Part shown: piece by piece, positions 1 through 46,134 of the stretch
How the letters are laid out: each line of letters opens with the position of its first letter
How positions within the stretch are numbered: the first letter of the stretch is position 1
Assembly (NCBI GenBank): GCA_016874755.1
Contig: VGTH01000046.1
Coordinates: 1-46,134 of the forward strand
Length of the DNA: 46,134 nt
Reading direction: 5' to 3'
Source of the DNA: Deltaproteobacteria bacterium
Lineage (GTDB): Bacteria > Desulfobacterota > Binatia > UBA9968
The notes under the pieces: generated by a model
The model's database searches: none
What the model was told of the DNA's origin: nothing
The model's input: only the letters and a program-made list of their open reading frames with translations
Translations under genes and position numbers: made by a program

Positions 1-21
1 CTCCTTCTCGGCTTGAGTTGG

Positions 22-1104
22 TTATTTTTTTACCGGCGATTTCAGGACCGTTTGCAGCTTGTTTTTCACATCGCTCGGCATGCCGAGGAACTCAGTGACC
101 AGCTTGGTGATCTGATTGCCGATCAGCGGATCGATATCGAGCCGCGCCTTGTCGGCATCGGCGAGAAATCCTTTGTCTTTGAATACACGCGCGAATCCCG
201 CTTCCAAAGCCGCGGCGCGGTCCGCTGGCGTTGCGGGCGGCAGGACGTAGACCTTGCCGAAGTCGTTGGGCGTGCTGGTCCCGTACTTGAGCAGCAGTCG
301 CTGTTCGTCGGAGCGGGCGATCTGTTGGATGGTCGGCACATTGGGTACGATTAGATCCTTTAGCGGTTTTTCCGTGAGCTGAGCGAGAACCACCCATTCG
401 CCGCTCTTGACCTTGTCCATGGAGGTCACTTTGGACGACGTCCAGGTGTTGAAGAAACCATCCACCTCGCCGCTATCCATTGCCAGGCGCACGTCGGCCG
501 TGCCTTTGTAGCCGGAAACGATTTTAAGATTGGTATGGAGTGCTTCACGGACCAGGATTGGCGCATGTTCCACCGTCGAGCCTGGGATGGCGCCAATGCT
601 GAGCTGCTTGCCGTTCTCGCCGCGCACATCGTCGAACTTGGTGATGCCCGTGCGTTTCATGGCAATCATCAGGTAGCTTTCGCTCACCGGCACGGCCAAA
701 TAGCGGAACTTGCCCATGTCGAATTGGATCGATGGCGCGCCGAAGAGCTGTTCCAAAACGATCGGCCCGGAGATATTACCGACTACGGTGCCGTCTTTGG
801 GCGCGGCGTTGTAAACATGGTTGGCGGCGATGATGCTGCCCACTCCCGGCATGTTGTCGACCAACACGTTGGGATTGCCGGGAATATGTTTCGACAGATG
901 GCGCGCGATCACGCGGGAGTATTGATCGTAGCCGCCGCCGGCCGAGAAGCCGACAACGATGCGCAGGGTTTTGCCGCGATAGAACTCGGCCACGGCTTTT
1001 TCATCGAAACTCGCTTTCGGGGCCGCCGGCTGAGCCGCATGCAGCACCTGAGCGAACCATAGCGAACTCAATATCAGTACGAACAAACGCCTACTCGTTA
1101 TCAA
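22..1104 (-). CDS. TctC/Bug-family tripartite tricarboxylate transporter binding protein
   Basis: Periplasmic solute-binding protein of the TctC (Bug) family, which binds small carboxylates for tripartite tricarboxylate transporters. After a hydrophobic signal peptide (LFVLILSSLWFA, cleavage near VLHA/AQP) the mature protein starts with the family pattern FYRGKTLRIVVGFSAGGGYD, then HIPGNPNVLVDNMPG and DGTVVGNISG. The frame extends to a GTG at 1149, but a TTG at 1104 has a strong Shine-Dalgarno (AGGGGTG, 1110-1116) five bases upstream and puts the signal peptide at the N terminus (360 residues), so TTG is preferred. It lies 104 nt downstream of the epimerase gene on the same strand. No TctA or TctB membrane subunit is present in the window, so this is an orphan binding protein; the substrate cannot be told from sequence. 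Confidence 0.88.
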   Translation of the reverse strand: MITSRRLFVLILSSLWFAQVLHAAQPAAPKASFDEKAVAEFYRGKTLRIVVGFSAGGGYDQYSRVIARHLSKHIPGNPNVLVDNMPGVGSIIAANHVYNAAPKDGTVVGNISGPIVLEQLFGAPSIQFDMGKFRYLAVPVSESYLMIAMKRTGITKFDDVRGENGKQLSIGAIPGSTVEHAPILVREALHTNLKIVSGYKGTADVRLAMDSGEVDGFFNTWTSSKVTSMDKVKSGEWVVLAQLTEKPLKDLIVPNVPTIQQIARSDEQRLLLKYGTSTPNDFGKVYVLPPATPADRAAALEAGFARVFKDKGFLADADKARLDIDPLIGNQITKLVTEFLGMPSDVKNKLQTVLKSPVKK

Positions 1105-1208
1105 TCTGTCACCCCTGCAGTGATCGTTTTCGGTTACACCCGTCTTCACACGTCTCTTGGTTAGTTAGACGAAACGATTAATTGCGGCTTCAGTCGTAGG
1201 GGAATGAA

Positions 1209-2180
1209 CTAGAGGTTTTCGAGCCTCTTGAGTGTCGCACCATAGTCCTCCACGGCTTTACCGATGGGATAGTCGGGCTCATAGCCCAACTGCTCCTTGG
1301 CGCGCGAGAAGTCGCTCGACAAGCGTGAGTCAGGATAGGGCATGGGGTTCTGGGTGCGGGCGATCTCGATGTTGGAGCCGGGGAAGGCTTTGCGGATCGC
1401 TTGGACGATGTCTTCACCGCTGACCAGGTCGTTGTTGCCGATGTGGAACAGCGTGTCTTTGAACTTGTCTTTCATCACAGCCAGCACGGTGCCTTTGGCG
1501 GCGTCCTTGCCGTAGAGAATCTCGGCCGGGCCGTAGGGCCAGCTAATTTTGGCCGACTCGCCTTTCACCGCGGCGCGGATCATCTGCTGGATGGCGATCT
1601 CACGGGTGGCTTTGAGCGCCGCCGGCGACGGCCCGTAGAGGCCGCCGGTGTAGCGCAGGCAGATAAACTCGAAATCATAGCGCTTGGCGTAGGCGCGTCC
1701 CATGAACTCGCAGCTCGCCTTGGTGGCGGCGTAGACCGACGGCGGATTCATCGGTATGCTCTCGTCGATCTTGGTGAGTCCCTCGCCGAGAGAACCGAGA
1801 TAAACCGTCCCAGAGCTGGGAAACACCACGCGCTTCACCTTTTCCAGCCGGGCCGCTTCGAAAACATTGATCGTGCCCATGAAGTTGAGCCGCACGCCGC
1901 TATAGGGCCGGCGCTGCACCTCTTCGCCGAGGAAGGCGGCGAGATGAATGATTTGATCGCAGTCGTTGTCGCGCAGCGCCGAGATGATCGCCGGCAGGTC
2001 CATCATGTCGCCGCGTACCAGCGTTACTTTGCTCGGGTCGACCCCGACGGCGTTGAGCAGCCTCTCATTGAGCGCAACATCGAATATGACCGGGCGCTCG
2101 CCGCGGTCGAGCAGCATACCGACCGCATAGGCACCCACCAAACCTGTGCCGCCTGTGACGAGAATTCCCTTGCCTGCCAT
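1209..2180 (-). CDS. NAD-dependent epimerase/dehydratase (extended SDR)
   Basis: Extended short-chain dehydrogenase of 323 residues, the usual length for nucleotide-sugar epimerases and dehydratases. The Rossmann motif TGGTGLVGAY is at residues 9-18, a serine lies in VVFPSSGTVY, and the catalytic pair is in YAATKASCEF (YxxxK, about 150). Acidic residues after the second strand (IFDVAL) point to NAD(H). An RBS (ACGGAGG) lies 9 nt before the ATG. It probably shares a transcript with the following TctC-like gene. Such epimerase-like SDRs beside solute-binding proteins often take part in catabolism, so a nucleotide-sugar substrate is not assured. Confidence 0.85.
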   Translation of the reverse strand: MAGKGILVTGGTGLVGAYAVGMLLDRGERPVIFDVALNERLLNAVGVDPSKVTLVRGDMMDLPAIISALRDNDCDQIIHLAAFLGEEVQRRPYSGVRLNFMGTINVFEAARLEKVKRVVFPSSGTVYLGSLGEGLTKIDESIPMNPPSVYAATKASCEFMGRAYAKRYDFEFICLRYTGGLYGPSPAALKATREIAIQQMIRAAVKGESAKISWPYGPAEILYGKDAAKGTVLAVMKDKFKDTLFHIGNNDLVSGEDIVQAIRKAFPGSNIEIARTQNPMPYPDSRLSSDFSRAKEQLGYEPDYPIGKAVEDYGATLKRLENL

Positions 2181-2343
2181 GATGATAGCCTCCGTCAGCC
2201 GTGCTTCTAATATATCAAATGGGATACTGAGTCAATGAGTCTTCTTTCCAAACCGGAGGGAAAAATCTCGCAGGTGGTTGACTGGTGGATTGATTTAAGG
2301 AATATGGCGCCTGCTACGTCCAAAGTTGTAGGAGGTGTTTTCG

Positions 2344-3327
2344 ATGCATCACACGACCTTGATATTGGCTTTGACCCTCGCGGCTGCACTGACTTCCGCG
2401 GCACACGCGCAGGAGCGGCTACGATTGGCTTGGGCGGGGTTTAGTCCGACCAACAGTCCCATCTGGGTCATGGAAGATCGCAAACTATTGCAGAAGCAGG
2501 GCGTCAATCCGGAAGTCATCGCCATCAGTGCCAGCCCGACCGTCCTTCAGGCACTGCTGGCCAATGAAATCGACGCCGCAAGCGTTTCGGTCACCACCCT
2601 CACCAGCTCCAGACTGCAAGGCGCAGACACCGTGATGATTCTCGGCGTCGTGCCGACCTTTGTCGACCACATTATTTCGCTCTCTAACATCACGAGAGTC
2701 GAGCAGCTGAGGGGAAAGGTCGGCGGCGTCAATCGCCTCGGCAGCACCTCAGATCTCGGCCTGCGGCTGGCCCTGCGCAAGCTCGGGATCGATCCGGAAA
2801 GAGACGTCAAAATCATTCCCGTCGGCGGCAATCCGGAGCGCTTCGCCGCCCTCTCCAAGGGGCTCACCCAGTTCACCATCATGCCGGAGCCGTTTCTCAC
2901 CCAAGCCGAAAGATTGGGCTTTCGCAGCCTTTATCCCGTTTCGGAGCTGAAGATCCCTTTCTGGTGGAACGGCATCCTCAGCCGTGAAGCGATTATCAAG
3001 GCGAAGCGACCGCTATTGCTAAAGCTGACCCGAGCGATGTCCGAAGCCATCCATATCATCAAGACCGAAAAGGAATACGCCAAGGGTATCTTCCAGAAAA
3101 ATCTCCGCGTCGCCGACCCCGAAGGACTCGAACGCGCTTACCTGACCTACGCGGCGATCTTTCCCGAGATCCCCTATCCAACGGCGGATGGCGTCAAAAC
3201 CATGCTCGACGATCTGGCGCCGCGCAATCCCAAGGCGGGCAGCGCCGACGCCCGAACCTACATCGACATGACATTGGTCGGCGAGTTGGAGAAATCCGGC
3301 TTCTTCAAACAGCTTTACAAGAGATAA
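2344..3327 (+). CDS. NMT1/THI5-like ABC transporter substrate-binding protein
   Basis: Exported solute-binding protein (327 residues) of the NMT1/THI5-like (SsuA/TauA) group. A signal peptide (TLILALTLAAALTSAAHA, then QERLRL) precedes the first strand RLAWAGFSPTNSPIW. Family landmarks are the central strand-helix GKVGGVNRLGSTSDLGLRLA, the hinge IIPVGGNPERFAAL and the C-terminal ending ELEKSGFFKQLYKR, shared with the proteins at 10424, 20533 and 39631. An in-frame GTG at 2335 overlaps the RBS (TAGGAGGTG), so the ATG at 2344, with a 6-8 nt spacer, is the likely start. No ABC permease or ATPase is adjacent; an SDR gene follows on the same strand after 154 nt. The ligand is unknown. Confidence 0.87.
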   Translation: MHHTTLILALTLAAALTSAAHAQERLRLAWAGFSPTNSPIWVMEDRKLLQKQGVNPEVIAISASPTVLQALLANEIDAASVSVTTLTSSRLQGADTVMILGVVPTFVDHIISLSNITRVEQLRGKVGGVNRLGSTSDLGLRLALRKLGIDPERDVKIIPVGGNPERFAALSKGLTQFTIMPEPFLTQAERLGFRSLYPVSELKIPFWWNGILSREAIIKAKRPLLLKLTRAMSEAIHIIKTEKEYAKGIFQKNLRVADPEGLERAYLTYAAIFPEIPYPTADGVKTMLDDLAPRNPKAGSADARTYIDMTLVGELEKSGFFKQLYKR

Positions 3328-3358
3328 GTCACCGCGACGGCCGCCCGCGGATGCTTCG

Positions 3359-3392
3359 AAGCGACGGTCACGCGCGGCGCTCGCTTTTTTTT
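3359..3392 (+). terminator. possible weak terminator after binding-protein gene
   Basis: A short complementary pair (AGCGA / TCGCT) encloses a GC-rich loop and is followed directly by eight T residues, about 30 nt after the stop codon at 3327. The stem is only five base pairs, so this is a tentative call. Confidence 0.3.
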
Positions 3393-3481
3393 GCTTCGAT
3401 CATGCCCCAACGCGCGGTTGCATTATTTTCACAGACTAGGATAAGTGATTTAGAATTTGCGCAATCGAAGGAGATCCGCCC

Positions 3482-4315
3482 ATGGCAGAAACTATTCTAA
3501 GAGACGAACATGACATGCTCCGTCCCGGACTGGGGCGCTTGAAAGGCAAAGTGGCGATCGTCACCGGCGCCAACAGCGGCATCGGCCGCGCCACCTCACG
3601 GCTGTTCGCCCGCGAAGGGGCGAAAGTAGTTTGCTGCGATATCCAGGAGACGATATCGCCGCGCATCGATGAACTCATCAGGGAAAAAGAAAAGGGCGAA
3701 GCGCTGTTTCTCCACTGCGATGTCACCAAGCAGGAAGATTTGGACAACGCCGTCAAGAGCGCCGTCGAGACCTTTGGCAGAGTCGACATCCTCTACAACA
3801 ACGCCGGCGCCGGCATTCGCAAGAAAGTCCACGAGCATACCGACGAAGAGTGGAACTTTGTCTTGAACACTAACTTGAACGCCATGTACCGCGGCGCCAA
3901 GGCGATAATGCCGACCTTCATTAAGCAAGGCAGCGGCAGTATGGTCACCACCGCGTCGACTTTCGGCCTGCTCGCCTCACCGGAATATCCCGGCTACTGC
4001 GCCACCAAGGCAGCGATCATCAACTTGACGCGCGAGATGGCGATTGACTACGGCCCGCTGGGAATTCGCGTCAATGCCGTCTGCCCCGGCGCCATCGAGA
4101 CGCCGCGCTTCCGCGGCTTCCCGCCCCGGCCGACGTTGGGCGAAGGTATGACTGACGAGCAACGCGCCAAGATGGGCGCCAGCAACAAGGCCATGAAACG
4201 CATGGGGCGGCCCGAAGAAATCGCCTACGGCGTGCTGTTTTTAGTCTCCGACGAGGCGTCCTTCGTCACCGGCCACGCGCTCGTAGTTGACGGCGGGCAA
4301 ACCATCGCGGTGTAG
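3482..4315 (+). CDS. SDR family oxidoreductase
   Basis: Classical short-chain dehydrogenase/reductase, 277 residues. The cofactor motif TGANSGIGRA sits at about 28-37, followed by NNAGAG, the catalytic serine region MVTTAST and YCATKAAI (YxxxK), then NAVCPGAIETP and the C-terminal VTGHALVVDGGQT typical of 3-oxoacyl-ACP-reductase-like or glucose-1-dehydrogenase-like SDRs. An N-terminal extension of about 20 residues (AETILRDEHDMLRPGLGRL) is longer than the norm. The ATG is preceded by AAGGAGAT at proper spacing. The substrate cannot be assigned; the neighbouring binding protein suggests a role in catabolism of an imported compound. Confidence 0.88.
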   Translation: MAETILRDEHDMLRPGLGRLKGKVAIVTGANSGIGRATSRLFAREGAKVVCCDIQETISPRIDELIREKEKGEALFLHCDVTKQEDLDNAVKSAVETFGRVDILYNNAGAGIRKKVHEHTDEEWNFVLNTNLNAMYRGAKAIMPTFIKQGSGSMVTTASTFGLLASPEYPGYCATKAAIINLTREMAIDYGPLGIRVNAVCPGAIETPRFRGFPPRPTLGEGMTDEQRAKMGASNKAMKRMGRPEEIAYGVLFLVSDEASFVTGHALVVDGGQTIAV

Positions 4316-4328
4316 GGAAGACGGTTGC

Positions 4329-4384
4329 GAGTTTTGGGTTTTGGGGTTTCCGGTGGACAACTCGGAACGCAAAACCCGGAACTC
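4329..4384. repeat. imperfect inverted repeat of GTTTTG/CAAAAC type
   Basis: Two 15-nt arms (4329-4343 and 4370-4384) are complementary apart from two positions and lie between convergent genes. The wording (GAGTTTTGGGTTTTG against CAAAACCCGGAACTC) is like the degenerate sequence near 16399-16436, which suggests a dispersed intergenic repeat. A hairpin here could also separate the two convergent transcripts. Confidence 0.5.
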
Positions 4385-4410
4385 GAAACTCTTTGTGCGC
4401 CGCCCGTCGA

Positions 4411-5052
4411 TCACTCCCACGACGGGAAGTTTCCCTCGCCTGCCAACTGTTTCATGCGCTCATCGAGCTGATGCATAAACCCACGCCGATCGCTGTTCCA
4501 CAACAGCGGCTCGCCGACAAAGACGTCGCAGAAAAAGGGCACCAAGATCGCTTCACCTTTCGGCAGCGCCTTACCCAGGCCGTGCAGGAATACTGGAACA
4601 ATTGGCACCCGCGGATTTGCCTCGGCCAATCTGGCGATGCCACCTTTGAAACTCTGCAGCTGCTCCGGCTCGCCGCGGCTGCCTTCTGGGAAAATGATCA
4701 GGAGCTTTCCCGCGGCCAGGGCATGGTTGCAGGGCGCCAGGGGGTTGTCGTCGCCGCGTTGCACGGTGCGCTTGATCGGCAAAATACCGACAACCTGCAG
4801 CGTGAACCAAGCAAAGATTTTCGAGCGAAGAAAATAGTCCATTGCCGCCACCGGATGGAGCTTGGGCAAGAGCCGCAGCGGAAACAGCGTCATCAGCACC
4901 ATGGTATCGAGATGGCTGTTATGATTGGCGACGATCACCGCCGGGCCCTGCCGCGGCAGCCGTTCGCGATGGCGGACATTGATACCGAGGACAATCCAGA
5001 CGAGTACGCGAATAAAGACGCCATAGAACAAAAACCGCAGGAGGGTTGCCAT
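4411..5052 (-). CDS. PlsC-like lysophospholipid (1-acylglycerol-3-phosphate) acyltransferase
   Basis: Membrane-associated acyltransferase, 213 residues from the ATG at 5052, expected to transfer an acyl chain to a lysophospholipid or lysophosphatidate. An N-terminal hydrophobic helix (FLFYGVFIRVLVWIVLGI) is followed by the catalytic HxxxxD motif in NHNSHLDTM, then PIKRT and the FPEGSRG motif, in the order usual for the PlsC family. The frame is open to 5136, but that extension overlaps the cytidylyltransferase gene; the ATG at 5052 follows its stop codon after one base (TGA-G-ATG), indicating translational coupling. With the next two genes it forms a phospholipid-modifying set. Confidence 0.85.
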   Translation of the reverse strand: MATLLRFLFYGVFIRVLVWIVLGINVRHRERLPRQGPAVIVANHNSHLDTMVLMTLFPLRLLPKLHPVAAMDYFLRSKIFAWFTLQVVGILPIKRTVQRGDDNPLAPCNHALAAGKLLIIFPEGSRGEPEQLQSFKGGIARLAEANPRVPIVPVFLHGLGKALPKGEAILVPFFCDVFVGEPLLWNSDRRGFMHQLDERMKQLAGEGNFPSWE

Positions 5053-5053
5053 C

Positions 5054-5995
5054 TCAGTAGTGCAGGTAGTGAATGAAATGAAAAAACAGCGGCGCCGTGT
5101 AAGTGAGGCTGTCGATGCGATCGAGAATGCCGCCATGGCCGGGCAAAATGTTGCCAGTGTCCTTCAAGCCGATATCGCGCTTCAGCGCCGAGATCGTGAC
5201 GTCGCCGACAAAGCCGGCGCAGCTGATCAGCAAGCCGGCCACAAGCGCCATCTGTCAGCGCAGCGGTGTCAGCCACCCCGCCAGCACAACAGCCAACGTC
5301 GCTGTCGTCGCGACGCCGCCGAGAAAGCCCTCCCACGTCTTGTTGGGACTGACTTTGGGAATGATTTTGTGGCTGCCGAACAGCTTGCCCCAACAATATT
5401 GCGCGACGTCGTTGAACTGGGTCAGGAACACCAGGTACAGAACCAAGCCGGCGCCACCGGCCAGCGGGTTTTTCGATTCCGGCAACACGAGCAGATAAGC
5501 AATATGGCTGATGCCGAACACCAGCGTCATGATGCCCCAGTGGAGCGTGCCGGCGGCGCGGAGAAACTCTTTGGTCTCGCCGATCAGCACCATGCGCATG
5601 GGCAACAACAAAAACACGTAGACCGGAATAAAAACAATGAACATGCCGTACCACGCCTGAGCCACCCAATAGTATTGGATGGGGATGGACAGATAGGCCC
5701 AGAACAACACGCGCCGATCGGCGCGCCGGGTCGGAATGATGGTCAGATACTCTTTGAGTGCGAGAAAGCTGACGAAGGCGAAGAACACCACCGAAACGCT
5801 GCGGCTCAGCACGATCGCCAAAGTAAAGAGCGTGACGATGATCCACCAGGAGCGAATGCGCTGGACAAGCTCGCCATAGTCTTTCCCCGGCGCGCGCAGT
5901 CGCAAAAGTATCAAGTAGAGTGAGGCGGCGATCAGGATCGCATAGAGCCCGGCGAGGGATGCCAAGACGTTGGCACTCACACCCAAATAACTCAC
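5054..5995 (-). pseudogene. phosphatidate cytidylyltransferase (CdsA-like), interrupted by in-frame TGA
   Basis: CdsA-family membrane enzyme making CDP-diacylglycerol from phosphatidate and CTP. The whole family length (313 codons) is present in one frame, but codon 247 (5255-5257) is TGA. The first part carries several transmembrane helices and the KVSPNKTWEGFLGG motif; the second carries the family signature [20 protein letters not shown] with GGILDRID. The frame reads WLTPLR[13 protein letters not shown]; homologues, as I recall them, read through here, and one base change (TGG to TGA) would explain it. An ATG lies one codon after the stop, so re-initiation giving two polypeptides is possible. 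Other genes here use TGA as stop, and the site is not redox-like, so recoding is unlikely. Start overlaps the upstream gene by 4 nt (ATGA). Confidence 0.8.
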
Positions 5996-6600
5996 GCAGC
6001 CTCCCGCAGCGCGTGCCGCGCCCGGTTGAAAATTGTCAGCGTCAGGAGCAGCAACATCGCCATCATGGCGTAGTCGAACCCGCGCGCCGGCAAGATTTCC
6101 AGCCCCATCAACAAACCCACGAGCCCAAAGACGAACGCTCGGTCACTCCTACCCATCGGCCCGTCATAGCAACGCGGCGCGCCGATCATGACCGCCAGCA
6201 CGCCGGTCATCTCGCTGAGAATAGCAAGGGTCACCACCGCAATGAGCCAAGCTGGCTCGATCCCCGGGAGAAACCCTAGCGGCAGATAGAGAACCGTATC
6301 GGACAGCACGTCACCCAGCTCGTTCAGGATCGCACCGAGCGAGGATTTCATGCCGTACTCGCGCGCCAGCATGCCGTCGATTGCATTGAGGGCCATGCGC
6401 GCCAATAGCGCCAGCGGCAATAGCAGTAGTGGCCAACGCGCCGCCGCGAACCACGCGATCGACAGACCGAACGCGGCCGACAGCAAGAGCGCGGCGACCG
6501 TCACCTGATTGGCGGTGACGCCGGCGTGGGCGAGAAAAGCCAGCGCGGGCCGCAACAACGACTGGAATCGGGGTTTTAGCTGATAGACGGAGACAACCAT
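5992..6600 (-). CDS. CDP-alcohol phosphatidyltransferase family protein
   Basis: Integral membrane enzyme (202 residues) of the CDP-alcohol phosphatidyltransferase family, which joins a CDP-activated lipid to an alcohol. The core motif is recognisable in NAIDGMLAREYGMKSSLG followed by AILNELGDVLSD, matching DxxDGxxAR...GxxxDxxxD except that Asn stands at the first and third Asp positions. About six hydrophobic segments follow the usual topology. The GGCGGGG run before the ATG can serve as RBS. The gene overlaps the cytidylyltransferase by 4 nt and the acyltransferase follows, so the three probably form a lipid head-group module. The alcohol substrate is unknown; the Asn replacements look like a subfamily trait rather than damage. 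Confidence 0.82.
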   Translation of the reverse strand: MVVSVYQLKPRFQSLLRPALAFLAHAGVTANQVTVAALLLSAAFGLSIAWFAAARWPLLLLPLALLARMALNAIDGMLAREYGMKSSLGAILNELGDVLSDTVLYLPLGFLPGIEPAWLIAVVTLAILSEMTGVLAVMIGAPRCYDGPMGRSDRAFVFGLVGLLMGLEILPARGFDYAMMAMLLLLTLTIFNRARHALREAA

Positions 6601-6632
6601 GTTCGGAACCCCGCCCGCTGTGGGCGCCAGCT

Positions 6633-7043
6633 CTACAAATAACCGACTAGCTCGGCCCAGTGCTTGACCAACTGGCCGCGGCCGTGGCTCAGGTAGAGGC
6701 CGATCTGGGCGATCAACGCGTAGGCGATGGCAAATTGCGCCAAGGCATAACCGGCAATGGTGAACTGCGAGATGCTAACGAGGCCAACGCCAAACTGAGA
6801 GATCATCAGTCCGCCGCAGGCAAACTGACCGATGGCGATGATACCTCTGGCCGGCACCGGCATGCGATTCGGACGGTACTTGAACGAGACATGGACAAGC
6901 GGCCAACCGAAGAGCTCGCTCCGCGATTTGTATTCGAAACCCCAGCCGTCCCACTTTGCCCGCGCCGGCATCGGTGCCCCGCAGTTTGGGCATGATGAAG
7001 CTTGCTCAGAAATCGGCTGGTGGCACTCACGACATGGGGTCAT
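6633..7043 (-). CDS. zinc-ribbon membrane-like protein with repeated ISQF/LAQF motifs
   Basis: Small protein (136 residues) of unknown function. It begins with a double-CxxC zinc ribbon (C4, C7, C18, C21; TPCREC and SCPNCG), followed by a short linker and a repeated hydrophobic segment in which IGQF, ISQF, ISQF, LAQF and IAQI recur every 8-10 residues, suggesting a repeated beta or helical packing unit. An upstream TTG at 7064 is open, but the ATG at 7043 has GGGTG before it and directly precedes the zinc ribbon. It lies between the amidohydrolase-like gene (21 nt) and the phospholipid module (32 nt), probably in one transcript. Confidence 0.7.
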   Translation of the reverse strand: MTPCRECHQPISEQASSCPNCGAPMPARAKWDGWGFEYKSRSELFGWPLVHVSFKYRPNRMPVPARGIIAIGQFACGGLMISQFGVGLVSISQFTIAGYALAQFAIAYALIAQIGLYLSHGRGQLVKHWAELVGYL

Positions 7044-7064
7044 ATACACCCGCTGTGTATGCAA

Positions 7065-7937
7065 TCACGGTACGGTCGCGGTTTTTGGCTCCGCAGTCCT
7101 TCGGTTCATGGGCAAATAGTTCTTCACGAAGACGGTCACAGCACTGGCAACGTCGCTAGCGGTACGCTCAAGAACCGCGCGCTGGCGCAGGTTGGTGCCG
7201 AACTCGAGCTGTATGGCGTCCACCCCGCCGGCCTTGTGGCTGCCGTAGTTCTGCACAATAAACCCGCCAACGTAACGCTGCTCTTTGTCCGATGAACCGT
7301 TGGGAGGAAAGACCTTGTAGCCTTTCTCAGCCAATTGACCGGTGATGCTCTTACTGCCGCTCACAGCTTCCTGGCCGAATTGGCCGACTAGCGTCTGTAC
7401 GGTCTTGCCGTTATTGGTGCCGCGAAAAACAGCTTCGGGATCTGCGCCTTCGCCGTGAATGTCGAGCAAGATCCCCCTGCCCCATTCCATGCGCACGAAT
7501 TTGCAGGCCTCGCCCAGCGCGTCGTGATAGGCATCGTAGTACAGTTTGCCGCCGTCGGATTCGTACGCTGCGTGGCGCGCCCGGTTGGCGTCGACGTATT
7601 TGCGCTCGAAGCGGGCCACGACCAAAAACGGCTTTGCACGAAAGGTATGGGCCAGCTTGCCCGCAACGGCTTCGGCCAACTCGTCGGTGCGCGTATCCCG
7701 GCCGGTGACGAACTGCGGCACGCCGACGCCGCGCCGTTGTGCCACTCCCGCCAAAGGCTCCCGCCCACCGTGGGGTGCGGAGATAATGATCGGCAACGTG
7801 CCCGCCCAAACGGTTAAGAATTTTTCGCCTGGATTCGGCTCCGCCGCTGCGAGCAAAGCCGGCCAGTAGGCGAATAGGACAAAAACTAGCAGGTTCGGCC
7901 GACTGGAAACATGAAAGCGGCGGAGCTGCGCAAGCAT
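7065..7937 (-). CDS. exported N-formylglutamate amidohydrolase-like protein
   Basis: Predicted secreted hydrolase of 290 residues related to the N-formylglutamate amidohydrolase family (FGase, zinc peptidase-like fold). A hydrophobic segment (LLVFVLFAYWPALLAAA) forms the signal sequence. Family-like motifs are IISAPHGGREP, TGRDTRTDELA, ILLDIHGEG and AIQLEFGTNLR, supplying His, Asp and Glu residues suited to metal binding and catalysis. The frame opens at an ATG at 7964 that overlaps the previous gene by 20 nt; the ATG at 7937 lies 7 nt after that gene's stop and is preferred. The export signal argues against a role in histidine catabolism; a cell-envelope amide or peptide substrate is possible. 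Confidence 0.72.
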   Translation of the reverse strand: MLAQLRRFHVSSRPNLLVFVLFAYWPALLAAAEPNPGEKFLTVWAGTLPIIISAPHGGREPLAGVAQRRGVGVPQFVTGRDTRTDELAEAVAGKLAHTFRAKPFLVVARFERKYVDANRARHAAYESDGGKLYYDAYHDALGEACKFVRMEWGRGILLDIHGEGADPEAVFRGTNNGKTVQTLVGQFGQEAVSGSKSITGQLAEKGYKVFPPNGSSDKEQRYVGGFIVQNYGSHKAGGVDAIQLEFGTNLRQRAVLERTASDVASAVTVFVKNYLPMNRRTAEPKTATVP

Positions 7938-7944
7938 CAGTCTA

Positions 7945-8652
7945 TTATTTGGCCTGCGGCACATGCTCGCGCAGCTTTTTCATAAATTCCGGCGCAAACG
8001 GCTCAGCCTTCAACTCTTGCGCGCGCTGCGCTTTGACCCAGGCCTCGGAGTAACGCTCCTGGTCATACAACGAAATCGCCCATTCGCGCCAGCCCACCGC
8101 GAAGTTCGGATTGTTTTCCAAACACTCGGTGAAGTATTGGTTAGCTCTGATGAAATATTGCGCGCGATCGAGCTGGCGTGCGGCGGGCAGGCGCGCGGCA
8201 TATTCCGAAGTAACCGACCCTAGATCGGCCAACAGCGCCGGCCGCTGCGCCGGCTCGTCGATCAACTGGCGCGCGCTTTCCAACTGCTCAGCGGCTTCGA
8301 GCAATTTACCCTGGTCGCTCAGGACTGCGCCGAATCCCCAGAACGACTGATAGTTTTTCGGATTCAACAACCATGCCTGATTGAAGCGCCGCATGGCGAC
8401 GTCGAACACGCCGCGCCGCGCCGCGATCCAACCTTCGAGCGCCAGCGCGCGGCTGGCCGCGTTGCGATTGCCATAACGCAGCGACGACTCGCGGACAAAC
8501 ACGTCATCGGCTTTCTTGAGCGCTTCGGAGCGAGCCGTGGACGGCTGGCCGTACATTGGCAGCTTATCGGTGGGATCGTCCTGGGCCCGGGCGACACCGA
8601 GTAATGCGAAAAATAAGATGATGATGAGAATCGCACCACGAGCACGAGTCAC
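7945..8652 (-). CDS. exported TPR-repeat protein
   Basis: Protein of about 235 residues with a signal peptide (AILIIILFFALLGVARA, then QDD) and tetratricopeptide-like repeats: ALALEGWIAARRGVFDVAMR, NYQSFWGFGAVLSDQGKLLE and FAVGWREWAISLYDQERYSE. No catalytic motif is seen; TPR domains mediate protein contacts. The frame extends to TTG 8742 and contains an ATG at 8709, but that stretch reads through a dispersed repeat (8660-8695); GTG at 8652 is preceded by CGGGAGTG at suitable spacing and puts the signal peptide first. The downstream gene starts within 7 nt of its stop, so it is likely the first gene of the transcript running to the acyltransferase. Confidence 0.7.
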   Translation of the reverse strand: MTRARGAILIIILFFALLGVARAQDDPTDKLPMYGQPSTARSEALKKADDVFVRESSLRYGNRNAASRALALEGWIAARRGVFDVAMRRFNQAWLLNPKNYQSFWGFGAVLSDQGKLLEAAEQLESARQLIDEPAQRPALLADLGSVTSEYAARLPAARQLDRAQYFIRANQYFTECLENNPNFAVGWREWAISLYDQERYSEAWVKAQRAQELKAEPFAPEFMKKLREHVPQAK

Positions 8653-8816
8653 GATTCCCACTCCCGTCCTTCGTGCGCTTTGTGGTGAGTGAATAGACAA
8701 GGCGTTCATACGCGCGGCATCATAGCACTTAAATTTCTGCAAATCGCCACACCTCGCCTTGACTCGACAAACTTTTAAGGGCTATTTTGCTGCCAGCCAG
8801 AACCAAGGAGAACGTT

Positions 8817-9587
8817 ATGATTGAAGGACTGAAAGATAAGGTCGTCATCGTCACCGGCGGCGGCCACGGCATCGGCCGCGCCTATTGTCACGGCTTCGCC
8901 GAAGCCGGCGCGCGCGTTGTCGTCGCCGACATCGATCAACCGGCGGCGGAAAAAGTTGCCGGCGAAGTGGTCAAGCAATTCGACGGCAAGGCGCTTGCCG
9001 CTAAAGTTGACGTTGCCAACGAGCAATCGGCCAAGGACATGGCGACGCTGGCGCTCGACAAGTTCAACCGCATCGATGTCTTGGTCAACAACGCGGCAAT
9101 CTTCTCGACGATTCCGATGAACCGCGGCGGCATCGACAGCATCGACCCCGATGAATGGGACCGCATGATGCGGGTCAACTTGAAAGGTCTGTTTTTCTGC
9201 AGCCGCGCCGTGCTGCCGACCATGCGCAAGCAGAAATCGGGTAAAATCATCAACATCTCGTCGGGCACCGCGCTCAACGGCAGCGCCGGGCGGATTCATT
9301 ACGTGACCTCGAAAGCCGGCGTCATCGGCTTCACCCGCTGCCTGGCGCGCGAAGTCGGCGACGACAACATCAACGTCAACGCCATCGCGCCGGGCTCGAC
9401 CTTGTCGGAAGAGAATCCCAGCGAAGAAGTGCTGAAGATGCGCGGCGCGCGCTTGGCCGATCGCGCCCTGAAACGATTGCAATTGCCCAAGGACTTGGTC
9501 GGCACCATGCTGTTCCTGGCCTCGCCGCTGAGCGATTTCATGACCGGCCAGACCGTCGCCGTCGATGGCGGCGTCTCTTTTCTCTAG
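8817..9587 (+). CDS. SDR family oxidoreductase
   Basis: Classical SDR of 256 residues. TGGGHGIGRA binds the dinucleotide, VVADIDQ after the second strand indicates an NAD(H) preference, NNAAIFS follows, and the active site is INISSGT with YVTSKAGVIG (Ser...Tyr-xxx-Lys). It ends with the family motif FMTGQTVAVDGGV. The frame opens at TTG 8787, but the ATG at 8817 has AAGGAG (8805-8810) six bases upstream. The alpha/beta hydrolase starts 9 nt after its stop and is followed by an overlapping binding-protein gene, so the three are one transcriptional unit, probably for a shared substrate. The precise substrate is not predictable. Confidence 0.9.
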   Translation: MIEGLKDKVVIVTGGGHGIGRAYCHGFAEAGARVVVADIDQPAAEKVAGEVVKQFDGKALAAKVDVANEQSAKDMATLALDKFNRIDVLVNNAAIFSTIPMNRGGIDSIDPDEWDRMMRVNLKGLFFCSRAVLPTMRKQKSGKIINISSGTALNGSAGRIHYVTSKAGVIGFTRCLAREVGDDNINVNAIAPGSTLSEENPSEEVLKMRGARLADRALKRLQLPKDLVGTMLFLASPLSDFMTGQTVAVDGGVSFL

Positions 9588-9596
9588 GAAGGTTCG

Positions 9597-10427
9597 ATGG
9601 CGGCGTACCAGCATCGAAACATTCTCGTCGGCGACATCCGCACCCACTTCCTCGAGGCCGGCAGCGGACCCGATTTGGTTTTGCTGCACGGCGGCGAGTA
9701 TGGCGCCTCGGCGGAGATTACTTGGCGCCACAACATCGACGCGTTGGCACAGCGCTTTCATGTCGTTGCACCCGACATTCTCGGCTGGGGCCAAACCGAC
9801 AAGCTTTACAGTTTTTCCGATCCGGCCGGTTTGCGCATCAAGCATTTGCAGCGTTTTCTCGAAGCGCTTGGCATCGGCAAAGCCTACTTCGTCGGCAACT
9901 CAGCCGGCGGCGGGCTCGTACTGCGTGCATCGGTGCGAAAGCCGGCGCCGCTGCAGATTCTCAAAATGGTCACCATCTGCGGCAACGCCAGCGTGTTCAA
10001 GACCAACTCCCAGGCCGATCTGGAAAACTACACACCTTCGTTTGATAACATGAAAAAGATCGTCGCGTTGCTCTACCACGACAAGAAATGGCAGAGCGAA
10101 GAAAACATCCGCGAGCGCTACGAGGCGTCGATTATTCCCGGCGCCTGGGAGACGTTATCCGCGGCGCGCCTGCGCAGCCCAGCGCACCAGGTGCGCTCGA
10201 CCACCGACGAGTTCGTCCGGCAGCTCTCGCGATTGTCGATTGCGTTATTGATCATGTCCTGCGACCATGACCCATTGAACCAAAGCGACTGGGACGTTAA
10301 CTTTCAAAAGATCGTGCCAGGCTCGCAGGTGCACCGTTTTAAGCACTCAGCGCATGAGCCGCAGATCGAAGAGACCGAGGAGTTTAATCGCGTGCTGACT
10401 GAGTTTTTACTTGGAGGTGAAAAATGA
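9597..10427 (+). CDS. alpha/beta fold hydrolase (meta-cleavage-product hydrolase-like)
   Basis: Alpha/beta hydrolase, 276 residues. The oxyanion-hole motif LLHGG (29-33), the nucleophile elbow GNSAGG (Ser102), an acidic residue in MSCDHDP and the final His in KHSAHEP form the expected catalytic set. Overall spacing, including WRHNIDALAQRFHVVAPDIL, resembles MhpC/BphD-type C-C hydrolases of aromatic meta-cleavage pathways, but also plain esterases, so specificity is uncertain. The RBS is AGGAAGG just before the ATG. Its stop overlaps the next gene's start (ATGA, 10424-10427), so translation of the binding protein is coupled to it. Confidence 0.85.
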   Translation: MAAYQHRNILVGDIRTHFLEAGSGPDLVLLHGGEYGASAEITWRHNIDALAQRFHVVAPDILGWGQTDKLYSFSDPAGLRIKHLQRFLEALGIGKAYFVGNSAGGGLVLRASVRKPAPLQILKMVTICGNASVFKTNSQADLENYTPSFDNMKKIVALLYHDKKWQSEENIRERYEASIIPGAWETLSAARLRSPAHQVRSTTDEFVRQLSRLSIALLIMSCDHDPLNQSDWDVNFQKIVPGSQVHRFKHSAHEPQIEETEEFNRVLTEFLLGGEK

Positions 10428-11425
10428 TCCGACCGATCCGATGGATCGGACCGATCGGTCTGATGTTCTTTGTGATGTTCGCAAGCGTCTGCCACGCCCA
10501 GCAACTCACCCGCCTCAAGACCTCCTACAGCGCGCTCACCGCCAACATGGCGGCCTATTGGCTCGCCAAAGAAGCCAAAGTTTTCGAGAAGCACGGGCTC
10601 AGCGTTGACGTTGTGCTGATCGAAAGCGGCGTCACCACCGTGCAGGCGCTCACCGCCGGTGAAACGCAGATTGCCATGGGCGGCGGTACTGTGGCGGTCA
10701 GCAGCAATTTGGCCGGCAGCGACATTATCTCGATCTCTAGCATCGAAAGCCGCATGCCCTATGCGCTGCTGACGCAGAAGGAGATTCGTTCCTTCGAGCA
10801 ACTGAAGGGCAAACGGCTGGCGGTATCGCGCTTTGGCAGCGCCTCCGATTTGGCCGCGCGGCTGATTCTGCAACGCTATGGCTTAGTGCCTGATAAAGAG
10901 GTGACGATTCTTCAAACCGGCGGCACCAGCACGCGCCTTTCTGCGCTGAGCAAAAAGAGCGTCGATGCCACGGTGCTGACGCCGGAATTTTTCCAAGTGG
11001 GCAAGAAGGGCGGCTTCACGATCCTCACCGACCCGACGCAGTACGATATCCCTTTCCCGCAGCTCGAGGTGATCACGACCCGCTCCTATGTAAAAGCGCA
11101 GACCGACATCGTGACCCGCTACATGCGCGCCATCGTTGAAGGCATCTACATGGTTAAACAAAACCCGGAGCCCTCGATTGCCGCCTTGAGAAAGTATCTC
11201 AAAATCGACGACCGCGAAGCGCTCGAAGACGTCTACAAGCTCTACAAAGAGTTATACCAGCCGATTCCGCATGTCTCCCCCGCCGCCATCCAAACCCAAC
11301 TTACTTGGATGGCGGAAAAAGATTCGCGCGCCAAAGCCGCCAAGCCCGAGCAGTTCATCGACGGCACGATCATGCGTGAGATCGAGAAGAGCGGCTTCGC
11401 GACGAGACTCTACCAGCAGAAATAA
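10424..11425 (+). CDS. NMT1/THI5-like ABC transporter substrate-binding protein
   Basis: Exported binding protein, 333 residues. The N terminus (MIRPIRWIGPIGLMFF) is partly encoded by a GATCGG-type repeat and leads into a hydrophobic signal sequence ending CHAQQ. Conserved parts are TSYSALTANMAAYWLAKEA, GKRLAVSRFGSASDLAARLI, ILQTGGTSTRLSALS and the terminal motif EIEKSGFATRLYQQ, marking it as a paralogue of the proteins at 2344, 20533 and 39631. GGAGGTG lies 5-7 nt before the ATG, inside the previous gene. Third gene of the SDR-hydrolase-binding-protein unit; no permease follows. A perfect palindrome occurs three bases after the stop. Confidence 0.88.
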   Translation: MIRPIRWIGPIGLMFFVMFASVCHAQQLTRLKTSYSALTANMAAYWLAKEAKVFEKHGLSVDVVLIESGVTTVQALTAGETQIAMGGGTVAVSSNLAGSDIISISSIESRMPYALLTQKEIRSFEQLKGKRLAVSRFGSASDLAARLILQRYGLVPDKEVTILQTGGTSTRLSALSKKSVDATVLTPEFFQVGKKGGFTILTDPTQYDIPFPQLEVITTRSYVKAQTDIVTRYMRAIVEGIYMVKQNPEPSIAALRKYLKIDDREALEDVYKLYKELYQPIPHVSPAAIQTQLTWMAEKDSRAKAAKPEQFIDGTIMREIEKSGFATRLYQQK

Positions 11426-11427
11426 GC

Positions 11428-11457
11428 TGTAGGGACAGGTCGCGACCTGTCCCTACA
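11428..11457. repeat. perfect 30-bp palindrome after binding-protein gene
   Basis: Perfect inverted repeat, arms TGTAGGGACAGGTCG and CGACCTGTCCCTACA with no loop, three bases after the stop at 11425. It belongs with similar CCCTAC-ending palindromes at 30529-30549, 32919-32940 and 34030-34051. It can form a hairpin and may end transcription of the unit, but the following T-rich sequence is not a clean U-run. Confidence 0.8.
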
Positions 11458-11595
11458 CATTTTCTCTTCTAATCGTCGTCGTCACCGCCGACAGCGTTGA
11501 CCAAGCCGAACATGCGGTCGTTTAGAATATGCCCGCGGTTTAGGGCGGCCGGAACGAGCCCCCGAAAGGGCATGCGAAAAACACCGTCTAAGGAT

Positions 11596-13032
11596 TTACT
11601 TTTCCAAGACCATCGATGGAGGGGTATGACCAAACCCGGTGGATTTTTCGAAAGCGTACGCCATTTGGAGCACGGAAAAATCCATCCGATGGCGGCCAAC
11701 GATTTGGATGCCCACGGGGAGCCCGTTTGAGCTAAATCCAGCGGGAACTGACATGGCGGGACCGAACGTCGTCGTGATCCAGTAGGCCGATTTCATCCAG
11801 TCCAGATAACTCTCCATCTTGATGCCGTCGATTGCATGGGGCCAATCGACCGTTGCGTCGAAGGGCGGCACTTGATTCACAACGCAAACGAGAAATTCAT
11901 ATTTCTCGAAGAACTGGCGCAGGCGCTCGAGCAAGGCGCCATGTCGGGCCATCGCCCGCGCCACCTCAGCGCCGCTTAAACGGCTGCCCGACTCTATCTG
12001 CCATACCGCTTCCGGTTTCATTTGCCGGCGGTGCTTTTCGAGCAGCGGGCCAAGTGTGTGAAAATAGTGCCACGCGCGCAGGGTGAGAAAGACCTCGTCC
12101 GCGTCAGAGAAATCCGGACAAGTGTCTTCGACCACACAGCCAAGATTTTCAAACGTCTTGCGTTGCTGTGCCAAAACCGCGCGCACCTGCGCGTCCACGG
12201 GCAAGCCGCCCAAATCGAGCGACCAAGCGACACGCACCTCTTTGAAATCACGCTCCAGCGGTTGAGCGAATTGATTCAGCTCGGACGGATAACAGAGCGG
12301 ATCGCGCCCATCGGCGCCCGCCATCGCGCTCAGCAGAAACGCCACGTCAGAGACCGAGCGCGCCATCGGTCCTTTCACCGTGAAGCCAAGAAACGGCAGA
12401 GCGGTGGGCGCTGCAGGCACGAGCCCCACCGTCGGCCGCAGCGCAACGATATTGTTGAAATTGGCCGGATTGCGCAGCGAACCCCCAAGATCGCTGCCGC
12501 TTGCTAGCGGCAGCAAACCCGCCGCCAGCGCCGCCCCGGCGCCGCCGCTCGACCCACCTGCGGATTTGGTCAAGTCGTAGGGATTAAGAGTCTTGCCATA
12601 GACAGCATTGTACGAGTGCGAGCCCATGCCAAACTCGGAAATGTTGGTCTTGCCGATGGGAATCACGCCGGCGCGGCGCAGCCGTTCGGCCAATACGGAA
12701 TCTTCCTGCGGCATGAAACCTTTGAAAATCAGCGAGCCGCGCGTCATCGGAAAGCCGACGGCGGGATCCAGCTCTTTGAAGGCGAACGGCAGTCCGTGCA
12801 GCGGTCCAACACTTTCGCCGCCCGCGAGCCGCCGGTCCGCTTCGTCGGCCAGCGCGAGGCATTGCTCATCCGGCAGCTTGGCGACGATGGCGTTGATCTT
12901 TGGATTGAAGCGCTCGATTTGCGCGAGAAAAGCGCCCATCACTTCGCGCGCGCTCACTGCGCGCGCGCGCAGCGCCTGCGCCAGGGCGCGGGCGCTCATA
13001 AAACATATTTCGCTAGGTTTGAACAAACTCAA
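11596..13032 (-). CDS. amidase signature family protein
   Basis: Amidase-signature enzyme of 478 residues, hydrolysing an amide to acid and ammonia. The catalytic Lys-cisSer-Ser triad is visible: Lys in LPFAFKELD, the Gly/Ser-rich signature KSAGGSSGGAGAALAAG and the nucleophile Ser in GSDLGGSLRNPA. The remaining family blocks (TVGLVPAAP, GPMARSVSDVAFLL) are in order, and the C terminus contains PAGFSSNGLPVGIQIVG. Last gene of a five-gene minus-strand run; it starts 10 nt after the PNPOx-like gene. Substrate unknown; amidases of this kind in catabolic clusters may act on amides or on N-acyl intermediates. Confidence 0.9.
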   Translation of the reverse strand: MSLFKPSEICFMSARALAQALRARAVSAREVMGAFLAQIERFNPKINAIVAKLPDEQCLALADEADRRLAGGESVGPLHGLPFAFKELDPAVGFPMTRGSLIFKGFMPQEDSVLAERLRRAGVIPIGKTNISEFGMGSHSYNAVYGKTLNPYDLTKSAGGSSGGAGAALAAGLLPLASGSDLGGSLRNPANFNNIVALRPTVGLVPAAPTALPFLGFTVKGPMARSVSDVAFLLSAMAGADGRDPLCYPSELNQFAQPLERDFKEVRVAWSLDLGGLPVDAQVRAVLAQQRKTFENLGCVVEDTCPDFSDADEVFLTLRAWHYFHTLGPLLEKHRRQMKPEAVWQIESGSRLSGAEVARAMARHGALLERLRQFFEKYEFLVCVVNQVPPFDATVDWPHAIDGIKMESYLDWMKSAYWITTTFGPAMSVPAGFSSNGLPVGIQIVGRHRMDFSVLQMAYAFEKSTGFGHTPPSMVLEK

Positions 13033-13042
13033 TCTACGACGC

Positions 13043-13588
13043 TTAGATCCCCGGCTCCTTCACCCCCACCGGCGGCGTGCCCTCATTTTTCGTGATCTCT
13101 TCAACGTCCCATAGTTTAGAGAACTTAAGTGCGCGCGGGCAGTGGCTGTAGGCTTGCTCCACATCGATCAACAAGCCTTGCAGGATCTCGGCATTCTTGT
13201 CGGCGTTGAAAACTTCGAGCTGCGCGCCGTTCATGTCGCTGCGATCGACGATCTTGACCCGGCCATTGATCCGCACCGTGTTGCCAACACCCGGTATGAA
13301 GAAAATCAGGCCGACTTTGGGATTACTCTCGATGTTGCCATAGCCATGAAACAACTTGTTGCCTGCGACGTCGGGGAGAAATAGCGGCTTGGCGTTCAAC
13401 ACCTTGGCGAAACCTGGTTTACCGCCCTTGGGTGAGGCGTCACAATCGCCGTCGGTATTGCTAGTCGCCATGACACAGAAGGGGGAATGGCGGATAAAGT
13501 CCTGAATCCACGGGTGCATGGTCGGGCGGACTTTGCCCGCGGTGCGTTCCGCAGGGTAACCGAACTTTGCTTGAAAACTAGATGACAT
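13043..13588 (-). CDS. pyridoxamine 5'-phosphate oxidase-like (flavin split-barrel) protein
   Basis: Split-barrel protein of the PNPOx-like superfamily, 181 residues from the ATG at 13588 (the frame is open to 13609). Recognisable parts are FIRHSPFCVMATSNTDGDCD, SPKGGKPGFAKV, LFLPDVAGNKLFHGYGNIE and NPKVGLIFFIPGVGNTVRING, the flavin-binding core of the subgroup often annotated as flavin-nucleotide-binding or MSMEG_1061-like. It may be an FMN- or F420-dependent oxidoreductase. It lies 21 nt after the TIR gene and 10 nt before the amidase, with GAAGGGAG ahead of the start codon, so expression within one transcript is likely. Confidence 0.8.
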   Translation of the reverse strand: MSSSFQAKFGYPAERTAGKVRPTMHPWIQDFIRHSPFCVMATSNTDGDCDASPKGGKPGFAKVLNAKPLFLPDVAGNKLFHGYGNIESNPKVGLIFFIPGVGNTVRINGRVKIVDRSDMNGAQLEVFNADKNAEILQGLLIDVEQAYSHCPRALKFSKLWDVEEITKNEGTPPVGVKEPGI

Positions 13589-13609
13589 AGCTCCCTTCTT
13601 TCTCCACAA

Positions 13610-14395
13610 TCAGGCTCGGCCGGTTTTGCGCGACTCGGACTTCATAAGGAACGACGTTGCGCTGCGGATGCGCCACCGAGACAATAGCTTCGCCGACGCG
13701 CTTTTCAGACGCGGTGAAATGTATCGCCACAAAAACCATCCGACTAGCACCGTCCCCGCCAAGGTCCAACGCGGTGACATCTCCTTTGAATCTACACCCA
13801 TCATGCCCGCGATCATAAGCATGATCATAGCGCCTCCTATGATCGCGATCGGCATGACAAAGAAAAAGATCGCACACGCTGAGACAAGCCGGCAAAACCA
13901 GACACTTCCCGGGCGGCCTAGCCCCGGGCCGATACTCGAATTGTCACTCGGATCTTGAATCGCTCCGAGCTCCGGAGGAACCGGCAAAGGATTAGACAAC
14001 GGCATGGGTGGCGGCAAAGCGCCGACCGCTTTCGCTAGCGCCAATGCGGCTCGTTCCTCCGGTACACGATAGTCGACGAATCGGATCGCCGCCAAATCGG
14101 CGGGCAGACCTTTCGCCCCAAGGTCGCCAACTAAGATTGGCAATGTAACCTTCCCCAATGCCCGCGCGTACCCCAATTCTTCACGACAAGCTTTTGACTC
14201 AAGAGAGTCCACCGACAGCGCAGCCACAAACACATCGGCGCGGCGAATATTGTCGAGTATCGCATCCCACCACCTGTGACCACCGACCAGCTCGCGATCG
14301 ATCCAGACATCGTGGCCGAGAAACTCTAAAGCGCGGACGATAGCGTCGACACCCACTGCATCGACTCGCGCATAGCTAATGAAGAAGCGTGACAT
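13610..14395 (-). CDS. TIR-domain protein with C-terminal membrane segments
   Basis: TIR domain occupies residues 1-about 130: it starts FFISYARVD, continues GHDVWIDREL and DNIRRADVFVAALSVDS, and has the helix SKACREELGYA where E73 matches the catalytic Glu of NAD-cleaving TIR domains. A proline-rich linker (PPPMPLSNPLPVPPE) leads to two hydrophobic regions (about 161-199 and 210-226) and a basic tail, so the TIR domain is probably cytoplasmic and membrane-anchored. TIR proteins of bacteria commonly act as NADases or nucleotide-signal makers in immunity. Here the gene lies between 3-hydroxyanthranilate dioxygenase (27 nt) and a PNPOx-like gene (21 nt), an odd place for a defence gene. Base composition is like that of its neighbours. 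Confidence 0.85.
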   Translation of the reverse strand: MSRFFISYARVDAVGVDAIVRALEFLGHDVWIDRELVGGHRWWDAILDNIRRADVFVAALSVDSLESKACREELGYARALGKVTLPILVGDLGAKGLPADLAAIRFVDYRVPEERAALALAKAVGALPPPMPLSNPLPVPPELGAIQDPSDNSSIGPGLGRPGSVWFCRLVSACAIFFFVMPIAIIGGAMIMLMIAGMMGVDSKEMSPRWTLAGTVLVGWFLWRYISPRLKSASAKLLSRWRIRSATSFLMKSESRKTGRA

Positions 14396-14422
14396 CGGCG
14401 ATTTGGGTCGGGCGCTAAAGGA

Positions 14423-14980
14423 TTATTTCTTGTCGTCGAGAAAGGTGAGCCGTTCGGCCATCGGTGTTTCCGGAAACACATAGCCACACGATTTGCACGT
14501 GCGCAAAGCCGCGTTAGCGTTGAACTCGCTATAGACCGCGGTGACCTGTTCGGGAATATTTCCCTGACTCACCGGACGCGACAACACCACCTCGTCGCAG
14601 CTTTCGCAAAACCAGGCGAACTCCTCCTTCTCATCGGCTTTGCGCTTGCGCTCGATCACTAGACCCCAGGTGTTGTCAAAACGGCGCGGCGAATGGGGCA
14701 TGCCACCGGGCAGCACGAAAATCTCCCCTTCTTTGATGCGAACATTCTGCCGCCGCTCTCCCTGTGGTTTCACCACCAGCTCCATCTCGCCTTGCACTTG
14801 ATAGAAAAATTCGTCGCCGGGTTGAATATGAAAATCGAGCCGTGTATTCGGCCCGCGCAGGATCATGACGAGAAAATCTTTATGGCTAACCAGCAACTTA
14901 TTGGTCCGCAACGGCGGATTGAAAAACGATTGGTTTTCCGCCACCCATTTCTTCAGATTGTACGTAGAGAGAAAATCCAT
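14423..14980 (-). CDS. nbaC: 3-hydroxyanthranilate 3,4-dioxygenase
   Basis: Cupin ring-cleaving dioxygenase, 185 residues, converting 3-hydroxyanthranilate to 2-amino-3-carboxymuconate semialdehyde in tryptophan/2-nitrobenzoate breakdown or de novo NAD synthesis. Iron ligands H51, E57 and H96, substrate-binding R47, R99 and E110 (in RGPNTRLDFH, GDEFFYQ, GGMPHSPRR and GLVIERKR) and the C-terminal rubredoxin-like cysteines C125, C128, C162 and C165 all appear at family positions. The frame opens at TTG 14995, but the ATG at 14980 has GAGGG upstream and gives the standard N terminus. Starts 11 nt after the PqqC-like gene. No ACMS decarboxylase or kynureninase is immediately adjacent, although ACMSD-type amidohydrolases occur at 29-32 kb. 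Confidence 0.93.
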   Translation of the reverse strand: MDFLSTYNLKKWVAENQSFFNPPLRTNKLLVSHKDFLVMILRGPNTRLDFHIQPGDEFFYQVQGEMELVVKPQGERRQNVRIKEGEIFVLPGGMPHSPRRFDNTWGLVIERKRKADEKEEFAWFCESCDEVVLSRPVSQGNIPEQVTAVYSEFNANAALRTCKSCGYVFPETPMAERLTFLDDKK

Positions 14981-14991
14981 GCGTTGGGCCC

Positions 14992-15780
14992 TCAATACGG
15001 TTCGTTGGGAAAGAACTCGGGAAGGTCCTTGCCGATTGTATACCGCGGCAAATTAGTTCCCGTGATTTGCGCCGAATAAAGACCGTCAAAGAAAATCCAC
15101 CAAACAGACTTGGTCCGAATAATCGTGTCCCAAATCTTATTCTGCATGTCTTTGGTTTTGGAATATTTGTGCACGAACTCTTCGCCCATGCCGCCATGGC
15201 CTTCATCGGCTTCGATATGCTCAAGGAACCAGATCAGCTTCTCGCGCGGCAAACCGTAGTGCTTCTCAAAGGCGGGCACGAACATTTTTGCCACGCGCAC
15301 ATTGGTCTGCTCGCCGAGCACGCTGCCCGAGGCGAGCCCTTCCGGTGTGCTGCGATATTTGTTGATGTGCATCAGCATCGTCACGGCCAAAATCGTTGAC
15401 GGCAACACCGGCGCGTGTTCCAAATCCTCGGCACGCAAACCGAGCGCTTCGCCAAATTGAAGGTACATAGCTTGATGGCCGGTAAACCGGTCGCCCGTGC
15501 CACCCATTTCTTCACTAAAGGCCTTTGAGATCGCCTTCTGATCGGCGATGGTCAGGCAGTTGGTGATCCGCTGCGCCGACCACCAGCTTGGAACTTTTTT
15601 CAGTTGGTAATCCTGCTTGGCGAAATCGATCAATTGTTCGCGGGTCAATTTGCCATCCACCAATAGTTTTACATACGGGTGATCCAAACGGGCGTTGCGG
15701 TCCAAGGCTTCGGCCTTGACCATGCCGATGAACTCGTCCTGGCCGTAGGGTTCCACTCTGTCAAAATCAAATCGCGACAT
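14992..15780 (-). CDS. PqqC/TenA-like iron-containing (heme-oxygenase-fold) oxidoreductase
   Basis: All-alpha protein (262 residues) of the TenA/PqqC heme-oxygenase-like superfamily. Candidate metal ligands fit the diiron-oxidase pattern: Glu in SEEMGG (about 90), His102 in DRFTGHQ, and the HxxxDxxH run in LEHIEADEGHGG about 100 residues later. The region FAKQDYQLKKVPSWWSAQ is typical of the C-terminal half of PqqC-like proteins. Members include diiron oxygenases and dehydrating enzymes, so the reaction is open. First gene of the run that continues with 3-hydroxyanthranilate dioxygenase, TIR, PNPOx-like and amidase; oxidation of an aromatic or amino compound is plausible. Confidence 0.8.
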   Translation of the reverse strand: MSRFDFDRVEPYGQDEFIGMVKAEALDRNARLDHPYVKLLVDGKLTREQLIDFAKQDYQLKKVPSWWSAQRITNCLTIADQKAISKAFSEEMGGTGDRFTGHQAMYLQFGEALGLRAEDLEHAPVLPSTILAVTMLMHINKYRSTPEGLASGSVLGEQTNVRVAKMFVPAFEKHYGLPREKLIWFLEHIEADEGHGGMGEEFVHKYSKTKDMQNKIWDTIIRTKSVWWIFFDGLYSAQITGTNLPRYTIGKDLPEFFPNEPY

Positions 15781-15796
15781 TACTGCTCCATGCTAA

Positions 15797-15900
15797 GAAT
15801 TTCACCACAGAGACGCCGCGAACACAGCGGGGAAGGGATTATGAAAATCAATTTTCCAACTCCGTCTTTTTTCCCTCTCTGCGCTCCGTGCCTCCGCAAT
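15797..15900. repeat. degenerate CACAGAGAC-type intergenic repeat
   Basis: Between two minus-strand genes, TTCACCACAGAGACGCCGCG and, downstream, CTCTCTGCGCTCCGTGCCTC are approximate inverted partners (CACCACAGAGACxCxGxG against CTCTGCGCTCCGTGxCTC). A related sequence lies at 37115-37185. It is a recurring non-coding element; no gene is visible in this stretch. Confidence 0.5.
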
Positions 15901-15903
15901 GAA

Positions 15904-16341
15904 TCATTTTCTTGTTCGCGCCCGGTTATCGAACTGGAACTTGTTGGCGTTGCAGGCAATCTCGACCCGGTTGCCGTCGGGATCGAGAAAACTGATCGAG
16001 CGATTGCCGGCGACGATCAGTGTCTCCGGCCCACTGACGACTGGGATCTTGCGGCGTTTGAGGATGGGATAAATCTTATCGATGATGTCGTCGGACTCGA
16101 CGTAAATACAGAAATGGTGCAACTTCGGCACACCGTTACTGCGCACTTGCCTTTTCCCTTTGGGCACCTGCATCAAGGCGACGTCGTGATGCTCGCGGCC
16201 GTAACTCAAAAACGTCAAGCCGACTTTGCGATTGCGCGCCGAAACCTTGAGACCCAAAATTTCGCGGTAAAATGTCTCCGATCTTTTGGAGTCGGCAACG
16301 TTGAGAACGATGTGACCCAGGGTGCCATCTTTCACGAGCAT
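15904..16341 (-). CDS. VOC (glyoxalase/bleomycin-resistance/dioxygenase) family protein
   Basis: Vicinal-oxygen-chelate protein of 145 residues. The paired beta-alpha-beta-beta-beta modules show GHIVLNVADSKRSETFYREI (first metal-site His) and LHHFCIYVESDDIIDKIYPI (second), ending with SISFLDPDGNRVEIAC where the last Glu is the usual metal ligand. The frame extends to TTG 16377; the ATG at 16341 matches family N termini, though neither has a clear RBS. It may act as extradiol-type dioxygenase, lyase or isomerase. Its place upstream of the dioxygenase/TIR run suggests related aromatic metabolism, but a repeat of about 120 nt separates them. Confidence 0.82.
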   Translation of the reverse strand: MLVKDGTLGHIVLNVADSKRSETFYREILGLKVSARNRKVGLTFLSYGREHHDVALMQVPKGKRQVRSNGVPKLHHFCIYVESDDIIDKIYPILKRRKIPVVSGPETLIVAGNRSISFLDPDGNRVEIACNANKFQFDNRARTRK

Positions 16342-16525
16342 GTTACGATCATTAGTTGCCGCTGGCCGCAGTGTCAAGGCAAGCGCGCTGCGCGCGGTTT
16401 CGCGTGTCGGGCTTCGGGTTTCGTGTTCTCAGGAGATGTGGGGTCAAGACCCATCGCCCGCTTCGATTTGACAGCTTTAGCACGGATGCGAGATATTCCG
16501 CGAAGGATCGAAGGAGCGCTGAGCT

Positions 16526-17230
16526 ATGAAAATCATGGTCGTCATGGGTGAATATCCACCAGAAGAAACCGAGCGGCGGCGCAGCGCCGTGCTCAAATGC
16601 GCGTCGCCGGGCACCGAGATCGGCTTTGGCGTGATCAAAGCGACCTTCTTCAAGCACTCCAACTCGCAGGTCAATTCGCTGTCCGCCGGGCCGCTGGTAG
16701 CCGAGATCGCCATCAAAGCCGAAGCCGATGGCTACGATGCGGTCGTGCCCTTCGGAACGCTCGATGCGGGCGTCGAGATTGCGCGCAATCTCGTGAACAT
16801 CCCGGTCGTCGGCGCCGGCCAATCCGTCTTGCATCTAGGGGCTCAACTGACCAATCGCTTGGGCGTGATCGCCTACGAAGACAAGAGCATCCCGTTCATG
16901 CGCAAGCAGATGCACGCCTGGCGCGTCGCAGATTCGGTGGTCGGCATTCGCGGCATCGGTATACCGCTGCCGGAGAGCACCAAAAATCGCGAGGCCATGC
17001 GCGGCCGATTTCTCGACGTGGGGCGTGAGTTGATCGACAAGTACGACGCCGACCTGATCGTGCCAATGGGCGTCACCATGGTGCCCGTGCAATATTCACC
17101 GCAGGAAATGGCCAAAGAACTAGGCGTGCCGGTGATGGACGCGCTCATGACCAGCATTCAGACTGCCGAGATGATGGTGCGCATGCAGCTGGCGCATAGC
17201 ACCCGCACCTATCCGCGGCCCAAAGTTTAG
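16526..17230 (+). CDS. Asp/Glu/hydantoin racemase-like protein lacking catalytic Cys
   Basis: Protein of 234 residues with the Asp/Glu racemase fold order: N-terminal strand KIMVVMGEYPP, central ADGYDAVVPFGTLDAGVEIA, IPVVGAGQS and a second-half loop DLIVPMGVTMVP. In active racemases of the hydantoin/aspartate group a Cys occurs in each of the two loops; here the positions read PFGTLD and PMGVTM, and the only Cys in the protein is residue 25. It may thus be a lyase, isomerase or binding protein (related maleate isomerase and arylmalonate decarboxylase also rely on Cys). RBS AAGGAG lies 10-12 nt before the ATG. A GNAT gene starts 7 nt after the stop. Confidence 0.78.
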   Translation: MKIMVVMGEYPPEETERRRSAVLKCASPGTEIGFGVIKATFFKHSNSQVNSLSAGPLVAEIAIKAEADGYDAVVPFGTLDAGVEIARNLVNIPVVGAGQSVLHLGAQLTNRLGVIAYEDKSIPFMRKQMHAWRVADSVVGIRGIGIPLPESTKNREAMRGRFLDVGRELIDKYDADLIVPMGVTMVPVQYSPQEMAKELGVPVMDALMTSIQTAEMMVRMQLAHSTRTYPRPKV

Positions 17231-17237
17231 AGCACAA

Positions 17238-17813
17238 GTGCAGACACGCTACACCGACGGCCGGGTTACCATCCGTCCCTACCAGTTCTCGGATCTCAAA
17301 GAGATGGTCGCCGCGGCCCAAGAATCGACCCGCGAAGTCTATCCTTGGCTGGAATGGTGTAAGCCGGATTACTCGATCGAAGAAGCGGAAACCTGGATTC
17401 GCAGCCAACGCGAGGCATGGTCAGCGCAGCGCGAATTTCAGTTTGTCATCATCGACACCGACACGCGGCGCTTCCTAGGCGGTATTGGCTTGAATGATCT
17501 TCACCCGACCAATCGCTTCGCCAACCTCGGTTACTGGGTGCGCACGAGCGAGGCCGGTAAAGGCTTGGCGACGGCAGCCGTCCGATTGGCCGCTCGCTTC
17601 GCCTTTGAGCAGACCGAGCTTGAGCGTTTGGAGATCGTTGTTAACCCAAAAAACCTGGCGAGCCAACGGGTCGCGGAGAAAGCCGGGGCGCAAAAAGAAG
17701 GGATTTTGCGGAGACGCATTTTTATGCACGGCATGAGTCACGACGCCGTGCTGTATAGTTTGATTCCGACGGATCCGTCGGATCGGTCCGATCAGTCTAC
17801 ATCTTCTTTCTAA
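17238..17813 (+). CDS. GNAT family N-acetyltransferase (RimJ/RimL-like)
   Basis: Acetyltransferase of 191 residues. It starts with VTIRPYQFSDLKEM, has the core strands LGGIGLNDL and ANLGYWVRTSEAGKGLATAA (acetyl-CoA pyrophosphate-binding loop region), then RLEIVVNPKNLASQRVAEKA with a typical hairpin KEGILRR. This pattern marks the RimJ/RimL group that acetylates protein N termini or small amines. GTG is the likely start. The last residues (PTDPSDRSDQS) are encoded by a GATCGG/GATCCG palindromic repeat, so the C terminus was likely extended by repeat insertion. It may be cotranscribed with the racemase-like gene. Confidence 0.87.
   Translation: MQTRYTDGRVTIRPYQFSDLKEMVAAAQESTREVYPWLEWCKPDYSIEEAETWIRSQREAWSAQREFQFVIIDTDTRRFLGGIGLNDLHPTNRFANLGYWVRTSEAGKGLATAAVRLAARFAFEQTELERLEIVVNPKNLASQRVAEKAGAQKEGILRRRIFMHGMSHDAVLYSLIPTDPSDRSDQSTSSF
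17766..17797. repeat. GATCC/GATCGG palindromic repeat inside a gene end
   Basis: A perfect 16-bp palindrome (CCGACGGATCCGTCGG, 17766-17781) followed by GATCGGTCCGATCAG. A similar array is at 10427-10462 (GATCCGACCGATCC with GGATCGGACCGATCGG) in the start of the binding-protein gene. Both are translated in frame. Confidence 0.55.
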
Positions 17814-17828
17814 AACCAAGGAGCTCGG

Positions 17829-18632
17829 ATGGCCGAAGAAACCACACCCGAAACCAACTGCTACTGGAAGCACCAGACCGCCAAAGAGGACTGTTTTCCC
17901 TGCTATGACGGCAAAAGCATGGTCTGCAGCAGTTGCTGCGTTGAGCACTGCCCTAAAGAAACCCCGCAGTGGTTCGCCGCCTGCGCCCGCGCGGGACATC
18001 CGACCTGGCCGAGCGTCGATCGCGGCCGGCGCGTGCCGGCAAAGCTCGTCGTCTTGGAATCCTATTGGGATAACCGTCTGTTCCAGACGATGTCGGTAAA
18101 AGGCTTTTTCGAATCCATGGGGCCACTGCACGATCCACCGCTGCAGCTCGCGCACCGCTTCGTCGAATCGCAGCGCGGCCTTGCGCATTACACCGCCGCG
18201 CCGGATGGCTTGCTCTGGCGCGACCCCGGCGCGTCCGATGCGCCGATTTGCTATCTCGCCTTCCATGGCGCGCCCAGTGAAGTGAAGTCGGTTTTGGAAT
18301 CCATCGGTGAACAACACCTCTGCGAAGCCTTCAAAGACTACGGCAGCCAACCGAAGTTGGTTTATTTCGCCGCCTGTAGCGTGCTCCAAGGCCGCACCGG
18401 GGAACAGTTCGCAAAAAAGTTCCTCGACACTTCCTGCTGCCGCGCCGTACTCGGCTACACCACCAACGTTAACTGGATGTTGAGCCTGATCACCGACATG
18501 CTGTTCCTGCACCGCTTCTACCGCGATGAAGACCCGTGGAAAAACTTGCAAAAGATATTTCAGTCGGTCATCGACGACTTCAAGCCGGCGGGAGATATCG
18601 GCTGGACGTTGATCCAGAATAAGCGGCGGTAA
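17829..18632 (+). CDS. Cys-rich protein with caspase/CHAT-like His-Cys pair
   Basis: Protein of 267 residues that I cannot assign to a named family with certainty. Residues 11-52 hold eight cysteines (C11, C22, C25, C33, C36, C37, C41, C52) and nearby His, as in a metal-binding cluster. The rest looks like a clan CD peptidase core: a strand ending at His146 (CYLAFHG), a strand ending at Cys183 (LVYFAACSVL), then AVLGYTTNVNW, the order H-G, A-C-S, G-T seen in CHAT and caspase-like domains. RBS AAGGAG lies about 7 nt before the ATG. It follows the GNAT gene by 15 nt. It might be a protease or an inactive relative; no partner substrate is seen. Confidence 0.6.
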   Translation: MAEETTPETNCYWKHQTAKEDCFPCYDGKSMVCSSCCVEHCPKETPQWFAACARAGHPTWPSVDRGRRVPAKLVVLESYWDNRLFQTMSVKGFFESMGPLHDPPLQLAHRFVESQRGLAHYTAAPDGLLWRDPGASDAPICYLAFHGAPSEVKSVLESIGEQHLCEAFKDYGSQPKLVYFAACSVLQGRTGEQFAKKFLDTSCCRAVLGYTTNVNWMLSLITDMLFLHRFYRDEDPWKNLQKIFQSVIDDFKPAGDIGWTLIQNKRR

Positions 18633-18642
18633 GCCCCTGAAA

Positions 18643-18765
18643 GCTTATTAAGACCGGTGAAGTCGGAACCGTCGTGGAACTGCTAGCCGCAGACGTTTAC
18701 GAAGTGGAATTCTGCGATGACTTAGGCCAAACCAATGGCGAGCTCCGGACTGCGCGGCCACCAAA
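18643..18765 (+). pseudogene. remnant of DUF4926-like small protein
   Basis: Directly after a TGA the frame reads LIKTGEVGTVVELLAADVYE then VEFCDDLGQTNGELRT, which matches the core of DUF4926 proteins (GxxGTVVxxx...YEVEFxDxxGxT). The first 20 or so residues and a start codon are missing, and no stop appears at the normal end. Probably a decayed fragment between two genes. The family is small and its role unknown. Confidence 0.42.
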
Positions 18766-18808
18766 GTCTTCCTCTACACAATCGCGGCGAACGGTTGAAC
18801 GTTGTTGC

Positions 18809-20371
18809 TTAGCTCTTCAACTCAAACTTGCCATCTTTGTCTTGGGTGATTTTGCCAGCCTCGTAAAGCCGACTGACCGCTGTCGCAACCGTTTTGTAGT
18901 TTGCGTCCGGAAACATCTCTAACAGCTCGGCGAAAAAGCAGTGAGCTTTTCCCAGCGCGGCTTCTATCTTGGTCGCGAGCGATTCGACAGTTTCACTTGA
19001 TTTCGCGGCCCTCGCCGATTCCTTCGCTGTGTCAACGTAGTCGCTCAGCTTGATCTTGCCTTGATTAAAATAAACGATGCGCTTGTAGCGCTCCGCGGGA
19101 ATGTTCTCCGGAATCGTCGCATCAATGCCCATCTTCGCTGTAGTCGGAACCCTACCATGGATCGGTAGGGGCAAAGATGGGTCGAGCGGCTTGGCGCGCG
19201 CGTTGGAAACGATCAGCACGTCGCGGTCGGCCTGCACCCGGGTCGCCACCGCCCACTCGACGTCGACGGGGTCGAAGACGTCGATGTCGTCATCGACGAT
19301 TGTCACATGTTTGATGTCGGCGATCGATAACAGCGCCATGATCGCGTTCTTGCCGTCGCCCGGGACCTTTTTGATTGACGCGATAATGTGCCAATGGCAG
19401 CAGCCGCCCGGCGTCACGTTGATCGCGGTCGCCTGCACGCCCGCTTCGAACAGCACGCGCCAAGCCGCAGCCTCGTAGATCGGCGCCGACATCCAGATGT
19501 TTTCCCAGGGCATCTGCAATGCGTAATACATGGCGTCTCTGCGATGCATGATCGACTTGATGATCACCCGCGGGTTCATGTGCAGCCCGCCCATCAGCCG
19601 ATTGAATTCCGAGAACGGCCCCTCGGAATGCACCCAGCCTTCCGGCGGTATCTCCCCTTCCAGAACGATTTCCGCATCCGCGATGCACGGCACCGGCACG
19701 GTGACACCTTCTGCCAAAGGAAGCGGCTCGCCGCGCAGGCCGCCGCCGAAGCTAAGCTCGTTCACGCCGAGGTTGGCTTTGAAAGTGGATGTCACCAATT
19801 CGTAAGGGTGCGTGCCAATCGAGATCGACACCGGCAGCGGCTGTTTTTTGGCCAGGGCGCGCTCGACGAATTTGCGCATATTGTTCGGCGTCACGATATC
19901 GATGCCGGTGACGTTGCGCTCTTTGAGCATCAACCGATAGATACCAGCGTTGATGCCAAACTCCGGGTCCTGCGCGATGACGACTCCAGCCGTAATCATC
20001 GGCCCACCGTCCATCACCGAAAACACTGGCACCGGCAGATCATAGAGATCGACGTCCTTACCGGTGCGAATGACTTCTTTTACTGGCGCGTCTTGGGTCG
20101 TCTTCGGCCCAATTGGATTGTCTAAAGCATGGCGCAGCTTATCGGCAATTTTTTCGTAAGCCACGCCCATTCCCACCGCAATCCGATTGCGCGATTGCAG
20201 CAGCCCAGAGACCACCGGCATGGAGTAGCCGTCGACGTTCTTGAACAGCAAAGCTTTCTCGGATTGCGCTACCAAGGCAGCCACGTCGCGCAAGTCGACC
20301 GGCCTACTGATTTCTAACAACTCATCATGGTTGGCGAGGGCCGAAATATAGTCGCGAAAAGTCGCTTTCAT
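18809..20371 (-). CDS. UbiD family decarboxylase (prenylated-FMN dependent)
   Basis: UbiD-type (de)carboxylase, 520 residues from the ATG at 20371. The catalytic set is present: R146 in GINAGIYRL, E250 and E255 in HSEGPFSEFNRL, equivalent to Arg173, Glu277 and Glu282 of Fdc1. Family blocks KTTQDAPVKEVI, GGPMITAGVVIA and PWENIWMSAPIYEA are in order. Such enzymes use prenylated FMN to decarboxylate aromatic or unsaturated acids. The C-terminal 60-70 residues (after KIKLSDYVDT) form an added tail with a small helical, winged-helix-like region (NYKTVATAVSRLYEAGKI) that ordinary UbiD proteins lack. No UbiX flavin prenyltransferase is in the window. The open frame beyond 20371 runs into a repeat and is not used. 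Confidence 0.9.
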   Translation of the reverse strand: MKATFRDYISALANHDELLEISRPVDLRDVAALVAQSEKALLFKNVDGYSMPVVSGLLQSRNRIAVGMGVAYEKIADKLRHALDNPIGPKTTQDAPVKEVIRTGKDVDLYDLPVPVFSVMDGGPMITAGVVIAQDPEFGINAGIYRLMLKERNVTGIDIVTPNNMRKFVERALAKKQPLPVSISIGTHPYELVTSTFKANLGVNELSFGGGLRGEPLPLAEGVTVPVPCIADAEIVLEGEIPPEGWVHSEGPFSEFNRLMGGLHMNPRVIIKSIMHRRDAMYYALQMPWENIWMSAPIYEAAAWRVLFEAGVQATAINVTPGGCCHWHIIASIKKVPGDGKNAIMALLSIADIKHVTIVDDDIDVFDPVDVEWAVATRVQADRDVLIVSNARAKPLDPSLPLPIHGRVPTTAKMGIDATIPENIPAERYKRIVYFNQGKIKLSDYVDTAKESARAAKSSETVESLATKIEAALGKAHCFFAELLEMFPDANYKTVATAVSRLYEAGKITQDKDGKFELKS

Positions 20372-20387
20372 TGTGATTTCCGTTATC

Positions 20388-20480
20388 TTCACCACGAAGG
20401 ACACGAAGTGCACGAACCTAAGAGAAGAAAAAGTAAACTCTTTTCCGAACTTCGTGTCCCTTCGTGATCTTCGTGGTGAA
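20388..20480. repeat. long imperfect inverted repeat, CACCACGAAGGACACGAAG type
   Basis: The left arm (20388-20416) and right arm (20451-20480) are near-complements: TTCACCACGAAGGACACGAA against TTCGTGATCTTCGTGGTGAA. They enclose an A-rich loop of about 34 nt between the UbiD and binding-protein genes. A half copy of the same kind (CGTCCTTCGTGCGCTTTGTG) lies at 8668-8687 upstream of the TPR gene. No coding function is seen. Confidence 0.65.
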
Positions 20481-20532
20481 ACACATGCGAGCGTGTCACA
20501 ACAATAAGTACGTCTATTAGTGAGACACTACA

Positions 20533-21513
20533 CTAGTTCCTCTTGAATAGCCCTTCCTTCACCAGCTCATTGCGCACGGAATCATCAGTCAAGCGCAAAT
20601 CGGCAACGGTGACGGTCTTGGCTTTTTCAATGCGCCCGGCGATTTCCTTGAGCGCGATGTCGAGCGCGGCGTTGTTGGGCAGCGCTAGCTCCGGTTCCAT
20701 GACCTTGGCCGACGAGCGGTAGCCCGCCTCCGCCATATCGGGCGGCAGCTTGAACTGTTTCACTTGAAACGCGATGCCTTCCTGCGCATTCTCACGATAC
20801 TGCCTGAAGGCCAACCCTAATCCGCGCAGAAACCGCTTGACCATCGGGCGATTCTCTTTCAGATAGGCGCGCGTGGTAATCACCGATTGCAGTGGATAGG
20901 TGGTATCATATTCGGTCAAATCGGCGAGCTGCACCATGCCCATCTTCTGCACTGCCATGGTGCTGGTCGGCGGCCCGAGCAGTGTCGCCTGCACCGTGTT
21001 GGATTGCATCGCGGCAAAGCGCTCAGTTTGCCCGCCGATCTGCATGATCGTTACATCTTTGTCGGGGTCGAGGCCCATTCTTGTCAGCGCCAAACGCACG
21101 AGCCATTCGGAGGACGAGCCGAAGCGGCTAATTGCCACGCGCTTGCCCTTCAACAGAGCCGGTGTCTTGATCTCGCCACGGGCGACGATCTGATAGGGCA
21201 ACTTGTTGATAGTCCCGGCGACGATCACCATATCGCCGCCGCCCAAGTTGAACTGCGGCACGACGGCGCTCGTCGTCACGATGATTTTTACTTGTCCCGA
21301 TGCCAAGGTTTGCGCCGCCAGCGTGCCGCTGTTCATCATGACGTCTTCGATCTCGAGGTCCTGCTTGAGCATTTGCGCTTTGGCAAAAGTAACAAACGGC
21401 GGCACGCTCGGTGAAAAGCCGCCGGTGACAACCCGCAGCTTGTCGGCGGCAAACACCGACGCGCTGGCAAGCACGATTACGCCCATCGCAATCAGAACGG
21501 TTCTGGTTTTCAT
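20533..21513 (-). CDS. NMT1/THI5-like ABC transporter substrate-binding protein
   Basis: Exported binding protein of 326 residues from the ATG at 21513, which has GAGGAG five to six bases upstream; the open frame to 21624 reads through a GTCTAG repeat. Signal peptide TVLIAMGVIVLASASVFA then ADKLRVV. Landmarks are GKRVAISRFGSSSEWLVRLA, IMQIGGQTERFAAM and the terminal NELVKEGLFKR. It shares these with the other orphan binding proteins in this window. It lies 162 nt upstream of the UbiD gene on the same strand, with an inverted repeat between, so it may bind an aromatic acid that UbiD handles; this is inference from position. Confidence 0.87.
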   Translation of the reverse strand: MKTRTVLIAMGVIVLASASVFAADKLRVVTGGFSPSVPPFVTFAKAQMLKQDLEIEDVMMNSGTLAAQTLASGQVKIIVTTSAVVPQFNLGGGDMVIVAGTINKLPYQIVARGEIKTPALLKGKRVAISRFGSSSEWLVRLALTRMGLDPDKDVTIMQIGGQTERFAAMQSNTVQATLLGPPTSTMAVQKMGMVQLADLTEYDTTYPLQSVITTRAYLKENRPMVKRFLRGLGLAFRQYRENAQEGIAFQVKQFKLPPDMAEAGYRSSAKVMEPELALPNNAALDIALKEIAGRIEKAKTVTVADLRLTDDSVRNELVKEGLFKRN

Positions 21514-21539
21514 CGTCACTCCTCTGCACTTTGTATACG

Positions 21540-21655
21540 GCGTTTGTCGCCTAGGGTCTAGCCTTCGGGGTCTAGAGGCTAGCGTTTTGCGTCTAGCGTC
21601 CAACGCCATGAATTCTGGCGCCAACCGCTAGACACCAGACGTTAGACTCTAACCC
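21540..21655. repeat. degenerate GTCTAG/CTAGCG repeat array
   Basis: The short words GTCTAG, GGCTAGCG, GTCTAGCGTC, CTAGACACC and TTAGACTC recur in about 115 nt between divergent genes. The array holds several inverted pairs (CTAG cores), no open frame starts here, and it probably marks an old repeat-element insertion. Confidence 0.5.
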
Positions 21656-21723
21656 GGTTGACTTCCCCAATCATGCCTGAGTAAAACCGACTTATCGAAG
21701 CAATACTCAATAGGAGAAAGACA

Positions 21724-23076
21724 ATGGCCAATTGGACGCCGCCCGAATTTGTCTCGCGTGAGCAGTGCATCAAAGACACCGAAGAAGTCTTAGGGATGTC
21801 GGACATTCCGATCAAGAGCACCGAAGATATTTTTCGCATCAAAGTGCTCGGTCTCGACTGGGACTTGGGTATGGTGGTGCATGAACCGACGGATGCCAGC
21901 CGCATTCCAACCGGGGCCGACGGCAAGAAGATCGGCTTCTTTTTGCTCCACGGCGGGTCGAGCGACTTCAAAGGCATCGAGCGCCACGCCAAACTGCTCG
22001 CCAGCAAGTACGGCTGCCGTGTCATTGCCGGCACTTTTCCCGGACGATTTTATTTCCCCGACCCGAGCCGCGACTGGCCGGACGACACCATCCACGCCGA
22101 CGGCACGGTGCGTACACCGATCTGGAAGCAAGGTGAGCTGATCGGTCCCGATCAATACAGTGTCGTCAAAGACCCCACCAAAAAATCCCGTTACGGCACC
22201 CGCACGTTGGCGAAGGCAAAGCCCGAAACTATCTTCTGGTACCGCATGGCGGCCTGGCCGGCGGCGTTCGAAGAAGGCATGATCGAAGCCTGCAGGCGTC
22301 ATTTTCCCGTCGGTGAATTTTCCGTCTATGGCCAAGGCCACTCGACCGGCGGCCCGTTCATCTGCATGTTGTCGCAGCGTATTCCCAACATGGCCGGGGT
22401 TTGCGCCACCGAGCATTCGCCCTTCGGCTATCTTTGCTCGGCGCGCGACGTTTGGGGCGGAGAGCTAGGCAAGATCGCCGGCTTTGAAAAAGACGGCAAG
22501 GTCGGCGAGAAACGCAGCGACCCATTCGACGAACTCTACATCCGCACCTGGCGCGATCTGGCGCGCTATCTGGGTCCCGAAACGCTCGGCCAAGAAGGTC
22601 CCCTCGGGTTGATGCGCTTGCCTGCTCTCATGGAAGATGTGTTGGACTCGTGGGAGCGCGCCAAGAGCCGGCCCCAATTCAAAGCGGAGTATCTCGTCAC
22701 CCACGCGATCACCGACTCGCTTGCCGAAGGCGCGCGCGTCAGTGCGGCGCGCATGAAAATGAACAAAGAAGAGACCGAAGCGCTGGTCAATCGCTTCACC
22801 GGCTACACGCGGGAAATATCCGGCGCCAATGTTAAACCGGTGCCGCCGTTTCTATTCGAGATTTCCAAAGACAGCCGCGATCATAGCCCGGAGGTTTACA
22901 GCGAAGTGATTATTCCCGGCTTTCGCGCCATGAAACCGGCGCCTAAAATTGGCATCACGCGATTCGGCGCCGGCGTGCATAGTTTTTGGAAAGCGGAGAA
23001 AGATTTGCCCGCGGGGATAGTGCCGTCGGTGATCAAAAGCTGGAAGGAAGCGGTGGTCGGCGGGTATTTCGTCTAG
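21724..23076 (+). CDS. large alpha/beta-hydrolase-like protein of unknown family
   Basis: Protein of 450 residues without a signal peptide. An oxyanion-type strand end GFFLLHGGSSDFKG (71-84), a nucleophile elbow YGQGHSTGGPF with Ser207, and a late His in GAGVHSFWK suggest an alpha/beta hydrolase fold with a long insertion between the first strand and the elbow. A distinctive block IAGTFPGRFYFPDPSRDWPD lies between them. I do not recognise a named family; length is well above ordinary esterases (250-320). RBS AGGAGA lies 9 nt upstream of the ATG. Between a binding protein (divergent) and a gene on the opposite strand, so it stands alone. Confidence 0.7.
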   Translation: MANWTPPEFVSREQCIKDTEEVLGMSDIPIKSTEDIFRIKVLGLDWDLGMVVHEPTDASRIPTGADGKKIGFFLLHGGSSDFKGIERHAKLLASKYGCRVIAGTFPGRFYFPDPSRDWPDDTIHADGTVRTPIWKQGELIGPDQYSVVKDPTKKSRYGTRTLAKAKPETIFWYRMAAWPAAFEEGMIEACRRHFPVGEFSVYGQGHSTGGPFICMLSQRIPNMAGVCATEHSPFGYLCSARDVWGGELGKIAGFEKDGKVGEKRSDPFDELYIRTWRDLARYLGPETLGQEGPLGLMRLPALMEDVLDSWERAKSRPQFKAEYLVTHAITDSLAEGARVSAARMKMNKEETEALVNRFTGYTREISGANVKPVPPFLFEISKDSRDHSPEVYSEVIIPGFRAMKPAPKIGITRFGAGVHSFWKAEKDLPAGIVPSVIKSWKEAVVGGYFV

Positions 23077-23091
23077 ACTCAATCGGAGCCC

Positions 23092-23180
23092 TGCGACTAG
23101 CTCAGAGCCTGCCCTGAGCTTGCCAAAGGGGCGAACGGAGACAAAACCGTTCATGCTGAGCTAGTCGAAGCATGCTCAGC
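23092..23180. repeat. TGAGCTAGTCGAAGCATG-type intergenic repeat
   Basis: Between convergent genes: CCCTGAGCTTGCCAAAGGGG and GCGAACGG, an A-rich spacer, then CCGTTCATGCTGAGCTAGTC and GAAGCATG. GAACGG pairs with CCGTTC, and CATGC with GCATG. The wording matches a palindromic intergenic element that I have seen in many unrelated bacterial genomes. Nothing coding is visible here. Confidence 0.6.
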
Positions 23181-23202
23181 TTTTGACCCTGTAACATCGA
23201 AC

Positions 23203-24081
23203 CTACGGAAAAATTGCCGCGACCACTTCTTCCAAACTTCTTTGCACCTGTGGGTCGTCGGTGATTCCCCACGTGACGGCGACATGGCAGGCGCGGCGCG
23301 CGGCGATCCCTTGCTTGATCAAACGCGCGGCGTAGATCAACACGCGCGTGCTCGCCGCTTCTTTTAAGCCATGTTCGCGCAGGTTACGCACCTTGTGACC
23401 TAGCGTTGCCAATTGCAAAGCGGTTTCCGCACCGACGCCGGATTCGTGGTCGATGATCTTGGCTTCACGGTCGGGACTTGGAAACTGAAAATCCAGCGCA
23501 ACGAAGCGCTGCCGCGTCGAGTGTTTCAAGTCCTTCAGCACGTTTTGATAACCGGGATTGTACGAAACCACCAGCAGAAAACTATCCGCGGCTTCCACCA
23601 CTTCGCCGAGCTTATCGATGGTCAGCAAACGCCGATGGTCGGTCAGCGGATGGATGATTACGGTGGTGTCTTTGCGCGCCTCGACCACCTCGTCGAGGTA
23701 GCAGATGCCGCCGACTTTGACCGCCCGTGTAAGCGGCCCGTCGATCCAGCGCGTGCCGTTGGCGTCGAGCAAATAACGGCCAACCAGATCGCTGGCCGTC
23801 AAGTCTTCATGACACGCGACTGTCACCAGCGGTACCGCGCCGTTGGGATGAGACTCGGCACCGTCTTTGACCACGGTCAGCGGCTGCCCCAGCTTCCATG
23901 CCATGTATTCGACAAAGCGCGTCTTGCCCGTCCCCGTCGGGCCTTTGAGCAGCACTGGCACTCGCTGACGGTAAGCGGCCTCAAAAATTTCGATCTCGTC
24001 GGCGCACGGCACGTAATACGGCGGCTCTTTGATAACGTATTCTTCGATGCGATATTGTGGGGCTTGCTCGCTCTTGGCCAT
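23203..24081 (-). CDS. AAA+ ATPase of the MoxR/CbbQ/NorQ type
   Basis: Single-domain AAA+ ATPase, 292 residues from the ATG at 24081. Walker A is GPTGTGKT (47-54), Walker B is GGICYLDEVVEA, and sensor and arginine-finger regions follow (LVVSYNPGYQ, STRQRFVALDFQFPS). The N-terminal stretch EYVIKEPPYYVPCADEIEIF and the DLVGRYLLDANG loop are typical of CbbQ/NirQ/NorQ proteins, chaperones that activate rubisco or nitric oxide reductase together with a VWA partner (CbbO/NorD). No VWA protein or client enzyme is adjacent, so its target is unclear. No strong RBS is seen. Confidence 0.87.
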   Translation of the reverse strand: MAKSEQAPQYRIEEYVIKEPPYYVPCADEIEIFEAAYRQRVPVLLKGPTGTGKTRFVEYMAWKLGQPLTVVKDGAESHPNGAVPLVTVACHEDLTASDLVGRYLLDANGTRWIDGPLTRAVKVGGICYLDEVVEARKDTTVIIHPLTDHRRLLTIDKLGEVVEAADSFLLVVSYNPGYQNVLKDLKHSTRQRFVALDFQFPSPDREAKIIDHESGVGAETALQLATLGHKVRNLREHGLKEAASTRVLIYAARLIKQGIAARRACHVAVTWGITDDPQVQRSLEEVVAAIFP

Positions 24082-24218
24082 TAAAAGCTTTGCTCTTTCG
24101 CAGGTTAATAGCGAAAACCGTAACCGATGCCCCACCCTCTGTCAAATCAGTAGTTCGTTTGACAGCCCGATTCGAGCAGCGTTAAGTTAGCGCCTAAGAA
24201 ACCAAACAGGAGAAGCTA

Positions 24219-25280
24219 ATGGCCGATTCCCATGCCGTCCCCGAAACCCCTGAAGTCATCGCCTTGCACAACCGCTTAGCCGAATATTCCCTCGGCGGCC
24301 ATTGGCAATCCCGAGAACAACTCAAGCCGCTGGTGCCGCACATGTGGCCGTGGTCGGCGATCTATTCCTGCTTGATTGAATCCGGCGAAGTCATCAAATT
24401 GGGCGGTATCGACGACGCGGCCAAGCGGCGCACTGTGCAGCTCGTCAATCCGTCGTTGGTACAGAGAAAATCCACCAGCCGGACGATTCAAATGTCGATC
24501 CAACTCGTCAAGCCGGGTGAGCGCGCCGAGTGCCACCGCCACACCGCCGCGGCACTGCGCTTCGTCGTCGAAGGCGACGGCACCGGCTACACCAACGTTG
24601 AAGGGGAGCAGATGTTCATGGAGCCCGGCGACCTCGTCTTGACGCCCCACTGGACTTGGCACGACCACTTCAACAACGGCAAGAAAAATCTCATTTGGCT
24701 CGACGTGCTCGACGCGCAGCTCACCAGCTATCTCGACGCCAACTTTCACGAGAACTACGCCGAGGGCCCGTCACAGCCGATCGTCAAACCCGACCGCTAT
24801 TGCAAACAGCAATACGGCGCGATTCGCCCGCGCATGTCGAACGTCAGCAACGCCGCCCTGCCCTACACCTACAAATGGCGCGATACTCTGAAAGCATTGA
24901 ACGAAGTCGCCGCCAGCGGCGTGCGCGACCCGCATGACAGCGTGCTCCTGGAATATGCCCACCCGATCACTGGCGGCGCGACCATGCCGACCATCGGCTG
25001 CTGGATCCAAATGCTGCCGCCCGGCGAGAGCACCACTCCACATCGTCACACGAGCAGCACCATCTATCACGTCATGCAGGGCGAAGGCGCGACCTTTGCC
25101 GGAACCAAGAAAGGCGCCGGCAAAGAACTTCCCTGGGGCCCGCACGATTGCTTTTTCGTGCCGTCGTGGAACTGGCACCACTTCGAGAACCGCTCGAAGA
25201 AAGAGCCGGCGATTATTTTTTCGGTGACCGATCGGCCGGTGTTGGAAAGCGTGGGGTTGTTTCGAGAGGAAGCTGCGTAA
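24219..25280 (+). CDS. gentisate 1,2-dioxygenase-like bicupin
   Basis: Bicupin of 353 residues in the gentisate 1,2-dioxygenase/1-hydroxy-2-naphthoate dioxygenase family, Fe(II) enzymes that open hydroxylated aromatic acids. The first cupin carries H106 and H108 (ECHRHTAAALRFVVEG) and H148 in LTPHWTWHDH; the second also keeps TPHRHTSSTIYHVMQGEG and SWNWHHFEN, so both barrels hold possible metal sites, whereas the family often keeps one. The N-terminal region HMWPWSAIYSCL is typical. RBS AGGAGA is 5 nt before the ATG. Single gene followed by a strong terminator. It may act on salicylate-like or gentisate-like acids. Confidence 0.88.
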   Translation: MADSHAVPETPEVIALHNRLAEYSLGGHWQSREQLKPLVPHMWPWSAIYSCLIESGEVIKLGGIDDAAKRRTVQLVNPSLVQRKSTSRTIQMSIQLVKPGERAECHRHTAAALRFVVEGDGTGYTNVEGEQMFMEPGDLVLTPHWTWHDHFNNGKKNLIWLDVLDAQLTSYLDANFHENYAEGPSQPIVKPDRYCKQQYGAIRPRMSNVSNAALPYTYKWRDTLKALNEVAASGVRDPHDSVLLEYAHPITGGATMPTIGCWIQMLPPGESTTPHRHTSSTIYHVMQGEGATFAGTKKGAGKELPWGPHDCFFVPSWNWHHFENRSKKEPAIIFSVTDRPVLESVGLFREEAA

Positions 25281-25332
25281 AACGGCCTGGAGTGTTGGGA
25301 TTGAAGGGATGATGGGGATTTAGCCCGCGTTA

Positions 25333-25370
25333 AGAAGAAAAGGCGGACACCCAGGTCCGCCTTTTCTTCT
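25333..25370. terminator. strong bidirectional intrinsic terminator
   Basis: Perfect 16-bp stem (AGAAGAAAAGGCGGAC / GTCCGCCTTTTCTTCT) with a six-base loop ACCCAG between convergent genes. The stem has a GC-rich top with A-rich and T-rich flanks on each side, so it can end transcription of the cupin gene and of the D-aminoacylase gene. Confidence 0.87.
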
Positions 25371-25411
25371 CGTTTCAGTTTTTCCGCTTTCCTGATTCCA
25401 CTTTTATCTTC

Positions 25412-27088
25412 CTACGCTGGCCGCGCGCTCCGCGCCACCCGGCCCGGAAACGCGCCGGTGTGCTCGCCCTTTTCGATCAACGTTTGGCCATTGACCACCG
25501 TGTACTCGATGCCTTTAGCGAGTTGTTTGCGCCGCTTGGCGCCTCCAGGCAAGTCGTGGGCTTCACCGGGTTCCAAAGGCGCGATGGTCTTCGGATCAAA
25601 AATCATTATGTCTGCCGCCATGCCGGGGCGCAGCAGCCCGCGGTCGTAGATGCCAAACAGATTCGCAGGAATAAACGTCAGCTTGCTGATCGCCTGCTCC
25701 AGCGGCATGATCTGCTTCTCGCGCACCCAGTGGGACAGCAGGTAGGTCGAGTAGCTATAATCGGTGCGGAAGACCACGTGCGCGCCGCCGTCCGACTGAC
25801 CAATGACAGTGTAGGGACTTGTTAGCAGCGCTTTCATCGCCGCTTCGTCGCTGTTCACTTCGCGCCGCTCAAACTCAGTCTCGAGTTTCTCTTCCAGCGC
25901 TAATTCAAGAAACGCATCGAGCACGTCTTTGTTCTGCTCCTTGGCGATCTGGGCGATGCTCTTGCCGACGAGGTGCTGGTTTTTCGCCAGCGCGGGTTTG
26001 AAAACGAACTGCAAATCCCAACGGCGGGTGAAGTCGCCGGCAAAGTTCGGATTGACCGGCGTTTCGACCGCTTCGAAGTGCAGCTTGGCGCGCGTTTCCG
26101 GATCGCGGAACGCCGCCATGCGCGCTTCCAGCGGCAGCAGCATGACGTTTTTCCAAGTTTTCATGGCATCGAAATGCTGTGCCGTCTTGAGCGTGTAGCG
26201 CAAATCGCCCGGCCGCGGCATGACGAATTGATAGGCCCGGTGGCCCTGGCGCATCAATTCGACCGTGCCGTCGAGCTGATTGCGCCAGCGGTCAGGAGCG
26301 ATGGCGGCTTGTGTGATATTGCCGTAGAAAACCGGGCAGCGCGTCGACATGGCGACTTTAGTGCCAAGCTTGCGATCGCCGCCGCACTGGATGACGCCGC
26401 GGCCGACTTCGTCGAGGACGCCGGCGATTTCGACGATCTCTTCATCGGTGGCGAGATTGCTCGGCGCAAGCTTGCCATCCCAATCGAAATGACGCGGGTT
26501 GCGCTCGAAAGACAAGCCGATGGCGCCCGCTTCGATGCCTTCACGGACGATCGCTTTCATTTTGGCGATTTCTTCAGGAGTGGCTTGTCGTTCTTGTGAG
26601 GGTTCGCCCATAACGTAGCGGCGCACTGCGGAATGGCCGATCAGCGTCGCGACGTTCATCCCGAGCCGCTGGTCCAGGGTGTCCATGTACTGCGGGATGG
26701 TTTCCCAGGTCCATTTAACGCCCGCATTGATGGCCTCCAGCGGAATCGCTTCGACGTGGGACAAAACCCCGGCGAGGTTGGCTTGATCTTCCTTGTGCGC
26801 CGGCGCCAGAGCGAGCGAGCAGTTGCCGATCACGACTGTGGTTACGCCGTGATAACAGGAGTAGGTGCAGAGCGGGTCCCAAATCACCTGGGCGTCATAG
26901 TGAGTGTGGTTGTCGATGATGCCCGGCGCCACGGTTAAACCATCGGCATCAATCACCTGTTTGGCTGTGCCATTGGCGCGGCCGATCTCAACGATCTTGC
27001 CGCTGCTCACCCCAACATCGCCGCGATACCCGGGCAGCCCCGAACCGTCCACCACTGTGCCGTTCTTGATAAGTAGATCGTACGCCAT
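25412..27088 (-). CDS. D-aminoacylase / N-acyl-D-amino-acid deacylase family amidohydrolase
   Basis: Amidohydrolase of 558 residues in the D-aminoacylase group, which removes acyl groups from N-acyl-D-amino acids. It starts with the beta-sandwich part LLIKNGTVVDGSGLPGYRGD, then the metal site HTH (H61, H63) in GIIDNHTHYDAQ, C90 in VVIGNCSLALAP (bridging Cys in the family), and a late Asp in GQSDGGAHVVF. RBS GGGAGG is 5 nt before the ATG at 27088; the open frame to 27373 overlaps the divergent CMD gene and is not used. True activity could also be towards dihydropyrimidine-like or other N-acyl substrates. Confidence 0.87.
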   Translation of the reverse strand: MAYDLLIKNGTVVDGSGLPGYRGDVGVSSGKIVEIGRANGTAKQVIDADGLTVAPGIIDNHTHYDAQVIWDPLCTYSCYHGVTTVVIGNCSLALAPAHKEDQANLAGVLSHVEAIPLEAINAGVKWTWETIPQYMDTLDQRLGMNVATLIGHSAVRRYVMGEPSQERQATPEEIAKMKAIVREGIEAGAIGLSFERNPRHFDWDGKLAPSNLATDEEIVEIAGVLDEVGRGVIQCGGDRKLGTKVAMSTRCPVFYGNITQAAIAPDRWRNQLDGTVELMRQGHRAYQFVMPRPGDLRYTLKTAQHFDAMKTWKNVMLLPLEARMAAFRDPETRAKLHFEAVETPVNPNFAGDFTRRWDLQFVFKPALAKNQHLVGKSIAQIAKEQNKDVLDAFLELALEEKLETEFERREVNSDEAAMKALLTSPYTVIGQSDGGAHVVFRTDYSYSTYLLSHWVREKQIMPLEQAISKLTFIPANLFGIYDRGLLRPGMAADIMIFDPKTIAPLEPGEAHDLPGGAKRRKQLAKGIEYTVVNGQTLIEKGEHTGAFPGRVARSARPA

Positions 27089-27253
27089 CGTTCCTCCCGT
27101 AGGACTGAGACTCGCTATCGTTTTCTTTCTTTGGCGAGGGTAGTCGATGCCACCTGACCTGTCAACTGAGCGACGCCGCCATTGGTTGCGTATCGGCCGC
27201 GATGTCGAGTAGAAAACGCATATCGTATCTTGTTGCTGCCTGAGGGGAACGCC

Positions 27254-27802
27254 ATGGCACGTATTCCACTCGTTGAAACCACAGAACAATTGAGCGCGGA
27301 GCATCACGCCGTCTATGACGGTATCGTCAAAAGCCGCGGCGCCGTGCGCGGCGTTTTCCCGGCCTTGCTCCACGTGCCGTCAATCGCCCATCACACCGCC
27401 GAGCTCGGCGCCTATGTGCGCTTCGAAGCAAAGCTCGACCAGCGCATCAAAGCGCTCGCCGTCTCCGTGACAGTTCGAGAGTTAGAGTGCCGCCACGAGT
27501 GGTCGGCCCAGGTGCGCAACGCCGAGCGCAACGGCTTGAGCCCGGCGACGATCAAAGCGATTTATCAGCGCAAGCCGCCCACCGAGTTTCCCGAAGAAGA
27601 CGCGATGATCATCCGCTACGCGCATGAATTGCTGCGCAACCATCGGGTGAGCGAACCCACGTTTTCCGCAGTGCGTGACCGGCTCGGCGTCCAGTCCATC
27701 GTCGACCTTACCGCGACGATCGGTTACTACGCGATGATTTCCTGCAGTTTGAATGCGTTTGATTTGGTTTCGGACCCGGAACCGAAAGGGTTTGAACTTT
27801 GA
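27254..27802 (+). CDS. carboxymuconolactone decarboxylase (CMD/AhpD) family protein
   Basis: All-helical CMD-domain protein, 182 residues. The central helices ALAVSVTVRELECRHEWSAQ and VRNAERNGLSPATIKAI fit the CMD family (E...C..EW), but the CxxC redox pair of AhpD proteins is absent, favouring a decarboxylase/lactonase-like or unknown role over peroxidase reduction. Another conserved helix is DLTATIGYYAMISCSLNAF. A GAGGGG sequence lies 7-10 nt before the ATG at 27254; the frame opens earlier at 27182 without RBS. Divergent from the D-aminoacylase gene. Confidence 0.85.
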   Translation: MARIPLVETTEQLSAEHHAVYDGIVKSRGAVRGVFPALLHVPSIAHHTAELGAYVRFEAKLDQRIKALAVSVTVRELECRHEWSAQVRNAERNGLSPATIKAIYQRKPPTEFPEEDAMIIRYAHELLRNHRVSEPTFSAVRDRLGVQSIVDLTATIGYYAMISCSLNAFDLVSDPEPKGFEL

Positions 27803-27889
27803 CCTGATACCCATTCGCAAAGCGTTGATTCTATGAGGGCCGCAATTATACTCTGTGACAATCCGGCCCTCAGAGCTTCCTGAATCACA

Positions 27890-28300
27890 ATGCGCCTTCT
27901 CCGCTTCGCTATTCTCGCCATCGTCGCCACTACCTTCAGCGCCTGCGGCTCGACCTACATCGTGCGTTGCAAAGACGGCGACACGCTAGCCATCCAGGAC
28001 TCGCTCTACTTCGGCACCGCGAAACCCAACGGCGTCGTTACACCCGACGACTGGTCGGGATTCCTGGAAAATACCGTCACACCGCGGTTTCCCCAAGGTC
28101 TCACGTCATCACGTGCCTCGGGCCAGTGGCGCGGCAGTGACGGCGAGATCGTCCGCGAAGATTCCCATGTCCTCTTGCTGCTACATCCCGACAATGCGGC
28201 CACTGAGCAGTCGATCCGCGAGGTGATCGATACTTACAAGAGCCAGTTTCAACAGGAAGCGGTGCTGCGCATACGGTCAGCCACCTGCGCGTCGTTTTGA
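27890..28300 (+). CDS. DUF3574-like lipoprotein
   Basis: Small exported protein, 136 residues. A signal peptide ends in a lipobox FSAC (Cys19), so it is a predicted lipoprotein. The remainder matches DUF3574: DSLYFGTAKPNGVVTPDDW, TPRFPQGLTSSRASGQWR and HVLLLLHPDN, ending QQEAVLRIRS. Function is unknown. Stands alone, 87 nt after the CMD gene and convergent with the next gene. No terminator is evident. Confidence 0.78.
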   Translation: MRLLRFAILAIVATTFSACGSTYIVRCKDGDTLAIQDSLYFGTAKPNGVVTPDDWSGFLENTVTPRFPQGLTSSRASGQWRGSDGEIVREDSHVLLLLHPDNAATEQSIREVIDTYKSQFQQEAVLRIRSATCASF

Positions 28301-28408
28301 TATTCTTCCATCGACTCACAGGTACGAAGCGAAGACACACTCCACATGACGGCATGCGCCTTTCGCGACAATCGAAGAGTCTCTTTTCCGGGATTTATCT
28401 GGTTAAAA

Positions 28409-29335
28409 CTAAGCCACACCCCGGATGGTAGCTCTTATCCGGTTCGCAAGTCGCGATCGAAGTTCACTTGGGGTTTTCCAAACAATATGACTAAACTGAG
28501 CGATATCGAAGTGAATATTCTCAAAGTCGTCTTCTCTACATGTCCAGATGACTTCGCGCCCTAGCCCCTTGGCGAACCCGGCTTCAAAATATACCCCACC
28601 TCGGTGTCCCGTAAAATCTGCGATCATGAACTGACACTTTCGAATCTCCACAATGATTTTATCGACGATGTTATCATTGTGCGGGAGCAAGTCGATTCGA
28701 ACTGGTTCCATGCCGCAGTCTAACTTGACCGCAGGATAAACACCGTCGTCGTATGCGGCATTCATCGACTCGTCAAACCACATTGCTACAAAACATCGTC
28801 CAGGCGTGCCCCCAACAGGTTTCGCCTGTAATCGCTCCCACGCCTTCGGTCTCAGCGTGTAATCAAATCCCCCTGCATGCTTTATGAAGTCCAATTCAAC
28901 CAAGTGCTGAAGCAAAAAATTTAATTCGGCTTCGGTTTGAGCATCTACCAAAGACAAATCCTTCCATGGAGTCACATTCGCTGGTTCACCAGGTTTCGAC
29001 CGTCTCATGATCAGATCTAAAAGTTTCTCGGATTTTTCGACAAACGGCACATCCTCATGAGCCAACGCGAAAGTTCGCCAATTGTCCGCGGTCAACTGAA
29101 CAGTCTCTCTCCGCAAATTGGCTTGCCTTATGTACGCTCTGAGAAACGGGAAAAGCTCTTTCGTTTCGTAGTCAGAGTCTTGGCCTTTCAAGACGGTGCG
29201 CGTTAACATGCCCGGAACGGAATACATCCCGCATCTATTGCAAGTTACATTGTAAGAATCTCTGCTGGGCTGGGGCTCAACCCTCGCATTGTCTCCACAT
29301 AACGCACAAACTGAAATGTCATTCGGATAACTCAT
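28409..29335 (-). CDS. zinc-ribbon protein with nucleoside 2-deoxyribosyltransferase-like C-terminal domain
   Basis: Protein of 308 residues in three parts. N terminus: a zinc ribbon C10, C13, C32, C35 (VCALCG and TCNRCG). Middle: helical region of about 130 residues that looks like a small winged-helix (EAELNFLLQHLVELDFIKH). C terminus: RCFVAMWFDESMNAAYDDGV and CQFMIADFTGHRGGVYFEAGFA, a Rossmann-like domain resembling nucleoside 2-deoxyribosyltransferases and TIR-related SIR-like effectors, with Glu in YFEAGFA at the place of the catalytic Glu. Such domains cleave nucleosides or nucleotides. The gene is visibly richer in A+T (two sampled 60-base lines give 40-43% G+C against 62% next door), suggesting recent transfer. 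A defence or stress effector role is inference. Confidence 0.72.
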   Translation of the reverse strand: MSYPNDISVCALCGDNARVEPQPSRDSYNVTCNRCGMYSVPGMLTRTVLKGQDSDYETKELFPFLRAYIRQANLRRETVQLTADNWRTFALAHEDVPFVEKSEKLLDLIMRRSKPGEPANVTPWKDLSLVDAQTEAELNFLLQHLVELDFIKHAGGFDYTLRPKAWERLQAKPVGGTPGRCFVAMWFDESMNAAYDDGVYPAVKLDCGMEPVRIDLLPHNDNIVDKIIVEIRKCQFMIADFTGHRGGVYFEAGFAKGLGREVIWTCREDDFENIHFDIAQFSHIVWKTPSELRSRLANRIRATIRGVA

Positions 29336-29379
29336 CGATGAGTTCTCTAACTCCGCTCAACTCCAAAGCGGCTAAATAG

Positions 29380-30504
29380 CTATAATCGATACAACCTCTC
29401 TGCATTCTTCCAAAGAACTCGCTCCCGGTCCGCTGCCGTTACCCCCTTGAAACAATGATCGATGGTTTCCTGCGTGCGCGGCCAGGTGGAGTTGGCGAGC
29501 GGCAAATTGCTCGACCACATAATATGATCGGCGCCGATGTAGTCGGTGAACGGCGCAATGGGATCGTACCAGGAGTTAAAAAAGCACTGGCGTTTAAACA
29601 TCTGTGACGGGTTCAGATCGTACCCTTCGCGCGAGAGGCCGTCATGATCGAACTGGTGGTCGGCCCATTCCAAATAGAGCATGCCCCAACTGAGTGCGCT
29701 CTCGGCTAGCACGAAGCGCAGCTTCGGGTGACGGAGCAACACCCGTGAAAAAGAATAGAGCGAGATAACAAACACGCTCGACACCGGCTTGGTGGCGGCA
29801 TCCATGGCGGCGGCCAACGTCGGTTTGACACTCGGCGGCAGCGGCGTTTGCAACTCCGGTGACGCACCCGCATGCAAACAGACCGGCACACTCAACTCTT
29901 CGCAGGCCGACCAGAACGGATCGTATTCCGGCCCGCTGACGTGAGGGACTTTGCGCAAATGCATCGGCAGCGATGGGAAAATCACGCCGCGATGGCCCTT
30001 GCCGACACCACGCTTTACCTCGGCGATCGCCGCTTCCACCGGCCAAATCGGCACCAGACACTGTGGAATAAAGCGCTCGCTCGTTTTCGCCCATTCGTCG
30101 ATCAGCCAATCGTTGTAGGCCCGCACGCAGGCAAGCTCCAACTCAGAATCATCCAGCCGTCCAAAAGCTTCCCCGGCTAAACCTGCCACCGTCGGATAGA
30201 GAACCGAGTAGTCGATACCAGCCGAATCCATCGCCTTTAACCGTTCAGCGGGCGTGAATACTGGAGCCGGCACATCAGCCCAGCGCTTGGGATCTTCATT
30301 GCGATCGACCAGCAACGCTCCGGCCCGCGCCGCGCGGCCGTCAAGCAATACTTGACCATCGAGCAGCCACTGCTCGCCGCCATTTTTGCTAGCGACCAAA
30401 CGCGGTGCCCGGTCGCGAAATTTTTTCTCGACGCGATCGGCCCAGAGATTCGGCACCTCCTGCACATGATCGTCGACACTGATGAAGCCATACTTCAAGT
30501 TCAT
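29380..30504 (-). CDS. amidohydrolase family protein (ACMSD-like, TIM barrel)
   Basis: Metal-dependent hydrolase or decarboxylase of the amidohydrolase_2 group, 374 residues. N-terminal metal-site strand FISVDDHVQE, then IDYSVLYPTVAGL, GHRGVIFPSLP, PVCLHAGASPE with metal-binding His, LRFVLAES and DHIMWSSNLPLANS near the end (final Asp/Asn site; many relatives have WSSDFPH, here Asn replaces the Asp). Family members include ACMS decarboxylase and related aromatic-acid decarboxylases. RBS AGAGGAAA lies before the ATG. Tandem with a paralogue at 30599, separated by a palindrome. Confidence 0.85.
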   Translation of the reverse strand: MNLKYGFISVDDHVQEVPNLWADRVEKKFRDRAPRLVASKNGGEQWLLDGQVLLDGRAARAGALLVDRNEDPKRWADVPAPVFTPAERLKAMDSAGIDYSVLYPTVAGLAGEAFGRLDDSELELACVRAYNDWLIDEWAKTSERFIPQCLVPIWPVEAAIAEVKRGVGKGHRGVIFPSLPMHLRKVPHVSGPEYDPFWSACEELSVPVCLHAGASPELQTPLPPSVKPTLAAAMDAATKPVSSVFVISLYSFSRVLLRHPKLRFVLAESALSWGMLYLEWADHQFDHDGLSREGYDLNPSQMFKRQCFFNSWYDPIAPFTDYIGADHIMWSSNLPLANSTWPRTQETIDHCFKGVTAADRERVLWKNAERLYRL

Positions 30505-30528
30505 GAAAGTTTTCCTCTAAGCCCCGGC

Positions 30529-30549
30529 GGGCGGGTTTCAAACCCGCCC
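30529..30549. repeat. perfect GGGCGGGTTT palindrome between amidohydrolase genes
   Basis: Perfect inverted repeat GGGCGGGTTT-C-AAACCCGCCC with a one-base spacer, followed by CCTACATC. It belongs to the CCCCTAC palindrome set seen at 11428, 32919 and 34030. Confidence 0.75.
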
Positions 30550-30598
30550 CTACATCGGATCCGATTTTGCGCCTTTTGCGGTTAATTCTCCGCGGTCA

Positions 30599-31747
30599 CT
30601 ACGCCGGCAGTTTCGCGTCGATCTTGTACAACCGCACGGCGTTTTCGTACTGCATTTTACGCCGGTCCGCTTCCGGCACGCCCTCGAGCACCCGTTCGAC
30701 CTCACGCCAAGAGTGCGGATAGTACGATGCTACATGCGGAAAGTCCGACTCCCACATGATGTTGTCGACGCCGATGTCGTCGCGCAGTTTGATCCCCTCG
30801 GCCTCGAACCAGAAATTCACATACATTTGCCGGCGCACGACTTCACTGGGACGGGTGATGATGCCTTCGGTCCAAAGATGACGGCTTTCCCATTCGTGAT
30901 CGCAGGCGGCGATGACATAGTTCAAACTGCCAACACCGGCTTCAGGGAAAACCAAGATCAAGCCGGGAAATTTCTCGGTGATGCCGGGAAAAATAAACTG
31001 CGGCACAATCTGCGCTGGCGTCACCGCCGACGTTGCGGTCTGCGCCGAATGCGCCTGGCGCACCGAATAGCCATCCCATTTACGCACCGAAGCGCCGGCG
31101 CTTAGTCCGGCGGACCCGTGGAAATGCAATGGGAGCTGCAACTCCTGGCAAACTTCCCAAACCGGATTCCAAATGGGGTCTGTGATATGCGGCAATCCCT
31201 TGGGCATCTGGCCGTGGAGATTGATACCGCGGTGACCGTTCGCCGCCGCGCGCTCAAATTCTTTCTTAATCGCTTGAGGCGAGCTCAGGTACGGCACCGC
31301 GGCCAGCGGCACATAGCGGTCGCTCGCGCGCTTCCAATCAGAAAGTATGTCGTTATAGGCCTGCACCACCTCTAACTCATAGTGAGCGTCGCCGGGCTCA
31401 TAAAAAGTTCCGCCGGGCGGATTTGGGAACAGCACCTCGGCATCCACCCCGTCGGCATCGAGCGCAGGCAATCTGGCGATAGGGTCGTGATAGGCAGCGG
31501 GTATTTCAGCGTAGCGCTTCGGATAGGTCGGAAACGGGCCGGTCATCAACACCGGGCAGTTCCCGACGTCGCCGTGGCGCGGCTCGCCATAGACCGACCA
31601 GCGGTCGATCTTCTCCCCTTTAGACTCCACCTCGACAATCTGCGGAATCTTGTCACCCCACTTCACCTTCGACATGCGCTCGACAAAATCGTTGCGATCG
31701 AACCCGCAGTGGGAATCAGCGCTGATCAGTTTGTGTTTGATTTCCAT
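30599..31747 (-). CDS. amidohydrolase family protein (ACMSD-like, TIM barrel)
   Basis: Amidohydrolase_2-type protein of 382 residues, paralogous to the one at 29380. N-terminal metal site KLISADSHCGF, then DGVDAEVLFPNPPGG, GHRGINLHGQMP, LPLHFHGSAGLSAGASVR (metal His), GLILVFPEAGVG and DNIMWESDFPHVASYYP with the catalytic-site Asp intact. RBS GGAGG lies 5 nt before the ATG at 31747; the upstream part of the frame is not used. Such enzymes often catalyse non-oxidative decarboxylation of hydroxybenzoates or related acids. Its divergent neighbour is a TctC-type binding protein, suggesting uptake and breakdown of one compound. Confidence 0.87.
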   Translation of the reverse strand: MEIKHKLISADSHCGFDRNDFVERMSKVKWGDKIPQIVEVESKGEKIDRWSVYGEPRHGDVGNCPVLMTGPFPTYPKRYAEIPAAYHDPIARLPALDADGVDAEVLFPNPPGGTFYEPGDAHYELEVVQAYNDILSDWKRASDRYVPLAAVPYLSSPQAIKKEFERAAANGHRGINLHGQMPKGLPHITDPIWNPVWEVCQELQLPLHFHGSAGLSAGASVRKWDGYSVRQAHSAQTATSAVTPAQIVPQFIFPGITEKFPGLILVFPEAGVGSLNYVIAACDHEWESRHLWTEGIITRPSEVVRRQMYVNFWFEAEGIKLRDDIGVDNIMWESDFPHVASYYPHSWREVERVLEGVPEADRRKMQYENAVRLYKIDAKLPA

Positions 31748-31853
31748 CGGTCCTCCGAAAGACAAGCTAAATTTCACAAATAAACTGCGTCGACATTCTT
31801 TGCAATATAAGATAGGAAGCTCGCATCATCGAAATAGACAAGGGGCGCCGGTC

Positions 31854-32909
31854 ATGAAGAGCGATCTTACCCTAGTAGTGTTGGCCATCCTAACCATCGC
31901 CGCGGCTATGGCACCGCGCTTTGGATTTAGCCAGACGCCCTATTATCAGGGCAAGACCATTCTCATTGTCGCTGGTACCGCGCCCGGCGGCATCGGCGAC
32001 AACCGGGTTAAGTCGATGGTGCCATTTCTGAAAAAATACATCCCGGGCAATCCGTCGATCCTCGTGCAATACATGGACGGCGGCGGCGGCCGCCAGGTGG
32101 GCAATCATATGGCGAAAGTCGCCAAACCTGACGGGCTTACCATCGGCGCCTTTAGCAGCAGCGTGATCGGCCTCGGCATCTTGCGCGAAAACGGTGTGCT
32201 CTTTGATATCGATAAATTTCACTACGTCGGCTCACCGGATAGCTCCAGCCACAACGTTTATTACACGCGTAGAGAACTCGGCCTGAACAACCTGGAAAAA
32301 CTAAAGTCCGCCACCGGCATCCGCGTCGGCGCGCGCACCGTCGGACACAGCGCCTATGTCGCCGCTCGATTATTTACCTACTTTCTCGATTTGAAGGACC
32401 CGAAATTCATCCCAGGCTACTCCGCACCCGAATTGGATGCCGCGTTGCTGCGCGCCGAAGTCGACGCTCGGGCCAACACGGCGACCTCAGTGATGCAGCG
32501 CAATCCCGATTGGGTGGAGAAGGGTCTCATGGACTTTCACGCGATTCTCGAAGTTCCGAAGGGCTTCAAGTTTCCCCGTTTCAGCCACTTGCCCGAACTT
32601 GAGAGCTTCGTGAAGTCCGAAAAAGAAAAGAGGCTGCTCGCGCTGGCGCGCATCTTTCGCCTAACCGGCTCACCCTACGTGCTCGCACCAGGCACGCCAA
32701 GAGATCGCGTCACGATCGTCGAGCAAGCGATGCGCAAGACTTTCAAAGACCCGGAGTTTCTCGCCGAGCACCGCAAGGTGGTCGCTGAAGAAGCCAGCCC
32801 GATGATGGCTGACGAATTGACCAAAGCGATTCGCGAGACACCGCGCGACGCCGAGTCCATTGATTTTTACAAGCTATTCTCCGGCCCGGCACCGCTGCCG
32901 CCGCGCTAG
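31854..32909 (+). CDS. TctC/Bug-family tripartite tricarboxylate transporter binding protein
   Basis: Exported binding protein of 351 residues, second TctC-like gene in the window. Signal peptide LTLVVLAILTIAAAMAP with cleavage near FSQ. The mature part begins TPYYQGKTILIVAGTAPGG, then KKYIPGNPSILVQYMDGGGG and DGLTIGAFSSS, all TctC-like. It differs from the protein at 22 in the mid region (SHNVYYTRREL). ATG at 31854, with AGGGGC some 10 nt upstream; the open frame before it is not coding. Divergent from the amidohydrolase gene. No TctA/TctB genes nearby. Confidence 0.87.
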   Translation: MKSDLTLVVLAILTIAAAMAPRFGFSQTPYYQGKTILIVAGTAPGGIGDNRVKSMVPFLKKYIPGNPSILVQYMDGGGGRQVGNHMAKVAKPDGLTIGAFSSSVIGLGILRENGVLFDIDKFHYVGSPDSSSHNVYYTRRELGLNNLEKLKSATGIRVGARTVGHSAYVAARLFTYFLDLKDPKFIPGYSAPELDAALLRAEVDARANTATSVMQRNPDWVEKGLMDFHAILEVPKGFKFPRFSHLPELESFVKSEKEKRLLALARIFRLTGSPYVLAPGTPRDRVTIVEQAMRKTFKDPEFLAEHRKVVAEEASPMMADELTKAIRETPRDAESIDFYKLFSGPAPLPPR

Positions 32910-32918
32910 CCCCTACCT

Positions 32919-32940
32919 GGGCAGGCACCGGCGCCTGCCC
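32919..32940. repeat. GGGCAGGC hairpin after TctC gene
   Basis: Stem GGGCAGGC / GCCTGCCC with a six-base loop ACCGGC, ten bases after the stop at 32909 and followed by CCTACA. Fourth member of the CCCCTAC palindrome set. The remaining intergenic DNA to 33204 is otherwise unannotated apart from a short remnant at 32972-33064. Confidence 0.7.
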
Positions 32941-32971
32941 CTACAAAACCATCGATCGGAAATGCATGGGC

Positions 32972-33064
32972 TTAGCCTTTGCCCATCTTCCCCAACAACT
33001 CGCCCCACTTGGCCTGGAGCTTCTTGCGACCATCGTTCCTCCAGACACTATTAATCCGTCGCGG
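32972..33064 (-). pseudogene. possible C-terminal remnant of an unknown protein
   Basis: On the minus strand a frame without a start codon reads SPRRINSVWRNDG, then RKKLQAKWGELLGKMGKG and a stop. Charged, helix-forming composition unlike random sequence suggests the tail of a lost gene. I do not recognise the family. Confidence 0.28.
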
Positions 33065-33204
33065 AGAGCAGTTGACGGCAAAAGCCCTGGCAAATCGCGT
33101 CACGGAGTTGCAAAGAGATGACACGACTCGGTGGCGAGGTACTCCTTTGTTTCAAGCGCAATCGATGATAGGTGAAACACATTATTCAGACGGAGGATCA
33201 TTCG

Positions 33205-33984
33205 ATGGCGGAACAAGCGAAAATCGTTACAGGTCTCGGCAAAGCAGAGCTTCATCGCATTCTCGTGCGCGGCTACGATTTGAACAAAGAATTGGTCGGC
33301 AAGATCAGCTTTACCGATATGTGCTCGCTCATGCTGCGCGGGCGTATGCCGACGGCGAACGAAGCGAAAATGCTTGACGCCTTGTTGGTCATCCTGGTCG
33401 AGCATGGCATGGTCTCCCATGTGGTCGCTGCGCGCTTGATCTACCACTGCGCGCCGGAAGCGATTCAAGCTGCAGTGGCTGCAGCTCTCTGTGGCGCCGG
33501 CAGCGTGCATCTTGGCTCTTCCGAATGGTCGGCAAAGATGCTGCTCGACGCCTTGCCGCGGGATACGAGAAATCCTGAATACGATGAGATTGCGACTAAG
33601 ATTATCGATGACTACACGCTGCGCAAGCAGCGCATGCCCGGTATCGGTCACCGGACCCACGCCGAGGGCGATCCACGTGCCGAGACGTTGTTCAACATCG
33701 CCAAGGACACTGGCGTTTACGGCAAATACTGCGAGTTGATTCAGTGCCTCTCGAAGCTTTCCACCGAACGGCGCAAACGGTTGATCCCGGTCAATGTCAC
33801 GGGAGCGATCGCGGCGATCGCCCTCGACATGGGCTTCTCATGGCAAATTACCAAAGCCTTCGCCTTGATCGGTCGCACGCTGGGCGCCATCGGCCACATC
33901 GCCGAGGAAATCGAAAATCCCATGGCAACCCAGATCGACGCTGCGATTAAACAGGCGATTGTCTACGAACCGAAGCGGACGTAA
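33205..33984 (+). CDS. citryl-CoA lyase / citrate-synthase-like protein
   Basis: Short citrate-synthase-fold protein of 259 residues, of the type annotated as citryl-CoA lyase. The pattern ILVRGYDLNKELVGKISFTD and MLRGRMPTANEAKMLDALLV starts the fold, the active-site loop is MPGIGHRTHAEGDPRAETL (His in GHRTH) and the C-terminal Arg/His block is GRTLGAIGHIAEEIENPM. It is about 170 residues shorter than a full citrate synthase, so it likely lacks the small-domain elements of the condensing enzyme and might cleave a citryl-CoA-like thioester. RBS GGAGG lies 9 nt before the ATG. Stands alone between binding-protein genes. Confidence 0.85.
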   Translation: MAEQAKIVTGLGKAELHRILVRGYDLNKELVGKISFTDMCSLMLRGRMPTANEAKMLDALLVILVEHGMVSHVVAARLIYHCAPEAIQAAVAAALCGAGSVHLGSSEWSAKMLLDALPRDTRNPEYDEIATKIIDDYTLRKQRMPGIGHRTHAEGDPRAETLFNIAKDTGVYGKYCELIQCLSKLSTERRKRLIPVNVTGAIAAIALDMGFSWQITKAFALIGRTLGAIGHIAEEIENPMATQIDAAIKQAIVYEPKRT

Positions 33985-34029
33985 TCCAATTGTCTCTCGC
34001 AAAGGTGCAAACTGGGGGCGTATTGTATT

Positions 34030-34051
34030 GGGGCGCGATTCATCGCGCTCC
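34030..34051. repeat. GGGGCGCGAT hairpin
   Basis: Arms GGGGCGCGAT and ATCGCGCTCC, one mismatch, loop TC, between convergent genes. Same group as the palindromes at 11428, 30529 and 32919. Confidence 0.6.
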
Positions 34052-34081
34052 TTACTCACGCCTCGTGCCTTCCTCCGCTGC

Positions 34082-35086
34082 CTACTTCACTTCCCCCGGA
34101 AACAACTTCGAAGCGAAATCCCGGTTGATCGCCTGAATGAACGAATTGTCGTAAAACCGTTTCGGATCGGCGTCCTTACCTTTTCCATCGGGCGTGTTCT
34201 CCAACACGATGCGAATCGCCGCCGGGTCGATGGTCAGGTCCTTGTTCCACACCCGCAGGCCTTGCTGATAGTTGTCGGCGAGAATCTTGGGATCCGTGAC
34301 TTTGGAATACTTCGACTCGAGCTTGCTAGCATATTCCTCATCGTCGATCGCCCGCTTGACCCCTTCGAGCAATCCCATCAGAAAGGCTCTCACCGTGTTG
34401 GGATTCTTCTGTGTAAACTCGCGCGTCACCGCCGTCCCAGGGCCGATGATCTTCAAGCCTTCTTTGTAGTAATCGATGATGATTGGGTAGCCTTTCTGCT
34501 TGGCCAGATCGGTCTGCGGCGGCGTGTTGATCATGCCGTCGGCATGGTTCAGCGTGAAGGATTGAAACGCCTGCGCCGGCGTGCCGTGAAACATCAGTTT
34601 GATGTCCCTGGGAATCTCCATGCCGCTCTTCCGAGCCGACATACGCATGGCGATATCGCCAAAGGCCCCAGGTGACGTAGTCGCAACAGTCTTGCCGCGC
34701 AAGTTTTCTAAACTGGTGATGCCCCTTTGCCCGAACAATATGAGGGAGCTTTTGTCGACGCCGGCGGCAACGTAAATGATATCGGCGCCGGCCAAAGCCG
34801 CCATCATCGCCGCCGAGCCGCCTTGATAGATATCGATCTTGCCGGAAATCAGCCCTTGGACAGCCACACTAGCGCTCACCGCGCTGATGTTCACGGTAAC
34901 GCCGTACTTGGCGAAATAGCCTGCTTCGTGGGCGATCAACAGCGGCATCGTCGTGTGGGCGAATGCGGCGACGGCGATGTCGAGAGTTTTCTTTTCCGGC
35001 CTGCCAGCGCTTTGCTGGGCATATCCTAGCGAAAACACCGAAAAACAGACGGCGAAAAATGCTAGCGCCGAAAATATTTTAACCAT
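34082..35086 (-). CDS. NMT1/THI5-like ABC transporter substrate-binding protein
   Basis: Exported binding protein, 334 residues. Signal peptide ALAFFAVCFSVFSLGYAQQ. The mature part has LDIAVAAFAHTTMPLLIAHE, GKIDIYQGGSAAMMAALAG, GKTVATTSPGAFGDIAMRMS and KLMFHGTPAQAFQSFTLNHA, typical of the family, but the C terminus (NRDFASKLFPGEVK) lacks the EKxGFxxxLY ending of its four relatives here, so it is a more distant branch. A GGAGG lies upstream with a long spacer of about 12. Downstream of the M50-like gene on the same strand (34 nt), possibly cotranscribed with it. Confidence 0.86.
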   Translation of the reverse strand: MVKIFSALAFFAVCFSVFSLGYAQQSAGRPEKKTLDIAVAAFAHTTMPLLIAHEAGYFAKYGVTVNISAVSASVAVQGLISGKIDIYQGGSAAMMAALAGADIIYVAAGVDKSSLILFGQRGITSLENLRGKTVATTSPGAFGDIAMRMSARKSGMEIPRDIKLMFHGTPAQAFQSFTLNHADGMINTPPQTDLAKQKGYPIIIDYYKEGLKIIGPGTAVTREFTQKNPNTVRAFLMGLLEGVKRAIDDEEYASKLESKYSKVTDPKILADNYQQGLRVWNKDLTIDPAAIRIVLENTPDGKGKDADPKRFYDNSFIQAINRDFASKLFPGEVK

Positions 35087-35120
35087 GAGCGCAACGGCCT
35101 CCTTGCACCGGGAGCGTGGT

Positions 35121-36335
35121 TCAATTTTTCCAAAGCGTGATGCCGATCATATCCAAGTGGAGCACAACGTAAACCAATGCCGACAGGAAACACAAGACAA
35201 GATACGCCCAGTGGATCCAATTGACCGCTTGGCGGCGCTCGCTGCGCGCGGTCGCGTGCCGGGATAGCAAACCCAGCGCTTGTTGGCGCAGCGCCGGCAT
35301 GGCGAGCAAGTCGGCGAGCACGTTGTAACCGTCCATTTCAAGGAAGTTAAACGGGTAAAGATTGAGCAGCGCCCCTTCCCACAGCACGATGCCAATCGCA
35401 AACAATAGGCTTTGGCCGACGCCGGGCGGCGCATAGTACGCTCCTAAGAACGCCGCGCTGCCGGCGACGACTTCGACCAGCGGCCCGGCCAAGTCAACGA
35501 CGATGCGAGCTTTGCGGCTGGCCATGAAGATATCGGTGACGTCGGCATAAAAAGTCGGCAGCACGCCTTGCAGCAAAAAGAAGCCGATCTCGCGCACGCG
35601 CCGTCCGTAAGCCTTGCACGCAAGCGCGTGAACCGAGACGTGCAGCACTGAGACCAGGAGCAGAGTCGCCGCGATCGTCCCGGCGCTGAGCCACGGCGCG
35701 CCCACCAGACGAGCCGAGATGGTTTTCGCCTCGCGCCACAAATGGCTCGCAGCCATCATGGCGGCAATCGTGAGCGCGATGATCGCGCCCAAGGCAAACC
35801 AATTGAACAGCAAAAAACCGCCGCCGCGGTAAACCGCCGCGCAATAGCGATCGGCGCTCGACAGCCGAAACGATAGCCGCTGCCAGCGCCGCGCCAGCTG
35901 CTTCAGCGCGGTGAACCAACCGCCGCGCTCAAAGCCGGCGCCCCGCGTGCGCAGATCGCGCTCGCCAAAGTCCTCGATCAATCCGGCATTGTGCAGCTTG
36001 CCGATGAACTGACCGATAATCGCGTAGTCGAAGGCGCCGAAGCGATGGTGAAAGCCGCGCCCGATCTCGCTCAAAGAGTGCGCGCCGTCGAACTGCAGCC
36101 AAAGGAAATATTCTCGCTCGTTGAGCAGGAGATAACGGTCGCGGCGGGTACTGCGCAGGACAAAATTCTCCTTGCCATCGGCACCGCGCGGCTGCGGCCG
36201 CAGCTCCCAATCCGCGGGCGGCAAACGCTTGGGGCGAAACTGCAGGTAGACTTGGCTGCTGTCAATCTCGAGGGTTTTGAAGGCGCCGCTTTCGCGATTG
36301 CGCGTGAGAAATTCGAGCTTGGCGGGTTCGGCCAT
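35121..36335 (-). CDS. M50/site-2-protease-like membrane protein with PqqD-like N terminus and degenerate HExxH
   Basis: Membrane protein of 404 residues. Residues 57-122 (NFVLRSTRRDRYLLLNEREY and following) look like a PqqD-like domain, a peptide-recognition fold. About six transmembrane segments follow. The zinc protease motif HExxH is replaced by HVSVH (232-236): both metal-binding His remain but the catalytic Glu is Val. The second motif MDGYNVLADLL keeps Asp335. The flanking YGRRVREIGFFLLQGVLPTF, ADVTDIFMASRKARI and DLAGPLVE are typical of the peptide-zinc-metalloprotease group, so the protein is likely a non-proteolytic relative or one with altered chemistry. Seven nucleotides separate it from the cNMP-binding gene. 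Confidence 0.75.
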   Translation of the reverse strand: MAEPAKLEFLTRNRESGAFKTLEIDSSQVYLQFRPKRLPPADWELRPQPRGADGKENFVLRSTRRDRYLLLNEREYFLWLQFDGAHSLSEIGRGFHHRFGAFDYAIIGQFIGKLHNAGLIEDFGERDLRTRGAGFERGGWFTALKQLARRWQRLSFRLSSADRYCAAVYRGGGFLLFNWFALGAIIALTIAAMMAASHLWREAKTISARLVGAPWLSAGTIAATLLLVSVLHVSVHALACKAYGRRVREIGFFLLQGVLPTFYADVTDIFMASRKARIVVDLAGPLVEVVAGSAAFLGAYYAPPGVGQSLLFAIGIVLWEGALLNLYPFNFLEMDGYNVLADLLAMPALRQQALGLLSRHATARSERRQAVNWIHWAYLVLCFLSALVYVVLHLDMIGITLWKN

Positions 36336-36342
36336 GGCAGCG

Positions 36343-36861
36343 TCAAGTGGAGCGGCGGCCGAAGGAAGATGCGTCGTCGGACGGCGAGAAACCGGTGGCT
36401 TCCAAGCCCCAACGCACCGCTTCTCGCGCCTGCTCGTTAGTTGCGCGCAGGCGCTGAATAAACACAGTTACCAACCGATAACAAATGCGCGCACCTATCT
36501 CAGGCCGATCGTTGATCAGCGAGTGAAACACATCGCGGTCAAGTTTCCACAATACGGCATCGGCCTCACAGTAGACCGATGCCGAGCGCGGCTCAGCATC
36601 GAACAGCCCCATCTCGCCAAAAAAATCGGCGGGGTTAAAGCGCGTCAGCACGATATCGGTCTCGCCGCTGACATATTTGCTGGCTGCCAAGCGGCCCTGC
36701 TCGACCACGTAGAGGGCATCAGGTCTATCCAACTCGCGAAAGACCGCCTCGCCCGCCTTGAATCGTTTGATCACGAGCAGCGGCACCAACGCTTCGAGCG
36801 TGTCGCGTTCCAAATCCTGAGACAGAGAGACGGTGCGCAGAAAATCGCCAGCGTTGGACAT
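36343..36861 (-). CDS. cyclic nucleotide-binding (CNBD) domain protein
   Basis: Single cNMP-binding domain, 172 residues from the ATG at 36861 (open to 36900). The beta-barrel is LLVIKRFKAGEAVFRELDRP, DALYVVEQGRLAAS and the phosphate-binding cassette FFGEMGLFDAEPRSASVYCE with the Gly-Glu and Arg needed for cyclic nucleotide binding, then ADAVLWKLDRDVFHSL. A helical tail follows (ARICYRLVTVFIQRLR); there is no helix-turn-helix, so it is not a CRP-type regulator. Operon partner of the M50-like protein (7 nt), which suggests that a cyclic nucleotide controls that membrane protein. Confidence 0.83.
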   Translation of the reverse strand: MSNAGDFLRTVSLSQDLERDTLEALVPLLVIKRFKAGEAVFRELDRPDALYVVEQGRLAASKYVSGETDIVLTRFNPADFFGEMGLFDAEPRSASVYCEADAVLWKLDRDVFHSLINDRPEIGARICYRLVTVFIQRLRATNEQAREAVRWGLEATGFSPSDDASSFGRRST

Positions 36862-37114
36862 CGGATTTACCGGGAGCCACCCATGCAGTTCAGCATACAA
36901 ACCAATAAGCTGCGGGGAATTCTAGACCAAATCAACCACCCCAACGTCAATAATCGCGCCGAGCCTAACACGGACGCACGCCCGAGACCACAATGCCACA
37001 CCCGTAGCAGCGCGAAGCAAAGTCGCAATCCGCCTTCCAACGACAGGCAAAGTAAGTTACTAAAGCACTAGGTAGAGGTTCCCGCCCGTACGTGAATTGG
37101 CGAAAGATGCATCA

Positions 37115-37185
37115 CGGAGGATCGAGGCGGGGGCGCAGAGGGGTTAGTGTCTCTTTTATGAGCTCTCTGCGCTCCGCGTCTCCAA
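37115..37185. repeat. CGCAGAGGGG / CTCTCTGCGCTCCGCG repeat
   Basis: GGGGCGCAGAGGGGTTAGTG and CTCTCTGCGCTCCGCGTCTC are approximate inverted partners around TCTTTTATG. Related to the sequence at 15797-15900. The 5' part of the SGNH frame reads through it. Confidence 0.45.
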
Positions 37186-38309
37186 CTGGATATGAGCCAT
37201 CGATTCACGCGGAAAGTGTTTTGCCACTATCGGCCTTGGCGCTGGCAGTCAGCGCACTAGGTTTGATATTGGAAGTCTTGCTGCGGTTTCTGCCGGTGCT
37301 GGATTACACCTATCCGATGCCGGTAAACGAGCAAAACCCCGTGGCTCGTAACCTGCCCAATCGCAATCTCACCTATTCAGCCGGATGGCGCTTGGAGAAC
37401 CACAACAAGGTTCGCGTCAACAACGACGGCTTCATTAACGACCAAGACTATTATGAGCATGCGCTGCTGCCGCTGGTGGCCGTCGTCGGCGACTCTTACA
37501 TTGAAGCATTGATGGTGCCTTTCGCGCAAACCCTGCAAGGCCGGCTGGCCGACACCTTGCGCGCGAAGTTGCGGGTCTACAGTTTTGGCTTTTCCGGAGC
37601 ACCGCTGAGCCAGTACCTCGTCTGGGCGCGCTACGCTAGCGAGAAATACAAAAATGACTTTCTCATCATCAATGTGGTGGCCAACGATTTCAACGAGAGC
37701 CTGCTCAAATACAAAAACCGAGCTGGCGCCAGTTACTATGCTCCCGACGACAATGGTAACCTACGTTTAACCCGCCTCGACTATACCTCGACGCGCTATC
37801 GCTTGGCTTTCAAGAGCGCTTTAGTGCGCTACCTGCTCTTGAATCTTGGCGTGGCGGAGATTCGGCAGAGGATTCATGCGTTTTGGGCAGCGCCCTCCGA
37901 CTACGTCGGCAACACCTTGGCCGTGGTTTCCGCCGACGTGATCGAGGATTCGACGCGCGCCATCGATGCTTTTTTTCGCGACCTGCCAACCTACAGCGGA
38001 CTGCCAAAGCAGCGTGTGCTCTTGCTGGTCGACGCCATGCGGCCGCAAATTTATGACCCCATCGCACTCCGCGATGCTGAGACATCGTACTATGGGCAAA
38101 TGCGGCGGGAGTTCATCAGCAAGGGCTTAAGCGCCGGATATGCGGTTGTCGATCTTCAACCCATGTTCATCGAGCATTTCGCCCGTGAATCACAGCGGTT
38201 CGAATATCCAAACGACGGGCATTGGAATCCCATCGGCCATGGCGTTGCGGCCACTGCGGTTGCACAATCCTCTGTATTCAAAGACTTCCAGATTGACATT
38301 GGCAGCTGA
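37158..38309 (+). CDS. membrane-anchored SGNH/GDSL hydrolase-like protein
   Basis: Protein of about 383 residues with an N-terminal membrane anchor (LSALALAVSALGLILEVLLR) and an SGNH-hydrolase domain. Block I is VAVVGDSYIEAL (catalytic Ser), block III contains VVANDF (Asn), and block V is the DGHWNPIGHG motif (Asp and His), similar to AlgX-like or acetyl-polysaccharide esterases acting in the periplasm. The frame opens at GTG 37092; ATG 37158 is used, but the first residues derive from a repeat and a TTG at 37221 directly before the anchor is another choice; no start has a good RBS. Divergent from the CNBD gene. Confidence 0.75.
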   Translation: MSSLRSASPTGYEPSIHAESVLPLSALALAVSALGLILEVLLRFLPVLDYTYPMPVNEQNPVARNLPNRNLTYSAGWRLENHNKVRVNNDGFINDQDYYEHALLPLVAVVGDSYIEALMVPFAQTLQGRLADTLRAKLRVYSFGFSGAPLSQYLVWARYASEKYKNDFLIINVVANDFNESLLKYKNRAGASYYAPDDNGNLRLTRLDYTSTRYRLAFKSALVRYLLLNLGVAEIRQRIHAFWAAPSDYVGNTLAVVSADVIEDSTRAIDAFFRDLPTYSGLPKQRVLLLVDAMRPQIYDPIALRDAETSYYGQMRREFISKGLSAGYAVVDLQPMFIEHFARESQRFEYPNDGHWNPIGHGVAATAVAQSSVFKDFQIDIGS

Positions 38310-38315
38310 AACGTC

Positions 38316-38389
38316 GAGAACCGTCAGGTTCTCATCTCTTTACAATTTGCCCCGGTCCCGGATCTTTCATCTCAGCTCCGGGGTTTTTT
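38316..38389 (+). terminator. hairpin plus intrinsic terminator after SGNH gene
   Basis: First hairpin GAGAACC-GTCA-GGTTCTC (38316-38333), then CCCCGG (38350-38355) pairing with CCGGGG (38378-38383) and directly followed by six T (38384-38389). Orientation fits termination of the plus-strand SGNH transcript. Confidence 0.65.
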
Positions 38390-38399
38390 CATGAACCGG

Positions 38400-38723
38400 C
38401 TATTTTTGGAAGGCGGCTTTGAGCATCGGTTCGAGCTCGCCGCGCTGATGCAACTCATGGAGTATGTCACAGCCGCCGACGAACTTGCCGTCGATATAAA
38501 TTTGCGGAATCGTCGGCCAATTGGAGTAGCGCTTGATGCCCTCGCGCACCGCCGGGTCGGCCAGCACATCTTCGCTGGCGAAGGGAAAGCCGTAGGATTT
38601 GAGGATTTCCACCGTGTGCGCCGAAAAGCCGCACTGCGGAAAATCCGGCGTTCCCTTCATGTAGAGCATCACTTTGTTGTTTTTGACCTTGTCGTCGATC
38701 TTGGAAAAGACTTCTTCAGCCAT
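38400..38723 (-). CDS. grxD: monothiol glutaredoxin (Grx4/GrxD type)
   Basis: CGFS-type monothiol glutaredoxin, 107 residues, the carrier of [2Fe-2S] clusters that pairs with BolA. The active site CGFS lies in FPQCGFSAHTVEIL; KNNKVMLYMKGTPDFP binds glutathione, TIPQIYIDGKFVGGCD follows, and WPTIP holds the cis-Pro loop. Length and motifs are textbook for the family. The BolA gene is directly upstream on the same strand (18 nt), and the pair is followed on the chromosome by a probable selenoprotein redoxin, giving a redox/iron-sulfur cluster of genes. Confidence 0.94.
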   Translation of the reverse strand: MAEEVFSKIDDKVKNNKVMLYMKGTPDFPQCGFSAHTVEILKSYGFPFASEDVLADPAVREGIKRYSNWPTIPQIYIDGKFVGGCDILHELHQRGELEPMLKAAFQK

Positions 38724-38741
38724 AATTATCTATCTCCTTGG

Positions 38742-38999
38742 TTAGGCGCCCAATTTTTCCCACTGCACTGGACTATAGGTCTTTAACGCTAGCGCATGGA
38801 TGCGCTGGTCCGCCAACGGCTCTTTCAGCGCGTCGTTCACCATCCGATGCTGTTCGAGCAAGCCCTTGCCGTCAAAGGCCGGCGAAACGATGATCAACTG
38901 CCAATGATCGCCGCCACCGGTGAGGTCCTGGGTTTCGATCAATTGCACCGGCAGGCTCTTGCCGACGATCTGTTTTATCTCTTCAGGTGTAATCCCCAT
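38742..38999 (-). CDS. BolA family protein
   Basis: BolA-like protein of 85 residues. The N-terminal helix EEIKQIVGKSLPVQLIET, strand HWQLIIVSPAFDGKGLLEQH and conserved RMVNDALKEPLADQRIHALA match the BolA/IbaG group; the conserved His (QHRMV) can ligate the [2Fe-2S] cluster shared with monothiol glutaredoxin. The linkage to the GrxD gene downstream supports a partnership in iron-sulfur trafficking or iron sensing. The ATG at 38999 has no clear RBS. Confidence 0.92.
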   Translation of the reverse strand: MGITPEEIKQIVGKSLPVQLIETQDLTGGGDHWQLIIVSPAFDGKGLLEQHRMVNDALKEPLADQRIHALALKTYSPVQWEKLGA

Positions 39000-39087
39000 G
39001 GCAAAACCTTACCGGCAAGCGGGTCACGGTTCAAGGATCGGGTGCCGCCGCGCGAATTGCGCGCCAGACTCTGAGAACGCTGAACGA

Positions 39088-39591
39088 CTATCCCTCGGGC
39101 CCGAGGAAATCGGGGCGAACCATGCGTAGCATGGCGCGCATGTCGGCGCGCAGTTCATCGAGTGTCGGCCGGCCAAGATACCAATAGCCGTTGTATAGAT
39201 TATGAATCGTTAGATCGGGCAGCAGCGAAAACGTGTGCGGCATGGCGGTCACACCCTGCGTCTTCGAGGTTTCCGTCATGTCGAGCAGGGTGACGACTTT
39301 GCGATCTTGATCGCTCAAGAACGGGTATTTGGCACCCAGTCCGGTGCGAAAGGCGTCGTTGACGATCGGCGCATCGACGCTGCATACCGCTAGTTTGCAA
39401 TAGTTCACCGCCAGCTCTTCTTGAAGTTCAACGTAGTGGCGCAACTGCACCTGGCATTTCCCTCACCAGTAGCCACGATAAAATGTCAGGATAAAGGGGA
39501 ATTTCCCCACTAATGAAGACAGCTTGACCGCCTGTCCATCCTGATCCGGCAGCTCAATGTCAGGGAACTTCTGGCCGATTTTCAGGTTCAT
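39088..39591 (-). CDS. peroxiredoxin/thioredoxin-like selenoprotein (UxxC), TGA as Sec
   Basis: Read through one in-frame TGA (39463-39465), this is a 167-residue AhpC/TSA-type redoxin. It starts MNLKIGQKFPDIELPDQDGQ behind a strong RBS (GGAGGTG, 5 nt spacer), then FILTFYRGYW, TGA at codon 43, GKCQVQLRHY, and continues into the second half (YCKLAVCSVDAP, AMPHTFSLLP). The TGA sits where relatives have the active-site Cys (FYRGxWCxxC), giving U43-x-x-C46. An RNA hairpin GGTGC-AGTT-GCGCC (39438-39451) begins 11 nt after the TGA, in the SECIS position, with G in its apical loop. The true stop is TAG. Conventional gene calling would cut it at 39450. It follows BolA and GrxD on the same strand. Confidence 0.82.
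39438..39451 (-). promoter_or_regulatory. candidate bacterial SECIS hairpin
   Basis: Five-base-pair stem GGTGC / GCGCC (one T-G wobble) with tetraloop AGTT in coding sense, starting 11 nt after the in-frame TGA at 39463-39465. The position and the loop G fit SelB-binding bacterial SECIS elements such as that of E. coli fdhF. Confidence 0.6.
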
Positions 39592-39630
39592 CGTCGCACC
39601 TCCGTGTCGATTATTTGCCTGGAGGAAAAA

Positions 39631-40620
39631 CTACTGGTAGCGCCGGCCAAGCTCAGTGAAGAAACCGTCTTTCTCCAATTGCTGCAGCAAGCTTAGGTCG
39701 ACGAACTGTTCCGGCTTAGCGTTTTTTGCCTGCGCAATGGTCGGCGCCACCTCGTCGAGCAAATACTGGATGCCTTTCAAGGTGGGATAGGGCCGCTTGG
39801 ATACGCGCTTGACGAACCACTCGTAGGTCGCATCGAGCACGTCCGGCTCATTGGTGCGCATGTACTTGGCGGCGATGCGCCTGGACTCCTCTTTATTCTT
39901 GCCGATAAAGTGAATCGCCTCGACATAGGAACGGAGCGCGCTCAGCGCCGTGGCGCGCTGACTCTTGATAAAGCCGCGCGAGGTGGCAAAGCCATTGCCC
40001 TGCACTTCGATGCCCAGCTCGAGCATGTCGAAGACTTCGACCAACCCTTGACGCCGCGCCCGCGGCGTTTCCGATGGCGTAAGAATCGTGGCGTCGATGC
40101 GCCCGGTATCGACCGCCGCCAACCGTTCCATCGTCGGCCCCGCCACCACCAGCGCAACATCCTTGGTCGGTTCAAGACTAAACCGCTTCAGCAATATCAG
40201 CGCAGCATTGTGGGATGCCGAGCCGAAGCCGCTGACACCGAGCCGCTTGCCTTTGAGCTGTTCGACCCGGCTCATGCCAGGTTTGGCCACCACCGAATAG
40301 TTGTAGGAAGACTCCGACGACGCGATCAGCACGACGTCGTGGCCCTGTAGTCCCGCTTGGACGACCGTGCCGATGTTGACAATCGGCGGATCGCCGGCCA
40401 CCAGTGCCTGGGTCGCCATCTGACCGCCGCGAAAAAAGATCACTTCGGCATCAAGGCCATGGCGGCGAAAAATGCCGGCGTCCTTGGCGATCCAGATATG
40501 AATTTGATTATAGGAGATGGCCGGATAGCCTATCTTGATCTTCTTCAGCTCCTGCGCCTCCGTAACGGCGCACAACAGCCACAGAGCAAGGAATGGGACG
40601 GCGATCAACAAATGCTTCAT
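39631..40620 (-). CDS. NMT1/THI5-like ABC transporter substrate-binding protein
   Basis: Exported binding protein of 329 residues. Signal peptide LLIAVPFLALWLLCAVTEA then QELKKIKIGY. Conserved are GKRLGVSGFGSASHNAALI, LVVAGPTMERLAAVDTGRID and the ending LQQLEKDGFFTELGRRYQ. A paralogue of the proteins at 2344, 10424 and 20533. Its ATG overlaps the stop of the upstream gene (ATGA, 40617-40620), so the two are coupled. The ligand is not predictable and no permease is adjacent. Confidence 0.87.
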   Translation of the reverse strand: MKHLLIAVPFLALWLLCAVTEAQELKKIKIGYPAISYNQIHIWIAKDAGIFRRHGLDAEVIFFRGGQMATQALVAGDPPIVNIGTVVQAGLQGHDVVLIASSESSYNYSVVAKPGMSRVEQLKGKRLGVSGFGSASHNAALILLKRFSLEPTKDVALVVAGPTMERLAAVDTGRIDATILTPSETPRARRQGLVEVFDMLELGIEVQGNGFATSRGFIKSQRATALSALRSYVEAIHFIGKNKEESRRIAAKYMRTNEPDVLDATYEWFVKRVSKRPYPTLKGIQYLLDEVAPTIAQAKNAKPEQFVDLSLLQQLEKDGFFTELGRRYQ

Positions 40621-40937
40621 TTTTTGTTTTTAGTTGGTGGATTTTGCGGCGCGTTGCTGGGAACGTCTGGAACGCCAAAGGGGCTGCTTATGAACGCTGA
40701 AGTATCGACTTTTTCGCCACCGCCTTTCCTTTCCAACGCACCCATGCGTTTTTCGAGCGCTTCGATGCGGGTTTGGGTGCGTGAGAGCTGACGTTCAACG
40801 ATTTCCACCACCGAAGCAGTCGTCCCCCAAGTGCTGTACCCAATCAGCACACCTAAGCCGACGGCAAGCAGCACGCTCGCGACCATGAGGAGATAGGGAA
40901 CTCTCCTCTCCACGCTCTTTCGTTTTCGCCACGGCAT
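40617..40937 (-). CDS. small membrane-anchored coiled-coil protein
   Basis: Protein of 106 residues with a basic N terminus (PWRKRKSVERRVPY), one transmembrane helix (LLMVASVLLAVGLGVLIGYS) and a short coiled coil (VVEIVERQLSRTQTRIEALE KRM, heptad-like), then a Pro/Lys-rich tail. No family recognised. Lies between the SDR gene and the binding-protein gene, overlapping the latter by 4 nt, so it is probably transcribed with them; a role in anchoring or scaffolding is only a guess. Confidence 0.55.
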   Translation of the reverse strand: MPWRKRKSVERRVPYLLMVASVLLAVGLGVLIGYSTWGTTASVVEIVERQLSRTQTRIEALEKRMGALERKGGGEKVDTSAFISSPFGVPDVPSNAPQNPPTKNKK

Positions 40938-40960
40938 AGTTTGTCCGATCTCTACCCGGA

Positions 40961-41707
40961 TTAGCCCTCCAGGTCAATTCTTGGCGACCGGGCTTCCAAC
41001 GACCTGCCGTGAACGCCCGCCGCTTTGTCTGAGGCCAAATAAACGAAGATTTCGCCAAGGGTTTCCGGCATCGGCAGGGTCAGCGGGTCTTCGTCGGGGT
41101 ACGCGGCGGCGCGCATGGCGGTGCGCGTGGCGCCCGGGTTGACCACATTCACCCGAACGCCGCTGCCCTTGAGCTCATCAGCCAACACTTGCGAAAAGCC
41201 TTCGACGCCAAATTTGGAAACCGCGTAGGCGCCCCAACGGGCCTTGCCCGTGCGTCCGACGCCGGAGCTAAGGTTGATAATCGAGCCCTGCCGCCGTGCC
41301 AGCATCGATCCCATAACCTCCCGGGTCATCAAAAATAACCCGGTGAGGTTGACGTCGATCACCTGCTGCCAAGCGCGCTCGGGATATTCGGCGATTGGCA
41401 CGCGCGGCCCGAGGATGCTCGCATTGTTCACCAAAACATCGACGGCGCCAAAGCGCACCTGCGCGGCCGCGACGATGCGCTGCACGTCGGCGATTTGGCT
41501 GATGTCACCCGCCGCGCCGTCAATCTCACCGCCCACGCCACGGATCTCATCGATGGCTGACGCGAGATCATGAGGCCCGCGCGCGCAGATAAACACCCGC
41601 GCGCCTGCTTCGACATAGCGGCGCGCAATCGCTTTGCCAATGCCGCGGCTGGCGCCGGTTAACAACGCCACCTTGCCTTTTAAACGCTCGATATCTTCGT
41701 TCGCCAT
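40961..41707 (-). CDS. SDR family oxidoreductase
   Basis: Classical SDR of 248 residues. TGASRGIGKA at 18-27 binds the cofactor, VLVNNASIL follows, then the active site IINLSSGVGRTG and YAVSKFGVEGFS (YxxxK). The C terminus is RVNVVNPGATRTAM. It resembles 3-oxoacyl-ACP reductase-like enzymes; substrate unknown. First gene of a minus-strand run with the coiled-coil protein (23 nt) and a binding protein. RBS is weak (AGGT). Divergent from the CPBP gene. Confidence 0.87.
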   Translation of the reverse strand: MANEDIERLKGKVALLTGASRGIGKAIARRYVEAGARVFICARGPHDLASAIDEIRGVGGEIDGAAGDISQIADVQRIVAAAQVRFGAVDVLVNNASILGPRVPIAEYPERAWQQVIDVNLTGLFLMTREVMGSMLARRQGSIINLSSGVGRTGKARWGAYAVSKFGVEGFSQVLADELKGSGVRVNVVNPGATRTAMRAAAYPDEDPLTLPMPETLGEIFVYLASDKAAGVHGRSLEARSPRIDLEG

Positions 41708-41748
41708 AGTAGACCTGCTATAACAATTTAACTCACACTTCCCGACTC

Positions 41749-42681
41749 ATGAAAACCTATCAACGCCTTTTTGTTTTTGCATTGGCGGCTCTGGCTTTGA
41801 CGGCTTTGCTCAGCCCCTGGGCGGCGTTTTTTTGGCACTGGTTCGGCAGCTCCTACTTCGGTGTTTCCTATGAGGCATACCCCTACTCACGGATATTCAA
41901 CCGGTTCTTCATGATCTCCGGAATTGTCTTGTTCATCGTCTTCCGCCGTTGGCTGAGGCTCGGTCCGGCCACCGAGTTGGGCCTCCTACCGCGCGACCAT
42001 GCCGGCGCCACTGTGGGAAAAGGCACGCTGCTCGCCTTGGTTTCGATGATTTTGTTGGCCGCCGCCATGACTTTGAACGACACCTACACTCCCGGCTTGC
42101 GCCACAACTGGTCGGTGATCCTTTCTCGCTGCGCCAACGCCCTGTTGGCAGCCGCGGGCGCCAGCTTCTTTGAGGAATTTTTTTTTCGCGGCATCGTTTT
42201 CAAGGGCCTGCGCCACGATCTCGGTCTGTTGCCGGGCTATCTAGCGGCCAACTTGTTTTTTGCTGCGGTTCATTTCGTGCAACCCGCCGACGATGCGCCT
42301 TTGACCGAGCTCGACCCCTGGGCTGGCTTTGTTCATTTAGCGGCGTCCTTCCGACCATTTCTCGATATCGGTACCCTGTTTCCGGGATTGCTCGGCCTGT
42401 TTCTCATCGGCGTGATTCTCTGCTACGCCTTCGAGCGCACTGGCACTTTGTATCTTGCCATGGGGCTGCACGCCGGCTGGATTATTGGCATCAAAACCAT
42501 CGGTGTCTTCGGCCGCTTTCGCCGCGAAGATTTGGGTTGGCTCTTCGGCTCCACCGACCCTAAAATCGTCAGCGGCGTCGCCACCTGGATCGGCATAGTG
42601 CTAGTGGGTTTGGCGGTGCACTGGCTCACCCGCGCCGGCCCGCTCCGCCATGCCCGTCCGCTGCGCGCAACAGGGGCATAA
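41749..42681 (+). CDS. CPBP family intramembrane glutamic endopeptidase-like protein
   Basis: Membrane protein of 310 residues with about eight hydrophobic segments. It carries the CPBP (Abi/CAAX-protease-like) motifs: FFEEFFFRGIVF (E142, E143, R147), FFAAVHF (H175) and a late HAGW (H in LAMGLHAGWI), matching EExxxR, FxxxH and HxxxB motifs. Members cleave or process membrane-bound peptides, including bacteriocin self-immunity. No bacteriocin gene is nearby. A 12-bp perfect hairpin lies 15 nt after its stop. Confidence 0.87.
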   Translation: MKTYQRLFVFALAALALTALLSPWAAFFWHWFGSSYFGVSYEAYPYSRIFNRFFMISGIVLFIVFRRWLRLGPATELGLLPRDHAGATVGKGTLLALVSMILLAAAMTLNDTYTPGLRHNWSVILSRCANALLAAAGASFFEEFFFRGIVFKGLRHDLGLLPGYLAANLFFAAVHFVQPADDAPLTELDPWAGFVHLAASFRPFLDIGTLFPGLLGLFLIGVILCYAFERTGTLYLAMGLHAGWIIGIKTIGVFGRFRREDLGWLFGSTDPKIVSGVATWIGIVLVGLAVHWLTRAGPLRHARPLRATGA

Positions 42682-42695
42682 CCCGCTCGGCAATA

Positions 42696-42722
42696 CTCTT
42701 CGCCGCCACAGGCGGCGAAGAG
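42696..42722. terminator. strong hairpin between convergent genes
   Basis: Perfect 12-bp stem CTCTTCGCCGCC / GGCGGCGAAGAG with a three-base loop ACA, 15 nt after the CPBP stop. No U-run follows, so it may act as a weak or Rho-assisted terminator, or as a transcript-stabilising hairpin. Confidence 0.55.
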
Positions 42723-42798
42723 AACGCAGATGATCAGTGTGCGTACCGCCGCACCGAGCGCCGCGGCAGAGCTGCATGGCATCCGAAAAACTCCCGGT

Positions 42799-44169
42799 TC
42801 AGGCCGTCAACAGATCAGTTAGTTGTTGCAGCGATGGCAATTCTTCCATGGCGCGCGCGCAACCGATGATCCGCTCGATCTTGTCCGCCGGCAAAACCAG
42901 CCCGGCGTTGGCGCGAAACTTGGCCTCGATCTCACTCGGCGGCAGCGGATCTTCCAGGCCGCCGCGCGGGTGCGGCTGATTCTGTTCGAGCACACGGCCG
43001 TCATTCAAAAACAGTTTCACATGGCCGGAGAAATGGCGCGGATAGTCGATGGTCGGATCGAGCACGTAGCGAACTTTTTTGGCTAACCCCAGTAGAGCCG
43101 GGTCGTGGATCGCCTCATCTGAGAACTCTTCCAGGCCGGCTTTGCCGCGGATCAGCATGACGGCGATGCTAAACGGCAGGCTAAATTTGGCGCCGTAGGA
43201 GCTCACCGGCGCTTGCTTATCCGCCAGCGGTTCCCACAGCCGATGCACCGGTCCCTCGGCGGTGCGGCAGATAACTTCTTTGATCGCTTCGGGTGCCGGC
43301 GCATGCGTTTGCTTAATCTTCAGAGCGCAATCCATGTACGGATGGGAGATCGAGCCGCAGGGGTACGACTTGAATGCGAGCTTGGGGATTTCCCATTCGT
43401 TGCCCAGCTCAGTAAGCTTTTCAAAGCGATAGTCGTTCTCACCGCCGAAGGCACGGTAAAAACCGTGGGTGCCGTCAAAGACTTTTGCCGGACCACGAAA
43501 GCCCTGGCGCGCCAGCAGTGTCGCGACGATACCGCCATGGGACGACCAACCGGGATGCAAGCGTTTGGTCCAGGTGCCGTCGGCAAGATATTCGATGATG
43601 CCCGAGCTTTGGCTGCCGCACAGACCGAAAGCATCGCTCCACTGTGCACTAGTCAAGCCGTAGAGCTTGCCAGCCGCCGCGGCGGCGCCGAAGGTCGAGC
43701 AGAGCGCGGTCGGATGAAAGCCGCGCGCATGAAATTTTCCCGGCGCCACCAGACCAACTTTGCACATGACCTCCGTGCCGGCGATGGCCGCTTCCAAGAC
43801 GGCTTTGCCGCTCGCGCCGGCTTCCTCACCCACAGCCAACGCCGTCATCCAGGCGCACGAACCGGTGTGAACGATCGCTTCCTCGAGAGTGTCGTCGTAG
43901 TCGAGTCCGTGCGCCAAGGTGCCGTTGGCGATCACCGCGTTGGCCGGCGCCACTTTTGTCGCGGAGCCAATGATCCGGCTCAGCGCAGGGCCGCCCAGTT
44001 GTTTTGCCACCGCAGTGACCATGGCGCCGAAATCCATGGTGGCTGACGCCAGCGCCACCCCCACAGTATCGAGCAACACTAGCTTGGCTTTGTCCACGAC
44101 AGCGGACGGCACAGCGTCGAGTGTGAGACCGCTCGCAAAGCGGCCGATGGTTTCGGAATAATTTGCCAC
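42799..44169 (-). CDS. MmgE/PrpD family protein
   Basis: Protein of 456 residues in the MmgE/PrpD (2-methylcitrate dehydratase/cis-aconitate decarboxylase) family. Landmarks are LVLLDTVGVALASA near the N terminus, ANAVIANGTLAHGLDYDDTL, HARGFHPTALCSTFGAAAAA, KRLHPGWSSHGG and KSYPCGSISHPYMD. Length and motif order are complete. Relatives dehydrate 2-methylcitrate or act as epimerases/isomerases of polyketide-like substrates, so activity is not certain; a citryl-CoA lyase and TctC proteins occur in the same window. A single transcription unit, divergent from the DUF350 gene. Confidence 0.9.
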   Translation of the reverse strand: MANYSETIGRFASGLTLDAVPSAVVDKAKLVLLDTVGVALASATMDFGAMVTAVAKQLGGPALSRIIGSATKVAPANAVIANGTLAHGLDYDDTLEEAIVHTGSCAWMTALAVGEEAGASGKAVLEAAIAGTEVMCKVGLVAPGKFHARGFHPTALCSTFGAAAAAGKLYGLTSAQWSDAFGLCGSQSSGIIEYLADGTWTKRLHPGWSSHGGIVATLLARQGFRGPAKVFDGTHGFYRAFGGENDYRFEKLTELGNEWEIPKLAFKSYPCGSISHPYMDCALKIKQTHAPAPEAIKEVICRTAEGPVHRLWEPLADKQAPVSSYGAKFSLPFSIAVMLIRGKAGLEEFSDEAIHDPALLGLAKKVRYVLDPTIDYPRHFSGHVKLFLNDGRVLEQNQPHPRGGLEDPLPPSEIEAKFRANAGLVLPADKIERIIGCARAMEELPSLQQLTDLLTA

Positions 44170-44303
44170 GTTCTTTGCTCCAGCACAGGTTCTAGGACTG
44201 TCGTAGCATTGGCATTATTAGCCAGCGTCATTCATACTGTTGCGCAACATCGCACGGAACTCTGGCTCGCTCAACAGAGCCGCGCCTAGATTGGAACCTT
44301 CGC

Positions 44304-45141
44304 ATGGACTGGCAAAACGTGATTGTCGCCCCGCTCTCTTTGGCTGCCGGCATCTTGGTGCTGCTCGCTGCGTTGGTGGCTTTTTTTGTGGGTCACCGGA
44401 AAGCTCGAAGGCTACGATCCGGTCAACGAAATGATGTTCCGCGACAACGCCGCGCTCGGCGTGCGCTACGCGCTGTTCACCATCGCGGTCATCTTGACGT
44501 TGCTGGGAATCTTTAGCCGCGCCCAGGGGGACTCCGGCTTTGTCGACTTTGTCGAGCATGCGGCGCTGTCCGTCGTCTTGATCTATCTTTCACGGCTCTT
44601 GAACGAATGGTTCATTCTTTATCACTTCAGCAACAATCGCGAAGTGATCGATGAGAAAAACGTTGCGGTGGCCTTGGTCGAAGGCGCGACCTATCTGGCG
44701 AGCGCCTACGTGATCGCCGGGGCGTTCTTAGATTGGGAAAACGGTCTGTGGCTGGCGGCACTTTGGTTTGTGATCGGCCAACTGCTGCTCATCGTGCTGG
44801 CGTTCGTCTACCGCCTGGTCGCTCGCGGCACGGACGAGCAGCTCGATCAACAAAACCTCGCCGTCGGTGTATCGCTGGGCGGTTTTCTGCTGTCGGGAGG
44901 CATCGTCTGCGGCGCGGTCATCAGCGGGCCATCGCGCGGCTGGCAGCAGGACCTGACCGTGGTGCTCGTGTATCTGGCGGTTTGGCTGGTGCTGGTGTTG
45001 TTCGCCCATTGGATCTCCGAGCGGGTGACGTTTCGCTCTTCGCAACTAAGCGACGAGGTGATGATACAACGCAACATCGCCGCGGCGCTGTTCAAAGCGG
45101 TTTTGTTCGTCGCCGTCACGTTGGGCTACACCCACGGATAG
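44304..45141 (+). pseudogene. DUF350 (YjfL-like) membrane protein, frameshifted at poly-T
   Basis: Multipass membrane protein of the DUF350 (UPF0719) family, about 278 residues when repaired. The start frame reads DWQNVIVAPLSLAAGILVLL then AALVAFFV, the second frame reads WVTGKLEGYDPVNEMMFRDN and continues as typical DUF350 (ALGVRYALFTIAVILTLLG; LIYLSRLLNEWFI; GVSLGGFLLSGGIV). The shift occurs in a run of seven T near 44379-44385; six T would restore the frame. It may be a sequencing slip or a true, perhaps phase-variable, shift. It heads a DUF350 - small lipoprotein - glutathionylspermidine-synthase-like gene set, as in E. coli yjfL-yjfM-yjfC. Confidence 0.72.
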
Positions 45142-45145
45142 CGCA

Positions 45146-45517
45146 ATGAAAAAATCCGCGCGCGTCACTCTAGTACTGGTTTCGTCGCTCGCCGCCACCT
45201 TCATGAACGGCTGCGGCGGCAGCGACGACGGCGGCGATTGGGTCGAAGCCAAGCGCTGCGTCGACAACCACGACGTTGTCGTTGAGGACCGCTTGTGTGA
45301 GCAGCCGGCAGAGCAGCGCGGCTCCCATTCAACAGCCCATCACGTGTATCGCTACTATTATGGCGGCGGCGGCTACCATCCCGGCGACCTCGCCTACGGC
45401 GGCGGCCACATACCGCGCCAGGGAACCAACTATATTAACTCAAGCCGGGTGCCGCGCGGGGGCTTCGGCTCCACAGGCAAAGCCTTCGTCAGCCGCGGCG
45501 GCAGCATCTCCAGCTAG
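45146..45517 (+). CDS. small Gly-rich lipoprotein (YjfM-like position)
   Basis: Exported protein, 123 residues. The signal peptide (VTLVLVSSLAATFM) ends in NGC, a plausible lipobox, followed by Gly/Asp-rich GGSDDGG and a C-terminal Tyr/Gly-rich region (RYYYGGGGYHPGD) and basic GFGSTGKAFVSRGG. It resembles the DUF1190/YjfM lipoproteins that occur between DUF350 and glutathionylspermidine synthase-like genes. Two Cys pairs around residues 40-55 (RCVD, RLCEQ). Starts 4 nt after the DUF350 stop; function unknown. Confidence 0.68.
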   Translation: MKKSARVTLVLVSSLAATFMNGCGGSDDGGDWVEAKRCVDNHDVVVEDRLCEQPAEQRGSHSTAHHVYRYYYGGGGYHPGDLAYGGGHIPRQGTNYINSSRVPRGGFGSTGKAFVSRGGSISS

Positions 45518-45535
45518 TCTTTTCGAGCTGAGACG

Positions 45536-46042
45536 ATGAAAAGAGTATCCACGGCGCCCCGCCCAGATTGGCAACAAAAGGTCGAAGCTCTGGGCCTGAT
45601 CTATCATCACACCGGTGACCAGCCCTATTGGAACGAGGCGGCCTATTATTCGTTCGAAACCAAAGAAATCGATCGCATCGAATTAGCGACTAACGAGCTG
45701 CATGAAATGTGCTTGCAAGCGGCGCAGCACATCATCGACAAAAATCGCTTTGACGAGTTGGCCATCCCGCCGCAAGCGGTGCCGATCATCAAGCAAGCCT
45801 GGGAAGACGAACCGCCGGCGCTCTACGGCCGCTTCGATCTCGCCTACGACGGCGATCACTTAAAACTGCTCGAGTACAACGCCGACACACCGACGGCCCT
45901 GCTCGAAGCCGCGGTGGTCCAGTGGCACTGGCTTGAAGAGCGTTTTCCAGGCGCCGATCAATTCAACTCGATCCATGAAAAATTGTTGGCCAAATGGCAG
46001 GAGCTAAGAGCCGTTGTCAATAGGTGTGTAAAAAGATACTAG
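45536..46042 (+). pseudogene. glutathionylspermidine synthase-like protein (YjfC-like), truncated
   Basis: N-terminal part of a glutathionylspermidine-synthase-type ATP-grasp protein. It shows GLIYHHTGDQPYWNEAAYYS, LYGRFDLAYDGDHLKLLEYN, NADTPTALLEAAVVQWHWLE and RFPGADQFNSIHEKLLAKWQ, all diagnostic. The normal protein is about 380-390 residues; here it stops after some 160, and the last nine residues (VVNRCVKRY) come from foreign DNA that carries an insertion-element-like end. The ATP-grasp half is therefore missing. Third gene of the DUF350 set; the start ATG lies 18 nt after the lipoprotein stop. Confidence 0.82.
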
Positions 46043-46134
46043 GCGGCGACCCTCATCTCTTTGCCATTGTCATACTTCGTCCCGCGCGCTACTTTTCCGA
46101 CAAGCTGTGGTGCGTTCAGTTTGCGGAAGCTCTT
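46022..46134. mobile_element. left end of an insertion sequence inserted in the synthase gene (partial)
   Basis: The coding sequence of the synthase breaks near 46015-46022, directly before AGGTGTGTAAAAAGATACTA, a GTGTGTAAA-type start resembling the terminal inverted repeats of some insertion sequences. Behind it a minus-strand frame ends with a transposase-like tail. The element runs out of the window, so the other end and the target duplication cannot be seen; the family is uncertain. Confidence 0.6.
46039..46134 (-). CDS. probable transposase, C-terminal fragment
   Basis: A minus-strand frame open at the window edge encodes 31 residues and ends at TAG (46039-46041): KSFRKLNAPQLVGKVARGTK then YDNGKEMRVAA. 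The FRKLNAP...V..G..Y.DG pattern looks to me like the tail of IS-encoded transposases; the family (mutator/IS256-like or another) is not certain. The stop lies about 18 nt from the presumed IS end, as usual for compact IS elements. Confidence 0.5.
   Translation of the reverse strand, partial: KSFRKLNAPQLVGKVARGTKYDNGKEMRVAA

What the first reader, a model, noticed from the sequence alone, without database searches (positions are those of the whole stretch)
39088..39591. Peroxiredoxin-like selenoprotein with UxxC active site next to GrxD and BolA
One frame runs from ATG 39591 (strong RBS) to TAG 39088 apart from a single TGA at codon 43. The TGA stands in FYRGYW-[TGA]-GKC, exactly where redoxins of the AhpC/TSA type have their active-site Cys. 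A hairpin GGTGC-AGTT-GCGCC starts 11 nt downstream, the place where a bacterial SECIS is needed. Chance coincidence of TGA, active-site position and hairpin is unlikely. Automated annotation would call a 120-residue truncated protein. The link to the glutaredoxin/BolA pair suggests a thiol and Fe-S redox module.
Basis: partly seen in the sequence, partly recalled or inferred. Interest (0 to 1): 0.85.

Follow-up and report, generated by a model that had tools for sequence, protein, structure and literature searches.

The report
Selenium-containing redoxin beside BolA and glutaredoxin
This uncultured bacterium has what looks like a real gene for a selenium-using redox enzyme, read through a codon that usually means stop; such enzymes are a known kind, but this is a distinct subfamily that ordinary gene calling would cut in half.

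Summary
Confirmed. The minus-strand frame 39591-39088 encodes a 167-residue AhpC/TSA-type protein with one in-frame TGA (39465-39463, codon 43). The genome has selA, selB, selD and tRNA-Sec. Of 35 genomes held for the order, 30 carry an orthologue, each match with one TGA; in the 30 loci read it lies at codon 43 or 44. Of 160 codons tested, the only five without synonymous variation are 47-51, where the hairpin GGTGCAGTTGCGCC lies, at SECIS position. All seven Cys orthologues read have Cys at the Sec column. So it is a selenoprotein, not an error or pseudogene. BolA follows on the same strand within 1.5 kb in 26 of 30 loci, within 350 nt in 20; GrxD in 19 of 30, never in family f3. Prx-like UxxC selenoproteins are already catalogued (PMC13188914, PMC2398784, passages); this is a separate, well-supported clade of that kind, under every NCBIfam cut-off listed. 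Unexpected: the Sec forms are all UxxC (30 of 30), the Cys forms all CxxD (7 of 7). Substrate, reductant and any role with BolA/GrxD are inferred.

The parts
39088..39591 (-). Sec-containing Prx-like redoxin, 167 aa with U43 (UxxC), no signal peptide apparent from the sequence
   Evidence: (PF00578 E 1.1e-20)
39463..39465 (-). Sec codon TGA (codon 43)
   Evidence: TGA in 30 of 30 orthologue loci; Cys in 7 of 7 Cys orthologues read
39438..39451 (-). apical hairpin of the SECIS element, GGTGC-AGTT-GCGCC (third base of codon 47 to first base of codon 52)
   Evidence: identical in 30 of 30; codons 47-51 are the only ones of 160 with zero synonymous entropy; loop starts 16 nt after TGA, G at loop position 2 followed by U
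39422..39465 (-). possible whole SECIS region including a lower stem (weak)
   Evidence: MFE -13.2 kcal/mol, z -1.39; the lower stem is not in the consensus fold
39598..39603 (-). ribosome-binding site GGAGGT
38742..38999 (-). BolA, next gene downstream (88 nt)
   Evidence: PF01722 E 6.3e-17; same strand downstream within 1.5 kb in 26 of 30 loci, within 350 nt in 20
38400..38723 (-). monothiol glutaredoxin of GrxD type (CGFS)
   Evidence: PF00462 E 2.7e-21; behind BolA in 19 of 30 loci
39631..40620 (-). NMT1/THI5-like substrate-binding protein, upstream neighbour
   Evidence: PF09084; upstream in several relatives
40617..40937 (-). small hypothetical protein that ends in a TGA overlapping the NMT1 start (ATGA)
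40961..41707 (-). short-chain dehydrogenase, upstream neighbour
   Evidence: PF00106 E 5.5e-62; upstream in many family-f1 relatives

Best explanation
It is a genuine bacterial selenoprotein: SelB and tRNA-Sec decode UGA-43 as selenocysteine, directed by the hairpin 11 nt downstream, to give a 167-residue soluble enzyme of the peroxiredoxin (AhpC/TSA) fold with a UxxC active site. Most likely Sec43, just before helix 44-63, attacks a peroxide to give a selenenic acid. Cys46 would then resolve it to a selenenylsulfide, which a thiol system resets; glutathione is plausible because glutathione synthetase is present. Shown by computation: Sec coding, fold class, residue conservation, conserved synteny. 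Inferred: peroxide as substrate, the selenenylsulfide, the reductant, and co-transcription and shared function with BolA-GrxD. My estimates: selenoprotein about 0.97; peroxidase rather than disulfide reductase about 0.55; functional link to BolA/GrxD about 0.35.
For: Sec machinery: tRNA-Sec 75.9 bits against cut-off 47 (ARAGORN SeC/tca), selA E 7.8e-157, selB E 6e-123, selD E 4.4e-114, with an in-frame TGA itself; selA-selB-selD adjacent on contig C16. Conservation: gene in 30 of 35 genomes of the order, 1 TGA in all 31 matching rows; in the 30 loci read the TGA is at codon 43 or 44 and no other in-frame stop occurs. Both sides of the TGA evolve as one coding frame: third-position difference rate 0.54 upstream and 0.52 downstream, second-position 0.15 and 0.16; third-position rate 0.00 in codons 47-51. 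Only codons 47-51 of 160 eligible have zero synonymous entropy, although GTG, CAG, TTG and CGC make up only 32, 63, 15 and 41% of their families elsewhere in these genes. Cys at the Sec column in 7 of 7 Cys orthologues read. Genomes with the gene have tRNA-Sec more often (24 of 30 against 1 of 5; Fisher p 0.017, relatedness ignored). TGA is also a stop in this window (10 of 37 long mechanical ORFs), so it is not a global reassignment. Fold: the 50 VIA-align rows shown are all peroxiredoxin-type entries by title (Bcp, AhpE, Prx types), Z 15.4-17.4 (AlphaFold2 mean pLDDT 79.3). Glutathione synthetase E 6.4e-119.
Against: No proof of selenium in the protein. Hairpin energy is not exceptional in its context, and the 14-nt hairpin alone (-6.5 kcal/mol) misses the -7.5 cut-off of the published model. 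Six gene-carrying genomes gave no tRNA-Sec match at 1e-9, one of them rated 100% complete (G009), and one genome has tRNA-Sec but not the gene (G034). The canonical Prx motif PxxxT(S)xxC (recalled) is absent: Gly stands at -3. The fold model rests on six sequences, and residues 108-114 have pLDDT under 50. Foldseek ranks ResA-type thiol:disulfide oxidoreductases equally high.
Confidence: 0.6

Rival explanations
1. Same selenoprotein, but working as a thioredoxin-like thiol:disulfide (or protein-selenenylsulfide) reductase rather than a peroxidase, with UxxC as the redox pair.
For: UxxC is thioredoxin-like and C46 is kept in 30 of 30 Sec forms; ResA-type structures share the top Foldseek rows; the Prx -3 Thr is replaced by Gly. 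The Sargasso Sea paper describes Prx-like UxxC selenoproteins as distantly Prx-related with a thioredoxin-like motif (passages of PMC1088965).
Against: VIA-align places the model nearest peroxiredoxins. All seven Cys orthologues read lack the second Cys (CxxD), so a two-residue redox pair is not needed for the activity that the family shares.
Confidence: 0.35
2. Sec redoxin dedicated to the GrxD-BolA [2Fe-2S] system: it keeps the Grx/BolA pair or its cluster reduced, or uses GrxD as its reductant. (Not exclusive with the explanations above.)
For: BolA downstream on the same strand within 1.5 kb in 26 of 30 loci, over three families of the order, within 350 nt in 20; GrxD behind it in 19 of 30, in families f1 and f2. 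Two of the four loci without BolA end within 213 nt of the gene.
Against: In family f3 GrxD is not near in 7 of 7 loci, and BolA lies over 1.1 kb away in 4 of 7. In G007 neither is near and in G019 both are about 4 kb away. BolA and GrxD probes find nothing in L053 or L054, and none is annotated around four Cys orthologues on plasmids. Inherited gene order alone could explain neighbours in one order.
Confidence: 0.22
3. The TGA is a real stop; the downstream 120 residues are started anew at GTG48, giving a split protein.
For: GTG48 is invariant in 30 of 30, and 17 of 30 have a 4-nt Shine-Dalgarno-like match before it, 3 more a 3-nt one.
Against: 10 of 30 have no such match of 3 nt or more; CAG, TTG and CGC after the GTG are equally frozen; the Cys orthologues are one chain; the split would cut the redox centre; Sec machinery is present.
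Confidence: 0.02
4. Sequencing error or pseudogene.
For: None beyond a stop in the frame.
Against: TGA in 30 separate genomes with purifying selection on both sides.
Confidence: 0.01

Closest known systems
Prx-like thiol:disulfide oxidoreductase selenoproteins, PF00578, UxxC/UxxU (Table 1 of PMC13188914; Prx-like 1 of PMC2398784)
   Same: AhpC/TSA domain, UxxC at the Prx catalytic position, bacterial SECIS
   Different: This clade is set apart with 100/99 support from the 14 other FYRGxWU selenoproteins of the class that I sampled; I had no sequence of the catalogued type members to compare
Peroxiredoxin-like family selenoprotein, cd02970, UxxS (PMC13188914 Table 1)
   Same: Prx-like; likeness to the cd02970 group is recalled from the FYRG..C motif, not tested
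   Different: UxxC here, UxxS there
SelL-related redox protein, NCBIfam NF040769
   Same: Best NCBIfam hit, 35.2 bits
   Different: Far under the cut-off of 120 bits
Selenoperoxiredoxins with TxxU (PrxU/PrxQ type)
   Same: Same superfamily; this genome also has such genes
   Different: Motif TPGU/TPTU, not FYRGxWUxxC
Redoxin-cold-shock domain fusions of two Cyanobacteria and a Pseudomonadota MAG (L053, L118, L054)
   Same: Orthologous redoxin domain, Cys at the Sec column, 44-47% identity
   Different: Cys instead of Sec, CxxD instead of UxxC, C-terminal CSD

Membership tests
Bacterial selenoprotein | in-frame TGA conserved across orthologues, with coding on both sides | tested here: met
   30 of 30 loci; 31 of 31 rows
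Bacterial selenoprotein | Cys homologues have Cys at the TGA column | tested here: met
   7 of 7 read
Bacterial selenoprotein | host has selA, selB, selD, tRNA-Sec | tested here: met
Bacterial selenoprotein | bSECIS model: loop 3-9 nt, stem 4-16 bp, G in first two loop positions, 16-37 nt from UGA to loop | tested here: met
   loop AGUU, 5 bp, G at position 2, 16 nt
Bacterial selenoprotein | bSECIS model: MFE at most -7.5 kcal/mol | tested here: inconclusive
   -6.5 for 14 nt, -13.2 for 44 nt, -7.81 consensus of 60 columns
Bacterial selenoprotein | selenium found in the protein | not testable with these tools
   needs mass spectrometry
AhpC/TSA (PF00578) superfamily | score over Pfam cut-off | tested here: met
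   74.2 bits against 26
Classical peroxiredoxin | PxxxT(S)xxC(U) motif (recalled) | tested here: not met
   position -3 is Gly; -7 is not Pro
Classical peroxiredoxin | peroxidase activity | not testable with these tools
   needs assay
SelL-related redox protein NF040769 | score over NCBIfam cut-off | tested here: not met
   35.2 against 120 bits
Prx-like UxxC selenoproteins | PF00578 domain with UxxC | tested here: met
   type-member sequences not compared
Prx-like UxxS selenoproteins (cd02970) | UxxS motif | tested here: not met
   UxxC in 30 of 30

The most novel reading that the evidence does not exclude
In this redoxin family the selenium/sulfur swap is coupled to a switch of chemistry: Sec forms keep a resolving Cys (UxxC) and sit in a BolA-GrxD gene cluster, while Cys forms are one-Cys enzymes (CxxD), some fused to a nucleic-acid-binding cold-shock domain. 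The Sec form would be the redox arm of a dedicated BolA-monothiol-glutaredoxin Fe-S sensing module.
Probability: 0.16. Interest if true: 0.6.

Novelty: new member of a known kind. Interest (0 to 1): 0.4.

Why it matters
It is a clear selenoprotein gene that conventional ORF calling reduces to a 120-residue GTG ORF and that no NCBIfam model covers over its cut-off. It shows nucleotide-level selection on a SECIS hairpin inside a coding frame across an order. The UxxC against CxxD split gives a natural test of what the resolving Cys does when Sec replaces Cys. It also suggests a testable link between a selenoenzyme and BolA/GrxD.

Tried and rejected
Rejected: pseudogene or sequencing error; split gene restarted at GTG48; global reassignment of TGA (TGA ends 10 of 37 long mechanical ORFs; the selA ORF ends in TGA). 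Folding energy as proof of the SECIS was dropped. Covariation could not be tested because the hairpin never varies. A first tree held two wrongly framed rows (L106, L109) and one very long row (L107); I dropped these three and rebuilt. L020 (cut by its contig end) was left out of both trees and of the protein alignment A2; L039 was also not given to A2. In one search the Sec forms alone are not one clade: the two Cys orthologues fall beside family f3 with weak support (81/57), so the direction of the Sec/Cys change is open. The other FYRGxWU rows are my pick of 20 regions from the list, not a full sample.

A phylum-wide sample found no further close orthologue: 2 of 297 at E 1e-20, both inside the order. 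Outside the order the best of 23 class relatives is 8.9e-13. Plasmid records: 8 matched, 5 read; H3, H4 and H7 were not read. The 20 larger neighbourhoods were chosen by me; one search repeats the BolA/GrxD count on all 30 loci with at most 1.5 kb downstream.

Paper searches for this family: selenoprotein + Rokubacteria (1 paper), UxxC + peroxiredoxin, BolA + glutaredoxin (42, 10 of 44 listed), Binatota, groundwater/deep-Sep, Olavius/AhpC (66, 8 of 53 listed), cd02970 (76, 10 of 34 listed), and motif strings (77, 0 papers). Nothing in the listings, or in the passages of four papers that I opened, described this subfamily; supplements were not searched.

Full report
Observation. The minus strand from 39591 to 39088 reads as one 167-residue frame interrupted only by TGA at codon 43, in FYRGYW-U-GKC. 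GGAGGT precedes the ATG by 6 nt. The hairpin GGTGC-AGTT-GCGCC begins 11 nt after the TGA. Conventional ORF calling yields a 120-residue GTG ORF in this frame. The read-through protein scores 74.2 bits against the AhpC-TSA model (cut-off 26).

Selenocysteine machinery. The genome (5.56 Mb, 99.55% complete) has a tRNA-Sec of 75.9 bits (cut-off 47), called SeC/tca by ARAGORN. It also has selA, selB and selD side by side on contig C16; selD itself carries an in-frame TGA. In the order, 25 of 35 genomes have a tRNA-Sec over the cut-off. Of the 30 genomes with the gene 24 have it; of the 5 without the gene 1 has it (one-sided Fisher p 0.017, which ignores relatedness and assembly quality). Against: six gene-carrying assemblies lack a detected tRNA-Sec, one of them (G009) rated 100% complete.

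Conservation. The orthologue is found in 30 of 35 genomes of the order, and all 31 matching rows show exactly one TGA. In the 30 loci read, TGA stands at codon 43 (codon 44 in the seven f3 loci), Cys46 is kept in all, and no other in-frame stop occurs. Position-wise divergence is alike before and after the TGA (third position 0.54 and 0.52, second position 0.15 and 0.16), so both halves are under the same kind of coding selection.

The SECIS. Of 160 codons with synonymous freedom (expected entropy over 0.5 bit, at least 28 sequences), exactly five show none, and they are consecutive: 47-51. The 14-nt hairpin GGTGCAGTTGCGCC, from the third base of codon 47 to the first base of codon 52, is identical in all 30. 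Elsewhere in the same genes GTG, CAG, TTG and CGC are 32, 63, 15 and 41% of their codon families. The hairpin meets the published bacterial model (section 5 of PMC13188914, read whole) in loop size, stem, loop G followed by U, and spacing (16 nt, the lower limit). The energy criterion is met or missed depending on the length taken.

Cys orthologues and the resolving Cys. Two came from genome contigs (L053 Leptolyngbya MAG, L054 Pseudomonadota MAG, which returned 5 loci: 2 Sec forms, 2 Cys forms, 1 distant Prx with a TPGC motif). Eight plasmid records matched, of which I read 5. In all seven sequences the Sec column is Cys and the column of Cys46 is Asp. So the Sec forms are UxxC in 30 of 30 and the Cys forms CxxD in 7 of 7; four of the seven are Rhizobium/Paracoccus plasmid genes and not independent. 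L053, L054 and L118 end in a cold-shock domain. In Calothrix the gene follows a pyridine-nucleotide disulfide oxidoreductase at 83 nt.

Fold and family. AlphaFold2 from six sequences gave mean pLDDT 79.3. Residue 43 sits just before helix 44-63. Foldseek lists ResA and PrxQ/Bcp entries together; VIA-align lists peroxiredoxin-type entries in all 50 rows shown, Bcp4 first (Z 17.4, 2.9 A, 151 aligned). No NCBIfam model passes its cut-off (best SelL-related, 35.2 of 120). In a tree of 52 rows, 29 Sec forms and two Cys orthologues are set apart with 100/99 support from 14 other FYRGxWU selenoproteins of the class, three TxxU peroxiredoxins and four others; some of those rows have long branches.

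Neighbourhood. In all 30 orthologue loci (at most 1.5 kb downstream held), BolA lies downstream on the same strand in 26, within 350 nt of the gene in 20; GrxD follows in 19. Of the four without BolA, two contigs end within 213 nt (L020, L021); the others are L025 (G007) and L027 (G019). Larger stretches show neither gene near in G007 and both about 4 kb away in G019. In family f3, BolA is over 1.1 kb away in 4 of 7 loci and GrxD is absent in 7 of 7. An upstream SDR and an NMT1-type protein are also frequent. Promoter- and terminator-like sites were no more frequent than in shuffles, so co-transcription is inferred from spacing and strand only.

What is known. The 2026 review's table (passages of PMC13188914) lists Prx-like UxxC/UxxU (PF00578), redoxin UxxC (PF08534) and cd02970 UxxS selenoproteins. 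The Sargasso (PMC1088965) and GOS (PMC2398784) papers describe Prx-like UxxC families (passages seen). So the kind is known; this subfamily, its BolA/GrxD synteny and the UxxC/CxxD split were not in what I read.

Mechanism. Shown by computation: Sec coding, Prx-type fold, conserved UxxC, conserved synteny. Inferred: peroxide attack by Sec43, resolution by Cys46, reduction by a glutathione- or thioredoxin-type system (glutathione synthetase present), and any role with BolA/GrxD.

Noticed in passing
own genome, L096-L114: 10 of 19 AhpC-TSA matches carry an in-frame TGA, in active-site-like contexts (TPGU twice, TPTU twice, SPTU, WTYGUINC, YYRGIWUPYC, FGSITUP deiodinase-like, FLRHLAULPC and the target): a Sec-rich peroxiredoxin set.
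   Followed up: partly
L105 (G000:C73:15058-15339): One Prx-type selenoprotein candidate (SPTU) also has a TAA in the matched frame; it may be decayed or misassembled.
   Followed up: no
L048, selD: selD itself has an in-frame TGA near its start (SelD selenoprotein candidate).
   Followed up: no
L053, L054, L118: Redoxin fused to a C-terminal cold-shock domain in two Cyanobacteria and a Pseudomonadota MAG.
   Followed up: partly
L118:2505-4825: Calothrix plasmid: FAD/pyridine-nucleotide disulfide oxidoreductase directly before the Cys orthologue, a candidate reductase.
   Followed up: no
L086 and L095: A Sec/Cys pair (FFRGHWUPYC and FFRGHWCPYC) that groups with 100/100 support in two families of the class, a likely Sec/Cys exchange.
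   Followed up: no
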